This document shows positions 1 through 64,000 of a DNA stretch of 64,000 nt, in pieces. Each line of letters starts with the position of its first letter. The first letter of the stretch is position 1. The notes under the pieces are model-generated. The model was not told the origin of the DNA, did no database searches, and saw nothing but the letters and a program-made list of their open reading frames with translations. Both the position numbers and the translations under genes were made by a program. The DNA lies in contig NZ_AUBW01000005.1 of the NCBI RefSeq assembly GCF_000429445.1, positions 248,001-312,000 on the forward strand. Direction: 5' to 3'. Origin of the DNA: Algoriphagus terrigena DSM 22685 (GTDB lineage Bacteria > Bacteroidota > Bacteroidia > Cytophagales > Cyclobacteriaceae).

Positions 1-1
1 A

Positions 2-943
2 ACTTATCCGACACCGGGCCGCTTTTGGGATGTAATCGAAAAGCACAAAGTCAATGTGTTCTACACCGCCCCCACGGCAATCCGCGCATTACAGGCTTTT
101 GGCACGGATCCAATACAGGGAAAAGATCTAAGCTCGCTCAAGGTACTCGGATCTGTCGGCGAACCGATCAATGAGGAAGCTTGGCATTGGTATCATACCC
201 ATATCGGTCAGGGTCGCTGCCCGATTGTAGATACCTGGTGGCAGACCGAGACAGGCGGGATTATGATTTCACCGCTTGCCGGAATCACCCCCACCAAACC
301 CGCCTACGCCACCCTGCCGCTACCGGGAGTGCAACTTTGCATCGTAGATCCGGAAGGAAACGAGCTTACCGGCAACTCGGTCGAAGGCAACCTTTGTATC
401 AAATTCCCCTGGCCGTCCATGATCAGAACGACCTACGGAGATCATGAGCGATGCAAGCAGACCTACTTCTCCACCTACAAAAACATGTACTTCACCGGTG
501 ACGGTGTCAAGCGCGATCATGACGGATACTACCGAATTCTGGGCCGCGTCGATGACGTGATCAACGTCTCCGGCCACAGAATGGGAACCGCGGAAGTGGA
601 AAACGCCATCAACGAACACCCTAAAGTCATCGAATCTGCCGTGGTGGGCTATCCTCACGAGGTCAAAGGTCAGGGCATCTACGCCTATGTGATCTGCGAC
701 ATGACCAACCGCACCGAGGACAACCTGATCAACGAGATCAAGGATACGGTCTCCAAGATCATTGGCCCGATAGCGAAGCCTGATAAAATCCAGATCGTGC
801 CTGGACTGCCAAAGACCCGCTCCGGCAAGATCATGCGCCGAATCCTGAGAAAAGTGGCAGAAGGAAACTTGGACGGAATGGGCGATACCAGCACGCTCCT
901 CGATCCGGACGTGGTAGAGAAGATCATAGAAGGAAGAAAGTAG
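2..943 (+). CDS. acs: Acetyl-CoA synthetase, C-terminal part (5' end outside window)
   Basis: AMP-forming acetate--CoA ligase, which turns acetate, ATP and CoA into acetyl-CoA in the cytoplasm. The frame is open from base 2, so the N-terminal half lies upstream of the window and no start is visible; the GTG at 56 is internal. The protein shows the adenylation motif TWWQTETGG, the hinge region [28 protein letters not shown], and the C-terminal [11 protein letters not shown], whose lysine is the family's acetylation-regulated catalytic lysine. The cNMP/CBS/DUF294 and exonuclease genes downstream are frequent companions of acs in bacteria. A hairpin terminator follows. Identity is certain; only completeness is unknown. 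Confidence 0.97.
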
Positions 944-982
944 TCTGACGCTTGTAATAAGGCATGGCAACGCAAAGAAATC

Positions 983-1004
983 AGAGCCGGGTAAATCCGG
1001 CTCT
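983..1004. terminator. Hairpin between acs and the small opposing ORF
   Basis: An 8-bp perfect stem (AGAGCCGG / CCGGCTCT) with a 6-nt loop lies 40 nt after the acs stop. It is short of U residues on both sides, so it is a moderate bidirectional terminator for two convergent genes. Confidence 0.6.
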
Positions 1005-1016
1005 TGTTCGTTGAAT

Positions 1017-1190
1017 TCAATCTTTGGGAGCGGAGTCGTCCTCTCGCTCATCTATCTCGATCGAATTGACAATTGAATCCGGCGAGTCCATCTCCTGCTT
1101 GTAAAAGTTATGCACGCCAACCATAAAGGCTACGATCAGCGCCCAAAGAAGTCTGCGAAATGGCCTCAAAAATTTGAAAAGCACCTTCAT
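1017..1190 (-). CDS. Small single-span membrane protein, unknown function
   Basis: A 57-residue ORF from ATG at 1190 to TGA at 1017-1019. It starts MKVLFKFLRPFRRLLWALIV and continues with one hydrophobic segment (about residues 14-28). A short acidic tail rich in Asp, Glu and Ser ends in PKD. The basic N-terminus and acidic C-terminus suggest one membrane span with the N-terminus inside. It faces acs across a hairpin and is divergent from the DUF294 gene. I do not recognise the family. The charge layout and the exact fit between neighbours make it a likely real gene. Confidence 0.55.
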   Translation of the reverse strand: MKVLFKFLRPFRRLLWALIVAFMVGVHNFYKQEMDSPDSIVNSIEIDEREDDSAPKD

Positions 1191-1286
1191 TTACAATAGC
1201 TTGAGTCGGGGTTCTCTCAATTCTTAAGCCGAACTATTTCTTGCCATTCTGTCAGACATGATTCCCAGCAGCCCTCCTCTGTGCCA

Positions 1287-3233
1287 ATGAGCAATGTAAT
1301 CGTCAACCGAGTCGCCGAGTTTCTAAAGAGATTTCCGCCGTTTTCTTTTTTGGAGAAAGCGGATCTGGATCTCGTCGCCAAAGCCGTGGAAATTCAATAC
1401 CTGGAAAAAGGCGAGACGCTTTTTCACCAGGGAGATGTCGCCAGACCCCACTTTTTCATCCTGAAAGAAGGCATCATCCATCTGGTCGAAAGCTCCTCCA
1501 AAGGCGACGAAATCCACGAAGTTTGCGACGAAGGAGACGTCTTTGGTGTCTTGGCTTTGCTGGGAAAAAGGCCCTATCTCCTGACTTCCAAAGTCGTCGA
1601 AAACTGCCTGATCTACGCGATTCCGGTAGCTATTTTTGAAAAAATCCTGGAGGAAAACAGCCGAGTAGCACTCTTCTTCGCAGCGGGATTCGCAGCTGGC
1701 CAAGTGGTCGTCCGGCAGGATCTTTCCGAAGGCCAAAGAGCAAGAGGGGCGTTCAAAAGTGCTTCCGGTGATCATTCGCTATTGATCTTTTCGGATCAGA
1801 GCCAAATCAACTTTTCCGAAAAAGTCCTAAAATGCGGCCCGGACACGACGATCCAGCACGCCGCCAAACTCATGGCCGATGCACAGGTGAGCAGCATTGT
1901 AATCTGCGACGAGAATGATTTCCCCCAGGGAATCCTGACGGATAAAGATCTGCGTAGCCGCGTTTTGGCGCCTGGAATATCCACCAAAAACCCCGTCTGG
2001 GCTGTCATGACCAGCCCGGTAATCACCCGGAAAAAGCAGGACGGATTTTCCAACCTGTATCTGACCATGATCCGTCATCGTCTTCACCATCTGGTGTTGA
2101 CGGTCGATGGCAGTGAGCAAAGTCCGGTGGCCGGCATTCTCTCCGATCATGACGTATTCCTCTCTATGGGCAACAGTCCTGCTGTCCTGATCCATGGCTT
2201 GATGAATACACTTGAGGTCAGCGACATGCGAATCATCCGGGATCGGGCTGAGCAGATGCTTCTCTACTATCTGGAGAATGAAATTTCCATGGAATTTGTC
2301 GCCTCGGTGATGACCGAGATCAATGACGTCATCATCAGTCAAGCCTTGGAGATCGTGCAGCAAAAATTGCTGACTGACTATCCGGAGATGGCAAAAGTCC
2401 GGTTCTGCTTTCTGTCTATGGGAAGTGAGGGCCGGGAAGAGCAATTGCTCCGCACTGACTTGGACAACGCGATTCTCTATCAGGATGTCCCGGAAAAGCT
2501 CAAGGCAGAAGCCTCCGAATACTTCCAAAAACTAGGCGAGGGAATCGTCGAAGTGCTTCTGGCCTGCGGTTTCGATCCCTGCCCCGGCAAGATCATGGCC
2601 AGCAATCCGGAATGGGTTCAGCCGCTGAGCGTGTGGAAAAACTACTTTAGCGAGTGGATACTTCATCCGAGTCCCGAAGCGCTGATGAAAGTGTCGATAT
2701 TCTTTGACTATCGGGCAGTCGTCGGCTCCAAAGCGCTGGCCGAGGAGCTCACCGAGCACATCTATCAGGAAATCGCCGAGAAGCAGATCTTTCTGAATTT
2801 CTTAGCTCAAAATGCGTTGAAAAATCCGCCTCCCCTTGGCTTTTTCAAAGACTTCGTGGTCGAGAAATCCGGCGAAAACAGGGATCAGTTTGACATCAAA
2901 TCCAGAGCAATGCTTCCACTGACGGACCTGGCCCGACTCCTGGTTTTGAGCCACCGGATCGTAGGAATCAACAATACCTTCAAGCGGTTTGAAAAGCTTT
3001 CTGAACTGGAACCAGGCAATTCGGAGCTTTTCTCCCAAGCAGGAAAAGCCTACGAGATCCTGATGCGGATGCGCGCGCTGGAGGGATTGCAGACCCGCAG
3101 CAACGGCCGCTACATCCAACCCAAATCTCTTGGAAAACTCCAGCGGCAACTGTTGAAAAACGCCTTTTCCCCGATCTCTGAGCTTCAGGAGATCGTCAAT
3201 ATCCGATTTCAGCTAGACTATTTCCGACGATGA
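1287..3233 (+). CDS. cNMP-binding / CBS / DUF294 nucleotidyltransferase-like protein
   Basis: Cytoplasmic multidomain signalling protein of about 648 residues. A cyclic-nucleotide-binding domain occupies roughly residues 10-130 and a CBS pair roughly 175-295. A DUF294 nucleotidyltransferase core (GSEGREEQ near 380, TDLDN near 390) and its helical C-terminal partner follow. The GS...D.D pattern is that of GlnD-like nucleotidyltransferases, but substrates in this family are not established. I chose ATG 1287 over the GTG two codons upstream. The 3' end overlaps the exonuclease start by 4 nt (ATGA), so the two are translationally coupled. Its place beside acs matches the widespread acs-DUF294-exonuclease arrangement linked to acetate use. 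Confidence 0.9.
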   Translation: MSNVIVNRVAEFLKRFPPFSFLEKADLDLVAKAVEIQYLEKGETLFHQGDVARPHFFILKEGIIHLVESSSKGDEIHEVCDEGDVFGVLALLGKRPYLLTSKVVENCLIYAIPVAIFEKILEENSRVALFFAAGFAAGQVVVRQDLSEGQRARGAFKSASGDHSLLIFSDQSQINFSEKVLKCGPDTTIQHAAKLMADAQVSSIVICDENDFPQGILTDKDLRSRVLAPGISTKNPVWAVMTSPVITRKKQDGFSNLYLTMIRHRLHHLVLTVDGSEQSPVAGILSDHDVFLSMGNSPAVLIHGLMNTLEVSDMRIIRDRAEQMLLYYLENEISMEFVASVMTEINDVIISQALEIVQQKLLTDYPEMAKVRFCFLSMGSEGREEQLLRTDLDNAILYQDVPEKLKAEASEYFQKLGEGIVEVLLACGFDPCPGKIMASNPEWVQPLSVWKNYFSEWILHPSPEALMKVSIFFDYRAVVGSKALAEELTEHIYQEIAEKQIFLNFLAQNALKNPPPLGFFKDFVVEKSGENRDQFDIKSRAMLPLTDLARLLVLSHRIVGINNTFKRFEKLSELEPGNSELFSQAGKAYEILMRMRALEGLQTRSNGRYIQPKSLGKLQRQLLKNAFSPISELQEIVNIRFQLDYFRR

Positions 3234-3907
3234 GCTGGTGGGAGTTTTGGAAGCCAAAGGCGGAGCGCCTGGATTTCATCCGTGATTTTCTTGAAATCAA
3301 CGCGCAGCCCATTACCGGCATCAGATCCATTGATCAATTGAATTTCACCGTGATTGACACCGAAACTTCCGGCTTGGACCCTGCCAAGGATTCCATCTTG
3401 TCGTTTGGCGGAGTGAAAATTTTCGAGCGAAAGATCCAAATCCAATCTTCGGTAGAATGGTATCCGACCGCCAAAAACTCCGGCGGAAAAACCGCTCCGA
3501 TTCACGGTCTGGTGGGGATTCAGGATCAAATTCCCCTGGAAGATTTTCTTAAAAAACTCCTTCCCTATCTCGCCAATTCAATCCTGGTGGGACATCATGT
3601 CGGCTTTGATCTGGAGCTGCTGGAAAAGGAACTGAAACCTTTTGGGATCGAGCGGCTGCCAAATGCCGTCCTCGACACAGGCAACTTGGCAATCCGACTG
3701 GAGCACGGACCCCACGCAGACCGAAGTAGAATCAACCTTGAGTCCTACAGCCTGGACGCACTTTGTGCCCGCTATGGAATCGAGACAGACGACCGACACA
3801 CCGCAGCCGGAGATGCTTTCCTGACCGCCCAACTTCTATTGAAATTGTTGAAAAAATGCCATGCTAAGGGGATTCAGGATTTTAAAAACCTAATGAAAAA
3901 CTACTAA
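3230..3907 (+). CDS. DnaQ-like 3'-5' exonuclease
   Basis: 225-residue exonuclease of the DEDDh superfamily (DNA polymerase III epsilon-like). Exo I is VIDTETSGLD (Asp43, Glu45), Exo II is GHHVGFDLELL (Asp127), and Exo III is HTAAGDAFLTA (His190, Asp195). It removes nucleotides from 3' ends of single-stranded nucleic acid using two metal ions. It lacks a clamp-binding or polymerase region, so it is a stand-alone enzyme and need not be the replicative proofreader. Its start overlaps the DUF294 stop (ATGA), making a two-gene operon. The role of this exonuclease beside acetate genes is unexplained in general. Confidence 0.9.
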   Translation: MSWWEFWKPKAERLDFIRDFLEINAQPITGIRSIDQLNFTVIDTETSGLDPAKDSILSFGGVKIFERKIQIQSSVEWYPTAKNSGGKTAPIHGLVGIQDQIPLEDFLKKLLPYLANSILVGHHVGFDLELLEKELKPFGIERLPNAVLDTGNLAIRLEHGPHADRSRINLESYSLDALCARYGIETDDRHTAAGDAFLTAQLLLKLLKKCHAKGIQDFKNLMKNY

Positions 3908-3938
3908 TCAAAATCCCGGTTTAATGATTTTCAGCAGG

Positions 3939-3968
3939 TTGATTTTCAGTTGCTTGTAATTAGATTTG
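3939..3968 (+). promoter_or_regulatory. Bacteroidetes-type promoter of the LGFP protease gene
   Basis: TTG at 3939-3941, a 19-nt spacer, then TAGATTTG at 3961-3968. This matches the sigma-A (sigABfr-type) consensus TTG-N19-21-TAnnTTTG exactly. The start codon is 36 nt downstream. Confidence 0.65.
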
Positions 3969-4004
3969 ATTAGCTTTTTTGTTTCACATTTTTAATCAAG
4001 TCCT

Positions 4005-5244
4005 ATGTCAAAACTCAAAATTGACCCCAATCTGGTGAGGACGGACCTGAATCTGGAGTTGCTCAGAAATATTCAGGTCTTTCAGCATCCCATTACCCTG
4101 AAGTATCAGGCCCTGGGAGGTCCAGGCGGCTGGTTGGGCCCTAATACCACCGCGATCACCAAATGTCCGGATGGTGTTGGTTCGTTTCAGCATTATGCCA
4201 ACGGATCGATCTATTACCATCCATCCACAGGCGCCCATGAGGTTCATGGGCTGATCAGAGCCCGCTGGCAGTCTTTGGGCTGGGAGCGCAGCTTTCTCGG
4301 GTATCCTCTGACCGACGAGTCTGTCTGCCCCGACGGCGTAGGCAGATACAATCATTTCCAGGGAGGAAGTATCTATTGGAGCCCATCAACCGGAGCTTGG
4401 GAAGTCCACGGTCTGATACGATCCAAATATTCCAGTCTTGGATGGGAAAAGAGTTTCTTGGGATATCCACTGACCAACGAAACCACCACTCCTGATGGAG
4501 TCGGGAGGTACAATCATTTCCAGGGTGGTAGCATCTATTGGACTCCCAGCACGGGAGCGCATGAGGTTCATGGCTTGATCCGACAGCACTGGGCATCTAT
4601 CGGTTGGGAGAAAAGTGTGTTGGGATATCCGACCTCAGACGAACTTGAAGTATTCGGCGGTACGGGCAGGATCTCACATTTCCAACGGGGAAGCATCTAT
4701 TGGTCTAGCACGGCGGGAGTTCGTGTACTCCGGGAGCGGGTGAGAGTTCATGTTAAAATCCTGGACAATCCTACCTCGTTTACATTGAATCAGCAATTCG
4801 CCGCAATGCAGGAAGTGTGGGCAGTTTCGGGCATCCGGGTAGACTGGGTGACCACGGAAAACCTCAGTCTTCCCACACTGACCGACGTGGATGTCGGAGG
4901 TTGTTTTTATGGGACAGACTACCGCCGAGCAAAATACGCTTTTCGGTAACCGGAATTTTATGGGCGGAAACGACCTCGTCGTGTACTACGTCAGAAGTAC
5001 CGTCCCCGGCTACAATGGGTGCGCTGCCCATCCCGCCGGAAGGCCGGGTTGCGTAGTCGTCCGTTCGGCCAGCCGCTGGACGTTGGCGCACGAGTTTGGG
5101 CACGTACTGGGACTCAATCACGTCAGCAACAATGACCGGCTGATGACGGGACTCGGCACTTTTAACATCACGAATCCTCCCCCTGATCTCACTGCCGCTG
5201 AGTCCACGACGATGCGCAACTCGAATCTCAGTACTCCACTTTAA
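4005..5244 (+). pseudogene. LGFP-repeat metalloprotease, interrupted by a +1 frameshift
   Basis: Two overlapping frames (4005-4949 and 4891-5244) read as one protein of about 412 residues if one T is dropped from the T5 run at 4904-4908. The N-terminal part holds four LGFP-type repeats of about 50 residues (YNHFQGGSIYWSPSTGAWEV, GWEKSFLGYPL), which are cell-surface or wall-associated modules. The second frame supplies a zincin active site, HEFGHVLGLNH (HExxHxxGxxH) with a Met-turn-like RLMTG, so it is a metalloprotease. No signal peptide is visible. Without the shift the catalytic site is lost. It may be a sequencing error in a homopolymer, a true pseudogene, or slippage. The HEAT-repeat gene starts 12 nt downstream. 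Confidence 0.8.
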
Positions 5245-5256
5245 ATCTCCACGATC

Positions 5257-5745
5257 ATGGCACAAAAACGAACAACAGCCTCCGACGGCGAATTTAATCC
5301 AGATGAATTGCTGGCCTTTCTCCGACAGGATGAACTAGACTACCCTGCCGCTGCACTGAAATTTGGAGCTGCTGCTCTTCCATTTCTGAAAGAATTGATA
5401 GCGAGCGGTGATGAAAATCTAGCGATGAAAGCCGCCTATCTGGTAGGCTACATCGAAGGAGACGCGGCGGATCAAATCCTGGAGGAAGCAGCCGCTACGG
5501 GCTCGGTTCCGATTCGGGTTGCAGCAGCTTTTGGCGCCCAAAAGCGCAACTCTGCTGCAGCAGAAGCAATCCTCAAACGATCTCTGGAAGACAGCAGTCC
5601 TTCGGTGGTCAAGTTTGCACTACAGTCTGCGAAAGCCAGCAAGTTAGGAAGCGCGCTGAAGACCAAGATCGACCACATCTCCAAAAACTTCCTCGACGAC
5701 AACATCAAGTCGGCAGCAAGCGATGTATTGAAAAAGTTGAAGTAG
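5257..5745 (+). CDS. HEAT-repeat protein
   Basis: 162-residue all-helical protein. Residues about 20-160 read as consecutive paired helices with small residues at the turns (LKFGAAALPFLKELI, AMKAAYLVGYIEG, PIRVAAAFGAQKR), typical of HEAT repeats, which bind other proteins. There is no signal peptide, so it is cytoplasmic. It follows the interrupted LGFP metalloprotease by 12 nt and shares its transcript, ending at a strong terminator. This pairing suggests it acts with, or protects against, the protease, but that is inference from position only. Confidence 0.8.
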   Translation: MAQKRTTASDGEFNPDELLAFLRQDELDYPAAALKFGAAALPFLKELIASGDENLAMKAAYLVGYIEGDAADQILEEAAATGSVPIRVAAAFGAQKRNSAAAEAILKRSLEDSSPSVVKFALQSAKASKLGSALKTKIDHISKNFLDDNIKSAASDVLKKLK

Positions 5746-5768
5746 TCCGAAAGCTGAAAATTACTGGA

Positions 5769-5800
5769 AGCTGCCCAATGCAAGTTGGGCAGCTTTTTTT
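5769..5800 (+). terminator. Rho-independent terminator after the HEAT-repeat gene
   Basis: A 10-bp perfect stem (AGCTGCCCAA / TTGGGCAGCT) with a 6-nt loop, followed by seven T residues. It ends the protease-HEAT transcript. Confidence 0.9.
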
Positions 5801-5879
5801 GTGTGGTGCGTCAGATCACTCACCGGGACGAATGGTTCCTGTCTCACTTTCACAAACGACCTGCCATTGACCGAAAAAG

Positions 5880-7280
5880 TTATTTCCAGGATATCTCCAC
5901 CTTTCCGACGGCTTTCAGCTGAATCTCCAGCCCCGTCGCTGTCGGATAGAACCCGTCCGGATAGATCTCCAGGTCGACAATCTCGAGGTCGGCGTATGGA
6001 GTCTGGAGCGCGAGTCTCTCCCGGATTCCGCCCAAGCTTTCCTCCATGACATCTCCCATCGGAAATCTAAGTTTCTGGTTGAGCTGGCGGATGATCTTTC
6101 CTCTCTTCAGAGACGCGGCCATCTTCGCCTTGTTGCTGTCGCTTTCCAGGTAAAAACTGACCTTATCAAAGATCAGCACCTCCTCCACCGGATCAAAAGT
6201 AGGAAGACCGACCAGAAACAATTTCCCATCAATAGTCTGCCCGTTGGTCTGCTCTGCATGGAAATCCATCCAGATGCCGAGCTTCTCGCCATAGGCCTGA
6301 GACTTGAAATTTCCCGGTCGGAAAACGGTCGTTTTGTTGACCCGGATCGACTGGTTTTCGAAGTTTTCTTTCAAAAGTTGCTCAATCTCTGCGTAGCTCA
6401 GGCGAAGTGGAATGAGGATCTCGAGACCATTTTCCAGGCTGTTGTTTTCTGTGAGTTTTGGGAGTGGGAACGCCCGGCTCGGGGCAGCGTCGACGGGATG
6501 AATATTCACCTTGCCCGTTAGACCGAGATTGAGATTGTAGCCCTGTCCGGGAGTGAGATTTTCGGAAAGCTTGACATAATCCGGCTGGATCGAGAAAGCC
6601 ATCTTCTTCCCTTCAAATTCCACAAAAACCGGCCTCCCCACTTGATTCCAAGCTTTATCGATGATCGGCTTCAGCCGAACCAGATCAGGCTTGGCGGTTA
6701 GATTTTTTGCAGCATAGTCCTGGATTTCGCTGCGGATCATCTGACTGAGGTCAAGCTCCATTCCCAGCACATTCAGCGCCATCTTGCCTCCCAAATCCAG
6801 CACTTCAAAGTCGGAAATCCCAAGGGACCAATTGGAGTTGATCTGGGGATCAAACACGACGACCGGTGCAAATGATTGGTTGAGGGGGATCTTGGACTGA
6901 AACAGGTTGCGGAGCCCCCCTGGCTTCAGCCCAACTTCGCCCTGGACGGTGATCGGCATAGTGACTTGCAGTCGTTGGTTGTCCAAGGCCTCCACTTTCA
7001 CCATGCCATTTCGGGTAAAGTTCAAGTCACCAACCACACCATTTCCCATATCCAGGCCCTTGTCTTCGAACAGCACCGGCGGGACCCGTTGATTGACCAG
7101 ATTTTCTAACGTCTGCACTGGGATCTGTACCGGTACATTCACTCTCGAATAGGCCGTGGGAACGGGACGAAGCGCAGGACTCAGCGTAGGATCCAGGCTT
7201 TTGCATGCGCTCAGCCCACAAAAAATCAAGAAAGTGAGTAGCACGAAATGAACAGGCCGGCTGTTGTCGGTTATTTTCAT
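5880..7280 (-). CDS. DUF4403 family lipoprotein
   Basis: 466-residue protein of the DUF4403 family, common in Bacteroidota and of unknown function. A signal peptide ends in the lipobox LSAC (Cys about residue 26), so it should be lipid-anchored. The mature part begins with a proline-rich stretch, then repeated mixed alpha/beta segments such as VPVQIPVQTLENLVNQRVPP, resembling tubular lipid-binding-like folds. I place the start at ATG 7280 (MKITDNSRPVHF). An extension to 7352 is open, but those codons lie in a leader repeated elsewhere and encode a charged proline-rich stretch unlike a signal peptide. It is a single-gene unit facing the HEAT terminator. Confidence 0.88.
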   Translation of the reverse strand: MKITDNSRPVHFVLLTFLIFCGLSACKSLDPTLSPALRPVPTAYSRVNVPVQIPVQTLENLVNQRVPPVLFEDKGLDMGNGVVGDLNFTRNGMVKVEALDNQRLQVTMPITVQGEVGLKPGGLRNLFQSKIPLNQSFAPVVVFDPQINSNWSLGISDFEVLDLGGKMALNVLGMELDLSQMIRSEIQDYAAKNLTAKPDLVRLKPIIDKAWNQVGRPVFVEFEGKKMAFSIQPDYVKLSENLTPGQGYNLNLGLTGKVNIHPVDAAPSRAFPLPKLTENNSLENGLEILIPLRLSYAEIEQLLKENFENQSIRVNKTTVFRPGNFKSQAYGEKLGIWMDFHAEQTNGQTIDGKLFLVGLPTFDPVEEVLIFDKVSFYLESDSNKAKMAASLKRGKIIRQLNQKLRFPMGDVMEESLGGIRERLALQTPYADLEIVDLEIYPDGFYPTATGLEIQLKAVGKVEISWK

Positions 7281-7401
7281 GTATTTACAATTGTTTTTCA
7301 TTGGCCACATAGCCTGTCCCGTCCGCCGCGGCGGATCGGGAGAATCTGCCATCTTTGATTGTCACTTCTATGTATGTTACTTGAGTTGTGCTCGATTTCA
7401 T
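7281..7401 (-). promoter_or_regulatory. Shared leader element, copy 1 (upstream of DUF4403)
   Basis: This 121-nt leader shows the pattern seen at 17973-18064, 53331-53443 and 59672-59756. The conserved block ATGAAATCGAGCA (7389-7401 on the minus strand) is followed by GATTC (7342-7346), a GC-rich palindrome around CCGCCGCGGCGG (7318-7340), TGTGGCC and GAAAAACA, then the gene ATG at 7280. The block can start a 38-residue uORF (7401 to 7285) beginning MKSS and ending 4 nt before the gene. From GATTC to the gene it is almost identical to the copy before the Rieske gene, in the same orientation and distance to the start codon. Confidence 0.7.
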
Positions 7402-7519
7402 AGTGGTAAATTCAAAGTCATCAGAAACTGGCAGTCAACACTTCTTTGCCAAAATTCCGTATAATCACAGGGGTTACTTCCCCCTGCAACAATTGCCCCA
7501 AAAGTAAACATTCAAGACA

Positions 7520-7855
7520 ATGAACTGGAAAAAACTGACCGACTCGACCCAAATTGAAGAAATTAAGGAATTGAGCAATTCTAAGCCGGTTCTTATCTTC
7601 AAGCACAGCACCCGCTGCTCCGTGAGCAGTATGTCGCTAGACCGACTCCTGCGAAACTGGAAAACGGAAGATGACGAAAAAGTAGTGCCTTACTTTTTGG
7701 ATTTAATTGCATTCAGAAATCTATCCGATCAGATCGAAGTCACATTCGGAGTGGCACACGAGTCTCCGCAGGTATTGATCATCCGAAACGGCAAGGCGAT
7801 CTACGACAACAGTCACTTTGGGATTTCCTACCCGGAGATCATGGCTCAGCTTTAA
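7520..7855 (+). CDS. ytxJ: Bacillithiol-system redox protein YtxJ
   Basis: 111-residue thioredoxin-fold protein of the YtxJ family, a monothiol bacilliredoxin that removes bacillithiol from protein cysteines in the cytoplasm. The single active-site cysteine sits in KHSTRCSVSSM (about residues 29-39), where glutaredoxins have CxxC. The C-terminal part VAHESPQVLIIRNGKAIYDN is the conserved cis-proline and strand region. Its presence implies the cell makes bacillithiol rather than glutathione, as known for many Bacteroidota. It is a single gene divergent from DUF4403. Confidence 0.88.
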   Translation: MNWKKLTDSTQIEEIKELSNSKPVLIFKHSTRCSVSSMSLDRLLRNWKTEDDEKVVPYFLDLIAFRNLSDQIEVTFGVAHESPQVLIIRNGKAIYDNSHFGISYPEIMAQL

Positions 7856-7904
7856 ATCATTTCAAAAATTTAAAAGATTTTCCAACCATTTATCCCCATT
7901 AATT

Positions 7905-7934
7905 CCCACTCTAATTTTTTGGGGAGTGGGGATT
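7905..7934. promoter_or_regulatory. Hairpin upstream of the TonB-type barrel gene
   Basis: ATTCCCACTC pairs with GAGTGGGGAT (10 bp, one G-T pair) around an AT-rich loop, 48 nt before the barrel gene and 50 nt after ytxJ. It may terminate ytxJ transcription or structure the leader of the barrel gene. Confidence 0.4.
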
Positions 7935-7982
7935 AAACCAATGTAGTTTTCTCTCGGTCAAAGGCTCGAACTTTGTATCGAT

Positions 7983-10892
<2,910 letters not shown>

Positions 10893-10952
10893 ATGAGAAA
10901 AGAGGCAAGCTTCGACTAAGCTCATTGCTAGGACTTGAGATTTAAAAGCAAA

Positions 10953-10984
10953 AAAACCCGACTGGACGAATCCAGCCGGGTTTT
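10953..10984. terminator. Bidirectional terminator between convergent genes
   Basis: Stem CCCGaCTGGA / TCCAGcCGGG with one internal mismatch and a 4-nt loop, flanked by A-run and T-run. It serves both the barrel gene and the fasciclin gene. Confidence 0.85.
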
Positions 10985-11010
10985 CTATTTCTCACAGGGT
11001 CTATTTTGAT

Positions 11011-11571
11011 TTACATCTTAGGAAGTACCACGGTGTCTACAGAATGAATCACCCCGTTTGACTGCCACACATCCGCGATGGTAACTTTAGACTGTCCACC
11101 GTTTTCGTCTGTGATGTAGAGATCTTTGCCTTTCATCCAAGCTGTGAGCGTACCGCCTTGTACGGTTGTCAAGGTTGCCTTGCCGTCGCCCTTTTTGATC
11201 GCAGCTGCGATTTCTTTGGAGCCCATTTTACCAGCTACTACGTGGTAAGTCAAGACAGCTGTCAACTGGCCTTTGTTTTCAGGCTTCAAAAGCGTCTCAA
11301 CCGTTCCGGCTGGAAGTTTTGCAAAAGCTGCATTGTCAGGAGCGAAGACGGTGAAAGGTCCTTTTCCCTGAAGTGTCTCCACCAATCCGGCCGCTTTTAC
11401 AGCTGCTACCAAGGTCGTGTGATCGGCTGAGTTCACGGCATTTTCTACGATGTTTTTGGAAGGATACATCGGTGCACCGCCCACTTCGACGGTCTTTTCC
11501 ATCTGCGCATAAGCCAGGTTAGCTGACAAAAATACAAAGGCTGCGAAAGCCAGTTTCATTAGATTGTTCAT
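11011..11571 (-). CDS. Fasciclin (FAS1) domain protein
   Basis: 186-residue secreted or periplasmic protein with a Sec signal peptide (MNNLMKLAFAAFVFLSANLA, cleavage near AYAQ) and one FAS1 domain at about 45-185. The domain shows the family signatures LVETLQGKGPFTVFAPDNAAF, LTYHVVAGKM and NGVIHSVDTVVLP. FAS1 domains mediate adhesion in eukaryotes; in bacteria single-domain forms are surface or periplasmic with poorly known roles. It stands alone between a shared terminator and pheS. Confidence 0.93.
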   Translation of the reverse strand: MNNLMKLAFAAFVFLSANLAYAQMEKTVEVGGAPMYPSKNIVENAVNSADHTTLVAAVKAAGLVETLQGKGPFTVFAPDNAAFAKLPAGTVETLLKPENKGQLTAVLTYHVVAGKMGSKEIAAAIKKGDGKATLTTVQGGTLTAWMKGKDLYITDENGGQSKVTIADVWQSNGVIHSVDTVVLPKM

Positions 11572-11700
11572 GGTTTTGTTTGTTTTAGAAGTTTCGATTT
11601 TTATTTGAAAGCACTTACGACCGGATATTTTAGATTGGATTGAGTGGGGAGAAAAAAAGTTTCAGCGAATTGGCTTTGAACGGAGTACTTGATCAGAGAC

Positions 11701-11733
11701 TTTGCCCAAAAAACCCTAAAACCCTTAGCTTTG
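11701..11733 (+). promoter_or_regulatory. pheS promoter
   Basis: TTTG at 11701-11704, a 21-nt spacer and TAGCTTTG at 11726-11733 fit the Bacteroidetes consensus, 21 nt before the pheS ATG at 11755. Confidence 0.65.
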
Positions 11734-11754
11734 CAGCTTGATAAAATTCAAGTC

Positions 11755-12783
11755 ATGAGTCAGGAAAGAATCGAGGCGATCAAAGCCGCCATTGCTGCCG
11801 CAGATGCAAGTACCCCGGATGAACTGGAAGCCTACCGCATGGAGTACATCTCCAAGAAGAGTGTGGTCGGCGAACTGTTTGCCGCGATGGGCAAGATCCC
11901 GAATGAGGAGAAAAAAGCCTATGGACTGGTCGTCAACAGCGTCAAGCAGCTGGCTGAGGAAAAATTCCAAACCCTGATCGAAAAGGTAAATTCGGCTAAC
12001 AAAAAGTCGAAGACTGCTGACATCGACCTGACTTTGCCGCCTTCTAATTATTCGCTGGGAGGTATTCATCCGTTGACCGCCACGCGTCAGCGCATCATCG
12101 AGATCTTTGAGCGCATCGGCTTCAACCTGTCCGAAGGACCGGAAATCGAAGACGACTGGCATAACTTCACCGCGCTAAACTTCCCTGAAAATCATCCTGC
12201 GCGTGAGATGCAGGACACTTTTTTCATTGAGAAAAATCCGGATATCGCACTCCGCACCCATACCTCATCGGTGCAGGTACGGGTGATGGAAAACCAAAAA
12301 CCTCCGATCCGTACGCTATCTCCAGGACGGGTTTATCGAAACGAAGCAATCTCCGCCCGGGCGCATTGCATCTTTCATCAGGTCGAAGGCTTGTATGTGG
12401 ACGAAAACGTGGGTTTTGCGGACCTGAAAAATACGCTTTATCATTTCGCCAAGGAGATGTTCGGTAAGGAGACCAAGGTGCGGTTTCGCCCTTCCTTCTT
12501 CCCCTTTACCGAGCCGAGTGCGGAGATCGACATCTCCTGTCTGATTTGCGGCGGCAAAGGCTGCAACGTCTGCAAAGGCAGCGGCTGGGTAGAGATCGGC
12601 GGCTCCGGCATGGTCGATCCGAATGTGCTGGAAAACTGCGGGATTGATTCCAAAAAATACACTGGCTTCGCCTTCGGAATGGGTATCGAGCGCATCGCCA
12701 TGCTGAAATATCAAATCAAAGACTTACGCTTATTTACCGAAAATGACGTGAGGTTCCTCCGGCAGTTTAGGCCGATGTTGTAG
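11755..12783 (+). CDS. pheS: Phenylalanine--tRNA ligase alpha subunit
   Basis: 342-residue catalytic subunit of the (alpha-beta)2 phenylalanyl-tRNA synthetase. An N-terminal helical tRNA-binding region (1-90) is followed by the class II core. Motif 2 lies around RTLSPGRVYRNEAISARAH, and motif 3 is GFAFGMGIERIAMLKY. FRPSFFPFTEPSAEID and a CxxC-rich stretch (CLICGGKGCNVCKGSGW) lie between them. I chose ATG 11755; the open frame upstream to a TTG at 11689 runs through the promoter. pheT is not next to it, which is usual in this phylum. Confidence 0.97.
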   Translation: MSQERIEAIKAAIAAADASTPDELEAYRMEYISKKSVVGELFAAMGKIPNEEKKAYGLVVNSVKQLAEEKFQTLIEKVNSANKKSKTADIDLTLPPSNYSLGGIHPLTATRQRIIEIFERIGFNLSEGPEIEDDWHNFTALNFPENHPAREMQDTFFIEKNPDIALRTHTSSVQVRVMENQKPPIRTLSPGRVYRNEAISARAHCIFHQVEGLYVDENVGFADLKNTLYHFAKEMFGKETKVRFRPSFFPFTEPSAEIDISCLICGGKGCNVCKGSGWVEIGGSGMVDPNVLENCGIDSKKYTGFAFGMGIERIAMLKYQIKDLRLFTENDVRFLRQFRPML

Positions 12784-12788
12784 CATTG

Positions 12789-12815
12789 AGGCTGGCTTTA
12801 GAGTCAGCCTTTTTA
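12789..12815 (+). terminator. Terminator after pheS
   Basis: AGGCTG / CAGCCT stem, extendable by CT/AG, followed by TTTTTATTT, six nt after the pheS stop. Confidence 0.75.
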
Positions 12816-12956
12816 TTTGCAAGAAACTTTGGACTCATCCTAGATTATGTCAGCCAAAGAAGTTCAATATCATGTGTGTTTTCGAAAGAAAGAATAGCGG
12901 ATTTTGAACCACGAGCGCCATTCTTCCCGTTAGGAAAAATATTATAACTTACCTGT

Positions 12957-13175
12957 ATGAAAATCACATTGGAAATAAAGGACACCAAAGCATCTGCTTT
13001 CTTGAATTTTATCAAAAGTCTGGATTTCATTCAAATCAAGACGCAAGAGGAATTGGATGAACCAACAAAAGAAGAGATCCTCGAAAATATTGCTGCTGGC
13101 CTTCATGAAGTCAAAGAACATGAAGCTGGAAATCTGAAGCTGAAAAGTGCCAGAGAGTTTTTGGATGAGCTATAA
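12957..13175 (+). CDS. Probable antitoxin of a RelE-type module
   Basis: 72-residue acidic, mostly helical protein. An N-terminal strand (MKITLEIKD) and short helix (ASAFLNFIKSL) are followed by a charged helix (EEILENIAAGLHEVKEHEAG) and a tail ending SAREFLDEL, where a toxin-binding segment would be expected. Small size, charge and an 11-nt overlap with the downstream RelE-like gene fit a type II antitoxin. I do not recognise a DNA-binding fold; it resembles short antitoxins that sit in front of RelE/ParE toxins in Bacteroidota. Confidence 0.7.
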   Translation: MKITLEIKDTKASAFLNFIKSLDFIQIKTQEELDEPTKEEILENIAAGLHEVKEHEAGNLKLKSAREFLDEL

Positions 13176-13491
13176 AGTCCTCTCTACCGCTACTTTTCAA
13201 AAGGATACAAAGCGGCTTCTAAAAAAGTATCCTTCCCTCAAATCCGATCTCCTGCTTCTTGTCCAATCGTTGGAAACTCAACCCATACAGGGGATCCCAC
13301 TCGGAAATAATCTATACAAAATCCGCCTTTCGATCTCCTCCACGGGAAAGGGCAAATCTGGAGGAGCAAGGGTAATCTCCCTCGTAAAAGTGATTCGAGA
13401 GGAAGTTTTTTTGGTTACGATTTATACCAAGTCAGAAAGAAGTTCTATTTCAAAGGACGATCTCGAGCGGATGCTTTCAGATCTCCCTTGA
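13165..13491 (+). CDS. RelE/ParE-type toxin
   Basis: 108-residue protein of the RelE/ParE fold (TATFQKDTKRLLKKYPSLKS, then NNLYKIRLSISSTGKGKSGG, ARVISLVKVIREEVFLVTIY). Family members cut mRNA at the ribosome or inhibit gyrase. I chose ATG 13165 (MSYKVLSTATF) because the family normally starts just before this first strand; it overlaps the antitoxin by 11 nt. The basic residues in the first helix and the GGARV strand are the expected active-site side. It shares the antitoxin's transcript. Confidence 0.8.
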   Translation: MSYKVLSTATFQKDTKRLLKKYPSLKSDLLLLVQSLETQPIQGIPLGNNLYKIRLSISSTGKGKSGGARVISLVKVIREEVFLVTIYTKSERSSISKDDLERMLSDLP

Positions 13492-13506
13492 TTTTTGAAG
13501 TTCTGG

Positions 13507-14385
13507 TTACACTCCCGCCACATTACTCCGGCACCCCGGCACATTCACTTTCACCAAAAACACGTCACCGCTTTGCGGATATTGCTTCAACTGTTCAGGA
13601 GAAAGATTTTCCTGCGCGGTGGTGATCAGCAAGTAGTCCAGGTTTTCTCCCCCAAAGCAACAGGAAGTGACATGAGGCACGGGAAGGATAATCCTATCGA
13701 GAAGCTCGCCAGTCTGTGGATTCCAGCTAAAAACCCCGGATCCTCCGTAATGTCCCACCCAAAGCATCCCTTCCTGATCAATGCACATTCCGTCGGGAGA
13801 GCCGAGTTTCTCAGGTACCTCCGCGGCAACTCTCCGATAGCGGATCTCTCCCGAGTCCAAGTCAAAATCAAACTCCCGGATCTGCCGCGTGGGCGTATCG
13901 ATAAAGTAAAACGTCTTTTGGTCTTCCGTCCAGGCCATGCCGTTGGAGATGGTCAAGTCGGCAAGCATTTTTGCCGGGACTAAATCCGGTCCAATTCTAT
14001 ACAACGAACCGGCTCCTTCGGTAAAAAGTGTACTCAGCGTTCCAATCCAGATCCTTCCTTTTGCATCGACTTTTCCATCGTTGAAGCGATGCAGCGGCAA
14101 ATTCTCCTCCACTTCGCAGAGCCATTCCAGTTCGCCCGTATCCAGATCAAATCGCGCTAGCTTCCGGTCCAAACCGAGAATCAACTTCCTCTCTTGCCCT
14201 TCCAACACCACGGCCAATCGGTGTGGAAAATGCCGGGTCCGGGTCACATTCGTAGCAAGATGGTGTTCAAAAAGATTTCCCTTTTCGATGTCTACCCAAA
14301 AGAAACTTCCCCGCTCGGCATGCCAAAGCGGCCCTTCTCCGAGGAAGCATTGGGAGGGGATAGTTGTAAAGTCAGTAGATAGCAA
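13507..14385 (-). CDS. SMP-30/gluconolactonase family lactonase
   Basis: 292-residue six-bladed beta-propeller of the SMP-30/LRE family, whose members hydrolyse sugar lactones with one divalent metal. Visible signatures are GEGPLWHAERGSFFWVDIE at the N-terminus (Glu metal ligand), HRFNDGKVDAKGRIWIGT (Asn ligand), ISNGMAW (Asn) and LGSPDGMCID (Asp). No signal peptide. It is the last gene of the minus-strand carbohydrate operon, separated from the isomerase gene by an inverted-repeat pair. With the two dehydrogenases upstream, it could open a lactone made by oxidation of an aldose. Substrate unknown. Confidence 0.9.
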   Translation of the reverse strand: MLSTDFTTIPSQCFLGEGPLWHAERGSFFWVDIEKGNLFEHHLATNVTRTRHFPHRLAVVLEGQERKLILGLDRKLARFDLDTGELEWLCEVEENLPLHRFNDGKVDAKGRIWIGTLSTLFTEGAGSLYRIGPDLVPAKMLADLTISNGMAWTEDQKTFYFIDTPTRQIREFDFDLDSGEIRYRRVAAEVPEKLGSPDGMCIDQEGMLWVGHYGGSGVFSWNPQTGELLDRIILPVPHVTSCCFGGENLDYLLITTAQENLSPEQLKQYPQSGDVFLVKVNVPGCRSNVAGV

Positions 14386-14402
14386 GGCGGTAAAGTTTTT
14401 CT

Positions 14403-14511
14403 GTCAACGGTCCACAGTCCATGGACCACAGCTGTTTGGTTTATAAATTCATGAGTACAAATCTCACCGATTTCTCTCTTTGCGGTCGACTGTCGACAGT
14501 GGACTGTTGAC
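14403..14511. repeat. Inverted-repeat pair A (GTCAACGGTCCA family)
   Basis: Left arm 14403-14434 begins GTCAACGGTCCACAGTCC; right arm 14485-14511 is the reverse of GTCAACAGTCCACTGTC. The outer 13 nt pair fully, allowing G-T, and the rest partly, so the transcript can form a long hairpin between the isomerase and lactonase genes. The same family occurs at 23854-24342 and 47524-47648. Confidence 0.7.
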
Positions 14512-14513
14512 GA

Positions 14514-15401
14514 TTAGTCCTGCCAATACTGCGCGATCTTTTTCTTGAGAAAAGCCACACTTCTCGCCAGCTGATCCATACCGTCCACGCCGTCTTCAAT
14601 GCTGATCCAGTTGTCAAAACCGACTCTTTTCAGCTCCGTAAAGATGGCATCGTAGTCGTTCATTCCTTTGCCGATTTCCCCATGGGCCAGGCGCTTGGCA
14701 TAGCCGACAGCTCCGCCTTCTTCCTTTCGCAGATCCTCGATCGTACCAGACTTCAGGTAACGGTCGCTGGCGTGCATGGTCACGACGCGCTCAGAGACAT
14801 CATACAACAAATCCAATGGATCTTCGCCTGCCAAGAAGGTATTGCTCGGATCATAGTTCACTCCGAAGTTAGGGTGGTGAATACTGCCTACCAATTTGGT
14901 GAAGATGGCCCGCTTCTGAGCGAACTCGGGATATTCCCAGAAGTCGTCCTTATAATGGTTTTCGATGATCAGGGTAATTCCCAACGACTGGGCATAAGGC
15001 AGACATTCCTCGATGCAGTCCTTTGCCAACTTGATTCCTTCGTCAATGGCGAGCTCGGGACGATACTGACCTGAGAGCACACGGCAGTATTTTCCACCCA
15101 ACACGTCGGTCATCTCGATCCAGCGTTTTTGCTTCTGGATCTCTTTTTCACGGAAAGCCTTGTCCCGATGGGTAAAGTCCGGCGAGCAGCACATCATCGG
15201 AATGACCATTCCTTCGTCCGCTACCATCCTCCGGAACCCCGGCCAGTTTTTCTCGTTTTCCATCTCCAAAAATCCGGCGTACCATTCCAGTCCGTCGATC
15301 TGCAGAGGAGCTGCCAGCTTCACCCATTCGGCGATTTTCATGGTTCCATCCTTGCAAAGTGCCTGCATAAAGGCCTTGGGAAATGCTGCTAATTTTGGCA
15401 T
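14514..15401 (-). CDS. TIM-barrel sugar isomerase/epimerase (hydroxypyruvate isomerase-like)
   Basis: 295-residue xylose-isomerase-like TIM-barrel protein (AP endonuclease 2 superfamily). Metal or substrate residues are visible in LIIENHYKDDFWE (Glu), GVNYDPSNTFLAGED (Asp), VTMHASD (His) and WISIEDGVDGMDQL (Glu near the C-terminus). Members isomerise or epimerise keto sugars or hydroxypyruvate. I chose ATG 15401 (MPKLAAFPKAFMQALCKDG); the longer frame from a TTG at 15530 would run into the SDR gene. It is cytoplasmic, fourth in the operon, 23 nt after the SDR gene. Confidence 0.88.
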   Translation of the reverse strand: MPKLAAFPKAFMQALCKDGTMKIAEWVKLAAPLQIDGLEWYAGFLEMENEKNWPGFRRMVADEGMVIPMMCCSPDFTHRDKAFREKEIQKQKRWIEMTDVLGGKYCRVLSGQYRPELAIDEGIKLAKDCIEECLPYAQSLGITLIIENHYKDDFWEYPEFAQKRAIFTKLVGSIHHPNFGVNYDPSNTFLAGEDPLDLLYDVSERVVTMHASDRYLKSGTIEDLRKEEGGAVGYAKRLAHGEIGKGMNDYDAIFTELKRVGFDNWISIEDGVDGMDQLARSVAFLKKKIAQYWQD

Positions 15402-15424
15402 TTGAATCTCTGATTTAGGTTGGA

Positions 15425-16216
15425 TTAGTTGATTGTACTGCTGTCCTTGGGGAGGTTTCTTCCGATCATCGGATGCTGCTCCAGCGTGACGACTTGACCC
15501 GAGACAGGCCCGCATTCGTCTGAAAGCCAATAAATGGCGGCGGCAGCGATCTCTTCAGGTTTTAGGATTCTTCCCGAAGGAGCAAAAATCGCCGGCAAAC
15601 CCTCGTACCAAGTGTCTGACAATCCGTGAAGTTTCTTGCGCTCGGTCTCCCGCTCGGTCAGCACCCAACCCGGATTGATCTGATTCACCCGCACACCATA
15701 CTCCCGCATCAGCGAGTCGCCCAGATTGCTGGTTAGGGTCATGATTGCGCCCTTGGAAACAGAGTAGGCGAGCAGGTTGGGCTCTCCGCTCCAAGCGTTG
15801 ACCGATCCGATATTGAGGACATTCCCCCGGTTTCTTGTCAATTCCGGCAGTGCCTTTTGGATCAGGAGAAAAGGAGAAACCGTATTGATGTCGAGCACTT
15901 TTTGGAAGAAGTCCCGGTCGGTGTTGTGGATGTCAGAAGCGATCACCAAGGCAGCATTGTTCACCACTGCATCCAGCTTGCCGAAAGACTTGACCGCAAG
16001 GTTTACTAAGTTTTCAGGACAGGATGCCGAGGTGATATCTTCACAAAGAAAGACTGCATTTTCCTTTCCTATTTCTTCCAAAACTTCGAGACCCAAGTCT
16101 TCCTCCAGGCCGTGGAGGACTACTTTGGCTCCTTCTTCCACGCATCGTTTCGCGATCGCTTTGCCGATACCAGTGGTACTGCCGGTGACGATGATGACTT
16201 TGTCTTTCAGCCTCAT
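15425..16216 (-). CDS. SDR-family oxidoreductase
   Basis: 263-residue short-chain dehydrogenase/reductase. The Rossmann motif is VTGSTTGIGKAIA (11-23), NNAAL is the NNAG equivalent, and the catalytic residues lie in IGSVNAWSG (Ser) and YSVSKGA (Tyr-x3-Lys). The C-terminal segment LSDECGPVSGQVVTLEQHP is a typical dimer region with a slightly unusual VTLEQ in place of V-DGG. NAD(P)-linked oxidation of a sugar or polyol is likely. It follows the zinc dehydrogenase gene by one nucleotide. Substrate not predictable. Confidence 0.92.
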   Translation of the reverse strand: MRLKDKVIIVTGSTTGIGKAIAKRCVEEGAKVVLHGLEEDLGLEVLEEIGKENAVFLCEDITSASCPENLVNLAVKSFGKLDAVVNNAALVIASDIHNTDRDFFQKVLDINTVSPFLLIQKALPELTRNRGNVLNIGSVNAWSGEPNLLAYSVSKGAIMTLTSNLGDSLMREYGVRVNQINPGWVLTERETERKKLHGLSDTWYEGLPAIFAPSGRILKPEEIAAAAIYWLSDECGPVSGQVVTLEQHPMIGRNLPKDSSTIN

Positions 16217-16217
16217 A

Positions 16218-17261
16218 TCAGACGGGTTTCAATACAGATTTCACCACTTGGCCAGAGTGCATCTTTTCAAAGGCTTCTTTCCACTCGGTAATCGGCCATA
16301 CGCCGCCGATGATCGGTTTTACGTTCAAAGCACCACTTGCAAGCAGGGCGATCACGCGCTCCCAGATCGGCCAGTTGTGGCTGAAGCTGCCTTGGAGACG
16401 GATATTTTTCTGCACGATTGGATCGATAGAGAAATTAAGTGGCTGCGGTCCCCAACCCACCTTGGTAATCTGACCATTTGGACGGACGATCTTCATGGCG
16501 ATCTTTAGCGTGATACTATGACCGGCTGCATCGATGATCAGGTCTGCGCCCAAGCCGTCACGCTTTTTTGCCCAAGCTTCTGCCGCATCTTCTCCGATCA
16601 GTGGCTCACAACCGTAAGCCTGACGGGCAATCTCCAATCTAGCGCGGTCGCCTTCCAATCCAAGAAGTCCGACTTCCGCCCCGCAGAGTCTTGCCATGGC
16701 TGCGCAAAGGATGCCAATCGTTCCCGGTCCGATCACGATTACGCGATCACCGGGCTTGATGCTGGAGTTTCCCACGACAGAATTGTACGCCACGCAGCAG
16801 GGCTCCGTGAGGCAGGCTTCTTCGAAAGAAAGGTTTGCAGGCACGTTGTGCAGGCAGCGCGCAGGAACTCTGACGAATCTGGTCATGGCACCATTTACGC
16901 CATAGCCAAAGCCTTTGCGGGTTGGATCGAGGTTGTAAAGTCCCACCTTACTCATCGGATTCTGGGTGCTGATCACCGCAGCGGTCTCAGATACCACTCG
17001 GTCTCCGACATTCCAACCGGCAACTCTGGAGCCCAAAGCAGCGATTTTCCCACCGAACTCATGACCCAAGACAACCGGATAATTCACCGGCCAGCTATGG
17101 TCAGAGGTCCACTGATGCAGGTCACTTCCGCAAACTCCTACGTTTTCTACCTCAAGGAGAATATCCTCCTCTCCGATCTCTGGAAGGGGAATCTCTCTGA
17201 TTTCAACAGAATATTTTTGCTCGGAGTAGTTGACTACTGCCGCGTTTTTTGTGCTTGACAT
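16218..17261 (-). CDS. Zinc-dependent medium-chain dehydrogenase
   Basis: 347-residue MDR-family alcohol/polyol dehydrogenase. Catalytic zinc ligands are in GVCGSDLHQW (Cys) and LGHEFGGKIAALG (His, Glu). The nucleotide-binding motif GPGTIGILCAAMA is near residue 180. The structural-zinc lobe with four cysteines is missing, as in sorbitol-dehydrogenase-like enzymes. It probably oxidises a sugar or polyol with NAD(P). It is second in the operon, 3 nt after the HUMPS gene and 1 nt before the SDR gene, so the three are co-translated. Threonine-3-dehydrogenase-like annotation is possible but not supported by context. Confidence 0.92.
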   Translation of the reverse strand: MSSTKNAAVVNYSEQKYSVEIREIPLPEIGEEDILLEVENVGVCGSDLHQWTSDHSWPVNYPVVLGHEFGGKIAALGSRVAGWNVGDRVVSETAAVISTQNPMSKVGLYNLDPTRKGFGYGVNGAMTRFVRVPARCLHNVPANLSFEEACLTEPCCVAYNSVVGNSSIKPGDRVIVIGPGTIGILCAAMARLCGAEVGLLGLEGDRARLEIARQAYGCEPLIGEDAAEAWAKKRDGLGADLIIDAAGHSITLKIAMKIVRPNGQITKVGWGPQPLNFSIDPIVQKNIRLQGSFSHNWPIWERVIALLASGALNVKPIIGGVWPITEWKEAFEKMHSGQVVKSVLKPV

Positions 17262-17264
17262 GGC

Positions 17265-17972
17265 TTAGGCTCTAATGGGTAAAACAGTTTGTTGCGCGTG
17301 GATAGCCTCGCAGATCATGCGAAGTGAGGCTTCTAGATTTCCGTCTGCGGTCTTAAAGGAGTCAGCGTCAATGGTCAATGGTGCGCCGAGGACAACCAGC
17401 GGAGCACCGTATTGAGGGCACTTGATAGCCTGCTCCAATGAAAGTCCACCGACAGCCTGCACCGGAATGTTAACTGCGGCAACTACTTCACGAAGTTGGT
17501 CCAATGGACTTGGCATACGAAGTCCTGCAGCGGCTATTCCTCTTCGTTCGTCGTATCCTATGTGGTGGATCACGTAATCGCAGCCAAGGTCTTCCAAAAA
17601 TTTGGCTCCCTCGATCATATCAGGGCAAATCATATTGTCACCCATCACTTTGACTCCGAAATCCTTGCCGGCTTTGACCACACATTTGATAGTTTCGGCA
17701 TGGGCGCGAGCCATCACGACGACGTGGGTCGCACCGGCTTTTGCCATCATCTCTGCTTCGAGATAGCCGCCATCCATGGTCTTGAGATCTGCTACGATTG
17801 GCACTCCGGGGAAAGCTTCTCTGAGCTTTCTGACTCCGTGGAGGCCTTCTGCCAAAATTAATGGAGTACCGGCCTCAAGCCAGTCTACTCCGGCTCTCAT
17901 GGCCAAAGCGGCGGTTTCCAGCGCCTCATCGATATTCGTCAGATCCAGGGAAATCTGTACAATAGGTTTCAT
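17265..17972 (-). CDS. HUMPS/OMPDC-family decarboxylase or aldolase
   Basis: 235-residue (beta/alpha)8 protein of the orotidine-monophosphate-decarboxylase suprafamily, which includes 3-hexulose-6-phosphate synthase and 3-keto-L-gulonate-6-phosphate decarboxylase. Signatures are QISLDLTNIDEALE (Asp at the first strand), EAGTPLI (Glu), VADLKTMDGGYLE (the D-x-K-x-x-D catalytic set) and HHIGYDERRG. The phosphate-site loop AVGGLSLEQA is present. It is first in the five-gene operon, directly behind a shared leader whose uORF stop overlaps this start codon. No kinase is encoded nearby, so the source of a phosphorylated substrate is unclear. Confidence 0.87.
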   Translation of the reverse strand: MKPIVQISLDLTNIDEALETAALAMRAGVDWLEAGTPLILAEGLHGVRKLREAFPGVPIVADLKTMDGGYLEAEMMAKAGATHVVVMARAHAETIKCVVKAGKDFGVKVMGDNMICPDMIEGAKFLEDLGCDYVIHHIGYDERRGIAAAGLRMPSPLDQLREVVAAVNIPVQAVGGLSLEQAIKCPQYGAPLVVLGAPLTIDADSFKTADGNLEASLRMICEAIHAQQTVLPIRA

Positions 17973-18064
17973 ATGATTACAATTTGATTTTTAAAGGATA
18001 TATGGAATCTCACGAGGCTTATCATCACCCTAGCGTGTGTCGTCCGCTTCATGTTCGATTTCAT
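17973..18064 (-). promoter_or_regulatory. Shared leader element, copy 2 (upstream of the HUMPS operon)
   Basis: On the minus strand the block ATGAAATCGAACA (18052-18064) is followed by GATTCCAT (GATTC at 18005-18009) and CCTTTAAAAA, then the operon ATG at 17972. The block starts a 31-residue uORF (17969-18064; MKSNMKRTTHARVM...) whose TGA overlaps the operon start as ATGA, an arrangement that allows translational coupling. There is no GC-rich insertion here, as in the copy at 59672-59756. Confidence 0.65.
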
Positions 18065-18271
18065 GTTTTTTATGGGTTTGAATTACTTAGCCGATGCTTA
18101 ATTTATGGATTATTCTATCAGATAGTACCCTGATCTGACATGAATGGACTATCCGAAAAGCTTTCGGCGGCACCTAAATTTTCATGATTTTCATTCAGTC
18201 TGAAAAGTTCTGAAAAAGTGCGGGCTAATGTTGAAAAATTCGGAAGGCTTTCAATTGTTGGTCTGAGCCCT
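18065..18271. other. Non-coding region upstream of the HUMPS operon
   Basis: No credible ORF. It holds the palindrome CTATCAGATAG followed by a related CCTGATCTGA (about 18115-18140), a candidate operator for a sugar-responsive regulator. No TAnnTTTG box was found on the minus strand. Confidence 0.3.
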
Positions 18272-18305
18272 AAATAAAAAAACCCGGAAGCTAGGCTTCC
18301 GGGTT
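18272..18305 (-). terminator. Terminator of the PEGA-like gene
   Basis: An 11-bp perfect stem (AACCCGGAAGC / GCTTCCGGGTT) with a 3-nt loop. On the minus strand it is followed by a run of T residues. Confidence 0.9.
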
Positions 18306-18328
18306 TCGTAGTTGCATTGATTGGAATC

Positions 18329-19660
18329 TCAATTTTGCAGTCGTGCCTGAATCTCCTGGATCAGGCCGTCGTATTTCTTCAGGATTCGGGCCCAGTCTTC
18401 AAATTTCTCATCGTCTTTGACCGTGACTGGATTTTTCCCATCCAAATAGGCCTCTTGGCTGATTAGCTTCACGGCATAGGCAAGCTGGTCAGAGTTTCCT
18501 CCGCTCGATACAATTACCCGGGTACGGATGATGCTCGACTGGAAGTTCTGAACCTGCCAAGATGTGGTCAGATAGCCGGTGTTGTAATCGACTGTCTCCA
18601 GGATATCAAAATAGCCGGTGATGATGGAGCTGAGAATCTTCCAAGATTCCTCCGGCGCAAGGCCAGCCTTCACAGGTACCGTGATCCGCACGTTTGCCAG
18701 ATCTGAAGACACTGAGGAAGTGTAGGCTTCATCGACGACCATTTCGAGAAAATCAGAAGCGGGAGGCTCCTGCATATTGGCTTGATTGCAATAGTTTTTC
18801 AGATAGCGGATGAAACCGTCCTTGCTTACGCGGATTTCCACGCAGGAATTTTTGGCGACTTTCAGATCATAGGAGCCATTTCCGACGCGCTTACCGCCGA
18901 TCTCGATTGCGGCATCAGCTGGCGTGGTGGTGATTTTAACCAATCGGTCTTCCAGGATTGCCTTGTCTCTGACGGGAGGTTCTGGATCGCCCTCTTTGTT
19001 GCAAAGGACTTTCTCATAGTTCACAAAGCCGTCCTTGGTCACCGTCACGGTCACACAGTCTCCAAAAGGAATCTTGATGTCTTGGTTTCCTTTGCCAAGT
19101 GTAATCCCATTTGCGGCGACATTGGCATCTGCCGGGGACACTTCCAGTCTTACCTGTCGGTCTTTGAGGGTAAAATGATCTTTGAATGGAGGAGTTTCCT
19201 TGTCCGGCTGATTGTAGTAGACCTTGGTTTGGGTGGCATACCCGGGCTTTTTCACCTCCACGGTTAGAAAGCGATCCTTCTGGACATAGAGGTAGATCGC
19301 TTTGGTGCCGATCACTCTGCCGTCCACGAAGATTTCCGCGTCAAACGGCTCGGCAGTGACGTCCACTTGTCGTGTGGTCAACGAAATTCGTTGTTCTTTG
19401 TCCCATTTGAGGTCTTTGTTGTACTCTTTGATGATGGACTGAAAACCCGGCTTGACGATCTTGACGCGGTTTTTGCTGTCTTTCTCAAGCTTCAACTCAA
19501 TGGTACCCGTACCCAACTCCATCTTGTCGGAGTCATCATAGTCATTCAGCAAGATGAATTTTGCGTCGGACTGGTCCGCCGTCAGCATTATTTTTTGGGA
19601 GAAAGATGAAAAAGCGATTAGGGTAAAAAGGGTGATAAGGAGTAAATTTTTATATTTCAT
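18329..19660 (-). CDS. Secreted protein with PEGA-like repeats
   Basis: 443-residue protein with a Sec signal peptide (MKYKNLLLITLFTLIAFSSF, cleavage near FSQ). Residues about 105-305 contain three repeated beta-rich units resembling PEGA domains: V-x-A-P-D-A-x-I-x-I-x-G-x-x-x-G followed by V-x-K-x-G-F or -Y. Each ends with a Cys-Asn motif and PP (VCNKEGDPEPP, YCNQANMQEPP). A separate C-terminal domain (about 310-440) follows. PEGA domains usually present surface or periplasmic binding loops. Single-gene unit with its own terminator; function unknown. Confidence 0.75.
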   Translation of the reverse strand: MKYKNLLLITLFTLIAFSSFSQKIMLTADQSDAKFILLNDYDDSDKMELGTGTIELKLEKDSKNRVKIVKPGFQSIIKEYNKDLKWDKEQRISLTTRQVDVTAEPFDAEIFVDGRVIGTKAIYLYVQKDRFLTVEVKKPGYATQTKVYYNQPDKETPPFKDHFTLKDRQVRLEVSPADANVAANGITLGKGNQDIKIPFGDCVTVTVTKDGFVNYEKVLCNKEGDPEPPVRDKAILEDRLVKITTTPADAAIEIGGKRVGNGSYDLKVAKNSCVEIRVSKDGFIRYLKNYCNQANMQEPPASDFLEMVVDEAYTSSVSSDLANVRITVPVKAGLAPEESWKILSSIITGYFDILETVDYNTGYLTTSWQVQNFQSSIIRTRVIVSSGGNSDQLAYAVKLISQEAYLDGKNPVTVKDDEKFEDWARILKKYDGLIQEIQARLQN

Positions 19661-19751
19661 AGATGAGCTTTGGTGATTAAGGTCTGCAAATAATTCAATT
19701 TGAATTATTTATGCAACCCCAAAACCCCAATATCCTTCAATTATTCTTGGC

Positions 19752-20822
19752 TCAACCCCAGGCCTTCTTCAAAAAGTTCAACCAGTTGCCATGCATGACT
19801 TTTTGGACGTCAGATTCTGCGTAGCCTCGTTGGCGTAGCAGGTCCGGGATTTTTTGCAAATCTGCGATAGTTTCAAGATCTGCTGGACTTTGCTCTGTCC
19901 CGAACGCTCCGTCCAAGTCTGATCCGATTCCGATGTGATTGGCATTGCCGGCAACTTGGCAAATATGATCCAGATGATCCAAGACTGTCGAAATGGTCAC
20001 ATTCCGCTCTTTCGGAGTAGATTTTCCCCTGACCCAGCCCGGACTCAGCATCCAGGCGTCAAAAGCTCCACCGATCACAGCTCCCCGATCCACCAGCGCC
20101 TTGATCATCTCGTCGGAGAACTGCCGGTTGTGATCAACCAGCGCCCTGACGTTGTTATGACTTGCCCAGACCGGGCCCTGATAAATTTCCAAAGCATCCC
20201 AAAATGCCAAATCACAAAGATGGGTGGCATCCAGGATGATCCCGAGTTCATCCATTTTTTTGACAAGCTCTTTCCCCTGTTGGGAAAGTGGAGCCGAAGA
20301 ATCAGTCCCAAAGGCATAACGCCCCGGTCCGTAGTGTGCCGGTCCCAAGGCCCGGAGCCCACCTTCGTAGGCTTTTTCCAAATAGTTCAGATTGACTATC
20401 GAATCCGCTCCTTCGAGCGAAAGGATAAAGCCAATGGGCTTTTCGCTGACGTCTTTTCCGTCATTCCAAAAAGTCAAATGACCTTCCAACTCTGCCAGAT
20501 TGCGTATTTGGGTCATTTCTCCTTTTTCCACCATCGCTTGATACCACGCCAACTGACCCTGGGTCTGCGCCCAGGCCTGCTCGGCAGAATGCCAGCCGGG
20601 CAGCGGATTATCCAGCGCGACATAGCGACCGATTTGCGTCGCGACGACCAAGCCGATGTTTCCTTTGCGTAGCTCAGGAAGCGAAACCGTAGCATTGCCC
20701 CGATCCGGCTTGTCTGTCATCCCTTGTTCACGGCCATTGATCTCGGCGAGCGGCCGGGAAAGATCCCGGTTCCACTCCAGGGCATTCATACTCAGGTCAA
20801 GATGGGCGTCGATGGTAAACAT
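19752..20822 (-). CDS. Membrane dipeptidase (peptidase family M19)
   Basis: 356-residue renal-dipeptidase-type metalloenzyme that cleaves dipeptides, including D-amino-acid-containing ones, with two zinc ions. Visible ligands are IDAHLDLSMNAL (His-x-Asp), LSLEGADSI (bridging Glu), LDATHLCD (His) and ASHNNVRAL (His). GSDLDGAFGTEQSP is the late Asp loop. No signal peptide despite the family name, so it is cytoplasmic. It follows the methylase gene by 3 nt on the minus strand, giving a two-gene operon. Confidence 0.92.
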   Translation of the reverse strand: MFTIDAHLDLSMNALEWNRDLSRPLAEINGREQGMTDKPDRGNATVSLPELRKGNIGLVVATQIGRYVALDNPLPGWHSAEQAWAQTQGQLAWYQAMVEKGEMTQIRNLAELEGHLTFWNDGKDVSEKPIGFILSLEGADSIVNLNYLEKAYEGGLRALGPAHYGPGRYAFGTDSSAPLSQQGKELVKKMDELGIILDATHLCDLAFWDALEIYQGPVWASHNNVRALVDHNRQFSDEMIKALVDRGAVIGGAFDAWMLSPGWVRGKSTPKERNVTISTVLDHLDHICQVAGNANHIGIGSDLDGAFGTEQSPADLETIADLQKIPDLLRQRGYAESDVQKVMHGNWLNFLKKAWG

Positions 20823-20825
20823 GGC

Positions 20826-21536
20826 TTAGAAGCTTTGTAGGATAAAAACAGTGGGGATTTTGTGAAGATCTATCGGATGGTTTTTCCAATCGGCGATGGT
20901 CTTCGTCTGGATAAATTCGTCTTGCGCAGTCAGGTTCTTTGCGATGCAAAGCTTGGTCTGGGGAGCAAGCGAGGCAAGCGCATCCTCTAGCATTTGATTG
21001 TTCCGGAAAGGCGTTTCCATGAAAATCTGGCTTCGTCTTTCTTTCAGCGATTCGGCTTCAAGTCTTCGCAATGCAGCAGCCCGTTCTTTTTTGTCAATAG
21101 GCAGATAGCCATGAAAGGCAAAGGATTGGCCTGAGAAACCCGAGCCCATCAAGGCCAAAAACATCGAACTCGGTCCGGAGATTGGCACGACCTGAATTCC
21201 CTTTTGGTGGGCATAAGCTACCGCCAAGGCTCCCGGATCGGCAATTCCCGGACATCCGGCTTCGGAGATCACGCCGATATCGGCACCGTTCATCAGCGGC
21301 TGCATCAGTCGGTTGATAAACTCGGGCGGCGTGCCTTTGTCCAGGATTTCCATGTGGACTTCCTCCAGATTTACTCCCAGCTTGAGGCTGGAGATATAAC
21401 GTCGGGCGGATCGGGGACTTTCGACGAGGAAGATTTTCGTGTGGGCGATGACTTCCTGTACTTGTGGAGAAATCACCCAATGGGCTGTATTGTCAGCAAG
21501 GACGTTGGGGATTAAGAAGAGCTTTCCTTTGGGCAT
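20826..21536 (-). CDS. RsmI-like SAM-dependent methyltransferase
   Basis: 236-residue tetrapyrrole-methylase-fold protein related to RsmI, the 16S rRNA C1402 2'-O-methyltransferase. The hallmark SAM-binding segments are VISEAGCPGIADPGA (RsmI: SDAGTPxISDPG), VVPISGPSSMFLALMGSG and FHGYLP. Many Bacteroidota encode two such proteins. This shorter one has divergent residues in the SDAGTP motif (SEAGCP), so it may be the second paralogue with a different RNA target. It is co-transcribed with the dipeptidase and divergent from the amidohydrolase. Confidence 0.85.
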   Translation of the reverse strand: MPKGKLFLIPNVLADNTAHWVISPQVQEVIAHTKIFLVESPRSARRYISSLKLGVNLEEVHMEILDKGTPPEFINRLMQPLMNGADIGVISEAGCPGIADPGALAVAYAHQKGIQVVPISGPSSMFLALMGSGFSGQSFAFHGYLPIDKKERAAALRRLEAESLKERRSQIFMETPFRNNQMLEDALASLAPQTKLCIAKNLTAQDEFIQTKTIADWKNHPIDLHKIPTVFILQSF

Positions 21537-21628
21537 TTCAGGAATCGTGAATTGGGGGCGAAAGTTAAAATTTAAAGCCCAAAATCAGTATCTTTTTCAA
21601 CGTTTATCACCTTCCTAATATTTCCCCC

Positions 21629-22963
21629 ATGAAACTTTATCTGCCCATTCTCGGAGTTTTGGCGTTCTTTTCCACCCAAGCGCTTTCCCAGCAAACCAAG
21701 GCACTCGTCGGCGGCACGCTGATCGATGGCTTTGGAGGCACCCCGATTCGGAACTCAGTTATTTTGATTGAAGGGGAACGGATCAAAGCCGTGGGCCAGG
21801 TCGGCAGTTTGGAGGTTCCGGCCGGAGCGGAAATTATTTCTACCGAAGGGATGAGCGTACTTCCGGGACTTTGGGACATGCACGTGCATCTGATGCTCAA
21901 CGGTCACAGCGACTATACCCATTGGGACAGCACGTATATTGATGTGTTTGAATCTGTCATCATGCCTTCTTCCGCGCATCAGTTGTTGATGGCTGGTGTG
22001 ACTAGTGCCAGAGATTTGGGTGCACCGCTTGAGGCAAGCATCAACGTGCGAAACCGTATCAATAATGGGGAAATTCCGGGACCGACGATTTATGTATCCG
22101 GACCTTTTATCCAAAAAGCTCCTTATCCAAATACCGAAGCATTCCGCTGGGGGGTAAATGGGGCCGCGGATGCTCGGGCAAAAGTAAAAACACTGGTCGA
22201 TGCCGGAGTGGACGTGATCAAGCTGATCGATCAGGATCAGATGACATTAGAGGAAGCTCAAGCAGTGGTGGATGAAGCGCATAAATATGGGAAGATGGTG
22301 GTCGGGCACTCGCATCGTCCCGACGAAATCCGGGTTGGGATCAAGATCGGCGTGGACAATTTTGAGCACACCGGGCTAAGTTCGGCACCGGAATATCCCG
22401 AGGACATCATGCTGCTGCTGAAAGAACGTGCTGCCAAGATGAATCTTGGTCCACTCTTCTGGACGCCGACTGTAGAGGGACTTTACAATTATGAATCCGT
22501 GCGGGACAATCCAGAGAAGCTGGACGACACTTCCTGGCATTTGGGTTTGCCAGATTCGATCATTCGGGATATCCGGGCTTCACTTCGGTTCCCGGGAAGG
22601 ATGTCTTATTTCCAGTTGACTCCGGTGAGAAAGCCAACCTTGGATCGCAAATTTGCGCAACTCAAAGAAAGTGGCGTGGTGATGCTGGTGGGTACGGATA
22701 GCGGCATCCCGATGAAATTTCACAGCCAAAGTACCTGGAATGAGCTCGATGTCTGGGTCAATCACTTCGGAATGGATCCGCTCTTGACGATCAAAGCAGC
22801 GACCTATTGGCCTGCGGTGGCGATGAAGGTGGAAAAAGATTACGGCACTATCTCTGAAGGAAAATACGCCGATATCATCGCCGTGCGGGGAGATGTGCTC
22901 CGATATATCAACCTACTCCAGGATGTCGATCTGGTGGTGAAGCATGGGAAAAAAGTAAAGTAG
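21629..22963 (+). CDS. Secreted amidohydrolase (imidazolonepropionase-like)
   Basis: 444-residue binuclear-metal amidohydrolase with a Sec signal peptide (MKLYLPILGVLAFFSTQALS). Metal ligands fit subtype I: WDMHVHLM (His-x-His), VIKLID (the Lys that may be carboxylated), VGHSHRP (His), FEHTG (His) and GTDSGIP (Asp). Related secreted enzymes hydrolyse dipeptides, hydantoins or lactams; some are prolidase-like. The C-terminal beta-sandwich (GKYADIIAVRGDVLR) is present. Single-gene unit; substrate unknown. Confidence 0.9.
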   Translation: MKLYLPILGVLAFFSTQALSQQTKALVGGTLIDGFGGTPIRNSVILIEGERIKAVGQVGSLEVPAGAEIISTEGMSVLPGLWDMHVHLMLNGHSDYTHWDSTYIDVFESVIMPSSAHQLLMAGVTSARDLGAPLEASINVRNRINNGEIPGPTIYVSGPFIQKAPYPNTEAFRWGVNGAADARAKVKTLVDAGVDVIKLIDQDQMTLEEAQAVVDEAHKYGKMVVGHSHRPDEIRVGIKIGVDNFEHTGLSSAPEYPEDIMLLLKERAAKMNLGPLFWTPTVEGLYNYESVRDNPEKLDDTSWHLGLPDSIIRDIRASLRFPGRMSYFQLTPVRKPTLDRKFAQLKESGVVMLVGTDSGIPMKFHSQSTWNELDVWVNHFGMDPLLTIKAATYWPAVAMKVEKDYGTISEGKYADIIAVRGDVLRYINLLQDVDLVVKHGKKVK

Positions 22964-23057
22964 GTGTCAGTTTCCGGTGATCAGTCGCAGTGGACAGAAA
23001 AGTTTGACGGTTGAAGGAAGAAAGCTAAAATCGCGTAAATGACATTCCGCCTCAACC

Positions 23058-23074
23058 GTTGCAAAATTTGCAAC
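23058..23074. repeat. Perfect 17-nt palindrome GTTGCAAAATTTGCAAC
   Basis: Two 8-nt arms around one central base, between two convergent genes and 11 nt beyond the esterase stop. It has no T-run, so it is an operator-like site or a weak terminator stem. Confidence 0.35.
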
Positions 23075-23084
23075 AGTTCAAATT

Positions 23085-23843
23085 TCATCCCAAAAACCTT
23101 CTCATCTCGAGCACTACCGCATGCGGCTGCTCGGCGTGAAGCCAGTGGCCTGCGCCGGCTACAAACTCCAGCTCGTAGTTGGGAAAATGCGTTTCCATGT
23201 CCGCCATGTCTTTTTGCTGGATGTAGTTGGAGTTGGCTCCCGCCAAAAACAAGGTCGGGCCATCGAAATTAGCGCCTTCGGGAAGCGCCTCTCCCACATT
23301 TTCGATGTTTTTGGTGATCACCGGCAGGTTGATCTTCCACACAAAGCCGTCGCTGTCCCGGCTCAGGCTTTTGAGTAAAAATTGCCTTACGCCCAATTCT
23401 GGGATGTACTGCGCCAATTGCTCGTCGGCTTCTTTTCGGGATTTGATTTCTTTCAGATCCAGAGAATTCAATCCTTCCAAGATGCTTTGGTGATGCACCG
23501 GATAGTACCTCGGCGCGATGTCCGCCACGATGAGTTTCTCAACCCGCTCCGGATATTTGAGCGCAAAATTCATAACCGTCTTTCCACCCATGGAGTGTCC
23601 CATCAGGTAGATTTTATCCAACCCTTCCGCGTCCAGCATTTCTTTCAAATCCTCTACCATGACGGCATAATCCCACTCCTCAGCATGGGGAGAATCTCCG
23701 TGGTTTCGCTGATCGACCAGGTAGAGTGTGTAATTTTCCACCAGTTCTTTGGCAATAGAAAACCAATTGTCCAGCGAACCAAACAGGCCGTGGAGGATGA
23801 CAAGGGGAGGGCCGGAGCCGGATTTTTTATAGTTAAGCTTCAT
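23085..23843 (-). CDS. Alpha/beta hydrolase (YbfF-like esterase)
   Basis: 252-residue alpha/beta-hydrolase. The oxyanion-hole region is LVILHGLFGSLDNWF (HGLFGS), the nucleophile is in LMGHSMGGKTVM (Ser near 100), and the catalytic His is in GAGHWLHAEQP near the C-terminus. The overall layout resembles E. coli YbfF acyl-CoA/ester thioesterases. No signal peptide, so it is cytoplasmic. It lies downstream of the four-helix-bundle gene, and the left arm of inverted-repeat pair B sits directly before its start codon. Confidence 0.9.
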   Translation of the reverse strand: MKLNYKKSGSGPPLVILHGLFGSLDNWFSIAKELVENYTLYLVDQRNHGDSPHAEEWDYAVMVEDLKEMLDAEGLDKIYLMGHSMGGKTVMNFALKYPERVEKLIVADIAPRYYPVHHQSILEGLNSLDLKEIKSRKEADEQLAQYIPELGVRQFLLKSLSRDSDGFVWKINLPVITKNIENVGEALPEGANFDGPTLFLAGANSNYIQQKDMADMETHFPNYELEFVAGAGHWLHAEQPHAVVLEMRRFLG

Positions 23844-23853
23844 GGTTTATTTT

Positions 23854-24342
23854 GTCAACGGTCCATAGTCCACAGACGACAGCCGAGTAGTAATAAAATT
23901 AAATTTCAAAGTCTAAAATGAGTTCCGTAATGCTTGGATTTTAACGATCAACGTTTCATAACTGGAATACAATCGGGAAAAATCTTCCTCATTTATAATG
24001 ATTCTTTTCTTTCCCAGATATAGACAGCTCACCACTTCAATAGCTGAGCGGATTGCATAGCTTAGAAACTTTTTGAATTCGGCATTTGACTGGCCAGTGG
24101 AGCCCTCGGCGATATTTAACGCCACCGAATCGGCTGCCCGCTGGATCTGGGAACTGAGTACAAACCTTTCTTCTATTGGAAATGATTTTACCAATCTGCT
24201 TACTTCTGCAGACAGATTAATCGCCGATTCCCAAACCCTCAATTCTTCAAATTTGAAAGCCATAAGTGAACGGTTAAAAGTTGCCTTAGGGATTGCGGTT
24301 CGTTAAAACGGGCCGTTGACCGTCGTCCGTGGACTGTTGGCC
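23854..24342. mobile_element. Inverted-repeat pair B bracketing the four-helix-bundle gene
   Basis: Left arm 23854-23886 contains GTCAACGGTCCATAGTCC and then CACAGACGACAG. Right arm 24313-24342 is the reverse of AGTCCACGGACGACGGTCAA. The arms match over about 18 nt (AGTCCAC-A/G-GACGAC-A/G-G) and enclose only the 116-codon ORF. This looks like a non-autonomous element or a REP-type unit carrying a gene. No transposase and no target duplication are visible. Treat the element status as inference. Confidence 0.5.
23913..24263 (-). CDS. Four-helix-bundle protein (23S rRNA intervening-sequence protein family)
   Basis: 116-residue all-helical protein of the S23/IVP family: FEELRVWESAINLS, LVKSFPIEERFVLSSQIQRA, ADSVALNIAEGS and FLSYAIRSAIEVVSCLYLG are the four helices with the family's conserved residues. 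Founding members are encoded in intervening sequences of 23S rRNA in spirochaetes; others are free-standing or related to the Avd accessory protein of diversity-generating retroelements. No rRNA and no retroelement are present here. The gene sits alone between two arms of an inverted repeat. Confidence 0.9.
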   Translation of the reverse strand: MAFKFEELRVWESAINLSAEVSRLVKSFPIEERFVLSSQIQRAADSVALNIAEGSTGQSNAEFKKFLSYAIRSAIEVVSCLYLGKKRIIINEEDFSRLYSSYETLIVKIQALRNSF

Positions 24343-24347
24343 AAAAA

Positions 24348-25064
24348 CTAAACCTCCAACTGCCTCCTGTACATCTGAATCGTGTTTTCCAAGCCATAAT
24401 ACAACGCATCACAGACCAAGGCATGGCCGATGGAGACCTCTTCCAAATGGGGAATACTTTGTGCCAAAAAAGCCAAGTTGTGCAAATCCAAGTCATGTCC
24501 TGCATTCAGCCCGAGGCCGAGTTCTTTGGCAATTTTTGCAACTTCTACATAGGGCGCCACGGCCTTCTTGCGATCTTGATGATAGTGTGCAGCATAGGGT
24601 TCGGTGTACAGTTCCACCCGATCTGTCCCGGTGAGCTTGGCAGGCATGAAGTATTTTACCTCGGGATTGATGAAGATAGAAACCCGCGTCCCGATCGCAT
24701 GGAGCTCGTCAACGATGTCGCGAAGGAGGTGCTGATGCGTGATCGTATCCCAACCGGTATTGGAAGTAATCGCGTCCGGGGGATCAGGAACCAAGGTGGC
24801 CTGCGCCGGTCTGACTTCTCGGATCAGCTGCATAAACCGCTGATCAGGATAGCCCTCGATGTTGAATTCTGTAGTCACCACCTGAGCCAAATCCAGGACA
24901 TCCTGGTAGCGAATGTGCCGCTCATCCGACCGGGGATGTACTGTAATCCCTTGGGATCCAAAACGTTCGCAGTCCAGCGCAACTTTGACAACATCCGGAT
25001 TGTTCGCTCCACGGGCATTCCGAAGCGTGGCGATCTTGTTGATATTTACACTTAGTTTAGTCAT
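24348..25064 (-). CDS. pdxJ: Pyridoxine 5'-phosphate synthase
   Basis: 238-residue TIM-barrel enzyme that condenses 1-deoxy-D-xylulose 5-phosphate with 3-amino-1-hydroxyacetone phosphate in vitamin B6 synthesis. Signatures include [34 protein letters not shown] (the HPR-DxRH motif), [23 protein letters not shown] and [14 protein letters not shown], with [14 protein letters not shown] at the C-terminus. A TAAGTTTG -7 box lies on the minus strand at 25113-25120. It is divergent from yqeY. The standard DXP-dependent B6 pathway is therefore expected. Confidence 0.97.
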
Positions 25065-25112
25065 ATCAGCTGGGAAAAATGGGTATTTTTACTCGAAATT
25101 TTCGAGGTAACA

Positions 25113-25120
25113 CAAACTTA
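25113..25120 (-). promoter_or_regulatory. -7 box of pdxJ
   Basis: TAAGTTTG on the minus strand, 49 nt before the pdxJ ATG, matches TAnnTTTG. No clear TTG lies at the -33 spacing. Confidence 0.4.
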
Positions 25121-25126
25121 GGACTA

Positions 25127-25576
25127 ATGGCTTTAAAGCAGAAAATAGAAGGGGAAATTAAATCCGCAATGATGGCAAGAGATAAGGTACGACTCACCGC
25201 CCTTCGCGCGATCAAATCGATGATTCTTCTGGAAGAAACCAAAGAAGGCTTCAAGGGAGAGATGACCGAAGACGAAGAAATGAAGCTTTTGACCAAGGCA
25301 GCCAAACAGCGCAAAGATTCTGCCGACATCTACCAGCAACAAAACAGAGCCGATCTACTGGAAGTCGAACTGGCGGAATTGTCCGTTATCCAGGAGTTTC
25401 TACCCGCAGCCATGACGGAGGAAGAGCTGACCGCTGCCATCCAGGAAATCATCGCGTCTGTCGGAGCGACTGGCCCCAAAGACATGGGCAAAGTAATGGG
25501 CGCTACCAAAGCATTGGCAGGAAAGGCAGACGGCAAAGCAATTGCAGATAAAGTAAAGGCTCTATTGAACAATTAA
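25127..25576 (+). CDS. GatB/YqeY-domain protein
   Basis: 149-residue cytoplasmic helical protein of the YqeY family, a stand-alone version of the tRNA-binding tail of GatB. An N-terminal helical lobe (MALKQKIEGEIKSAMMARDK, LRAIKSMILLEE) and a C-terminal lobe (MTEEELTAAIQEIIASVGA, GKVMGATKALAGKADGKAI) are both present. I chose ATG 25127; the open frame from 25079 precedes the usual family start. It is first of a yqeY-cvpA-pabA run with 1-nt and overlapping junctions. Its biochemical role is not settled. Confidence 0.93.
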   Translation: MALKQKIEGEIKSAMMARDKVRLTALRAIKSMILLEETKEGFKGEMTEDEEMKLLTKAAKQRKDSADIYQQQNRADLLEVELAELSVIQEFLPAAMTEEELTAAIQEIIASVGATGPKDMGKVMGATKALAGKADGKAIADKVKALLNN

Positions 25577-25577
25577 C

Positions 25578-26123
25578 TTGGCAACGGTAGATATTGTCCT
25601 TTTGATATTGATTGCACTCGGAGCCTATGAGGGCTACAAGAAGGGCTTATTGCTCAGCATTGTAGGTCTCATAGGCTTTGTTTTGGCGATTATTCTCGGC
25701 GTGTACTTCATGGAGCCAGTCAGCAAGTATTTGGCAAACCATCTCAAAGAGCTCACTTTTGCGTTTCCGATCATCGCGTTTTTGATCGTATTCGGCATCA
25801 CGCTGGCGCTTGTGGGGATTGCAGGCTGGATCTTGAAAAAAATGATGAACATCATCCTCCTGGGCGGATTGGACAGCATTGGCGGAGGGATCTTGGGCAT
25901 TGTGAAAACCGCCTTTTTTATCAGCCTCTTTATGTGGCTTTGTGGGCTTTTCGATTTGAAAATGCCCAGGGACTGGAGTGCGAAGAGCGAGTTTCTCCCA
26001 TACATTGAGCCAATGGCTCCGGCGGTGATCTGGGTACTCGAACCCATCGTGCCGAAGGTGGGTGAACTGCAAAAGACGATTGAGGAGATCGTTGATGGAT
26101 TCCGGGATGCTGCTGCTGATTGA
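25578..26123 (+). CDS. CvpA-family membrane protein
   Basis: 181-residue inner-membrane protein with four hydrophobic segments (about 5-25, 30-50, 63-88, 100-125), matching CvpA, known in E. coli for colicin V production and membrane stress tolerance. The start is a TTG at 25578 (MATVDIVLLILIALGAYEGY), one nt after the yqeY stop; no upstream ATG exists and the family begins at this point. The 3' end overlaps pabA by 17 nt. Confidence 0.9.
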   Translation: MATVDIVLLILIALGAYEGYKKGLLLSIVGLIGFVLAIILGVYFMEPVSKYLANHLKELTFAFPIIAFLIVFGITLALVGIAGWILKKMMNIILLGGLDSIGGGILGIVKTAFFISLFMWLCGLFDLKMPRDWSAKSEFLPYIEPMAPAVIWVLEPIVPKVGELQKTIEEIVDGFRDAAAD

Positions 26124-26682
26124 CAATTTTGATTCGTTCAGTCATATTCTCGCTGATCTGATCCGGCAAACCGGAGAGGAACTGGTCATCTTGAGAAATG
26201 ACGTCACACTAACAGACCTTGAGAGTATCGACTTTCAAGGTCTGATTCTTTCTCCCGGTCCGGGCATTCCCTCCAAATCGGGGAATCTGAAAGCTATTTT
26301 TGAAAGGTATCATGACAAAATCCCTGTACTTGGGGTTTGCCTGGGACATCAGGCGATTGGCGAGTTTTTTGGAGCTGAGCTGGTGAAAAATGCTGTGCCC
26401 ACTCACGGTAAAGTCCACCGGGTTAGAAAGACCAAACCTCACTTTTTCACCGAAAGCTTACCGGAAAGCTTCAACGTGACTCGCTATCACTCACTCCAAT
26501 TGCAAAATCTACCCGACAATCTGGAATGCATCCTGGAGACTGAGTCCGGAGAGATCATGGGGATCGCCCACAGGTCTTTGCCGATTTTAGGGATTCAGTA
26601 TCATCCTGAAGCTTTCTTAACCGAATATGGATTGGAAGTGGTCTCTAATTGGGTGAGGCTGGCTACTCTCAGTCGATCTTAA
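26107..26682 (+). CDS. pabA: Aminodeoxychorismate/anthranilate synthase component II
   Basis: 191-residue class I glutamine amidotransferase that supplies ammonia to chorismate for folate (p-aminobenzoate) or tryptophan synthesis. Catalytic Cys is in VLGVCLGHQAIGEFFG, and His-Glu in QYHPEAFLTEYG. LILSPGPGIPSKSG is the oxyanion loop. I chose ATG 26107 (MLLLIDNFDSFSH), the family start, which overlaps cvpA; ATG 26095 is four codons upstream. No trp genes are nearby, so PabA is the likelier role. Its end overlaps the convergent 82-codon gene by 14 nt. Confidence 0.92.
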   Translation: MLLLIDNFDSFSHILADLIRQTGEELVILRNDVTLTDLESIDFQGLILSPGPGIPSKSGNLKAIFERYHDKIPVLGVCLGHQAIGEFFGAELVKNAVPTHGKVHRVRKTKPHFFTESLPESFNVTRYHSLQLQNLPDNLECILETESGEIMGIAHRSLPILGIQYHPEAFLTEYGLEVVSNWVRLATLSRS

Positions 26683-26917
26683 TCTGATCGAGGTAAAACT
26701 TCATCCGACTATGATCGCGCGGAAGAAAGTCGATCTTGTCGATCTTGTCGAGTTTGTGATTGTAGAACACCTCCACGTACTCGTTTTCCAGCAGATACAG
26801 ATTCACCTTGTGCCCGTAGTACCGGATCGCTACCACAAAAGTGGCTTCCAGGTACAGCATATGGATCTTTCTATTCAAAGGCAACTTGGCAAATTCCTCC
26901 CGACTCATCCGATTCAT
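26669..26917 (-). CDS. Small conserved-looking cytoplasmic protein, unknown function
   Basis: 82-residue protein starting MNRMSREEFAKLPLNRKIHM, then a beta-rich centre (FVVAIRYYGHKVNLYLLENEYVEVFYN) and a basic C-terminus (KIDFLPRDHSRMKFYLDQIKID). No signal peptide or membrane span. The centre reads like a small strand-rich fold. Its length, clean start and convergent 14-nt overlap with pabA support a real gene. I do not recognise the family. Confidence 0.7.
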   Translation of the reverse strand: MNRMSREEFAKLPLNRKIHMLYLEATFVVAIRYYGHKVNLYLLENEYVEVFYNHKLDKIDKIDFLPRDHSRMKFYLDQIKID

Positions 26918-26929
26918 TGGCTTATGTAC

Positions 26930-27483
26930 TGAATTTAGAAAAAATGGTTTGGATCATCCCAGTTTGCAGATGCAAAAACCCTCGAAAGTTAATTGATCCG
27001 GCGGCTCTTGAAAGTAGCTATGCATTAAAAAACAGGGAAACCACTTATTCAAAAAATGGAAACAAAAAGCCTCACTTTGACCATCTGCTAAACCTACTTT
27101 TCAAATTTTAATTGGAAAAAGGCATATCCGTTCGATTTTTTAAACCAACATAGAAAAAGAATATTTTCACAACATATGATGACTTTACGAGCTATTATTC
27201 CACACAATAGAAATAAAATATTGATTTGATCAGCTATATATAAATAAACAGAATATAATTCCATTCTTCCTGATTTTATCAATGGGCTTTATACATACAT
27301 GAAAGGTAAAGCGCGAGACACCTTGATTCTCTAATTTCAAACCGCAAGCTTTTAGCCCCTAGTTGACCCTGTTTAAGCTGGATAATCCAATCCAAAGAAT
27401 CACCCCAGATAACCTTTGAATGGCCGGACTGCGCCCATTCAATACGATTTTCTCATTTCCTAAGTCAACTAATTCAAGCATTC
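26930..27483. other. AT-rich non-coding region before the SusC gene
   Basis: About 550 nt without a convincing gene; much richer in A and T than the flanks, especially about 27000-27300. Two short frames here (26917-27111 plus, 27094-27282 minus) have no start context or recognisable protein character. No TAnnTTTG box was found close to the SusC start. The long spacer probably holds the control region of the SusCD operon, or the remnant of a lost gene. Confidence 0.5.
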
Positions 27484-30400
27484 ATGAAAAGAATTTTTAC
27501 AGATTGGGTGGAATTTCCACCCTGGAAAAGTCTTACATTCTTCCTCCTCCTGCTGGTCGCGTGTACCCACACCGCACTTGCGCAGGTCAAGACTATCACG
27601 GGAAAAGTGGTGGACCAGGAGGATCTCGGTATCCCAGGAGCAAACATTCTGATCAAAGGAACCACCAAAGGGGCCGTAACTGACTTGGACGGGAATTTTA
27701 CGCTGGACGTAAGCCCGCAGGAAAATATCCTGGTCGTCTCCTATATCGGCTACGAAACCAAAGAAGTCACCCTGGACAATCAAACCAACCTTTTGATCAA
27801 ACTGGGCGGTGACATTAACCTCGGAGAAATCATCGTAACCGCCGCAGGCATCGAGCGGGACGCCAACAATCTGGGTTACTCAGTCTCCACGCTGGCTTCC
27901 GACCGACTCAGCCAAAAAAACGAACCCGATCCCATCAGATCCCTGACCGGTAAGATAGCAGGTGTGAATGTCGCCGGCTCCGGCGGTGTCGCGGGTGGTG
28001 CCACCAATATCACTATACGCGGCAATTCCTCTCTGGGAAACAACAACCAGCCGCTATTTGTGGTCGACGGGATCCCGTTTGACAATTCCACATTTGGGTC
28101 CACTGGAAACAATCAGACTCAGTCAGATCAGTCCACCTCCAACAGGGCATTTGATATAGATCCCAACAACATCGAGAGCATGACGGTGTTGAAAGGCGCG
28201 GCAGCATCTGCTCTCTATGGCTCTCGCGCGGCAAACGGGGCCATCATCATCACCACGAAAAGCGGCTCCAAAAAAGGACGAAAAGGCACAGAGATAACCA
28301 TCACCTCCTCCTACTCACAGGAAGAAGTAGCCGGTCTGCCGGAATACCAGCAGCTCTACGGTCAAGGCACCAACGGCGACTACCGCGCCGGTGTATACGG
28401 GTCCTACGGTTCGCCGTACTCGTCGAGAGAAACTATTCCACATCCGCTGGCTTCCAGCGCATACCCAGCCAGCATCTTTCCGGAGTTTTATGAAGCCGAT
28501 GGAAGAACCCCCGTTCAGGTCCCCTATAGATCCTATGCCGGTCAGGCCCAAAAAGACTTCTTCAGAACTGGTCAGCTCCTGGAAAACGGCGTAAGCATCA
28601 CCACCGGAAACGAGAAAACCGGGATCAACATAGGGGCCAGCCGAATGGACAACCAAGGCGTCGTACCCGGAAATGAAATCTCCAGAACCTCTTTTTCCGC
28701 AGGCGGAAATGCCAACTTGGACAACGGCTTCTTTGTCAGAGGGACTTTGAACTATGTGAAGACCAATCAGCAAACTCCGCCGATCGGAGGCAGTGGATCG
28801 GTCATGGGCAACTTGCTCTTTGCGCCAACCAGCTATGATCTGACTGGCTTGCCCTACAAAAATCCGGAAACCGGGGCCAACGTGTATTATCGCGCCTTGG
28901 ACAACCCGTATTGGTCAGTGGAAAACAGCCCCTCCACGAGCGATGTGGACCGCTACTTCGGAAGCTTTGTCTTGGGAAAAGAGATCGCCCCATGGATTAC
29001 GATCCAAAACACCTTTGGGCTAAACGGCTACAACGATGATCGGGTAAGTGTGCTCGGAAAAGGCTCATCAGTGTACGCTGCGGGGACGATCAACACCGAT
29101 CACATCTACCGTCAGGAGCTTGACAACACGCTATTGATCACCACCAACTTCAAGCTCAGCGAGAACATCTCCCTGCGCGGGATCTTGGGAAACAACATCA
29201 ACCAGCGAATGACCAAAAGGTCGGCTTTCTCCGGTGATGGCATCATCGTCGCGGGAATCAACGACATCCGAAATACGACTACCATCACGCTGTCCAGCAT
29301 CCCAAACAATCGGGCACTGATCAAGCAGCGGTTCTATGCTTTCTTTGCGGATTTGACCTTTGATTACAAGAATTTCGCGTCGCTGAACTTTGTGGGAAGA
29401 AATGACATCTCCTCCACACTGCCTGCGGAAAACAGAAGCTACCTCTACGGAGGAGTGAACGGCTCCCTGATCTTCACCGAAGCGCTGAAATTGAAAAGTA
29501 ACTTCCTCAATCATGGCGCGATCCGGGCTGGCTACACCCGGGTAGGAAATGAAGCAAGCCCGTACCAAACGATCAACGTGTTCATTGCAAACGCAACCTT
29601 TGGCGGGATCGATTCTCCTTTCTCCAACTCGACCAACACCAACGTCAGTACGCAAACGCTGTCCAACAGCTTAACAAACAGCGAGCTGAAGCCCGAATTC
29701 ATCACCGAATTCGAAATCGGGACGGATCTGAAGTTTTTGCAAAACCTCTTCTCCATCGACTTCACCTATTACGACAAGCGCAGTACTTCCCAGATATTTG
29801 TGGTAGACTCGCCGCCGTCCTCAGGCTACCTGACCCGGATCATAAACCTCGGTGAAACATCCAACAAAGGAATCGAGATCGGCCTGACCGCCAATCCGCT
29901 GATGTCCGACAGAGGCTTGAACTGGAGCATCTCCGGTAACTTCACCCGCAACCGAAACATGGTGGAAAATATCGGTGACAACACCCAGCTAGTTTATGGC
30001 AATAGTGGCAACATCCACATTGCAGGACAGCCTTACGGACAGATCTTCGGTACGCGATTCGCCAGAGACGATGAAGGCAACATCCTGGTCAACCCAGCCA
30101 CAGCCAAGCCGATCACAGCAGCAACCAACGGTCCTATCGGTAATCCCAATCCGGATTTCATGGTCGGCCTGACCAATACATTTTCTTGGAGAGGAATCAC
30201 GTTGGACGTGCTCTTCGACTGGAAGCAGGGTGGCGATATCCTGTCCACCACGATCGGGGAAACATATGCGCGCGGTACGCTAAAAGATACCGAAGACCGG
30301 GACTCCTTCCGCATCGGCGAGGGTGTGATGGGTGATGTCAACACAAGAACTCCGCTGCTGGATGAAGACGGCAACAAAATCCCCAACAACACAGCGGTAA

Positions 30401-30735
30401 ACTACAATGACTACTACTTCAGCAGCGGCTTTGGGCCAAGCGGAACTACGGCTGGCTATGTTGGCGAAGCGACGGTATTTGACGGTACCGTCTTCAGATT
30501 GCGGGAGATCTCCCTGGGCTATCAAGTCCCGGCGTCTTTGTTGAGCAAAACACCTTTCGGAAACGCCTATATCTCATTGAGCGGTAGAAACCTCTGGTAC
30601 AAAGCACCAAATACGCCGGATGCCATGAACTACGATCCCGAGATCAGCACCAGCGGTGCCAACAGCGCCGGAAGGGACGTTTTGGGCGTACCTGCTACCA
30701 AGCGGTATGGTGTCAATATCCGATTCAGTTTCTAA
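27484..30735 (+). CDS. SusC/RagA-family TonB-linked outer-membrane protein
   Basis: 1083-residue SusC-type TonB-dependent transporter. A signal peptide (cleavage near ALAQ) is followed by a carboxypeptidase-regulatory-like domain (about 38-115, GKVVDQEDLGIPGANILIKG). The plug (about 125-245) shows the RagA-type IRGNSSLGNNNQPLFVVDGIPFDN and ends with LYGSRAANGAIIITTKSG. The barrel ends in Phe (NIRFSF), as outer-membrane barrels do. It imports a ligand captured by the SusD lipoprotein encoded 20 nt downstream. The M14 peptidase later in the operon suggests peptides rather than glycans, as for RagAB. Confidence 0.96.
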   Translation: MKRIFTDWVEFPPWKSLTFFLLLLVACTHTALAQVKTITGKVVDQEDLGIPGANILIKGTTKGAVTDLDGNFTLDVSPQENILVVSYIGYETKEVTLDNQTNLLIKLGGDINLGEIIVTAAGIERDANNLGYSVSTLASDRLSQKNEPDPIRSLTGKIAGVNVAGSGGVAGGATNITIRGNSSLGNNNQPLFVVDGIPFDNSTFGSTGNNQTQSDQSTSNRAFDIDPNNIESMTVLKGAAASALYGSRAANGAIIITTKSGSKKGRKGTEITITSSYSQEEVAGLPEYQQLYGQGTNGDYRAGVYGSYGSPYSSRETIPHPLASSAYPASIFPEFYEADGRTPVQVPYRSYAGQAQKDFFRTGQLLENGVSITTGNEKTGINIGASRMDNQGVVPGNEISRTSFSAGGNANLDNGFFVRGTLNYVKTNQQTPPIGGSGSVMGNLLFAPTSYDLTGLPYKNPETGANVYYRALDNPYWSVENSPSTSDVDRYFGSFVLGKEIAPWITIQNTFGLNGYNDDRVSVLGKGSSVYAAGTINTDHIYRQELDNTLLITTNFKLSENISLRGILGNNINQRMTKRSAFSGDGIIVAGINDIRNTTTITLSSIPNNRALIKQRFYAFFADLTFDYKNFASLNFVGRNDISSTLPAENRSYLYGGVNGSLIFTEALKLKSNFLNHGAIRAGYTRVGNEASPYQTINVFIANATFGGIDSPFSNSTNTNVSTQTLSNSLTNSELKPEFITEFEIGTDLKFLQNLFSIDFTYYDKRSTSQIFVVDSPPSSGYLTRIINLGETSNKGIEIGLTANPLMSDRGLNWSISGNFTRNRNMVENIGDNTQLVYGNSGNIHIAGQPYGQIFGTRFARDDEGNILVNPATAKPITAATNGPIGNPNPDFMVGLTNTFSWRGITLDVLFDWKQGGDILSTTIGETYARGTLKDTEDRDSFRIGEGVMGDVNTRTPLLDEDGNKIPNNTAVNYNDYYFSSGFGPSGTTAGYVGEATVFDGTVFRLREISLGYQVPASLLSKTPFGNAYISLSGRNLWYKAPNTPDAMNYDPEISTSGANSAGRDVLGVPATKRYGVNIRFSF

Positions 30736-30755
30736 CCTCGCAAACCTCAACTGTC

Positions 30756-32339
30756 ATGAAAAAAATCAACTATACTGGACTGGTTTTGGGATTGCTGATG
30801 CTAGTTGCCAGCTCCTGTGATTCATTTATCGATATCAACCAGGATCCTAACAACCCGACCACGCCTCAACTAAACCTGCTCCTTCCCGCTACACAGCTCT
30901 CGATTGCCGGCAACTTCAACGGGATCAACCGTGGTGCGTCCAACGTCGTGCAACACCGCGCCTCCGGTAGCCTAAACCGCTGGGATCAATCCGGCACCAC
31001 CTTCGAGAGCACTTGGCTGGGTTATTATACCCAGGCTATCCCGGATCTGGAGACCATCATTGCCGCAGGCACCGAGCAAGGTCAATGGGGTTACGTGGCA
31101 GTCGCCAAGATCCAAAAAGCCTACCTCTACAGCATCATGGTCGACCTCTGGGGTAATGTCCCTTACTCAGAAGCTGCTTTAGCTCCCAATCCAACCTTTG
31201 ATGAAGGATCAGTCATCTACGATCAGCTCTTTGCCCTGCTGGACGAGGCGATCGCTGACATGGGAAAAGGATTTGCCATCTCCGCATCAGCTGACATTTT
31301 CTACCAAGGGTCCCAAGCCAAATGGCTAAAACTGGCCAATTCCATCAAGCTGAAGATGTTTCTGAACATGAAGGCGATTGATCCCGACGGCGCGCGTCAG
31401 GGAATCATGAGCATTCTATCCTCAGGCAACTACATCCAAGCCAATTCGGATGACTTCACCTTCAAGTTCGGGACAAACACCGCGCCTGATGTACGCCATC
31501 CTTGGTACTCCAGTGGCTACTCGCCAGGCAGAGACGGCTACGTGAGCATGGTCTTGATCGACCGGCTCAAAGCTCAGGACGATCCCCGTCTGCGCTACTA
31601 TATCTTCCGGCTAAATGAAAAGGCAGGGCTGGCCAACTCCCAAACCGGTGAAGGCTACTACGGACGGTATCCTGGCGACGGCGCAGCTTCTCCAGCCGAT
31701 CAAAACACGCGTGCAATTGTCGGCATCTATCCGGGTGCGGGACTGTACGACAATGGAATGATCCCTTCCATTGGCAGCTCCGGAGTCTATCTAAACAACA
31801 CCGGAGCCGTGACTGGCACAAGCGCCAACTCATTTAAAATCGCCCTCTTTGCGAATGGAGACGGCAATGGCGCTGGAGTCCAGCCACTGATCACCAATTT
31901 CATGATGTTGTTTGCGCGAGCAGAAGCAGCACTCACGCTCAATACAGGCGAAGATGCAGCGGATCTACTTAACAAAGCGGTTGCTTCCCAATTCGATGTG
32001 ATCAATGCCCTCTCGCCAGCATTTCCTATCAGTGCTTCTACCCGGCTTGGATTTATTGATCGACTGTCTCAGCAGTATGCCGCCGCCGATGAGCAGGGAA
32101 AACTCGAACTGGTCATGATGCAAAAGTGGATTGCGCTCTATGGAAATGGAGTCGAAGCCTACAACGACTACAGAAGAACAGGATTGCCTGTCTTGGACGA
32201 ACTTGTGTCTCCTTTGGATGTCTTTCCTGAAAGATTCTACTATTCGGAGACGGAGCTTACTTCCAACACCACGGTTATAGAGACCCGGGAGCAGCTTCAG
32301 CGTGATCAGCAGATTGTGCCCGTATTCTGGAGAAAATAA
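30756..32339 (+). CDS. SusD/RagB-family lipoprotein
   Basis: 527-residue surface lipoprotein. The signal peptide has a lipobox ending VASSC (Cys about 21), followed by the SusD-like start DSFIDINQDPNNPTTPQLN, typical of the SusD-like_2 group. TPR-like helices follow (GYVAVAKIQKAYLYSIMVDLWG, GSQAKWLKLANSIKLKMFLNM), then the C-terminal region with ARAEAALTL and MMQKWIALYGNGVEAYNDYRRTG. It forms the lid of the SusC transporter and binds substrate outside the cell. Confidence 0.95.
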   Translation: MKKINYTGLVLGLLMLVASSCDSFIDINQDPNNPTTPQLNLLLPATQLSIAGNFNGINRGASNVVQHRASGSLNRWDQSGTTFESTWLGYYTQAIPDLETIIAAGTEQGQWGYVAVAKIQKAYLYSIMVDLWGNVPYSEAALAPNPTFDEGSVIYDQLFALLDEAIADMGKGFAISASADIFYQGSQAKWLKLANSIKLKMFLNMKAIDPDGARQGIMSILSSGNYIQANSDDFTFKFGTNTAPDVRHPWYSSGYSPGRDGYVSMVLIDRLKAQDDPRLRYYIFRLNEKAGLANSQTGEGYYGRYPGDGAASPADQNTRAIVGIYPGAGLYDNGMIPSIGSSGVYLNNTGAVTGTSANSFKIALFANGDGNGAGVQPLITNFMMLFARAEAALTLNTGEDAADLLNKAVASQFDVINALSPAFPISASTRLGFIDRLSQQYAAADEQGKLELVMMQKWIALYGNGVEAYNDYRRTGLPVLDELVSPLDVFPERFYYSETELTSNTTVIETREQLQRDQQIVPVFWRK

Positions 32340-32362
32340 TCATCTACTTTAAAAAGACTCAA

Positions 32363-32989
32363 ATGAAACGCATCAAATATCTATACATCGGTCTCAGCAT
32401 GCTCGCGTTGGCGGGCTGCAAAACCGTCGACTATGACTACGAAACGTTCCAGTATGCCGCGACGCCAGACGTGACGGTAAATACTGCGAGCTCCGCACTG
32501 CCTACCTACGAATCGGCCAATGTGTCTTTCTTCAACATGAAGGACCCCACCTATGCAACCAGTCAGAAGTTTGAGTGGGAACTGTCCTACTACGATGCTG
32601 AGGGGCGAGCTCCGGTCAAGGAAATCGAGGTGTACATCAGCTTCAACAAGCGTGAAAACAATGTTCCAGTCTATCCGATTGTTCTTTCACTGGCTCAGGT
32701 TCACCCAAACAGCGCCCAATTTCCCCTGCCAAGCAGAATCGCCGCGGCCGACAAGCTGTATGAAACAGTCTCGACGTTTCCTAAAACCTACAGCTTTACC
32801 GCTCAGCAGCTTGCGGACATCACGGGCACTAATCTGTCAACGGTAGCCGTCAATGACTACTTCCTCTTTAAGTTCGTGGTAACCATGGAAGACGGCACCC
32901 GGATCGTACAGTACGACAACAACTCCTGCGACGAGTCGCGTGGAGAGCTCTGCGACTGCCGGATCGGTGTAAGGTTCAAAAATCAGTAA
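32363..32989 (+). CDS. Lipoprotein of the SusCD operon, unknown fold
   Basis: 208-residue protein with a lipobox LAGC (Cys about 19) and a mature beta-rich region (YAATPDVTVNTASSALPTYE, EFEWELSYYDAEGR-like strands, AVNDYFLFKFVVTMEDGTR). The C-terminus has four Cys/Asp-rich residues (SCDESRGELCDCRIGVRF). Lying 23 nt after SusD, it is probably an accessory surface lipoprotein of this transporter, comparable in place to SusE/F-type binders, but no family is recognised. The next gene is the M14 peptidase. Confidence 0.8.
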   Translation: MKRIKYLYIGLSMLALAGCKTVDYDYETFQYAATPDVTVNTASSALPTYESANVSFFNMKDPTYATSQKFEWELSYYDAEGRAPVKEIEVYISFNKRENNVPVYPIVLSLAQVHPNSAQFPLPSRIAAADKLYETVSTFPKTYSFTAQQLADITGTNLSTVAVNDYFLFKFVVTMEDGTRIVQYDNNSCDESRGELCDCRIGVRFKNQ

Positions 32990-33043
32990 AAACCCAAATA
33001 GGTCGGGGGGAGATCCTCCGGCCATTTTCTGAAACTCTATTTT

Positions 33044-35791
33044 ATGCTCAAAAAAACAGTTCTTTTTGCCCTGATGGTGCTCGGCACCTTATCAGGTGCA
33101 ATGGCCCAGGAAGTCACCTCTCCCAAAGACCATTTTGGCTTTGCAATGGGTACAGACTATCACCTGGCAACTTTCGATCAAACGGAGGAATATTTCAAAA
33201 AGATAGCTTCGCAAAGCGACCGGATCAAGCTGGTGTCCATCGGTAAAACGGCTGAAAACAACGAGCAACACATGCTCATTGTCACCTCTCCGGAAAACCA
33301 CAAAAATCTGGATCAGTTCAAAGAAACTTCCGTCAAGCTGGCGCGGGCCGAAGGCATCACCGAGCAGGAAGCACGGGCCCTGTCGAAGTCCGGAAAAGCT
33401 GTCGTCTGGATTGACGGCGGCCTCCACGCCACCGAGACGGTCGGCATCCACCAGCTGATCGAGACCATCTACCAGTTCACCAGTAGAACAGACGAGGAGA
33501 CGATGAACATCCTGGACAACGTCATCATCCTCTTTGTTCACGCCAATCCCGACGGACAAAACATCGTGTCAAACTGGTACATGAGAAATCCGGAACCGGA
33601 AAAGCGCAAACTGGACAACCTTCCGGTGCTGTATCAGAAGTACATCGGGCACGATAACAACCGGGATTTCTACATCCAAAACCAAGCGGAATCCCGAAAC
33701 ATGGGCTATCAGCTTTTTGTCGAATGGATCCCCCAGATCATGTACAACCATCACCAGCGCGGACCGGCTGGGTCAGTTTTGGCAGGACCTCCCTACAGAG
33801 ATCCCTTCAACTACCTCTTCGAGCCGCTGATGGTCACCGGAATCGACGCGGTCGGCGCAGCAATGTACAACCGACTGATCACCGAAAACAAGCCTGGATT
33901 TACCCGCTTGACCGGTTCTTCCTTCTCGACTTGGTACAATGGAGGTTTGCGGACCACCACTCACTACCACAACATGATTGGTATCCTGACCGAGATCATC
34001 GGCGGACCAAACCCGGAGGATATTCCGCTCGTGCCAGACAGGTTGCTCCCGACCGGCGCTACCCCTTTTCCGGTCACTCCTCAAAAAGATTGGAGATTCA
34101 GACAGTCTATCGACTATTCCGTCTCTCTCAACTATGCGTTGCTGGACTATGCTGCGCGAAACAAGGACCATTTGCTCTATAACATCTACTCCATGGGAGT
34201 CAGCGCGATCAACAAGGGAACGAACGATTACTGGTCACCATTTCCTAAAAAGATCGAAGAGATTAAGACCGCTTACGAGTCCGAGCGCGCCAAATCGAGA
34301 TCCGCGCAGCCTCAAAGCAGCAATCCTTTCTCCCGAGGCACCGTCCCGGATAAGTTTTACGACAGCGTCTACCAAGCTCCTGCCAAGCGGGATCCCAAGG
34401 GATACATCATCCCGGCAGATCAGGCAGACTTCAACACCGCCGTGAAGTATGTCAATGCCCTGATCCGAACCGGCATTCGGATCGAGAAGGCAACCGCAGA
34501 TTTTACCGTGGCCGACAAATCCTATCCGAAGGGATCGTACATCGTCAAGTCCGATCAAGCCTTCCGCGCGCACGTGCTTGATATGTTTGACCCGCAGGAT
34601 TATCCGAACGACTTCCAGTATCCGGGCGGACCTCCGATCCGTCCTTACGATGCGGCCGGGTGGACGCTTGCCTATCAGATGGGAGTGGACTACGATCGCA
34701 TTCTGGACAGTTTCGAAGGTCCTTTTGAGACACTCGTCTACGGTGAGTTGGAGCCGATGCCAGCGGTAGCCCTTCCTTCTGGAGGAGGTGGATACCTGAT
34801 CAGCGCTCTGGAGAATGATGCTTTTCCTTTGGTCAATCAGTTGTTGAAAGCTGGCGTAACTGTATCCCGAACTTCGGCAGAGACGGCTGGAACTCCGGCA
34901 GGCTCCTTCTTTATCCCATCTTCTGCCAAGTCAAAACTTCAGGATATCTTGAAGACAACGCCTGTCCCGGTGAAATCCTCCGGCAAACCGTCCGGTCTGA
35001 CTCCTGTCAAAAAACAACGAATCGCGCTGTTTGACAGCTATGGCGGCTCGATGCCATCCGGCTGGGTGAGATGGATCTTGGAGCAAAACTTCTATGACTT
35101 CGAGGTTGTGTTTGCCAAAGAGATTGATGGCGGCAACCTCAATGAAAAGTACGACATGATCCTGTTCATCAGTGGAGGAATCCCGTCCTACGGCCCCGAA
35201 ACGGGCGGGTACGGCGGCTATGGCAGAAGCACGCCGAAGGAAGCCGACACTCCGGCTGAATATCACGGAATGCTGGGATCGATCACCGTCGACAAGTCCA
35301 TCCCTCAGCTGAAGGGCTTTGTGGAAAAAGGCGGGAAAATCCTAGCCGTGGGAAGCAGTGCTTCGCTGGCCTACCATCTTGGACTTCCGGTGAAAGATGC
35401 GCTGACCGAGATGACCCGGGAAGGCAAAGAAGTGCGCCTTTCAGGAGAGAAATACTACATCCCGGGCAGCGTGCTCCAGGTGAAAGTCGACACCAAAAAC
35501 CCAAGCAGCTGGGGAATGGCTGAAAACACCGACGTCCTGTTCAACAACAGCATGGTGTTCAAATTCCAACCGGAAGCCGCTTTGCAGGGAATGGAAGCTC
35601 TGGCTTGGTTCGACAAAGCGGCTCCGCTCCGCAGTGGCTGGGCTTGGGGAGAGTCCTACCTGAAAGACGGAATCGTCGCCTTCAAAGCACCGATCGGCGA
35701 AGGAGAATTGTTCGTTTTTACCCCGGAGATCACCTACCGGGCTCAATCCCACGGGACGTACAAGTGGCTTTTCAACGCCCTTTATCAATAG
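33044..35791 (+). CDS. Secreted M14-family zinc carboxypeptidase
   Basis: 915-residue metallopeptidase with a Sec signal peptide (MLKKTVLFALMVLGTLSGA, cleavage near AMAQ). The M14 catalytic domain (about 45-380) has the zinc motif GGLHATETVG (HxxE), the substrate-binding HDNNRDFY, the third ligand in YNHHQRGP and a candidate catalytic Glu in GILTEIIGGP. A long C-terminal region (about 610-915) includes a class I glutaminase-like fold (ALFDSYGGSMPSGWVRW, MILFISGGIPSYG). It should trim peptides at the surface or periplasm for the SusCD pair. A strong terminator follows. Confidence 0.92.
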   Translation: MLKKTVLFALMVLGTLSGAMAQEVTSPKDHFGFAMGTDYHLATFDQTEEYFKKIASQSDRIKLVSIGKTAENNEQHMLIVTSPENHKNLDQFKETSVKLARAEGITEQEARALSKSGKAVVWIDGGLHATETVGIHQLIETIYQFTSRTDEETMNILDNVIILFVHANPDGQNIVSNWYMRNPEPEKRKLDNLPVLYQKYIGHDNNRDFYIQNQAESRNMGYQLFVEWIPQIMYNHHQRGPAGSVLAGPPYRDPFNYLFEPLMVTGIDAVGAAMYNRLITENKPGFTRLTGSSFSTWYNGGLRTTTHYHNMIGILTEIIGGPNPEDIPLVPDRLLPTGATPFPVTPQKDWRFRQSIDYSVSLNYALLDYAARNKDHLLYNIYSMGVSAINKGTNDYWSPFPKKIEEIKTAYESERAKSRSAQPQSSNPFSRGTVPDKFYDSVYQAPAKRDPKGYIIPADQADFNTAVKYVNALIRTGIRIEKATADFTVADKSYPKGSYIVKSDQAFRAHVLDMFDPQDYPNDFQYPGGPPIRPYDAAGWTLAYQMGVDYDRILDSFEGPFETLVYGELEPMPAVALPSGGGGYLISALENDAFPLVNQLLKAGVTVSRTSAETAGTPAGSFFIPSSAKSKLQDILKTTPVPVKSSGKPSGLTPVKKQRIALFDSYGGSMPSGWVRWILEQNFYDFEVVFAKEIDGGNLNEKYDMILFISGGIPSYGPETGGYGGYGRSTPKEADTPAEYHGMLGSITVDKSIPQLKGFVEKGGKILAVGSSASLAYHLGLPVKDALTEMTREGKEVRLSGEKYYIPGSVLQVKVDTKNPSSWGMAENTDVLFNNSMVFKFQPEAALQGMEALAWFDKAAPLRSGWAWGESYLKDGIVAFKAPIGEGELFVFTPEITYRAQSHGTYKWLFNALYQ

Positions 35792-35824
35792 ATTTAAACT
35801 ACCACGACTTGAACTTTACCCTTC

Positions 35825-35858
35825 AAAACCCGCTTTATGAGCGGGTTTTGCTTTTTTG
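35825..35858 (+). terminator. Terminator of the SusCD-peptidase operon
   Basis: A 10-bp perfect stem (AAAACCCGCT / AGCGGGTTTT), 5-nt loop and a T-run. Confidence 0.9.
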
Positions 35859-35947
35859 AAGAAATATGTTTCTGCGACCGAAAAGCGCATAATTCTTGCA
35901 TCCTTGTCAGTCATGCGGTAAAATTGGAGCTGCTAAACCACCTCACT

Positions 35948-36436
35948 TTGGACAAGAAAAGAATAACGCCACCCGGGATCTTGATGCTATGCCTTCTTGC
36001 ATTGGTATTCACTCAGAGTTGTAAGTCCAAAAAGAAGCTGTCCGAAGCCTCCCCCGCTTTCACCGTCATTCAAACTGCTAAATCCTACCGGGGCACTCCT
36101 TACAAGTATGGAGGAACGACCAGAGGAGGAATGGACTGCTCGGCGTTGGTCTTTCACTCCTACTATTCGATCGGAATCAACCTGCCACGAATGTCCGCTG
36201 ATCAAAGCAAAGTCGGTCAAAAGGTCAATCTGACACAGGTGAAGCCGGGCGACTTGCTGTTTTTTGCCACTGGGAAAAGGAAAAATCAGGTCACTCACTC
36301 GGGCATAGTCACCGAGGCAGCAAAGGATGATATTCGCTTTATCCATGCTTCCTCGTCCCTCGGAGTCACAGAGGATTACATGAGCAATTCGTATTGGAAA
36401 AAGGCTTTTCTATTTGCGACGAGGCTGCTGGAATAG
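35948..36436 (+). CDS. NlpC/P60-family lipoprotein (cell-wall peptidase)
   Basis: About 162-residue murein peptidase that cuts peptide cross-bridges or stem peptides. Catalytic Cys is in GGMDCSALVFHSYY, His in VTHSGIVTE, and the third residue in FIHASSSLGV. The signal peptide with lipobox TQSC fits an anchor in the outer membrane. I chose TTG 35948 (MDKKRITPPGILMLCLLALV), which gives a basic N-region; the longer frame from 35837 starts inside the previous terminator, and ATG 35984 would lack positive charges. Confidence 0.85.
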   Translation: MDKKRITPPGILMLCLLALVFTQSCKSKKKLSEASPAFTVIQTAKSYRGTPYKYGGTTRGGMDCSALVFHSYYSIGINLPRMSADQSKVGQKVNLTQVKPGDLLFFATGKRKNQVTHSGIVTEAAKDDIRFIHASSSLGVTEDYMSNSYWKKAFLFATRLLE

Positions 36437-36438
36437 TT

Positions 36439-36500
36439 CGGTTTTGTTATCCTGCTTCTCCCGAAGTTGGTTTTGTTGTTATCCTGCTTCTCCAGAAGCT
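36439..36500. repeat. Two tandem 30-nt units with small hairpins
   Basis: Two copies of GGTTTTGTT(GTT)ATCCTGC, each followed by a small palindrome (CTTCTCCCGAAG, then GCTTCTCCAGAAGC), lie right after the NlpC/P60 stop. They read as a short tandem duplication in intergenic sequence. Confidence 0.6.
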
Positions 36501-36540
36501 GGATTTAGATATTTTTTCAAAGACCTGACAGAACATATTC

Positions 36541-36567
36541 TAAAAAAAAGGAGCGCCGAAGCGCTCC
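36541..36567 (-). terminator. Terminator of the heme operon
   Basis: Stem GGAGCGC / GCGCTCC with CGAA loop; on the minus strand it is followed by eight T residues. Confidence 0.9.
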
Positions 36568-36597
36568 CTTTAACCCAGTCTAAAAAATTATCCAAAA

Positions 36598-37659
36598 TTA
36601 ATTTCCAGCTTCCACCAGCTCATATTCGAAGCTTGGCTTGCCTCTTTCACCGTCTTTGGTCAGAGAGAGGAATCGTACTTTGTACACGTTTCCGTCAGAA
36701 TCCTTCACGATATAGTAGATCGTATCATAGACGGTAGGCGTTGGAGACGGAGGAGGTCCGCCGCCCGTAAATCTCCAGGTGGATCCAATGGTAAGTCGAT
36801 TATCGCTGTTAAAAGCAAGGGTAGGCACGTCGGTTTCGTCAAATTCAGCGTAAGGCACAGTTTCTTCCAACACGGCTACTGCACTTGTCCCCCCATAGAT
36901 ATTGTGGTAAACCAAATCTTGGTAGAAGTATGCCAGGGTCGTCCCTTGAGACGTAGTGGAAGAAGTTCCCGCAGTCCAAGCGATGTCCCAGTCGGTCTTA
37001 GCTGGCTCTACGTCCACGATTCCGGTCTCAAAGTTTACATACACAAAGTTGTCATCCGCGTTCTTGGTGATGTCGAGTGTGCTGAAGGTAGTGGCATCTG
37101 CATTGGCATGCTGAAGTGTATATCCGTCGCCTTTTCTAATGATTCTGACCTTTTTCCAAGGTCTCGCTTCCGCTGCGCTAGCTCCCCTAGAGAGCAAATA
37201 CACGACGTTGCTAGCATCGGTGGCGCTGACAGCTGCAATCACTGGCTGGGATAAGGGATTCGCAGCGTTATCCACTTTAAGGATGCCTACCATGTTGGTA
37301 AATCCCATGATCAGCTCTCCGCTTGCTTCAGCTGCGGCGATCTCTGTGGTACCCACTGCATTGATATCGGTCTTTGTAGTAGCAGACGCCATCGCGCCGG
37401 TAGTGCCGTTGATCAGAACTTTGAAATCAGAACCTGTGCTGAACGCAAGATCCCAAGACGCTCTCGGAACGGCAGTTTGTTTTTCAGCGCGTAAGGAAAC
37501 AAACACGGTGTTTGGATAGGTAGCTCCCCCACCATCCACTTCAATCAATCCTGATTCTGTCGGTGGTACGATCACTGGATCCGGATCATCGCTGCAGGAG
37601 GAAACCAGAACCACGCCAGCCAAAAGTGCTGTGACGGGTAGAAAACGATACTTTTTCAT
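36598..37659 (-). CDS. hmuY: HmuY-family heme-binding lipoprotein
   Basis: 353-residue lipoprotein: the signal peptide ends in the lipobox VSSC (Cys about 22), followed by an Asp/Pro-rich linker (SDDPDPVIVPPTESG). The mature part has the HmuY-type strand pattern (ASWDLAFSTGSDFKVLINGT, DWDIAWTAGT, and YDTIYYIVKDSDGNVYKVRF near the end). HmuY proteins capture heme from host or environmental hemoproteins and pass it to the TonB receptor. Its place as last gene of the heme operon, 21 nt after the receptor, supports this. Confidence 0.9.
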   Translation of the reverse strand: MKKYRFLPVTALLAGVVLVSSCSDDPDPVIVPPTESGLIEVDGGGATYPNTVFVSLRAEKQTAVPRASWDLAFSTGSDFKVLINGTTGAMASATTKTDINAVGTTEIAAAEASGELIMGFTNMVGILKVDNAANPLSQPVIAAVSATDASNVVYLLSRGASAAEARPWKKVRIIRKGDGYTLQHANADATTFSTLDITKNADDNFVYVNFETGIVDVEPAKTDWDIAWTAGTSSTTSQGTTLAYFYQDLVYHNIYGGTSAVAVLEETVPYAEFDETDVPTLAFNSDNRLTIGSTWRFTGGGPPPSPTPTVYDTIYYIVKDSDGNVYKVRFLSLTKDGERGKPSFEYELVEAGN

Positions 37660-37680
37660 AGAGTTAAAATTTGGAAATAG

Positions 37681-39951
37681 TTATTTATTTAGTTGATAGG
37701 TAAGGCCCAGGAAGTAAGATCTTCCATAGCCCACGGGTCTTTGGGCACCGCCTCCGTGTGCTTCTCCGCCGCCGGAAGTACTACTGATTTGCTTCACGTC
37801 AAGGAGATTTCTCGCTCCAAGATTCACGGACAGGTGCTTGCCAAAATCCTTCTTGAACGTGATGTCCATCCAGTGATAGCCATCCAGCATGACCTCGCTG
37901 GCGACAGGATTTCCTCCGGAATCCGCCACGATCTCATACCCTGGAAGTGCGCCTGTCCACTTATAAAACAATGTGACTACGCTTCGCCAAGGCAAAATCC
38001 GGTAGGTCAGATTCGTGTTTACTTCAGGAGTCCAGCTCATTTCGGGCACTTCGGTTTGCTCTTCGGTCAGCTGGTTGTAGCGGCCGATGTAGGAGAAGCC
38101 GACGTTGGCGGTGAGGTTTTTATAGCTATGGGTTTGGTTGAGCGTGACTCCCGCCGTACGGTAGTATTCCACATTGAAGAGCGTAGTCACCTGGATATCG
38201 TTAGGATCTTGCCCATAGGCGATCTTGTCTTTCACATCATTGTAAAACACTCCCAACACGGACGTGATACCCCAATCCGTATTTGCCTTGGCTCTCCAGT
38301 CCAGCGAGCCGTTGAAGCTGTTAGAGGTTTCAGCTTTCAGATCTGGATTTCCGGTGATGCTGTGACTCGCGTCAAAGAAGTTAAAATAGAGTTCCCGGAT
38401 AGATGGTGCCCGGAAACCGTTGGCATAAGCGAGTCGCAGGTCCAGATTTTCATGGAGCGAAACCTTGGTGTTCAGCGATGGAATCAGACCCGGCGCATCG
38501 TAAGCCGAATTCCAGCTTTTGCGAAGTCCAGGTTTGATCTTGACCGAAGGTACCGGTGACCATTCTCCGGATAGAAACACCGCGTAATCCTGGATTCCCT
38601 CATTGTCTTCAATCCGTTCACCGGAACCAGTCTCTGTGTTGAGGTCGATGCCGGGCTGAAATCTAAACTTCTCGTCGACCTTCCAGTCTCCGATCATTCT
38701 CCAGCTAAAACCGGTGTAGAAGATGGTGGAATTGGCGGCCGGAGCCTGCGACTGATATCGCTCGCCAGTCCGCACGTTGGTCACCCAGGTCTGGCTTTCT
38801 CTCTCATAGTCGGTGTAAGCACCCTGCCAGGTCAGAGCAAAATCAGGTTTTGCAGCCCACTTACCGCTTAGTCTGTGCATCCATCGGCTGGTTATGAACT
38901 CCTGATCCAAGACTTCCAGACGGGCATCCGGCCCATAGGCAAAGACGGTTTCGTCCAGGAAATCCAACTGATATTCCAGATTCACCGTCTTCCCTGTCCA
39001 GCCGACTTTCGCGTTGAAAAAGTTTTGGTCCTTGGGCAGCCATTCGAACTGTCTGCCGGTTTCTTCGCCTTTCCATCCGCCGAAATTATTCTGCGAAAAG
39101 GAGGCTCCAAAGTCCCAGCCTTTTACCCGATAGCCGCCGGTGACACTTCTGAGGTGGTTTCCCTCACCGTCAAACGGGCTGTATTCGCTGCCCACGGTTT
39201 CCTCCTGTACTCTGGCTTTGAGTGAAAGCTTCTGCGCGTCGTCTGCTTTGGTGATGATATTGATTACGCCAGCCAATGCGTCTGCTCCGTAGACGACTGA
39301 CATCGGGCCTTCGACAATCTCAACCCGCTCGATGCGGTTGATGTCGATCTGATTGATGTTGATCTCGTTGGATGTCCCCTGACGGCCTACCATCGGAATG
39401 CCGTCAATCAGGATTTTCACATTTTGTCCGGACATGCCGAGCAATTCCATATTGCTGGAGCCAAGCGCGTTGTCCTGCGAAAAGCGGATGCCAAGTTCGG
39501 TGCTCAAGATCTCCTGAACGGTGCTCGGAGCACGGTTTTGGATGACCTCCGAACCAATCGTCCTCACCTGATAGACAGACTGACGGGCGGATTGCGGTTC
39601 GAAACTTCCGGTGACCACGACTGTCTCCAGATCTGCGGTGGACTGCTTCAGGACGAAGGTTTCCTGTGTTTTTCCGGCTGGCCAACTGGCCGATACCGTC
39701 TCAAATCCAACGGCTGAGATCTTGAACTTGCCTTCTTTTGGAAGTTCACTGAGACTGAAGTTGCCCTGCTCATCCGCCACTTCGCCTTTGGCATCTCCCA
39801 GCCAAACTGTCGCATGCGGAATAGCCTCTCCCTTTTCAGTGACTACTCGGCCTTTGAGGACCGTCTGCGCCACTACCTCTGAAAAAAGTCCAAAGGAAGC
39901 CAGGCAAAAGAGTAAAGTGAACTTATTAAGACTAAATCTACGCTGAAGCAT
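37681..39951 (-). CDS. hmuR: TonB-dependent heme receptor
   Basis: 756-residue outer-membrane receptor. A signal peptide (cleavage near VVAQ) is followed by a carboxypeptidase-regulatory-like domain (about 30-110). The plug (about 115-235, VVTGSFEPQSARQSVYQVRT, IDGIPMVGRQGTSNEI, VVYGADALAGVINIITK) is followed by the barrel with a YANGFRAPSIRELYFNF segment, near which heme receptors carry FRAP/NPNL motifs. FRAP is present here as FRAPS. The barrel ends in a His/Gly-rich loop and GLTYQLNK. It transports heme into the periplasm for HmuT. Confidence 0.9.
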   Translation of the reverse strand: MLQRRFSLNKFTLLFCLASFGLFSEVVAQTVLKGRVVTEKGEAIPHATVWLGDAKGEVADEQGNFSLSELPKEGKFKISAVGFETVSASWPAGKTQETFVLKQSTADLETVVVTGSFEPQSARQSVYQVRTIGSEVIQNRAPSTVQEILSTELGIRFSQDNALGSSNMELLGMSGQNVKILIDGIPMVGRQGTSNEININQIDINRIERVEIVEGPMSVVYGADALAGVINIITKADDAQKLSLKARVQEETVGSEYSPFDGEGNHLRSVTGGYRVKGWDFGASFSQNNFGGWKGEETGRQFEWLPKDQNFFNAKVGWTGKTVNLEYQLDFLDETVFAYGPDARLEVLDQEFITSRWMHRLSGKWAAKPDFALTWQGAYTDYERESQTWVTNVRTGERYQSQAPAANSTIFYTGFSWRMIGDWKVDEKFRFQPGIDLNTETGSGERIEDNEGIQDYAVFLSGEWSPVPSVKIKPGLRKSWNSAYDAPGLIPSLNTKVSLHENLDLRLAYANGFRAPSIRELYFNFFDASHSITGNPDLKAETSNSFNGSLDWRAKANTDWGITSVLGVFYNDVKDKIAYGQDPNDIQVTTLFNVEYYRTAGVTLNQTHSYKNLTANVGFSYIGRYNQLTEEQTEVPEMSWTPEVNTNLTYRILPWRSVVTLFYKWTGALPGYEIVADSGGNPVASEVMLDGYHWMDITFKKDFGKHLSVNLGARNLLDVKQISSTSGGGEAHGGGAQRPVGYGRSYFLGLTYQLNK

Positions 39952-39967
39952 AAAATTTTTTGAAATT

Positions 39968-39991
39968 GGCGGAAGCCCGAAGACTTCCGCC
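39968..39991. promoter_or_regulatory. Hairpin between hemS and the heme receptor gene
   Basis: GGCGGAAG pairs with CTTCCGCC around an 8-nt loop, in the 49-nt gap between the two genes. It has no good T-run in the operon direction, so an mRNA-stability or partial-termination role is more likely than full termination. Confidence 0.55.
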
Positions 39992-40000
39992 GGAGTTTTT

Positions 40001-41047
40001 TTAAAGGCTATCGACCAAATCTTTCCACTCGGATTTTTGCGGAAGCCCCGGCTTTCTCAGGCCGAAAAACTGAGCGACCATCTCGCCTTCTTTGTCGAAA
40101 AGCTCCAAAGCGGACACCAAACCGTCGTCGGTGTTCTTGTGAACCACAAAGGCTTTGTCTACTACATTTTCGTTCAAGTGCATGTTGAAGTCAGGATCCA
40201 GCACATTCAGCCAATCGCCCATCTGACGGACAGTCTGGACCTTACCTTGGTGGATCTGGATGTTTCCTTTGTTTCCCGCGAAAACCATGATTGGAAGCTT
40301 TGTCTCCGCGGCAGTTTCCACCACTTTTCTCGCGGAAAGTCTATCCACTTCGTGCGCCCATTTGCCACCGATCCACTTCACCGCATCCAATCTGTTCAGC
40401 TTGTATTTGCGGAGCATGCCGAAGAAGTCGTGCGTGTCCTTCATGCCTTCCCAGTCTTTGCTGAATGCTTCGAAGTCCAGCTCTTCTCTGGAAGCATACT
40501 CAGGAGTTGGAAAAGCTTCCAATTCCAGTTGAGCGCTCTGCACCGCTGCAGTGAATTTCTCTACCAGTTCGTCATAAGCTTCAGGATTGGATTTTTCCTG
40601 CAAGTAGACCTTCATGATCGCGTCACCTGCCTTGTCAAAGTACTGGAGGTTTCTCATCGCGCCTCGTGGAGTTTCGGTCGTGACCGCAAATCCAAATTTC
40701 CAACCTGCAAAAAACACGCGCTGCTCGATTGGGCCAATCACGGTGGCGATCTTGTGCGGCCCCGCTTGGATCATCTCTATCTTTTGAAAAGGGCCCTTGT
40801 GTTCCAACACACAGCCTTCGCTTCTCGTCAATGACATCACACGTCCCAGTTTCGGAAATTCCTCCACTTGCTCCGTGAAGTTTTCAGTCAGTCGGATGAC
40901 GTTTTCGCCGATCCCGGTCGCCAAAAGTTCCGCTTCAGTCACTCCCAGTTTGGCAGCAGCGTCACGGATGCGAAGGGTTGGCTCGGATGTTTTTAGGTTT
41001 TCCCAAGCTTGCTTGAGTGACTGTACGGATTCTTGGATAGTTTCCAT
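40001..41047 (-). CDS. hemS: Hemin-degrading factor (HemS/ChuS family)
   Basis: 348-residue cytoplasmic heme-binding protein made of two similar halves (about 1-175 and 176-348), each with a LMSLTRSEG- or FNMHLNE-type strand set, as in HemS/ChuS/HmuS. Members accept heme from the ABC importer and open or sequester it. The second half includes GNKGNIQIHQGKVQTVRQMGDW, where the family carries its heme-contacting residues. It starts 1 nt after the hmuV stop and precedes the receptor gene. Confidence 0.93.
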   Translation of the reverse strand: METIQESVQSLKQAWENLKTSEPTLRIRDAAAKLGVTEAELLATGIGENVIRLTENFTEQVEEFPKLGRVMSLTRSEGCVLEHKGPFQKIEMIQAGPHKIATVIGPIEQRVFFAGWKFGFAVTTETPRGAMRNLQYFDKAGDAIMKVYLQEKSNPEAYDELVEKFTAAVQSAQLELEAFPTPEYASREELDFEAFSKDWEGMKDTHDFFGMLRKYKLNRLDAVKWIGGKWAHEVDRLSARKVVETAAETKLPIMVFAGNKGNIQIHQGKVQTVRQMGDWLNVLDPDFNMHLNENVVDKAFVVHKNTDDGLVSALELFDKEGEMVAQFFGLRKPGLPQKSEWKDLVDSL

Positions 41048-41048
41048 G

Positions 41049-41852
41049 TTACGCTTGTTTAAATGTTTGGATATTTGGATGTGAACTGGCTGCTGAGGAG
41101 ACGAATACTCCGCCAGTCGCTGGGTTAGGAATCAGATGGATCGGATGATCAAAGACATGGGCCAAGATTTCCTCTTCGAGGACATCTTCAACGGTACCTG
41201 TTTTGGCGATCATGCCATTTTTGAGCAGGGCGATCTTGTCGGCATATTGCGCGGCGAGATTCAGCTCATGCAGGATCACGAGGATCCCGATATTTCTGGA
41301 TTTGAGTGTTTCGAGGATTTTCAGGACGGCGTGCTGCTGCGCAATGTCCAGACTCGAGGTCGGCTCGTCGAGCAGTAAGTAACGTGGAAAAGGCTTCGCC
41401 TCCCATATTTGCACCAAGACCCTGGCGAGCTGCACGCGCTGCTTTTCTCCTCCGGAAAGGGTATTGAAAACCTGGTCTTTCAAATGTGTCGTATTAGTCG
41501 CTTCCAGCACCTCGCGGATCAGCTTCGACGGATCTTTGGCTTTGGTACTGATCAATCCGAGCTCAACTACCTCCTGCACGGTAAAGGGAAAATTAACCTG
41601 CGTATGCTGCGGCATCACCGCTCTTACTTCCGCCAGTTCGCGGCTTTTGAGGGTATAAATGTCGTGTCCGTTATAGCCGATCGCGCCATGCTTGCACTTG
41701 ATTTCACCAGAAAGAATCTTGAAGAAAGTCGATTTCCCGGCGCCGTTTGGTCCCAAGACGGCGAGGATCTCACCCGGATTCAACTCCAAGCTGACCTCAT
41801 CGACGATGGGTCTTTGTCTGATGCAAAAATGAACTTTCGAAGCCTTTAGCAT
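41049..41852 (-). CDS. hmuV: Heme ABC transporter ATPase
   Basis: 267-residue ATPase. Walker A is LGPNGAGKSTFFK, the signature LSGGEKQRVQLARVL, Walker B YLLLDEPTSSLD, and the H-loop VILHELNLAAQYA. It powers heme import through the HmuU permease. Its ATG overlaps the hmuU stop in a TAATG junction, and hemS begins 1 nt after its stop. The FepC/HmuV group assignment rests on the family pattern plus the HemS, HmuT and HmuY neighbours. Confidence 0.95.
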   Translation of the reverse strand: MLKASKVHFCIRQRPIVDEVSLELNPGEILAVLGPNGAGKSTFFKILSGEIKCKHGAIGYNGHDIYTLKSRELAEVRAVMPQHTQVNFPFTVQEVVELGLISTKAKDPSKLIREVLEATNTTHLKDQVFNTLSGGEKQRVQLARVLVQIWEAKPFPRYLLLDEPTSSLDIAQQHAVLKILETLKSRNIGILVILHELNLAAQYADKIALLKNGMIAKTGTVEDVLEEEILAHVFDHPIHLIPNPATGGVFVSSAASSHPNIQTFKQA

Positions 41853-42910
41853 TACTTTTTGGATTTATTCAGGTTGAAAATCAGCCAGATGAAAAACGGC
41901 GCGCCGATCAAAGCGGTGATGACCCCGATGGGCATTTCGGCGGGAATGACAATTATTCTTGCGATGAGATCTGCAAAATTGAGCAAGATCGCGCCCAGTA
42001 GAAACGCTCCCGGAAGAACCAAGCGATGGTCTGCACCGAAGAGAATCCGGATCAAATGCGGGACAACCAGACCGACAAAGCCGATCATACCCACCATAGA
42101 AACGCCCGCTCCGACGATCAGGGCACTAAAGACCAGGAGCTGCAATTTCACGCCCTGTACATTCACTCCCATGTGGAAAGCTTCCTGCTCTCCCAAAGCA
42201 AGCGCGTTGAGCTGACGGGAATTGAAAAGCAGCAAGGCAGAAGGAATGGCAATGAGAACCAAGCTGACCGGAATCTTGCTCCAAGTCGCTCCACCCAAAT
42301 CCCCCAAACTCCAGAAAGTGAAGCTTCTCAGGGCTGAGTCATCTGCGAAAAATAAAACCAGGCCAATCAGTGCACCGGCCAGCGCATTGATGGCGACACC
42401 GGCCAGGATCAGTGTGGCGGCATCGGTTCTGCCTTGGGATTTTGAAAGTTTATAGACTGCCAGCACATTGATCAGTCCTCCGACAAAAGCAAAGAGCGGC
42501 AGGCCAATCGGTTTGATCCAAGCCAAGCTGGCCGTCACGGGGACTAGCACCATAAATATCACGGCAAAAAGCGCACTTCCGCTGCTGACACCGATCAGTC
42601 CCGGCTCCACCAAGGGATTTCTGAACATTCCCTGAAGCGCCGCACCTGCGATCCCGAGTCCTCCGCCCACCAAGATTGCCATCAGCACGCGCGGCATCCG
42701 GATTTGGAGCAGGACATTCTCCTGTTGCACCTCAAAGGTGCCCAAGCTCATACCAACCTGGTCAAACAAGATCGCAAGCGTCTGCGGGAATGGAATGCTG
42801 AACGCTCCCATCGACAGGGACATCAGCAATACCAGACCGAGCACAAACCCAAATCCCAGCAGGATCAGGTTTTGGCTTTGCGTCTTGGTATATGACAAGG
42901 TGGAGATCAT
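41852..42910 (-). CDS. hmuU: Heme ABC transporter permease (FecCD family)
   Basis: 352-residue inner-membrane permease with about ten hydrophobic segments, from MSTLSYTKTQSQNLILLGFG to the C-terminal GAPFFIWLIFNLNKSKK. FecCD signatures include VLMAILVGGGLGIAGAALQGMFRNPL, EPGLIGVSSGSALFAV, and GFVGLVVPHLIRILFGADHR, where the coupling helix meets the ATPase. It accepts heme from the HmuT binding protein. It is second in the operon, 4 nt after hmuT. Confidence 0.95.
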   Translation of the reverse strand: MISTLSYTKTQSQNLILLGFGFVLGLVLLMSLSMGAFSIPFPQTLAILFDQVGMSLGTFEVQQENVLLQIRMPRVLMAILVGGGLGIAGAALQGMFRNPLVEPGLIGVSSGSALFAVIFMVLVPVTASLAWIKPIGLPLFAFVGGLINVLAVYKLSKSQGRTDAATLILAGVAINALAGALIGLVLFFADDSALRSFTFWSLGDLGGATWSKIPVSLVLIAIPSALLLFNSRQLNALALGEQEAFHMGVNVQGVKLQLLVFSALIVGAGVSMVGMIGFVGLVVPHLIRILFGADHRLVLPGAFLLGAILLNFADLIARIIVIPAEMPIGVITALIGAPFFIWLIFNLNKSKK

Positions 42911-42914
42911 TTAT

Positions 42915-43766
42915 TTATTGACGGGTAGCTTTTGCCAGATCTAAAGCGGCTTTTCCTACTCTTGGGCCAAAGCCAGACAGATACTGTCCATCCAAAGCAA
43001 CGATGTGGCCTTCCTTATAAGCAATGGTTTGGTCGATTCCCTGGATCTTCACCAAGTCTTCTTTTCCTCCGAGGCTCTGGATTCCTGACTCGAAAAACAC
43101 CAAATACTCAGGATTCATCTGCACGAGCGACTCGGGAGTCAAGGGAGCAAACTCGTCAAATCCTGTGGCGGTACCTTCCAGGTTTGCCATCTTGAATATC
43201 TCGGTGGCGAAGGTTTTGTCACCTGCGACGAATACTGTCTCAGGACCTCTTGCCATAACAAAGATCGCTTTGGGGCGAGAATCCTGTGTCTTCAAATAGG
43301 TATCGAGCTCTGCCAAGTCAGCATCGAGTGCCGCGTTGATTTCTTTTGCCTTTTCCGGCACTTCAAAAAATGTCGCGATTTCCTTCACCAAGGTTTTGGT
43401 TCCTTCGACCGTGGTTGGCTTTTTGAAAACCTGAATGTTGACCTTCGCAGCCTTCAGCTGATCCACCACGTCTGGAGTCAGGTAATTTTCCTCGATCAAA
43501 ACCAAATCCGGGCCCAAGGCCAAGATCCCCTCAGCCTTGATCTGGTTTCTATACCCTATAGAAGGAAGGGTCTGCATGGTAGCAGGGTAGGTCGATGTGA
43601 TATCTGTGGCGATAATCTGATCACTGAATCCCAGCGCATCCACCACCTCGGTGATCGTGCCACCTGCGGTGATGATTTTCCGGGCAGGCGCCGCGGTTTC
43701 AGTAGATTCCGGAGCTTTGCAAGCCCAGCTGATCAGCAACAAGAAGAGAAATAGATTTCTTACCAT
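42915..43766 (-). CDS. hmuT: Heme ABC transporter substrate-binding lipoprotein
   Basis: 283-residue helical-backbone binding protein (TroA/HmuT type). The signal peptide ends in a Cys (LLLISWACKAPEST), so it is anchored in the periplasmic space. The two lobes are joined by a long helix, with IATDITSTYPATMQTLPSIGYRNQI and DLVLIEENYLTPDVVDQL in the first lobe and VALDGQYLSGFGPRVGKAAL at the end. The conserved YxxGxxPR-like end supports a heme-binder. It is the first gene of the operon. Confidence 0.92.
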   Translation of the reverse strand: MVRNLFLFLLLISWACKAPESTETAAPARKIITAGGTITEVVDALGFSDQIIATDITSTYPATMQTLPSIGYRNQIKAEGILALGPDLVLIEENYLTPDVVDQLKAAKVNIQVFKKPTTVEGTKTLVKEIATFFEVPEKAKEINAALDADLAELDTYLKTQDSRPKAIFVMARGPETVFVAGDKTFATEIFKMANLEGTATGFDEFAPLTPESLVQMNPEYLVFFESGIQSLGGKEDLVKIQGIDQTIAYKEGHIVALDGQYLSGFGPRVGKAALDLAKATRQ

Positions 43767-43767
43767 T

Positions 43768-43824
43768 ATTAAGATCGAATATAAATTAAGTCACAAAAGT
43801 ACTTTTATTTAGATTCGATCCAAA
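43768..43824 (-). promoter_or_regulatory. Heme-operon promoter with two copies of a probable iron operator
   Basis: On the minus strand TTTG (43821-43824), a 19-nt spacer and TACTTTTG (43794-43801) match the Bacteroidetes promoter exactly. The inverted repeat TTTAGAT-TCG-ATCCAAA (43808-43824) overlaps the -33 element, and a second ATTCGATC-type site lies in the opposite orientation at about 43768-43788 (GATCGAATATAAATTAA on the plus strand), just after the expected start point. The two sites share ATTCGATC followed by an AT-rich tail. Blocking at both would stop transcription, as expected for Fur-type iron control. Confidence 0.6.
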
Positions 43825-43969
43825 TTAATTGAGTTGATTTTAGACCGACGGAAGTTTGGAGTTATGAAGTGCGGTTTGGCCTCTTTTTCTTAAAAAGCGG
43901 CCGATAAGCGACCTGAATGCCCGTCAATTCAAAAGTGGACAGTGATTGGGATTAAATTTCCAAATATCC

Positions 43970-43999
43970 TTTGGGATTAGGCTTTTCTGCTTAATTTTG
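43970..43999 (+). promoter_or_regulatory. atpD promoter
   Basis: TTTG at 43970-43973, an 18-nt spacer and TAATTTTG at 43992-43999; the spacer is one nt shorter than the consensus range. The atpD ATG lies 46 nt downstream. Confidence 0.6.
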
Positions 44000-44021
44000 C
44001 GCTCGAATTAAAAAAGCGTAA

Positions 44022-45548
<1,527 letters not shown>

Positions 45549-45636
45549 AATTGGTTAAGGGTTAAAAGTTAATGGTTAAGGAAAGACTCCAACAACTGAT
45601 AATTTCCCACCCAATAACTCAATAACTAATCAAAAT

Positions 45637-45885
45637 ATGCATTTAGAAATCGTCACACCGGACAAAAAAATATTCCAGGGAGAAGTATCCGAAGCCAGTT
45701 TTCCAGGCGCGGACGGCTCTTTTCAGGTATTGAACAATCACGCTCCGATCGTTTCGGCTTTGGCAAAGGGAACTGTTTCCTTTACCACCAATGAAGGCGC
45801 AAAGCAGTCTATGATCGTAGACGGCGGAGTAGTGGAAGTGAAAGACAATGTGATTGTGGTCTTGGCTGAGAAAGTAGTAGCCTAA
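45637..45885 (+). CDS. atpC: F1Fo ATP synthase epsilon subunit, short form
   Basis: 82-residue N-terminal beta-sandwich domain of epsilon (MHLEIVTPDKKIFQGEVSEA, FPGADGSFQVLNNHAPIVSA, VDGGVVEVKDNVIVVLAEKV). The C-terminal helical hairpin that inhibits ATP hydrolysis in E. coli is absent, so the protein ends at about the domain boundary; short forms of this kind are common in Bacteroidota. It lies 88 nt after atpD and ends at a strong terminator. Confidence 0.95.
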   Translation: MHLEIVTPDKKIFQGEVSEASFPGADGSFQVLNNHAPIVSALAKGTVSFTTNEGAKQSMIVDGGVVEVKDNVIVVLAEKVVA

Positions 45886-45904
45886 GCAATCCCAACACAA
45901 AATC

Positions 45905-45940
45905 AAAAAAGGTCTCCTGTGAAAGCGGGAGACCTTTTTT
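45905..45940 (+). terminator. Terminator after atpC
   Basis: GGTCTCC / GGAGACC stem with a 9- to 10-nt loop, flanked by A6 and T6. Confidence 0.9.
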
Positions 45941-45972
45941 CGTGTTATCCCAAGTCTGATCCTCGTAAAAAC

Positions 45973-46004
45973 AAAAAATCCAACTCTTGCGAGTTGGATT
46001 TTTT
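45973..46004 (-). terminator. Terminator of fumC
   Basis: A 14-bp perfect stem (AAAAAATCCAACTC / GAGTTGGATTTTTT) with a 4-nt loop. Confidence 0.92.
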
Positions 46005-46025
46005 GATTAGAACTCCAGACAGAGA

Positions 46026-47426
46026 TTATTTCAAACTTCCAATCATATCTTCCGGCTTCACCCACTCGTCGAACTGCTCTGAGGTCAACAGGCCCAAAGC
46101 GATCGCCGCTTCTCTGAGGCTGGTTCCTTCTTTATGCGCTTTCTTGGCGATAGCTGCGGCATTCTCATAGCCGATGTAAGGATTCAGCGCGGTCACCAGC
46201 ATCAGCGAATTTTCCAAATGACGCTGGATCATTGCGGTATTTGGCTCGATGCCGATCGCACAGTTATCATTAAATGACACGCAGGCATCCCCGATCAGTC
46301 GGGCAGACTGCAGGAAGTTTGCAGCGATCAATGGCTTAAACACGTTCAATTCAAAGTGACCGTTAGATCCACCGATGGAAATCGCCACGTCATTGCCCAT
46401 CACCTGTGCGGCCACCATGGTGATGGCCTCCACTTGGGTTGGATTGACTTTACCTGGCATGATGGAAGATCCGGGTTCATTTTCAGGAATCAGGATTTCG
46501 CCGATACCCGATCTAGGACCGGAAGAAAGCATTCGAACATCGTTTGCGATCTTCATCAAAGACACTGCAAGCTGCTTCAATGCTCCATGTGTCTCGACCA
46601 TTCCGTCATGGGCAGCCAATGCCTCAAATTTATTTGGCGCAGTCACGAATGGGTGACCGGAAAGTTCGGCAATCTTCTTGGCTACCAGTTCAGAATATCC
46701 CTGTGGTGTGTTTAGACCAGTGCCTACGGCTGTGCCCCCGAGCGCCAGTTCCGAAAGGTGGGAAAGTGTATTTTTCAAAGCTCTCAAGCCATGGTCCAAC
46801 TGGGCCACATAGCCGCTAAACTCCTGACCCAAGGTGAGCGGAGTCGCATCCATGAAGTGGGTACGGCCGATCTTCACGACATTCTTGAAAGCCTCAGCTT
46901 TCGCAGCCAGCGTATCTCTCAGCTTCTGTACGCCAGGAATCGTAGTCTCCACCACCATCTGATAAGCTGCCACGTGCATTGCAGTCGGGTAGGTATCGTT
47001 GGAGGACTGGGACTTATTGACGTCGTCGTTTGGATGGATCTTCTTCTTGGCATCTTCCAAAGATCCTCCCAAGATCACGTGGGCGCGGTAAGCGATCACC
47101 TCGTTGGAGTTCATGTTGGACTGGGTGCCTGAGCCAGTTTGCCAGATCACGAGCGGAAACTGATCGTCATGCTTTCCGGCAAGTATTTCGTCGCAGACGG
47201 TCGCTATGATGTCTGCCTTGTCCTGATCCAAGACACCGAGTTCGGCATTGGTCAAGGCTGCCGCTTTCTTCAGGATGGCAAACGCGCGGATGATCTCAAT
47301 CGGCATGCGGTTTTTCTCGCCGCCGATCTTAAAGTTATTGATAGAGCGTTGGGTCTGTGCGCCCCAGTATTTGTCGGCAGGAACCTCCACAGGCCCCATG
47401 GTATCTTTTTCGATGCGGATGGACAT
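46026..47426 (-). CDS. fumC: Class II fumarate hydratase
   Basis: 466-residue iron-independent fumarase of the citric acid cycle, turning fumarate into malate in the cytoplasm. The signature is [13 protein letters not shown]. The N-terminal [24 protein letters not shown], the [14 protein letters not shown] loop and [19 protein letters not shown] contain the active-site residues. A TAACTTTG -7 box sits on the minus strand at 47462-47469. Single-gene unit with its own terminator. Confidence 0.98.
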
Positions 47427-47461
47427 GATATCTATTTGGTATATGGGTTTGATTTCGGTCG

Positions 47462-47469
47462 CAAAGTTA
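47462..47469 (-). promoter_or_regulatory. -7 box of fumC
   Basis: TAACTTTG on the minus strand, 35 nt before the fumC ATG, matches TAnnTTTG. No TTG lies at the right spacing upstream. Confidence 0.4.
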
Positions 47470-47523
47470 AGACCTAACGGCCTTTTAGCCTAAGAAGCGG
47501 GGTGATAGTTACGGTCTGGATTC

Positions 47524-47648
47524 GTCAACGGACGACTGTTCACTCCCGCTTTAAAGGACCTCACGGGGTGATCCATGAAAGTTGTTTTTGGTGTGGCGGT
47601 CAACTCAAGTAATACGCGGCTGTGGTCGGTCGACTATGGACCGTTGAC
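47524..47648. repeat. Inverted-repeat pair C (GTCAACGGTCCA family)
   Basis: Left arm 47524-47543 begins GTCAACGGACGACTGTTCAC; right arm 47625-47648 is the reverse of GTCAACGGTCCATAGTCGAC. The pair encloses about 80 nt and lies just beyond the stop of the minus-strand membrane gene and before the fumC promoter. Confidence 0.6.
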
Positions 47649-47652
47649 TGAC

Positions 47653-48144
47653 TTACTCTTTGTCTTTCATTTCGAAGTTGATCAGCTCGTGGAAAAGCTC
47701 CCGGGATGCTTTCACCTGCCGCTGAAAAAAGAAAATCCCCAGGACGTAGTTCAGCACCGCCAGTCCGATGCAGATGCTTCCATAGTTTATATTTTGCAAG
47801 CCCACAAAGTAGTATGCCGCAAATGCCAGCAGCACGACACTCCAAAAAGACAGGAACAAGACGGTCGTCGGGAAGAGGCTGTATCTGACAAAAATGATGC
47901 AGCCTCTCGGTGTAGACTCCACCTCTCCCCTCATCAGGGGAAGAAAGGAATCTCCCCGCTTGATAGCTCTGGAAATCCGGAAGCCTTCCCGGCCAATCAT
48001 CCCATTAAACCGGATCTTGGAGTCTTGTTGTGTGCGGGCGTCCAAAAAATTAACCTCCCGGGTCACACGGATCAGATGCCCCAACACCTCCTCTTTGGTG
48101 AGGGCACTGACGAGCGTTTCGCTATGGAAGGGAAGGAGGTTCAA
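47653..48144 (-). CDS. Small membrane protein, unknown function
   Basis: 163-residue protein. The N-terminal soluble part (about 1-85) begins MNLLPFHSETLVSALTKEEV and includes a strand-rich FNGMIGREGFRISRAIKRG. It is followed by two hydrophobic segments (about 90-112 and 118-138) and a charged tail (QRQVKASRELFHELINFEMKDKE). It starts 3 nt after the RidA stop, so the two are co-translated, probably together with mazG upstream. I do not recognise the family. Confidence 0.75.
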   Translation of the reverse strand: MNLLPFHSETLVSALTKEEVLGHLIRVTREVNFLDARTQQDSKIRFNGMIGREGFRISRAIKRGDSFLPLMRGEVESTPRGCIIFVRYSLFPTTVLFLSFWSVVLLAFAAYYFVGLQNINYGSICIGLAVLNYVLGIFFFQRQVKASRELFHELINFEMKDKE

Positions 48145-48147
48145 TGT

Positions 48148-48531
48148 TTATTGTTTCACGGCGATACAGGAGATTTCCACATTCACATTCTTGGGAAGCT
48201 TACTTACTTCTACGGTTTCGCGCGCTGGGGGATTCGATTTGAAATACTGGCTATATGCCTCATTGATAGTCGCAAACTCTCCCATATCCCGGATGAAGAT
48301 GGTGCATTTCACCACGTCGGAAAAGCTAAATCCAGCTCCACGCAACACAGCCTCGAGATTCTTCATGACGGCGTGGGTTTCCTCGGTGATATTCTCATTG
48401 ATCAGATCACCGGTATCCGGATCTAAAGCGATCTGTCCAGACGTATAAAGTGTATTTCCTGCCAGCACGGCCTGTGAATACGGGCCAATCGCCGCCGGAG
48501 CCTCGGGAGTGAAGATGATTTGGTTTGACAT
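48148..48531 (-). CDS. ridA: RidA-family reactive-imine deaminase
   Basis: 127-residue YjgF/YER057c/UK114 protein. It hydrolyses 2-aminoacrylate and related imines made by PLP enzymes, protecting the cell. Signatures: APAAIGPYSQAVLAGNTLYT, SGQIALDPDTGDLI, TEETHAVMKNLEAVL and the conserved Arg in NPPARETVEVSKLP. It forms trimers with active sites between subunits. It lies between mazG and a membrane-protein gene. Cytoplasmic. Confidence 0.94.
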   Translation of the reverse strand: MSNQIIFTPEAPAAIGPYSQAVLAGNTLYTSGQIALDPDTGDLINENITEETHAVMKNLEAVLRGAGFSFSDVVKCTIFIRDMGEFATINEAYSQYFKSNPPARETVEVSKLPKNVNVEISCIAVKQ

Positions 48532-48564
48532 TTGGAAAGGGTTATTCGTTTACTGGTTATTTGT

Positions 48565-48685
48565 TATTAGTCTATGGACCATAGTTTCGGAGTTCCGCAT
48601 ACTGCGACTGTAGTACTGAAGACTGCCTACTGATACCGGCTTCGACTCTGCTCAGCCTGACACCGTTATTGCCATACTGCCTACT
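48565..48685. repeat. Short dispersed-repeat debris between mazG and ridA
   Basis: It contains the perfect palindrome CTATGGACCATAG (48572-48584) of the GTCAACGGTCCA family and two copies of ACTGCCTACTG. It also contains GGCTTCGACTCTGCTCAGCC, a string like the CTTCGACT..GCTCAGCCTGACA repeat widely scattered in Bacteroidota genomes. It separates ridA from mazG on the same strand. Confidence 0.55.
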
Positions 48686-49481
48686 GCTTTTTCGCCTCGT
48701 TCCAATAGACATCCATCTCCGCCAGGGTCATTTCGCTGAGATTTTTACCGGAATTCTTTGCTGCATTTTCCAAGTATTGAAAGCGCTTAATGAACTTCAG
48801 ATTGGTACGCTCCAAGGCTTCCTCGGGATCGATGTCGATAAATCTGGCGTAGTTGATCAAAGAAAACAACAGATCACCAAACTCGCCAGTCGCCTTCTCC
48901 CGGTCGACCTCTTTGTTGTCAGCTACATTAAATTCGGCTTTGAATTCCTGCATTTCCTCCTCCACCTTCTCCCAAACCTGACTTTTCTCTTCCCAGTCAA
49001 AGCCAACACCCCTCGCTTTCTCCTGAATCCGCATCGCCTTGATCACTGCTGGCAAAGACCTTGGCACTCCTCCTAGAACGGACACATTGCCTTTTTCTTT
49101 CAGTTTGATCTTTTCCCAGTTTTGGCTGACAGTTTCTGCGTCATTGGCCTCCGTGTCGCCATAGATATGGGGATGGCGTCGGATCAGTTTCTCGCAGAGG
49201 GAATCGATCAGGGTCGTGACATCGAAGTTGCCTTCTTCTGAACCTATCTTGGCATAGAACACAATGTGAAGTAAAATATCGCCGAGTTCTTTTTTTATTT
49301 CCTCGGGATTTCCTTCCAAGATCGCATCCGACAGCTCAAAGGTCTCCTCTATGGTTAAGTGCCTGAGGCTCTCTGTGGTCTGTTTTTTGTCCCACGGACA
49401 CTGCGCGCGAAGCTCGTCCATGATAGTCAACAAGCGATCAAAAGCTGCGAGTTGTTCGGGCCGGGTACTCAATTTTGACAT
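48681..49481 (-). CDS. mazG: Nucleoside triphosphate pyrophosphohydrolase
   Basis: 266-residue tandem-domain MazG that hydrolyses nucleoside triphosphates to monophosphates and pyrophosphate, cleaning the pool and tuning ppGpp. The metal-binding EExxE set is in HLTIEETFELSDAILEGN, and the helix EELGDILLHIVFYAKIG follows. The second domain has EMQEFKAEFNV and EFGDLLFSLINYARF. Its -7 box TAAATTTG forms a palindrome with that of the next divergent gene. Cytoplasmic. Confidence 0.95.
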   Translation of the reverse strand: MSKLSTRPEQLAAFDRLLTIMDELRAQCPWDKKQTTESLRHLTIEETFELSDAILEGNPEEIKKELGDILLHIVFYAKIGSEEGNFDVTTLIDSLCEKLIRRHPHIYGDTEANDAETVSQNWEKIKLKEKGNVSVLGGVPRSLPAVIKAMRIQEKARGVGFDWEEKSQVWEKVEEEMQEFKAEFNVADNKEVDREKATGEFGDLLFSLINYARFIDIDPEEALERTNLKFIKRFQYLENAAKNSGKNLSEMTLAEMDVYWNEAKKQ

Positions 49482-49529
49482 GGTCGGGGAAACTAACCTG
49501 AAAGTATGGACGTTTTCGAAGTAAAGCTT

Positions 49530-49547
49530 TAAATTTGCGCAAATTTA
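49530..49547. promoter_or_regulatory. Overlapping divergent -7 boxes in a perfect palindrome
   Basis: TAAATTTGCGCAAATTTA: TAAATTTG on the plus strand (for the 76-codon gene) and TAAATTTG on the minus strand (for mazG), separated by two bases. Both fit TAnnTTTG, so the two promoters should compete. Neither has a clear TTG at -33. Confidence 0.55.
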
Positions 49548-49553
49548 TCCGTT

Positions 49554-49784
49554 ATGACAACTGTATTCATTACCGTAGGATTCGTGGCATTATTCTTCAT
49601 ACTAATGTCCGTACGCCTGATATTCCTCAAAAACGGCGAATTCAAAGGCACTTGTGCCTCTCAAAGTCCATATCTCAATCAGGAAGGAATCACCTGCAGC
49701 CTGTGCGGAAAAACAGTAGACTCCACCAGCAACTGCGCCAACCCTGACAATGAGGTTGACAAAGTGATGGCCAAATTCAAGTAA
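49554..49784 (+). CDS. Small membrane protein with CxxC, unknown function
   Basis: 76-residue protein. One N-terminal membrane span (about 3-25, FITVGFVALFFILMSVRLIF) is followed by a soluble tail with four Cys (TCASQ, ITCSLCGKTVD, SNCANP). The CSLCGK pair could bind metal or form a disulphide. Its small size, strong ATG context and the adjacent promoter suggest a real gene. It precedes glmM by 57 nt and may share its transcript. Family not recognised with certainty. Confidence 0.75.
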   Translation: MTTVFITVGFVALFFILMSVRLIFLKNGEFKGTCASQSPYLNQEGITCSLCGKTVDSTSNCANPDNEVDKVMAKFK

Positions 49785-49841
49785 CGCTTCCCCTGTTTTA
49801 TCCGGTTTTTTCAAATCTCAATCCTATTAAATTAATATTTC

Positions 49842-51236
49842 GTGTCGCTTATAAAGTCTATCTCCGGGATAAGAGGAACCATCGGTGGCAAAGCCGGTGA
49901 AGGTTTAACCCCTATCGATATCGTAAAATTTGCCTCAGCCTACGGGGCTTGGGTTATCGAGAAAACCAACAACCCAAAGGTCGTCATTGGCCGGGATGCG
50001 AGACTTTCCGGTGAAATGGTGTCCAAACTGGTCTCCGCTACACTTCAGGGCTTGGGGATTCACGTGATTGATCTTGGACTAAGTACGACTCCAACTGTGG
50101 AGCTGGCAGTACCTTTGGAAAATGCCGGTGGAGGAATCATCCTCACAGCAAGCCACAATCCTATCCAATGGAATGCGCTAAAGCTCCTCAACTCGGTCGG
50201 AGAATTTATATCAGATGCCGAAGGAAAAGCGATCTTGGACAAAGCCGAAAAAGAAGCTTTTACTTTTGCAGAAGTAAAAAAACTCGGAAAATATACCCAG
50301 ATCAACGACTACATCGAGCGGCACATCCAGCATGTCTTGGCTCTGGAACTCGTGGATGTCGAGGCAATCAAAGCCAGGAACTTCAAGGTCGTGGTCGATG
50401 CCGTCAACTCTACAGGAGGAATTGCCATCCCGGCTTTGCTTCGCGCGCTTGGAGTGACTGAGATCGAAGAGATGTATTGTACTCCGGACGGCATTTTCCC
50501 ACACAATCCTGAGCCACTGCCCGAAAACCTCCGGGACATCTCCAAAAAACTGGAAAAAGGAAGCTACGATCTTGGGATCGTGGTAGATCCGGATGTCGAC
50601 AGACTGGCATTTGTCAATGAAGACGGGTCCATGTTTGGAGAAGAATATACACTGGTCGCAGTGGCCGATTATGTGCTGTCCAAGACACCGGGCAACACTG
50701 TCTCCAACCTCTCCTCCACTCGCGCCCTACGGGACGTGACCGAGAAAAGAGGCGGACAGTACACCGCTGCAGCAGTCGGCGAAGTAAACGTAGTCAATCA
50801 GATGAAGGCAGTAAATGCCGTCATCGGTGGCGAAGGAAACGGTGGCATCATCTACCCAACCTCTCACAACGGCCGCGATGCCTTGGTGGGAATCGGGTTG
50901 TTTCTGACTCATCTGGCAAAATTCGGCAAGTCGATCTCCAAGCTTCGGGCCAGCTATCCCAACTATCATATCTCAAAAAATAAGATCGAACTGACCCCAC
51001 AAATCGATGTGGACAAGATCCTGCTGGAGATCAAAACCAAATACCAGAAGCACCCGATAAACGACATCGACGGTGTGAAGATCGAGTTTGAAAAGGAGTG
51101 GGTGCACTTGAGAAAATCCAACACGGAGCCCATTATCCGGATCTATTCTGAGTCAGATTCCGAAGCGACTGCCGAGCATTTGGCCAAAAAGCTCATCCAA
51201 GACATCAAGGAAGTGGTCAGCGCCTCCCTGATTTGA
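49842..51236 (+). CDS. glmM: Phosphoglucosamine mutase
   Basis: 464-residue phosphohexomutase making glucosamine-1-phosphate for UDP-GlcNAc, needed for wall and lipopolysaccharide. The start is a GTG (MSLIKSISGIRGTIGGKAGE). The phosphoserine is in LTASHNPIQWN, the magnesium loop DPDVDRLAFV, the sugar loop GEGNGGIIYPTSH and the phosphate loop RKSNTEPIIRIYSES. Bacteroidota glmM proteins often open with this ISGIRGTIGG block. It is transcribed toward the cysteine desulfurase. Confidence 0.93.
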   Translation: MSLIKSISGIRGTIGGKAGEGLTPIDIVKFASAYGAWVIEKTNNPKVVIGRDARLSGEMVSKLVSATLQGLGIHVIDLGLSTTPTVELAVPLENAGGGIILTASHNPIQWNALKLLNSVGEFISDAEGKAILDKAEKEAFTFAEVKKLGKYTQINDYIERHIQHVLALELVDVEAIKARNFKVVVDAVNSTGGIAIPALLRALGVTEIEEMYCTPDGIFPHNPEPLPENLRDISKKLEKGSYDLGIVVDPDVDRLAFVNEDGSMFGEEYTLVAVADYVLSKTPGNTVSNLSSTRALRDVTEKRGGQYTAAAVGEVNVVNQMKAVNAVIGGEGNGGIIYPTSHNGRDALVGIGLFLTHLAKFGKSISKLRASYPNYHISKNKIELTPQIDVDKILLEIKTKYQKHPINDIDGVKIEFEKEWVHLRKSNTEPIIRIYSESDSEATAEHLAKKLIQDIKEVVSASLI

Positions 51237-51274
51237 TACCATAGACTACAGTACCGAGTACCCTACACCCAAAT

Positions 51275-52420
51275 ATGATGAACGTTTACTTTGACAATGC
51301 CGCCACTACAGCCATGGACGATCGGGTGATCGAAGCCATGCTGCCGTTTATGAAGTCGCATTTCGGCAACCCTTCCTCCGTGCACAGTCATGGCAGAGAG
51401 GTCCGGACTGCTATTGAGAAAGCGAGAAAAAAAGTCGCGGAATTGCTCAATGCGAGCCCATCGGAGATTTTTTTCACCTCGGGCGGCACAGAAGCTGACA
51501 ATACCGCTTTGGTCTGCGGGATCGAAAGCCACGGGATTACCCATGCGATCACTTCTCCACTCGAGCACCATGCAGTCCTCCATACCCTAGAGGTTTTGGA
51601 GAAAAAAGGCAAGATCAAGCTCAGCATCCTGGATGTCAACGAACGGGGAGAAATCAGTCTGAGTCAAGTTGAAGAGCTTCTCAAGGCCAATACAAAAAGC
51701 CTGCTCTCCCTGATGCATGCCAACAATGAAATCGGCAACCTGAACGATCTTGATCAACTCGGCAGATTGGCGAAGGCGTATGATGCCTTTTTCCATTCCG
51801 ATACGGTGCAGACGATGGGACACTACGTTCATGACGTGAAAGCGCTGCCGGTCGACTCGATCGTAGCGGGCGGACATAAATTCCACGGGCCAAAGGGATC
51901 GGGATTTCTCTATGTGAGAAAAGACAAAAAGATCCTTCCTTTCATCCACGGCGGAGCGCAGGAGCGCAACATGCGTGGAGGAACCGAAAATGTGATCGGG
52001 ATCATCGGAATCGCGAAAGCGCTGGAGCTGGCCTACGAGGATATGGCCGGACATCAAGCCCATATCGAAAAAATCAAACGACATTTTATCGACAGACTCG
52101 TTCAGGATATTCCGGGAGTGGAATTCAATGGCCTCTCAGGCGATCTTGAAAAAAGCCTGTACACCGTCCTAAACGTCAGCCTGCCTCCGTCTCCCACCAA
52201 TCGCGGCATGCTGTTGTTTAATCTGGATATCGAAGGGATCTCAGCCTCGGGCGGCTCAGCCTGCAGTTCGGGAGCAACCGTCGGTTCTCATGTGCTCAGA
52301 GCTCTGAATCACAATCCTGAGCGGGACTCGGTGAGATTCTCCTTCAGTAGATTTAACACACTCAAAGACGTAGACTTTGCCGTCGGCAAACTGAAAGACC
52401 TCTACTTGGTAGAAGCATAA
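51275..52420 (+). CDS. Cysteine desulfurase (NifS/IscS family)
   Basis: 381-residue PLP enzyme that removes sulfur from cysteine for Fe-S cluster or thio-modification pathways. The PLP lysine is in GGHKFHGPKGSGFLY, the cofactor His in LEHHAVLHTLE, and the substrate Cys in SGGSACSSGATVGSHVL. The N-terminus is VYFDNAATTAMDDRVIEAML. The Cys sits in a short loop, so it may be the NifS type rather than the long-loop SufS type. It starts 38 nt after glmM; a terminator follows. Confidence 0.93.
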   Translation: MMNVYFDNAATTAMDDRVIEAMLPFMKSHFGNPSSVHSHGREVRTAIEKARKKVAELLNASPSEIFFTSGGTEADNTALVCGIESHGITHAITSPLEHHAVLHTLEVLEKKGKIKLSILDVNERGEISLSQVEELLKANTKSLLSLMHANNEIGNLNDLDQLGRLAKAYDAFFHSDTVQTMGHYVHDVKALPVDSIVAGGHKFHGPKGSGFLYVRKDKKILPFIHGGAQERNMRGGTENVIGIIGIAKALELAYEDMAGHQAHIEKIKRHFIDRLVQDIPGVEFNGLSGDLEKSLYTVLNVSLPPSPTNRGMLLFNLDIEGISASGGSACSSGATVGSHVLRALNHNPERDSVRFSFSRFNTLKDVDFAVGKLKDLYLVEA

Positions 52421-52421
52421 A

Positions 52422-52458
52422 AAGAAAAAGGAGCTCCGAGGGCTCCTTTTTCTTTTTA
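52422..52458. terminator. Bidirectional terminator
   Basis: AAAGGAGC / GCTCCTTT stem with a 7-nt loop, flanked by A-rich and T-rich tracts. It serves the desulfurase and the opposing gene. Confidence 0.85.
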
Positions 52459-52470
52459 CACATCTCCGCG

Positions 52471-53214
52471 CTATTTCCCCGGCTTGTAGCCAATCGCATA
52501 CGGTGTCCAAATCTCGTAAATCGGCGCACCCGTGGAGCTCAATCCGCTATGGTGCCATTCGCCATCGATGACCTCAAAGTCAAATCCCAGGCTTGCTCCC
52601 ACACGGCTATTATCCCGCGAGAAGAAGGTAATGTTTTCGGTATATTTTCCATCGACCGCGGTGTATGTGCCTCCCCCGGTACCGGAAAATTCTTTGGTTT
52701 CAGAGTTGAAAGCAATCCATTGGAATCGGCCCCCACTCAGTATCTTGACGGTTCTACGGGCTCCAGGCGTGGACCGGGAGATCTCGCCATCCCGCTTTCT
52801 ACCTGTGATCACCCAGTTTCCTGTCAAATCGTCGGTCGCGTCGGAGATTTTCTCCCAAGTTTCGACCAGCATGCCGTCATTGGTGTTGGCAGAAAGCGTC
52901 AGTTTGCTCCCATTTAGTTCGATCTTGAAAGGGGTCGTCGTTCCCACCTGAAGTGGGTTTAGCGTGAAAAAATCCAAGGTCTCTGAGTATTTGCCATCGG
53001 CAAATTTAAACGGGCCGCCACCTGCACCGATAAAGGCATTGTCGGCTACATTTTTCACTCCAAACGCAAAGTAATCGTCCTGGTAGATTTTGACGTACTC
53101 CTGAGCCGTGACGGGGTTTCCATTTTGGCTAACCAATTTCCAGGCACCATTCAGACTTTGGCCGCTGGCCCAGCCAGCCAAAAAGAGAAGAGGCAATAGC
53201 AGATATTTTTTCAT
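52471..53214 (-). CDS. Secreted protein with two lipocalin-like repeats (DUF4488-like)
   Basis: 247-residue exported protein. Signal peptide MKKYLLLPLLFLAGWASG, cleavage near SGQ. Two halves of about 110 residues repeat the same plan: LNGAWKLVSQNGN vs LTGNWVITGRKRDG, GAGGGPFKFADGKYSETLDFF vs GTGGGTYTAVDGKYTENITFF, and ETWEKI vs EIWTPY at the ends. Such lipocalin-like repeats bind small hydrophobic or polar ligands in related families, but no ligand is known here. Single-gene unit. Confidence 0.8.
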   Translation of the reverse strand: MKKYLLLPLLFLAGWASGQSLNGAWKLVSQNGNPVTAQEYVKIYQDDYFAFGVKNVADNAFIGAGGGPFKFADGKYSETLDFFTLNPLQVGTTTPFKIELNGSKLTLSANTNDGMLVETWEKISDATDDLTGNWVITGRKRDGEISRSTPGARRTVKILSGGRFQWIAFNSETKEFSGTGGGTYTAVDGKYTENITFFSRDNSRVGASLGFDFEVIDGEWHHSGLSSTGAPIYEIWTPYAIGYKPGK

Positions 53215-53330
53215 GGTGTGATCAGGTTTATTGTCTGTTTAGGGAATTTGGGCAGTAATCCCGAAAAAACCAAAGTTCTCAGACTTAGATGGTTATTTTG
53301 CATTTCAAATTTGGCCGGAGATGAAATCGA

Positions 53331-53443
53331 GCAGGAAGAAGAACGTCCGATAAGGAATCATTGTTGATCATGCGAAGATTCTCCCGATCCGCCGCGGCGG
53401 ACGGGACAGGCCATGTGGCCATTGAAAAACAAATTATAAGCGC
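53331..53443 (+). promoter_or_regulatory. Shared leader element, copy 3 (upstream of the Rieske gene)
   Basis: ATGAAATCGAGCA (53331-53343) begins the element; a 10-residue uORF (53331-53363, MKSSRKKNVR) follows. TGATCATGCGAAGATTC, then a GC-rich palindrome around CCGCCGCGGCGG (53383-53405), ATGTGGCC and TTGAAAAACA follow, then the gene ATG at 53444. From GATTC onward it matches the DUF4403 leader, including the palindrome, almost base for base. Confidence 0.7.
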
Positions 53444-53767
53444 ATGAAAGAATACAGTCTTGGCACCAGCAGGGAACAAGTCTTCGGGATGTTTCCCGAA
53501 AGGTCAATCAAAAAACTCCAGCTGGGTGAGTCACAGCTCGCCGGTGTAAGAATCGGCGAACAGATCTTCGTTTTCCAGGCTTTTTGCCCCCATCGCGGCG
53601 CTCCCCTGGTTCAGGGCAATATCAATGGGCTGGGAGAGATTATCTGTGCGCTTCACGAATACCGCTTCGATTTGGCTACCGGTGAAGTCCGAGCTGGATC
53701 TTGCGGAGATCTCAAAGTTTATCAGACCCGAATCGAATCAGACGGACTGAAAATCGTCATTTCTTAG
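53444..53767 (+). CDS. Rieske [2Fe-2S] protein
   Basis: 107-residue cytoplasmic ferredoxin-like Rieske protein. Cluster ligands are FCPHRGAPL (Cys, His) and [10 protein letters not shown] (Cys-x2-His). The C-terminus has a Rieske-type strand end ([21 protein letters not shown]). Such small proteins donate electrons to oxygenases or nitrite-reductase-like enzymes; no partner gene is adjacent. Its leader is one of the four shared elements, and its stop overlaps the convergent csaA stop by three bases. Confidence 0.92.
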
Positions 53768-54102
53768 TGGAGTCTTTGTCCATTGGGCACCTGTCTTTCC
53801 ACGGTCGCCAATACGATCCCGCCTGATTCGGCAGTAAATCCGGTCAGCAAAACCTCAGACATAAAATCTGCAATCTGACGGGGTTTGAGATTGCAAACGC
53901 ACAGCACCTGCATTCCCTTCAATTCTTCCGGCGTATAATAATCGGTCACTTGAGCCGAAGATTTTTTTATTCCCAACTCCGCCCCAAGGTCTATCCAAAT
54001 TTTGTATGCCGGTTTACGGGCGTTTTCAAAAACTTCTGCCTGAATAATCGTCCCAATCCTCACGTCTATTTTGTTGAATTCTTCGAAATCGATTGTTTGC
54101 AT
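53764..54102 (-). CDS. csaA: CsaA-type tRNA-binding protein
   Basis: 112-residue OB-fold protein of the CsaA/EMAP-II-like group, which binds tRNA or acts as a chaperone for secretion. Signatures: [40 protein letters not shown] and [22 protein letters not shown] chose ATG 54102 ([17 protein letters not shown]), which matches the family start; the frame extending to 54156 adds a non-family basic segment. Confidence 0.93.
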
Positions 54103-54174
54103 GTGGATTTTTTTTCTAATTTTAGGAACATTACTTGTAAGCGAGTCGAAGATCAACCTATTCTAAACTAAGCC

Positions 54175-54534
54175 ATGTTGAAATTCTCAGGATTTCATTT
54201 CACAAAACCCACCTTGCTCTGCGTAGCTATTTTGGGATTGGCGCTGATTGCCGTAGATGCTTCTGCGCAATCTGAGACAGAAAAGATGGAAGAGCACAAT
54301 GTAAAGGTCAACGATCGGGTATTATTGGAGGACAATTCCTCACTTCAGGACAATCACTCTTCTACAGTTATTGCCGCCAAGCCGGGCACAAGTGTCAAAA
54401 CCACTCAGGCAGCTGTCAAACGAGACCTGCCGGCAGGAGGTATTTCTGAGAAAGATGTAAAAAAGAACGAATCCCCGTCTACGCTGTCTTTCAACATCTT
54501 CCTGTATATCGTAGACAAATTCAAAGCAGATTAA
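54175..54534 (+). CDS. Small exported protein, unknown function
   Basis: 119-residue protein. An N-terminal hydrophobic segment (about 13-31, LLCVAILGLALIAVDASA) ends near ASAQ and reads as a signal peptide. The mature region is low-complexity, rich in Ser, Lys and Asp (KVNDRVLLEDNSSLQDNHSS, KNESPSTLSFNIFLYIVDKF). No family is recognised. It is divergent from csaA and ends at a shared terminator. Confidence 0.65.
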   Translation: MLKFSGFHFTKPTLLCVAILGLALIAVDASAQSETEKMEEHNVKVNDRVLLEDNSSLQDNHSSTVIAAKPGTSVKTTQAAVKRDLPAGGISEKDVKKNESPSTLSFNIFLYIVDKFKAD

Positions 54535-54553
54535 ATCCAACCGACAATACACG

Positions 54554-54580
54554 AAAAAGAGGCCAAAAGCCTCTTTTTTT
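54554..54580. terminator. Bidirectional terminator
   Basis: A 10-bp perfect stem AAAAAGAGGC / GCCTCTTTTT with a CAAAA loop, between the small exported gene and the convergent HisA-like gene. Confidence 0.9.
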
Positions 54581-55313
54581 ATGCCTCTGCTACAAACTTC
54601 TCAAGCTCGTTCAGACTGATTTTCCCTTCGTAGTAGGCTCGGCCAAATACCGCTCCCTTGAGCCCAAGATCCCGTAGCTTCCTGAAATCATCCACGCCTC
54701 TTACTCCCCCTGACGCTGCAACATGGATTGATGGGAATTTTTCCAAAATACCTGCGTAAAGATCAAAGTTAGGTCCTTCCATCACGCCGTCACGGGTTAC
54801 ATCCGAACATTTGAGATACTTCAATCCTCGCTCGTAGAAGAACTCAATATGATCGAAAAGATCGATCTCGGTTTTCTTCAACCAACCGCGGGTCTTGATT
54901 TTATTGTCTTCCGGGTTTGTATCCGCGGCAAGATTAATTTTCTCCCTTCCATAAGAGAGGATAAACTGAGCAAAGCGTTCTGGAAAATTAGCTGCCGCCG
55001 AGCCGATGGTCACCGTCTTCGCACCGAATTCAAAACACTTGATCACGTCCCCGTCCGTAGAAATCCCTCCCGTAAAATCAACCTTGAGCTCGGTATAGCC
55101 AGCGATGGCCTCCAAGATATGGTAGTTTTTGGGCTCACCGCGACGTGCGCCATCCAAGTCAACTAAGTGAAGTCTTCTGATTCCTATCCCTTCGAAAGCC
55201 TGCGCGATCTCCAGAGGGTTGTTTGAGATCACCTCCTGCGTGGCAAAATCGCCCCTCTTGAGGCGAACACATTTACCTTCGATAATCCAAATGGAGGGGA
55301 TAATTTCAAACAT
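54579..55313 (-). CDS. HisA-like isomerase lacking the N-terminal catalytic Asp
   Basis: 244-residue (beta/alpha)8 protein of the HisA/HisF family. The overall layout is HisA: EIIPSIWIIEGKCVRLKRGDF at strand 1, LVDLDGARRGEPKN, ADTNPEDNKIKTRGW at strand 5, CSDVTRDGVMEGPNFDLY, VAASGGVRGVDDFRKL and AVFGRAYYEG. HisA uses an Asp in strand 1 (IPAIDL) as base. Here the codon is TGG (Trp). The GGGIR phosphate motif is also altered (FTGGIST). The strand-5 Asp is kept. No other his gene is nearby. It may be a diverged HisA with another substrate; HisA activity is doubtful. Confidence 0.85.
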   Translation of the reverse strand: MFEIIPSIWIIEGKCVRLKRGDFATQEVISNNPLEIAQAFEGIGIRRLHLVDLDGARRGEPKNYHILEAIAGYTELKVDFTGGISTDGDVIKCFEFGAKTVTIGSAAANFPERFAQFILSYGREKINLAADTNPEDNKIKTRGWLKKTEIDLFDHIEFFYERGLKYLKCSDVTRDGVMEGPNFDLYAGILEKFPSIHVAASGGVRGVDDFRKLRDLGLKGAVFGRAYYEGKISLNELEKFVAEA

Positions 55314-55464
55314 GGGTCTATAATTCGTGACGGGTAAAACTACTATTTCGGGGATTCTTTGCTTAAATATACTACGGTCGGGGAGGATAAAAAGGACAGA
55401 ACTGCCAAAAACTTGACATTTTCAAAAAATCAAATGGGCAGTCTTCTCAAATTCCCGGCCTAAA

Positions 55465-56469
55465 TCACGGAACCAAAAGCCCTATTCGTCCACCGCTTCC
55501 GCTCGCCCAGATCGCGTCTCGCTCTCCCGAAAACTTCACGGCATGGTATCCTGTGGTTGAAAAATTCTGCCAGTTTCTCCCACCATCGGTTGAGAAATCT
55601 GAGCCAGAAGGGCCAACGGCCACGGTCAGGTTCTTCTCTTTCCAATACGCTATTCCCGAACGATACCCCAGAGGCATTGCAGCCGGAGATTCAAAAGAAC
55701 CGGAACTATAAATAACCGCGTGCTTGTCGCGATCATCAAGCTTAGTGTAGTCTCCGCCGACTAAGACCAACCCAGCATCGGTCTTAGCTATAGCAAAAAT
55801 CCCTTGAGAAGGCGCTCCTTGCAGCATCGGGGTTTTCGCTTTAGTCCAAGTTTGGCTACCAAACTGATAAAAATGAAGGTTAGAAACAGATCCTCCTGTA
55901 CCGAAAATCAACCCTTTTTTCGTGGCAATCAAGGAAGAGGCACTCGCTGCAAAAGCCGCTTCGCCCACTTCTGCGTCTGGTAAAGTTGCGAGAGAATTCC
56001 ATGTAAATCCGCCGTCCTTGGTCTCCAAGATCATCCATTTTCCACCAACAGGATCTCCGATGACGTAGCCGTTCCTTTTATCGAAAAAACTAACCCCGTC
56101 AAAGAATGCCTCAATAGCGTGTTCCTCATGCACTTTCTGCCAAGATTTGCCGCCGTCCGAAGTTCTAAAAATCACCGCCGGCTGGCCAGCAGAAGCGACA
56201 ATGGCAACATTTTCATCAAATGCCTGAATGGAGCGAAAATCAACGGTGTCCAAACCTGCGACGACACCATGCTCCCAAGTCAATCCACCATCCGTAGTCT
56301 TGAGCCACGTCCCGGCACTACCGCTGGCCCAACAGACCTTGGCCGAAACGGGTGAAAGCCCCCTGAGGGAGGCTTTCACGGGTGTTGTAATCTCTTTCCA
56401 TTGCGGGTTTTGGGCTTGGGATATAAACGCCCAAGTCATCCCTAAGACCAACAGTGCTATCCGTTTCAT
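55465..56469 (-). CDS. YCF48-related/BNR-repeat exported protein
   Basis: 334-residue beta-propeller with signal peptide MKRIALLVLGMTWAFISQA. Repeated blades show BNR/YCF48-like Asp boxes: KTTDGGLTWEHG, RTSDGGKSWQKV, ETKDGGFTWNSL and FSTDGGRNWQN. Related proteins aid photosystem assembly in phototrophs or act as glycan-binding or unknown periplasmic propellers in heterotrophs; the latter fits here. Its start overlaps the stop of the TIM-barrel gene by 4 nt, so it is the last gene of the utilisation operon. Confidence 0.85.
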   Translation of the reverse strand: MKRIALLVLGMTWAFISQAQNPQWKEITTPVKASLRGLSPVSAKVCWASGSAGTWLKTTDGGLTWEHGVVAGLDTVDFRSIQAFDENVAIVASAGQPAVIFRTSDGGKSWQKVHEEHAIEAFFDGVSFFDKRNGYVIGDPVGGKWMILETKDGGFTWNSLATLPDAEVGEAAFAASASSLIATKKGLIFGTGGSVSNLHFYQFGSQTWTKAKTPMLQGAPSQGIFAIAKTDAGLVLVGGDYTKLDDRDKHAVIYSSGSFESPAAMPLGYRSGIAYWKEKNLTVAVGPSGSDFSTDGGRNWQNFSTTGYHAVKFSGERDAIWASGSGGRIGLLVP

Positions 56470-57380
56470 GCAAGATCTACTTTTCTGTAGGCCTCGATCA
56501 GCGCTTTCTCGCCGTCTGCTCCCGGCAAAGCATTGCCGTGCTCCATCCCCATGACCCCTTTGAAACCCTTGGAATCAATGTATTTGAAAACATTCTTGTA
56601 ATTGATCTCGCCCGTGCCTGGCTCTTTACGGCCCGGGTTGTCACCGATTTGGATGTAGGCGATCTCACTCCAAGTCTTCTCCATCATCGCAATCAGGTTG
56701 CCCTCGTTGCGCTGCATGTGGTAGATGTCGTAGAGGATCTTGCAGCTTGGACTTCCCACCGCTTTGCAGATCATGTAGGTCTGATCGGCATGGCGAAGAA
56801 ACAAATCCGGGTTGTCGCTTAAGGGCTCCAATACCATCGTCAAGCCGGCAGGCTCGAGGATCTCTGACCCACGCTTCAAGGCTTCGATGACATTGCCCGT
56901 CTGCACTCCCATTGGGAGATTTCTTTCAAAATAACCAGGCACCACGGTCGCCCATTTGGCTCCGACGCGCTTGGCCACTTCGACCGATTCCTTACAGGTT
57001 TTGAGAAACAAATCCAGAAATTCCTGCTTGCCGGTGGTGAGAGAAACTTTCCAATTGTCTCCGCCGTCGATCACGAAAACTCCCATCCGCATCCCGAGAT
57101 CGCTCAGTGTCTTTCCGATCAATTCCTGATCAGCCACGGATCTTTTGAGCATCCCGTTGTCTTCCAAGGAACGGAAGCCCTGGTCTGCCATGAATTTCAA
57201 TTCGTCTACAATGCCTCCGGGAGCTGAATTTTTGAACATCCCAAAGTGGGGAGCAAAGTCCATCTTGAAAGTCGGCGCCGCTGCATTTTCCCCTGCAAAA
57301 GCAGGAATACTCATCGCTCCGGCGGTACCCAAAACAGCACTTCCTAAGCCCATTCGCTTGATAAATCCTCTTCTTTCCAT
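56466..57380 (-). CDS. Tat-exported TIM-barrel isomerase (hydroxypyruvate isomerase-like)
   Basis: 304-residue xylose-isomerase-like TIM barrel with a twin-arginine signal (MERRGFIKRMGLGSAVLGTA, cleavage near AFAGE), so it is exported folded. Metal ligands fit MVLEPLSDNPDLF (Glu), CKILYDIYHMQRNEG (Asp, His), AYIQIGDNPGRKE (Gln/Asp) and GVMGMEHGNALPG (Glu). It lies 2 nt after the Gfo/Idh/MocA gene. It is a second member of the family in this window, besides the cytosolic one at 14514-15401. Substrate unknown. Confidence 0.9.
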   Translation of the reverse strand: MERRGFIKRMGLGSAVLGTAGAMSIPAFAGENAAAPTFKMDFAPHFGMFKNSAPGGIVDELKFMADQGFRSLEDNGMLKRSVADQELIGKTLSDLGMRMGVFVIDGGDNWKVSLTTGKQEFLDLFLKTCKESVEVAKRVGAKWATVVPGYFERNLPMGVQTGNVIEALKRGSEILEPAGLTMVLEPLSDNPDLFLRHADQTYMICKAVGSPSCKILYDIYHMQRNEGNLIAMMEKTWSEIAYIQIGDNPGRKEPGTGEINYKNVFKYIDSKGFKGVMGMEHGNALPGADGEKALIEAYRKVDLA

Positions 57381-57382
57381 GA

Positions 57383-58696
57383 TTATACGACTTTGGATTT
57401 GCCAGGAACTGCATGTGGATAGAAGCCGTCAGCTCCGGGAAGAAGCTTCGGCGTAGCATCCCACGCAAGGGTGTCCGGGAACAGATCCACGGTACCGTTC
57501 AATGCCTCATCCCAAGTCAGGACTTTTCCGGAATAGGTCGCATATCGACCCATGATGGCTGTCATGGTAGATTTCGCGGCGCGTTCAGCATCAGCGAATT
57601 TGTATTCGCCTTTGACTATCGCGCCCCAAAGCTCGTCGTGCTCGGTTTGATAGGGGTTGGCTTGATTTTCCCGGTTGTGGGAATAGATAGAATTGCCCTT
57701 CCAATCGGTCATATCGCCATGGTTGCCTGCACTCAGGTACACCTTCCCTTTGGTTCCCTGGAAGGTCTCATCCACACGGTTGGCAGCTCCCGGGAAGTGA
57801 CGGCATTCGGAGTGGATCACCGAACCATCCGCATATGTGAAGGTCAAGACGTGGTGATCGAAGATCTCCCCCGTGTTCTTGCCGGTACGAACTTGACGTC
57901 CTCCGGTTCCTTCTGCTTTTACTGGATACCCATTTTTTGCCCAGTTGGCAATATCGATGTTGTGCACATGCTGCTCGGTGATGTGATCGCCACACAGCCA
58001 GTTGAAGTAGTACCAGTTTCTCATCTGATATTCCATCTCTGTCATCTCAGGTTTACGCTCTCTGATCCACACTCCGCCGTCATTCCAGTACACCTGACCG
58101 CCGACGATTTCACCCAGCTGACCGTCTTGGATTCGCTTCATGACTTCGATGTAGTTGCTTTGATAGCGTCGTTGAAGCCCTACTACTACGTTTAGCTTTT
58201 TGGCTTTGGCTACCTCTGCAGCAGCCAATACTTTTCGGATTCCGGCAGCGTCCGTCGCCACAGGTTTTTCCATGAAGATCTGCTTGCCCTGATTGACGGC
58301 TTCCTCGAAATGGGATGGTCTAAAGCCTGGAGGTGAAGCCAAAATCACTACGTCTGCCGCCGCGATGGCTTTCTTGTACCCCTCAAATCCTACCAGTTTC
58401 ATCTCCTCCGGTACATCGACTTTGTCTTTGCCGTATTTGTCAAAGATCGCCTTGTAGCTGTTGTCCAAGCGATCTTGGAACGCATCGGCCATCGCTACCA
58501 ACTTGATGGGATGGCCAGTCTCGAAAGCTTGAAAGACTGCACCGGTACCACGACCGCCACAGCCGATTACGGCTAGTTTCAGTTCATTTGCTGGAGCTGC
58601 ATAAGCTCCTGGCACCAAAAAAGAAGGCGCCATCATCCCGCCTGTCACCAGCGCGGAGGTTTTGAGAAAGTCTCTTCTCGAATTCAGGTTTTTCAT
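57383..58696 (-). CDS. Tat-exported Gfo/Idh/MocA-family oxidoreductase
   Basis: 437-residue NAD(P)-dependent dehydrogenase with a twin-arginine signal (MKNLNSRRDFLKTSALVTGG, cleavage near AYAAP). The Rossmann motif is VIGCGGRGTGAVFQAFETG, and the catalytic-lysine motif is FMEKPVATDAAGI. The second domain has WYYFNWLCGDHITEQHVHNID, where metal- or substrate-binding His residues of this subgroup lie. Members oxidise inositols or sugars, or cleave glycosides by a redox route. It lies 18 nt after the SUMF1-like gene. Confidence 0.93.
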   Translation of the reverse strand: MKNLNSRRDFLKTSALVTGGMMAPSFLVPGAYAAPANELKLAVIGCGGRGTGAVFQAFETGHPIKLVAMADAFQDRLDNSYKAIFDKYGKDKVDVPEEMKLVGFEGYKKAIAAADVVILASPPGFRPSHFEEAVNQGKQIFMEKPVATDAAGIRKVLAAAEVAKAKKLNVVVGLQRRYQSNYIEVMKRIQDGQLGEIVGGQVYWNDGGVWIRERKPEMTEMEYQMRNWYYFNWLCGDHITEQHVHNIDIANWAKNGYPVKAEGTGGRQVRTGKNTGEIFDHHVLTFTYADGSVIHSECRHFPGAANRVDETFQGTKGKVYLSAGNHGDMTDWKGNSIYSHNRENQANPYQTEHDELWGAIVKGEYKFADAERAAKSTMTAIMGRYATYSGKVLTWDEALNGTVDLFPDTLAWDATPKLLPGADGFYPHAVPGKSKVV

Positions 58697-58714
58697 ATAG
58701 ATGGTTATTTAGGT

Positions 58715-59671
58715 TCAATAATCAGCAATCGGCTCCTGTTCGTAATAGGCCTTGATTTGCTCGGGAGACGGTGGGTTGAGCGGCCGCACAATTCTCAACC
58801 CGATAAACGGCGCTTCTGGAAACCACCACTGGCTCTTTGGAATCTGCGGATCGATCCGCTTCCACGTCGGATCGGAAACGCCGCGGACAGCAGATCCGAT
58901 TTCACTCTCAGGAGTCTTGAAGCTCCCTCCACGAACGACGTGAGGATAGAGCTTCTCCGCCGGATTGAGTGGATTTTCCTTAGCGGATCTGCTGTAAAAA
59001 TCCTCCTCGTAGAGATCAATTGTCCACTCCTGCACATTGCCGTAGATGTCAAACAATCCCCAGGGATTGGCCTTTTTTTGCCCTACCGGATGGGTCCCAT
59101 CTTGGCTATTGGCTTTTGTCCAAGAATATTCGCTCAGATTTGCAGGATCATCACCAAAGAAAAAACGTCCTTTAGAGCCTGCGCGCGCGGCATATTCCCA
59201 CTCTGCTTCGGTCGGTATCCGGTAAAAAATCCCGGTTTTCAGGTACAGCCAGCGGCAATATTGAAGTGCTCCGTATTGGGTCATCCCGACGGCAGGCTTA
59301 CCTTCTTTTCCCATCCCAAAGGTCATGTCCAAATAAGGCAAACTTGGTCTGGTCAAGCCATCTACGATCTCCGGCACTCCGCCTTCGGTCATGGATTCCT
59401 CGTACTGTTTGTCAAGGAACAGCTCAAAAGCGTCCCAAGTCACTTCGTGGGTGCCCATCCAAAATGCGTCAAGTTTAACCTCGTGGATCGGATTTTGGTC
59501 TGGAAAATTGGAATCGTTTGAACCCATCTGAAAGGAGCCAGCCGGGATCGGCGCCAAGTCAAAGGTCACTTCTGTGCCGGGGATCTTTTGGGTATAAGCT
59601 TCAAAGACTCCGCTTTCGTTGAGTTGGAAACTCATTAGAATCAGGCCTGAAGCTGCAAGGTACTTTTTCAT
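58715..59671 (-). CDS. SUMF1/FGE-fold protein without FGE cysteines
   Basis: 318-residue protein of the formylglycine-generating-enzyme fold: IPAGSFQMGSNDSNFPDQNP, LDAFWMGTHEVTWDAFELFL, YRIPTEAEWEYAARAGSKG, SQDGTHPVGQKKANPWGLFD, NVQEWTIDLYEEDF and HVVRGGSFKTPESEIGSAVR. The region after RGGSF carries the two catalytic cysteines in true FGEs; here they are Lys and Thr, so sulfatase activation is not expected. An N-terminal hydrophobic segment (about 3-15) suggests export. Its leader is one of the four shared elements. It starts the four-gene run SUMF1-like, Gfo/Idh/MocA, TIM barrel, YCF48-like. Confidence 0.87.
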   Translation of the reverse strand: MKKYLAASGLILMSFQLNESGVFEAYTQKIPGTEVTFDLAPIPAGSFQMGSNDSNFPDQNPIHEVKLDAFWMGTHEVTWDAFELFLDKQYEESMTEGGVPEIVDGLTRPSLPYLDMTFGMGKEGKPAVGMTQYGALQYCRWLYLKTGIFYRIPTEAEWEYAARAGSKGRFFFGDDPANLSEYSWTKANSQDGTHPVGQKKANPWGLFDIYGNVQEWTIDLYEEDFYSRSAKENPLNPAEKLYPHVVRGGSFKTPESEIGSAVRGVSDPTWKRIDPQIPKSQWWFPEAPFIGLRIVRPLNPPSPEQIKAYYEQEPIADY

Positions 59672-59756
59672 CTGCTGATAAATCGTTTTTAAAGGCCAGA
59701 TGGAATCTTCGCATGGGTGATCATTAATGATCTGTTTGCACCATGCTCGATTTCAT
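59672..59756 (-). promoter_or_regulatory. Shared leader element, copy 4 (upstream of the SUMF1-like gene)
   Basis: ATGAAATCGAGCA (59744-59756, minus strand) begins a 10-residue uORF (59724-59756; MKSSMVQTDH). The perfect palindrome GATCATTAATGATC follows, then GCGAAGATTCCAT (GATTC at 59703-59707), TGGCC and TTTAAAAACGA, then the gene ATG at 59671. No GC-rich insertion. Confidence 0.7.
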
Positions 59757-59791
59757 CTTTTACTGGGGCAATTGCAATTTTAAATTAATAC

Positions 59792-59809
59792 TTCCGATTC
59801 TGATCGGAA
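59792..59809 (-). terminator. Weak hairpin after the VCBS gene
   Basis: TTCCGAT / ATCGGAA stem with TCTG loop right at the stop of the VCBS gene; T-poor on the minus strand, so weak. Confidence 0.4.
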
Positions 59810-62800
59810 TCACTCTTTTGATAAATGGTAGGTATACTGTTGGATTCCATGGTCCTTGGTGTAGAAAAGAATCCGGTCGCCAAGGACGTCGATCTTTCTG
59901 AGCTCACCCTTGATGGACAATCCCGACTGAAGTGGCGAAAGCGCCTCGAACCCGCCTGCTCCGTTACCCAAGAACACCGCGCCATGATTGGCGTCATAGC
60001 GCCCAAACTTCAGCTTGGTGTCAAAAAGATTTCCGCCAAAAAGCAGATCAAGATTCCCGTCGCCGTTCAAATCAGCTGAAGTCGCAGCGAAGACCGGCGA
60101 GAATTGCGCCTGAAGCGGCAATTTCTTAGACTGGAATTTTCCGTTGGAGCCCAAAACAAAATAGGTCGTCGACAAACTATTCACTTCAATGGATTTGGAA
60201 TCTTTTCGCTCTTCCGGGGTAAAAAGATCATCCATCTTCACACCGGAAAAACTTTTGAAGTCCAGGTATCTTTTCTTCAGAAAAAGCACTTGGCCAAGGA
60301 TCTCATCGCGGCTTGGAGAGGGGTATTTTTCCCCCTGAATGTAATAGCTCAAAATTGCATCCGTCGATCCGTTGGAGTCAAAATCCTTATAGAGCAATTC
60401 CAGCGGTTGTGTCTCGCTGGCGAAAAGCTGGGAATTTGAACCGTGATTTCCGACGAAAAGCTCAGCCTTGCCGTCCTTGTCCCAGTCGGCAATCAGCAAG
60501 TCAGACCAGAATCCCACCTGCGGAGTTTCAAAATATTCGGACGTCACATCTTGCCAAGAGTCGGCTGATTTGGAGAAAATGGTCACGGGCATTGCGTCGC
60601 CCACCACGATCAATTCATCCTGACCATCACCATTTAGGTCTGCAAGTCCAGAATCCTTAATCATCCCGAGACCTTTGAAATCAGGAGCTATAGTTGCAGT
60701 CTGATCAGAGAAATTCCCCTTTCCGTCCCCCACCCAAACACGCGCTCCAGGTGAGGTCGGGTACTGGCCGGGAATGACACGTCCTCCGGCGAAAATATCC
60801 AAATTGCCATCGCCGTTAAAGTCAACAGTCAGCAATGAGCCAATCGGGAAGGCATCTTTGGGAAGTGAGTCCGGGGAAAGTGTAAACTTTCCTTTGCCGT
60901 CATTCAGGTACAATCGCGTTTGCAATCCCGCATCTCCCATATTGAACTGGTGCATCCCACCGCTCGCAACCAATAGATCCACGAAACCGTCGCCGTTGGC
61001 ATCAAAACTCAACGCATCCGAGTCCTCGCTCTGGGCGGAGGCTACAAATGCGGTAGAATCAGCGCTTCCAAACTGGCCGTTGGCTCTTCCAAAAAGCACC
61101 CTCCCACTCACACCAACACCACCTCCGAGGAAGATATCTGAATTGCCATCGCCGTTGAAGTCGTCCACGACCATGGCTTTGCCATTTCCTGAGATCTCAA
61201 AACTCAAGAGCGGCTGACGCTTGAAGTCATTTACCGCATTGGCCTTAGGGATTAAGATTTTGCCCGCAGCGGTCAATAGAGGTTCGACTCTTTCGAGCTT
61301 TGAAGGACGTCCTTTTCCAGCCTCTGCCTGCGAAATAGTCTGGGTTTGGTTCGCCGGTGAATCGATCAATCGTGAAACTTTCCCCCCCGGCCAATTGACA
61401 CGAACTGAATCGGCTTTTGGACTGGCTCCCAAGCCAAAAATCATAACCGGTGAAACTGATGACTGAAAGCCCCTGTAAATATTTTGCTCCTGAACCTGAA
61501 TTTTCCCACCGGAAAAGACGCTAACCAGAGCGCCCTGCCCTATGGTATTCTGTCCCTCTCCCTTGAGTTCAATCCTGAGAAAATTGCCTTTGGATTTTTG
61601 CACGGCAAGATTTTCATAGACAAACGCGGAAGCATTGATGTTGTTGATGACCAGATCGAGGTCGCCGTCATTGTCAAGATCGGCATAGGCAGCGCCGTTG
61701 CTGTTTCCGTTTTCGGCAATGCCCCAACTCGTGCTCACATTTTCGAAGGTCAGGTCGCCGCGATTGCGGAAGCTGTAATTTTTCAGATTGGAAGAACTCA
61801 TGGATTTGACTAGGGTGAGCAAATCCTCACGCTTCAATTGACCACCGGCAGTACGGACGTAGTTGTCCATATACTTCAAAAAGTCCTGGTTGTTGTAATC
61901 CCGCAGGTAGCCATTGGTGACGAAAAGGTCTTTCCAACCATCCAGATCGAGATCGGTGAACAGTGCAGACCAACTCCAGTCGGTATTCGATATTCCAGAG
62001 AGTTGACCTATTTCCTGAAAGGTGCCATCCCCGGAATTCACATGCAACATGTTGCGCATGTATTGGTAGTAGAATCCCCGGTCAACATTCAGTTGGTACA
62101 GCTCGAAATTGTCGGGAGCAAGCAGAAGCTTCTGACGGGCATTGTCCTCTGGCAACATATCCAGCGTAAAGATGTCCAGCAAGCCGTCGTTGTTGATATC
62201 AGCGATATCATTGCCCATGGAGAAGTGTGACACGTGATCCAGCATGGACTGGATTTCGTCTCTGAATGTTCCGTTTTTCTGATTGATGTAGAGGTAGTCG
62301 GGCATCGAGTAGTCGTTGCCGATGTAGATGTCAGACCAGCCGTCACCGTTGATATCTGCTACAGAGACGCCGAGTCCGTAAGAGAGGCTGGAGCTTGAAA
62401 TGCCCGCTTTTTCGGTGATCTCAGTGAACTTCCCGTTTCGGTTTTCCAAAAGTTGGGATCCCGCTTCGTGCTTTTCCTTTAGCAGGCTTTTGGTCCGGGT
62501 GACGTCGTGATTTTCAATGGACTTGGTATTGTGATTCAGGATAAACAGATCCAAATCGCCGTCCAGGTCAAAATCAAAAAATGCTGCAGAAGTGCTGGTT
62601 GCTTCCGAGGCAATCCCATATTCCTCGGCCATTTCCTTGAACTGCGGAATTCCGTCAGTGTTGTTTCCCTGATTTACAAAAAGCTCATTCTTCCTTTTCT
62701 CGGGCATGAGCGCACCCGAGTGGCAGAGATAAATGTCAAGTTTATTATCGCCGTTGATATCGACCAAGACGACGCCTGTTTTCCAGGGACCGGGACGACC

Positions 62801-63154
62801 TGTAGCACCGGAAGCCTGGGTAATGTCTTTGAATCTTAGCTTTCCTTCATTAAGGTAAAGCTGATTTTGGCCCACATTGGCCGAAAAATAGATATCGTCA
62901 AGTCCATCTTGATTAAGATCCCCAACCGCTACCCCTCCACCATTGTAGAGGTATTCGTACATCAGTACGTTGAGATTGAGGTCTTCTTCGATGGGGTTGG
63001 AAAAAGTAATTCCAGTAGAATCTGACGAAAGCGATCGGAAGATTGGGTCTGAGGGAGCGGATGCTTCTGGGGGACTTGCCTGTTCGGCCTTGTCACAGGA
63101 AAAAAAAAGCCAGCAAACGCTAAGCAGGCAAATGGGCAATCGAAATAGCTTCAT
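59810..63154 (-). CDS. VCBS/FG-GAP repeat lipoprotein with ASPIC/UnbV domain
   Basis: 1114-residue surface lipoprotein. The signal peptide ends in the lipobox FFSC (Cys about 20). Many FG-GAP/VCBS repeats with calcium-type DxNxDG loops follow (DLNQDGLDD, DINGDNKLD, DFDLDGDLD, DINGDGWSD), forming a beta-propeller. An ASPIC/UnbV-like domain (about 535-620) includes GEGQNTIGQGALVSVFSGGK and VRVNWPGGKVSRL. A second propeller follows. Such proteins are coupled to SusCD pairs in Cytophagales sugar loci and probably bind glycans or proteins at the surface. A hairpin separates it from SusD. Confidence 0.93.
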   Translation of the reverse strand: MKLFRLPICLLSVCWLFFSCDKAEQASPPEASAPSDPIFRSLSSDSTGITFSNPIEEDLNLNVLMYEYLYNGGGVAVGDLNQDGLDDIYFSANVGQNQLYLNEGKLRFKDITQASGATGRPGPWKTGVVLVDINGDNKLDIYLCHSGALMPEKRKNELFVNQGNNTDGIPQFKEMAEEYGIASEATSTSAAFFDFDLDGDLDLFILNHNTKSIENHDVTRTKSLLKEKHEAGSQLLENRNGKFTEITEKAGISSSSLSYGLGVSVADINGDGWSDIYIGNDYSMPDYLYINQKNGTFRDEIQSMLDHVSHFSMGNDIADINNDGLLDIFTLDMLPEDNARQKLLLAPDNFELYQLNVDRGFYYQYMRNMLHVNSGDGTFQEIGQLSGISNTDWSWSALFTDLDLDGWKDLFVTNGYLRDYNNQDFLKYMDNYVRTAGGQLKREDLLTLVKSMSSSNLKNYSFRNRGDLTFENVSTSWGIAENGNSNGAAYADLDNDGDLDLVINNINASAFVYENLAVQKSKGNFLRIELKGEGQNTIGQGALVSVFSGGKIQVQEQNIYRGFQSSVSPVMIFGLGASPKADSVRVNWPGGKVSRLIDSPANQTQTISQAEAGKGRPSKLERVEPLLTAAGKILIPKANAVNDFKRQPLLSFEISGNGKAMVVDDFNGDGNSDIFLGGGVGVSGRVLFGRANGQFGSADSTAFVASAQSEDSDALSFDANGDGFVDLLVASGGMHQFNMGDAGLQTRLYLNDGKGKFTLSPDSLPKDAFPIGSLLTVDFNGDGNLDIFAGGRVIPGQYPTSPGARVWVGDGKGNFSDQTATIAPDFKGLGMIKDSGLADLNGDGQDELIVVGDAMPVTIFSKSADSWQDVTSEYFETPQVGFWSDLLIADWDKDGKAELFVGNHGSNSQLFASETQPLELLYKDFDSNGSTDAILSYYIQGEKYPSPSRDEILGQVLFLKKRYLDFKSFSGVKMDDLFTPEERKDSKSIEVNSLSTTYFVLGSNGKFQSKKLPLQAQFSPVFAATSADLNGDGNLDLLFGGNLFDTKLKFGRYDANHGAVFLGNGAGGFEALSPLQSGLSIKGELRKIDVLGDRILFYTKDHGIQQYTYHLSKE

Positions 63155-63165
63155 ATAAATAAAAT

Positions 63166-63193
63166 CTGAGCTACCCCAATCGGGATAGCTCAG
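63166..63193 (-). terminator. Hairpin between SusD and the VCBS gene
   Basis: CTGAGCTA / TAGCTCAG stem extended by a C-rich/G-rich segment. On the minus strand it is followed by ATTTTATTT, so it can end or reduce SusD transcription before the VCBS gene. Confidence 0.7.
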
Positions 63194-63207
63194 AAAGTTA
63201 ATCAGGA

Positions 63208-64000
63208 TTATTGATCGTATCCCGGATTTTGAACCAAATCAGAATTTCGGTTCATCTCATCCCGCTCGATCGCGACATAGTACATCTTGTCCAACCACTT
63301 ACGGTTTTCCTTACCCGGATCCATGTCGATCACTTTGTATACGTAATTGTAGATCGTCGGATCGTACTTGTAGGTGCTGAGCGATTGACCCGGCTTAAAT
63401 GTCGCGGTGATATTGATCCCATTTGCCTGTCTGGCAAATGCCTGCGGAGCAATCATCCAACGACGCGCGTCATGGTAACGCTGCTCTTCGTAAGCCATCT
63501 CGATTCTTCGCTCGTTTCTGTAGCGATCTCTCAAAGCCTCGCCGGTTTCGGTCACAGCTGGCTGGCCTACACGGAATCTGATCTGGTTAAGCCAAGCTTT
63601 AGCCTCAGCTTCCTGACCCAATTCGATGGATGCTTCCACGTAGTTCAACACTGCCTCAGTGTATCTCAATACCGGCCAAGGAACTTGCTGGTAAGTATTC
63701 TGATCCACAATTGCAGGATTTGCATCGATAAACTTACGGAAATAGTAACCTGTATACGAACCGTTCCAATCTTCGATTGGGCTGTTTCGGGTATCCAATC
63801 CGAAGTGGGTACCGGTACCTCCGGTGATCTCATAAGTACCAGTCTGGATCTGACCCAGTGGATCTCTTGGCTGGTTAGCAGAGGATCTTGGCTTCCACTG
63901 AGCTCCGTCATAGAGCACGGAAGCGTAGAATCTTGCGTCTCTGTTTACATACGGCGCAGCTGCATGGGCAGGATTGCTCCAAGAAAACTTGGTACCGTCC
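63208..64000 (-). CDS. SusD/RagB-family lipoprotein, C-terminal part (N-terminus beyond the window)
   Basis: C-terminal about 264 residues of a SusD-like protein. The frame is open past the last base; the apparent start at 63918 is internal. Visible signatures are PWPVLRYTEAVLNYVEASIELGQ (the conserved LRYAEVLLNYAEA motif), EAKAWLNQIRFRVGQPAVTE, RNERRIEMAYEEQRYHDARRW and the terminal NRNSDLVQNPGYDQ (a typical end with NPGY). It binds substrate for a SusC transporter expected just outside the window. It heads the VCBS/SUMF1/Gfo/TIM-barrel locus. Confidence 0.95.
   Translation of the reverse strand, partial: DGTKFSWSNPAHAAAPYVNRDARFYASVLYDGAQWKPRSSANQPRDPLGQIQTGTYEITGGTGTHFGLDTRNSPIEDWNGSYTGYYFRKFIDANPAIVDQNTYQQVPWPVLRYTEAVLNYVEASIELGQEAEAKAWLNQIRFRVGQPAVTETGEALRDRYRNERRIEMAYEEQRYHDARRWMIAPQAFARQANGINITATFKPGQSLSTYKYDPTIYNYVYKVIDMDPGKENRKWLDKMYYVAIERDEMNRNSDLVQNPGYDQ

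Follow-up and report, generated by a model that had tools for sequence, protein, structure and literature searches.

Leaders of four unrelated genes in Algoriphagus terrigena as very probable copies of a small mobile element that enters at ATGAA

In the window, by which is meant the whole 64,000-nucleotide stretch of Algoriphagus terrigena DNA analysed here, four genes are each preceded by a leader that opens with a shared block and ends at the start codon. The sequence-only reading of this DNA had called the genes functionally different, and Pfam agrees, assigning them to the unrelated families OMPdecase/HUMPS, DUF4403, Rieske and FGE-sulfatase (SUMF1-like). The blocks and leaders are present in the sequence, beginning at 18064, 7401 and 59756 on the minus strand and at 53321 on the plus strand; the block coordinates first proposed were right for the HUMPS, DUF4403 and SUMF1 copies, but the Rieske block lies at 53321-53333 and not at 53331-53343. 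That the leaders end at start codons is real in all four cases, the distance from the ATG of the block to the ATG of the gene being 92 nt (HUMPS), 121 nt (DUF4403, from the covariance-model match), 123 nt (Rieske) and 85 nt (SUMF1). The longest ATG frame of the DUF4403 gene begins at 7352, inside copy 2, and its start at 7280 is backed by an aligned orthologue (L366). The features are as follows.

17973..18064, minus strand: copy 1, 92 nt, TCGAAC variant, before the HUMPS-family gene (sequence; covariance-model match C4:265967-266064, E 2.5e-12)
18060-18064, minus strand: left ATGAA of copy 1 (sequence)
17968..17972, minus strand: right-hand ATGAA, the start of the HUMPS-family gene, open reading frame 17265-17972 (sequence, Pfam)
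7281..7401, minus strand: copy 2, 121 nt, with nested palindrome, before the DUF4403 gene (sequence; covariance model, E 0.003)
7313..7341, minus strand: nested palindrome TCCCGATCCGCCGCGGCGGACGGGACAGG inside copy 2 (sequence; similar palindromes in other copies)
7276..7280, minus strand: right-hand ATGAA, the start of the DUF4403 gene (sequence, orthologue alignment, Pfam)
53321..53443, plus strand: copy 3, 123 nt, with nested palindrome, before the Rieske gene (sequence; covariance model, E 8e-4)
53382..53410, plus strand: nested palindrome in copy 3, its letters identical to those of copy 2 (sequence)
53444..53448, plus strand: right-hand ATGAA, the start of the Rieske gene (sequence, Pfam)
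59672..59756, minus strand: copy 4, 85 nt, before the SUMF1-like gene (sequence; covariance model, E 9e-10)
59667..59671, minus strand: right-hand ATGAA, the start of the SUMF1-like gene (sequence, Pfam)

These four leaders belong to a large family. The shared first block, ATGAAATCGAGCA, occurs exactly 72 times in the 5.78 Mb genome and 0 times in the reversed control, and ATGAAATCGARCA, with at most one mismatch, occurs 144 times against 6 in the control, frequencies that are far beyond chance. A covariance model (R1) gives at least 145 matches at E <= 0.1 in this genome (G000), the counts being lower bounds since 150 candidates were scored per genome; 144 of the 145 were classified, a match on C46 being left out. 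The element is a non-coding, directional unit of about 90 nt, mostly 85-95 nt, and its form, drawn from 30 places and from 54 matches in 40 more stretches (a few of the 54 being chance matches within genes), is ATGAAATCGAGCATGAC..GTCACACACTGGGATGATTAT..CATGCGAGATTC-CATNTGRCC..AAATTATAAACANATGAAA. Sister subfamilies start with ATGAAATGCCC or ATGAAATACCC, and some copies hold an extra palindrome, for example after GATTC. From the left ATG to the gene ATG the distance is 59 to 123 nt in 89 exactly placed copies and up to 142 nt in others. Copies often stand head to tail, each with a fresh ATGAA at its end, and 50 of 208 full-length copies directly adjoin a next copy.

Exactly at the ATG of an open reading frame of at least 60 codons end 89 of the 144, and a further 23 are assigned such a start slightly downstream, mostly owing to a nested palindrome, about five of these assignments (L057 twice, L231, L215 and L250) being loose. 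In all, an open frame thus begins where about 112 of the 144 copies end, while 17 are followed by another copy and 15 by neither. The second codon after the copies is AAA in 99 of 112 cases and AAN in 108, a share at ATGAAA that is biased upward because the search block and the model both contain ATGAAA. Within the window, 14 of 58 called frames start with ATGAAA, and simple frame calling places its 60 ATGAAA sites at or near gene starts (16), within genes (35), between genes (5) and at the left ends of copies (4); given this distribution, the concentration of copies at starts can be explained by the target together with loss of intragenic insertions. When the element was removed in a script, 17 of the 144 sites fell in a stretch free of stops for at least 50 codons on both sides in one direction (3 in at least 80), and these may be insertions inside genes. 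By Pfam, the genes that carry a copy include those for DNA polymerase III beta, two amino-acid kinases, a sucC-type ATP-grasp protein, LpxC and DHFR, and further those for ketol-acid reductoisomerase, MTHFR, NAD kinase and a UbiA-type prenyltransferase; we take the polymerase and reductoisomerase genes to be dnaN and ilvC, and one of the two kinases is presumably pyrH. The target genes are unrelated and include core genes such as dnaN, lpxC and ilvC. Two side observations concern single copies: an identical 3.4 kb repeat at two contig ends (C35:1-3412 and C43:8943-12354; L400, L397) holds the same copy at each end and, considered as a carrier of the element, was rejected as being simply a repeat; and near position 3916 of L404 a copy with the left pentamer CTGAA lies directly behind the TGA stop of a gene presumed to be sugar-phosphate nucleotidyltransferase-like.

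The manner in which copies come to lie at these sites is seen in two sister genomes, G162 and G169. Of 13 adjoining stretches prepared from G162, 12 were compared with G169 and gave 13 matches there, eight of them at 95-99% identity. Ten loci were tried for comparison by eye over 230 nt, and one yielded no alignment; of the other nine, four have no copy in G169, four have different copies and one has the same array, and the model finds no match in the whole 3.3 kb of the four G169 loci without a copy (L455, L459, L462 and L463). At L453/L455 the two genomes agree in all 60 nt on the left and throughout the aligned stretch on the right, and the copy is present only in G162, the empty site ..GATTACATGAAGTATGG.. 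having become ..GATTACATGAA|ATGCCC..CAGATGAA|GTATGG or, in a longer view, ..TTACATGAAGTATGG.. having become ..TTACATGAA + A-TGCCC...CAG + ATGAA + GTATGG. The G that follows ATGAA remains on the right and a new A appears on the left, which fixes ATGAA as the common core. Another clean empty site, at L445/L459 (..CTTAAGATGAAAGTCAG..), agrees with this core, as does L452/L463 at lower identity (82% in the gene), where G169 likewise has no copy; at L451/L462 the copy is also missing from G169, but the G169 site there reads TTGAA and so does not show the target cleanly. The flanks of L451/L462 and L452/L463 differ more than those of L453/L455 and L445/L459.

After entry the host reads ATGAA|A-TCGAGC (or A-TGCCC, A-TACCC) ... 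CANATGAA|rest. As read from these alignments, the comparisons demonstrate that the element enters at ATGAA, that ATGAA then stands on both sides, and that a gene entered at its first codon still has its ATG afterwards; they equally demonstrate that the element is mobile, being present or absent at orthologous sites. The flanking ATGAA could be a duplication or be carried by the element, and some copies away from starts have a different left pentamer, such as CTGAA, together with a right ATGAA, which argues against plain duplication unless the left one has mutated and suggests that the element brings its right ATGAA along. Ten of 20 G162 loci (picked by model score) share between them 11 fully identical copies of one 95-nt unit, and movement there is therefore recent. 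In G000 a copy and its nearest neighbour have a median identity of 77.5%, and activity there is probably old.

Comparison with relatives points the same way. The exact block is found in 50 of 59 genomes of the genus, this one included, at 0 to 140 per genome, many of the low-block genomes being incomplete; in the family one or more exact blocks are present in 62 of 148 genomes, and counts of seven or more are confined to 7 of 84 genera. A longer pattern is absent from all 386 genomes of the class outside the family (395 scanned, 9 of them family members), and among the matches listed (80 of at least 114 stretches) are Algoriphagus, Cyclobacterium, Lunatibacter, Lunatimonas, Aquiflexum, Pararhodonellum, Pleomorphovibrio and Cyclobacteriaceae bins. 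A phage or plasmid origin was considered and rejected, there being no match in viral contigs (one pattern) or in plasmids and phages (one consensus of the TCGAGC type each). Orthologous loci were taken as the best 30, own included, of the 56 (SUMF1), 33 (HUMPS) and 57 (DUF4403) genomes with a match, some start positions being uncertain and one locus (L285) having little upstream sequence. No copy lies at the SUMF1 start in any of the 29 best-matching congener loci, nor at the DUF4403 start in any of 29. At the HUMPS start 26 of 29 such loci have none, and the other three (L322, L323 and L326) have copies of the TGCCC subfamily at the same ATG, so that one gene start has received different subfamilies by lineage; a further HUMPS locus (L310) has a nearby copy on the opposite strand. 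The dnaN start, too, bears different copies in G000 (L039) and in G162 and G169 (L435, L428). The expectation that the leader would be conserved with its genes is thus not borne out.

The unit is also predicted to fold. Two hairpins of the top strand are supported by covariation: P1/P2, with AAU-C-GA-GC .. GC-GA-G-AUU or AAUGCCC .. GGGCAUU, and after it P3, with CAUNUG .. CANAUG, which contains the start codon. In 88 copies the named stems have 87.5% standard pairs against 82.7% in shuffles and a covariation score of 0.141 against 0.072, while stems slid along the alignment reach at most 45.3% and 0.067, figures that favour the named structure in that its pairs were chosen by eye from these same sequences and then counted. 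Only three measures rise above the slid control, namely the proportion of cells that pair, the number of cells showing two-sided change and the covariation score. Slid stems come level, or almost so, in how many pairs show two-sided change (up to 9, against 9 for the named stems) and in how many pair types occur (up to 27, against 28). At the key P3 pair, 155 of 180 copies have complementary bases (G-C 70, C-G 51, A-T 34), and the P1 pair beside AAT/ATT, which changes from C-G to G-C and A-T with subfamily, is complementary in 206 of 208 unique copies where 137 are expected. RNAalifold found no consensus fold on alignment A1, and single folds do only moderately better than shuffles (z +0.65 to -3.29), the HUMPS copy no better than they do; P3 appears in the predicted fold of six of eight copies and is absent from those of the HUMPS and Rieske copies. 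The uneven conservation along the unit could instead come from selection in place. Guide-to-target pairing, between the base before the left ATG and the P3 base, was tried and dropped, with no clear relation in 106 copies without a preceding copy. As a post hoc observation on arrays, neighbours carry different P3 bases in 29 of 40 cases (G or C on both), perhaps through loss of alike neighbours.

Taken together, these results make it very probable that each of the four leaders is a copy of a mobile element of Cyclobacteriaceae, small and non-coding, that enters at ATGAA. The best reading is of a non-autonomous element moved in trans, whose folded single strand would be recognised by a putative structure-specific enzyme; the folded strand may be RNA or DNA. 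Starts would predominate in that ATGAA is common there and insertion restores the gene, and intragenic insertions would probably be lost through purifying selection, leaving a bias towards start codons. Copies may alter translation, with the start codon placed in a stem and an extra ATG upstream, and yet would not be kept for a regulatory job. The sequence-only reading had set a leader regulator against a plain dispersed repeat with hits scattered regardless of start codons. The matches of the covariance model do cluster at start codons genome-wide and the stems do covary; this clustering is, however, best explained by insertion at ATGAA together, probably, with loss of insertions inside genes. 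No mobilising enzyme was found in the own genome by a Y1 profile search or by a scan for autonomous copies. That scan, based on right ends of the common form, gave 59 places, of which 57 coincide with covariance-model matches; of the other two, C16:129951 and C4:64861, the first is a weak partial element match before a frame whose start reads, we presume, like peptidyl-tRNA hydrolase, and the second has no element match, and no copy with an enzyme inside was found.

A bolder form of the mobile-element reading, tentative and somewhat short of an even chance in our estimate, is that this is a new class of mobile element homing to translation start codons by means of a dedicated recombinase, which would take a folded single strand of DNA or RNA as its substrate and join units at ATGAA into arrays. 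The regenerated CANATGAA would make any gene start, even an essential one, a safe site, and with the start codon in a new hairpin translation initiation would be rewritten genome-wide. A narrower sub-case of the best explanation, unlikely though not negligible, would have a Y1 (HUH) transposase of the IS200/IS605 or RAYT group mobilise the element as a MITE-like derivative; such enzymes work on folded single strands and insert next to a short target. Single-strand hairpins, a short fixed target and the lack of visible terminal inverted repeats fit such an enzyme, Y1 matches occur in 52 of 59 genus genomes, with 7 in G162 and 8 in G169, both active, and genomes with more exact blocks tend to have more Y1 matches (Spearman 0.41, n=59). 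However, G000 has no PF01797 match at E <= 0.001 despite at least 145 element matches, neither G183 (22 exact blocks) nor the incomplete G200 (17 blocks) has a Y1 match, and only 2 of 30 Y1 loci contain an element match, one of them weak, which amounts to no general physical link, and RAYT-like linkage was not seen. The Y1 gene may have been lost from G000, whose copies look old (77.5% median).

An improbable alternative holds that the leaders are a cis-regulatory RNA in which P3 hides the start codon and P1/P2 senses something, the whole being a large shared post-transcriptional regulon spread by duplication and kept for its function. The start codon within a covarying stem and the clustering of copies at gene starts agree with this, which was also the view first taken of these leaders. 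Against it, no shared pathway is seen among 111 listed protein starts or 20 genes scanned by Pfam, congeners lack a copy at the same genes, arrays differ between sister genomes, and the copy at the HUMPS start of L323 has, as judged by eye, lost the 5' strand of P3. Nor is there an Rfam match, either at gathering scores in the window or at E 0.5 in three array loci, and a known RNA family, such as a riboswitch, is rejected on the same searches.

Still less probable is a route through RNA, in which the leader RNA, while on the ribosome, would be cleaved inside codon 2 (AUGAA|A) and a DNA copy of it would then be made at some other ATGAA. RelE-type toxins cut between bases 2 and 3 of a codon, which is where the right boundary of the element falls within codon 2, and such a route would account both for the start codon and for the lysine codon, codon 2 being AAA in the 99 of 112 cases already given. 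The copies at L453 and L451, present in G162 and missing from G169, nevertheless precede no frame of 60 codons, and because of this the target looks to have been chosen as DNA.

The HUMPS copy does contain an upstream frame of 31 codons whose TGA overlaps the gene start as ATGA, but the translation-linked leader peptide proposed from it is not upheld. The distance between the two ATGs leaves a remainder of 1, 2 or 0 in 87, 81 and 40 of 208 full copies, uneven because lengths cluster at 91 and 92, and in 28, 41 and 29 of 98 copies in the own genome, where the frame permitting an ATGA overlap is the commonest. The overlap itself is found in 26 of the 98; the upstream frame stops at least 10 nt before the gene in 51 and runs more than 100 nt into it in 6, and its length otherwise ranges from 1 to 41 codons. 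That a peptide MKSS.. is translated and coupled to the gene through that overlap is hardly credible in spite of the HUMPS copy and the 26 exact overlaps, since the upstream frame is not conserved, and coupling was rejected on these counts.

Among known systems, the mobile element proposed here resembles REP/REPIN sequences and their RAYTs in being short, high-copy, hairpin-forming and non-autonomous, but it is a directional unit of about 90 nt with an ATGAA target, lies mostly at gene starts in head-to-tail arrays, and has no Y1 match in its own genome. With IS200/IS605 elements it shares single-strand hairpins and a short specific target, whereas it contains no transposase and its enzyme is only putative. 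Integron cassette arrays with attC sites likewise line up units head to tail, the folded top strand keeping its structure while its sequence varies, but the unit here holds no open reading frame and there are many array sites. Integrases that restore tRNA gene ends also leave the entered gene whole, though at one tRNA gene and not at the start codons of many genes. Non-autonomy, multiple copies and insertion polymorphism are MITE traits that the element displays; terminal inverted repeats were not seen by eye in 88 copies, the ends A-TCGAGCATGA.. and ..AAACANATGAA not being mutually inverted and the inverted pair CATNTG/CANATG sitting in the right half of the unit. Bacterial MITEs such as Correia are similarly small and non-autonomous, and Correia is said in a review (PMC10969869) to lie mostly just upstream of genes; they differ from the present element, which is precise at the start codon and has no terminal inverted repeats in view, and the words 'start codon' do not occur in the main text of that review. 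The titles, abstract openings and review passages covered hold no description of an element that inserts at start codons in this way.

Small non-autonomous mobile DNA is a known kind, and what sets this element apart is its unusual target, with the start codon kept. Small mobile repeats are usually regarded as intergenic; this element enters genes at the sole point that leaves them whole, in dnaN, lpxC, ilvC and other core genes. Since two sister genomes with flanks mostly 95-99% identical differ in their arrays, it should be possible to catch new insertions in culture. The way in which transposable DNA remodels translation initiation genome-wide could readily be studied here, perhaps along with an undescribed enzyme.

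Other repeats accompany the copies. Palindromes of the types TCCCGA..TCGGGACAGG, CCTGTCCG..CAGGCGGG, GCCCCGAGCTATCGGGG and CTGCCTGAGGCAGACAGG lie at fixed points within copies (in the window at 53382-53410 and 7313-7341), and the orthologous copies at L449 and L458 differ by one such palindrome, as if a second small mobile family were nested inside the first. Another dispersed palindromic repeat, GGTCCACAGTCCATGGACC-like (families D7 and D9), occurs in the window at 14396-14449, 14482-14509, 23847-23900, 24312-24339 and 47619-47646, and a frame of 1114 amino acids at 59810-63154 contains internal DNA repeats of 31-47 nt.
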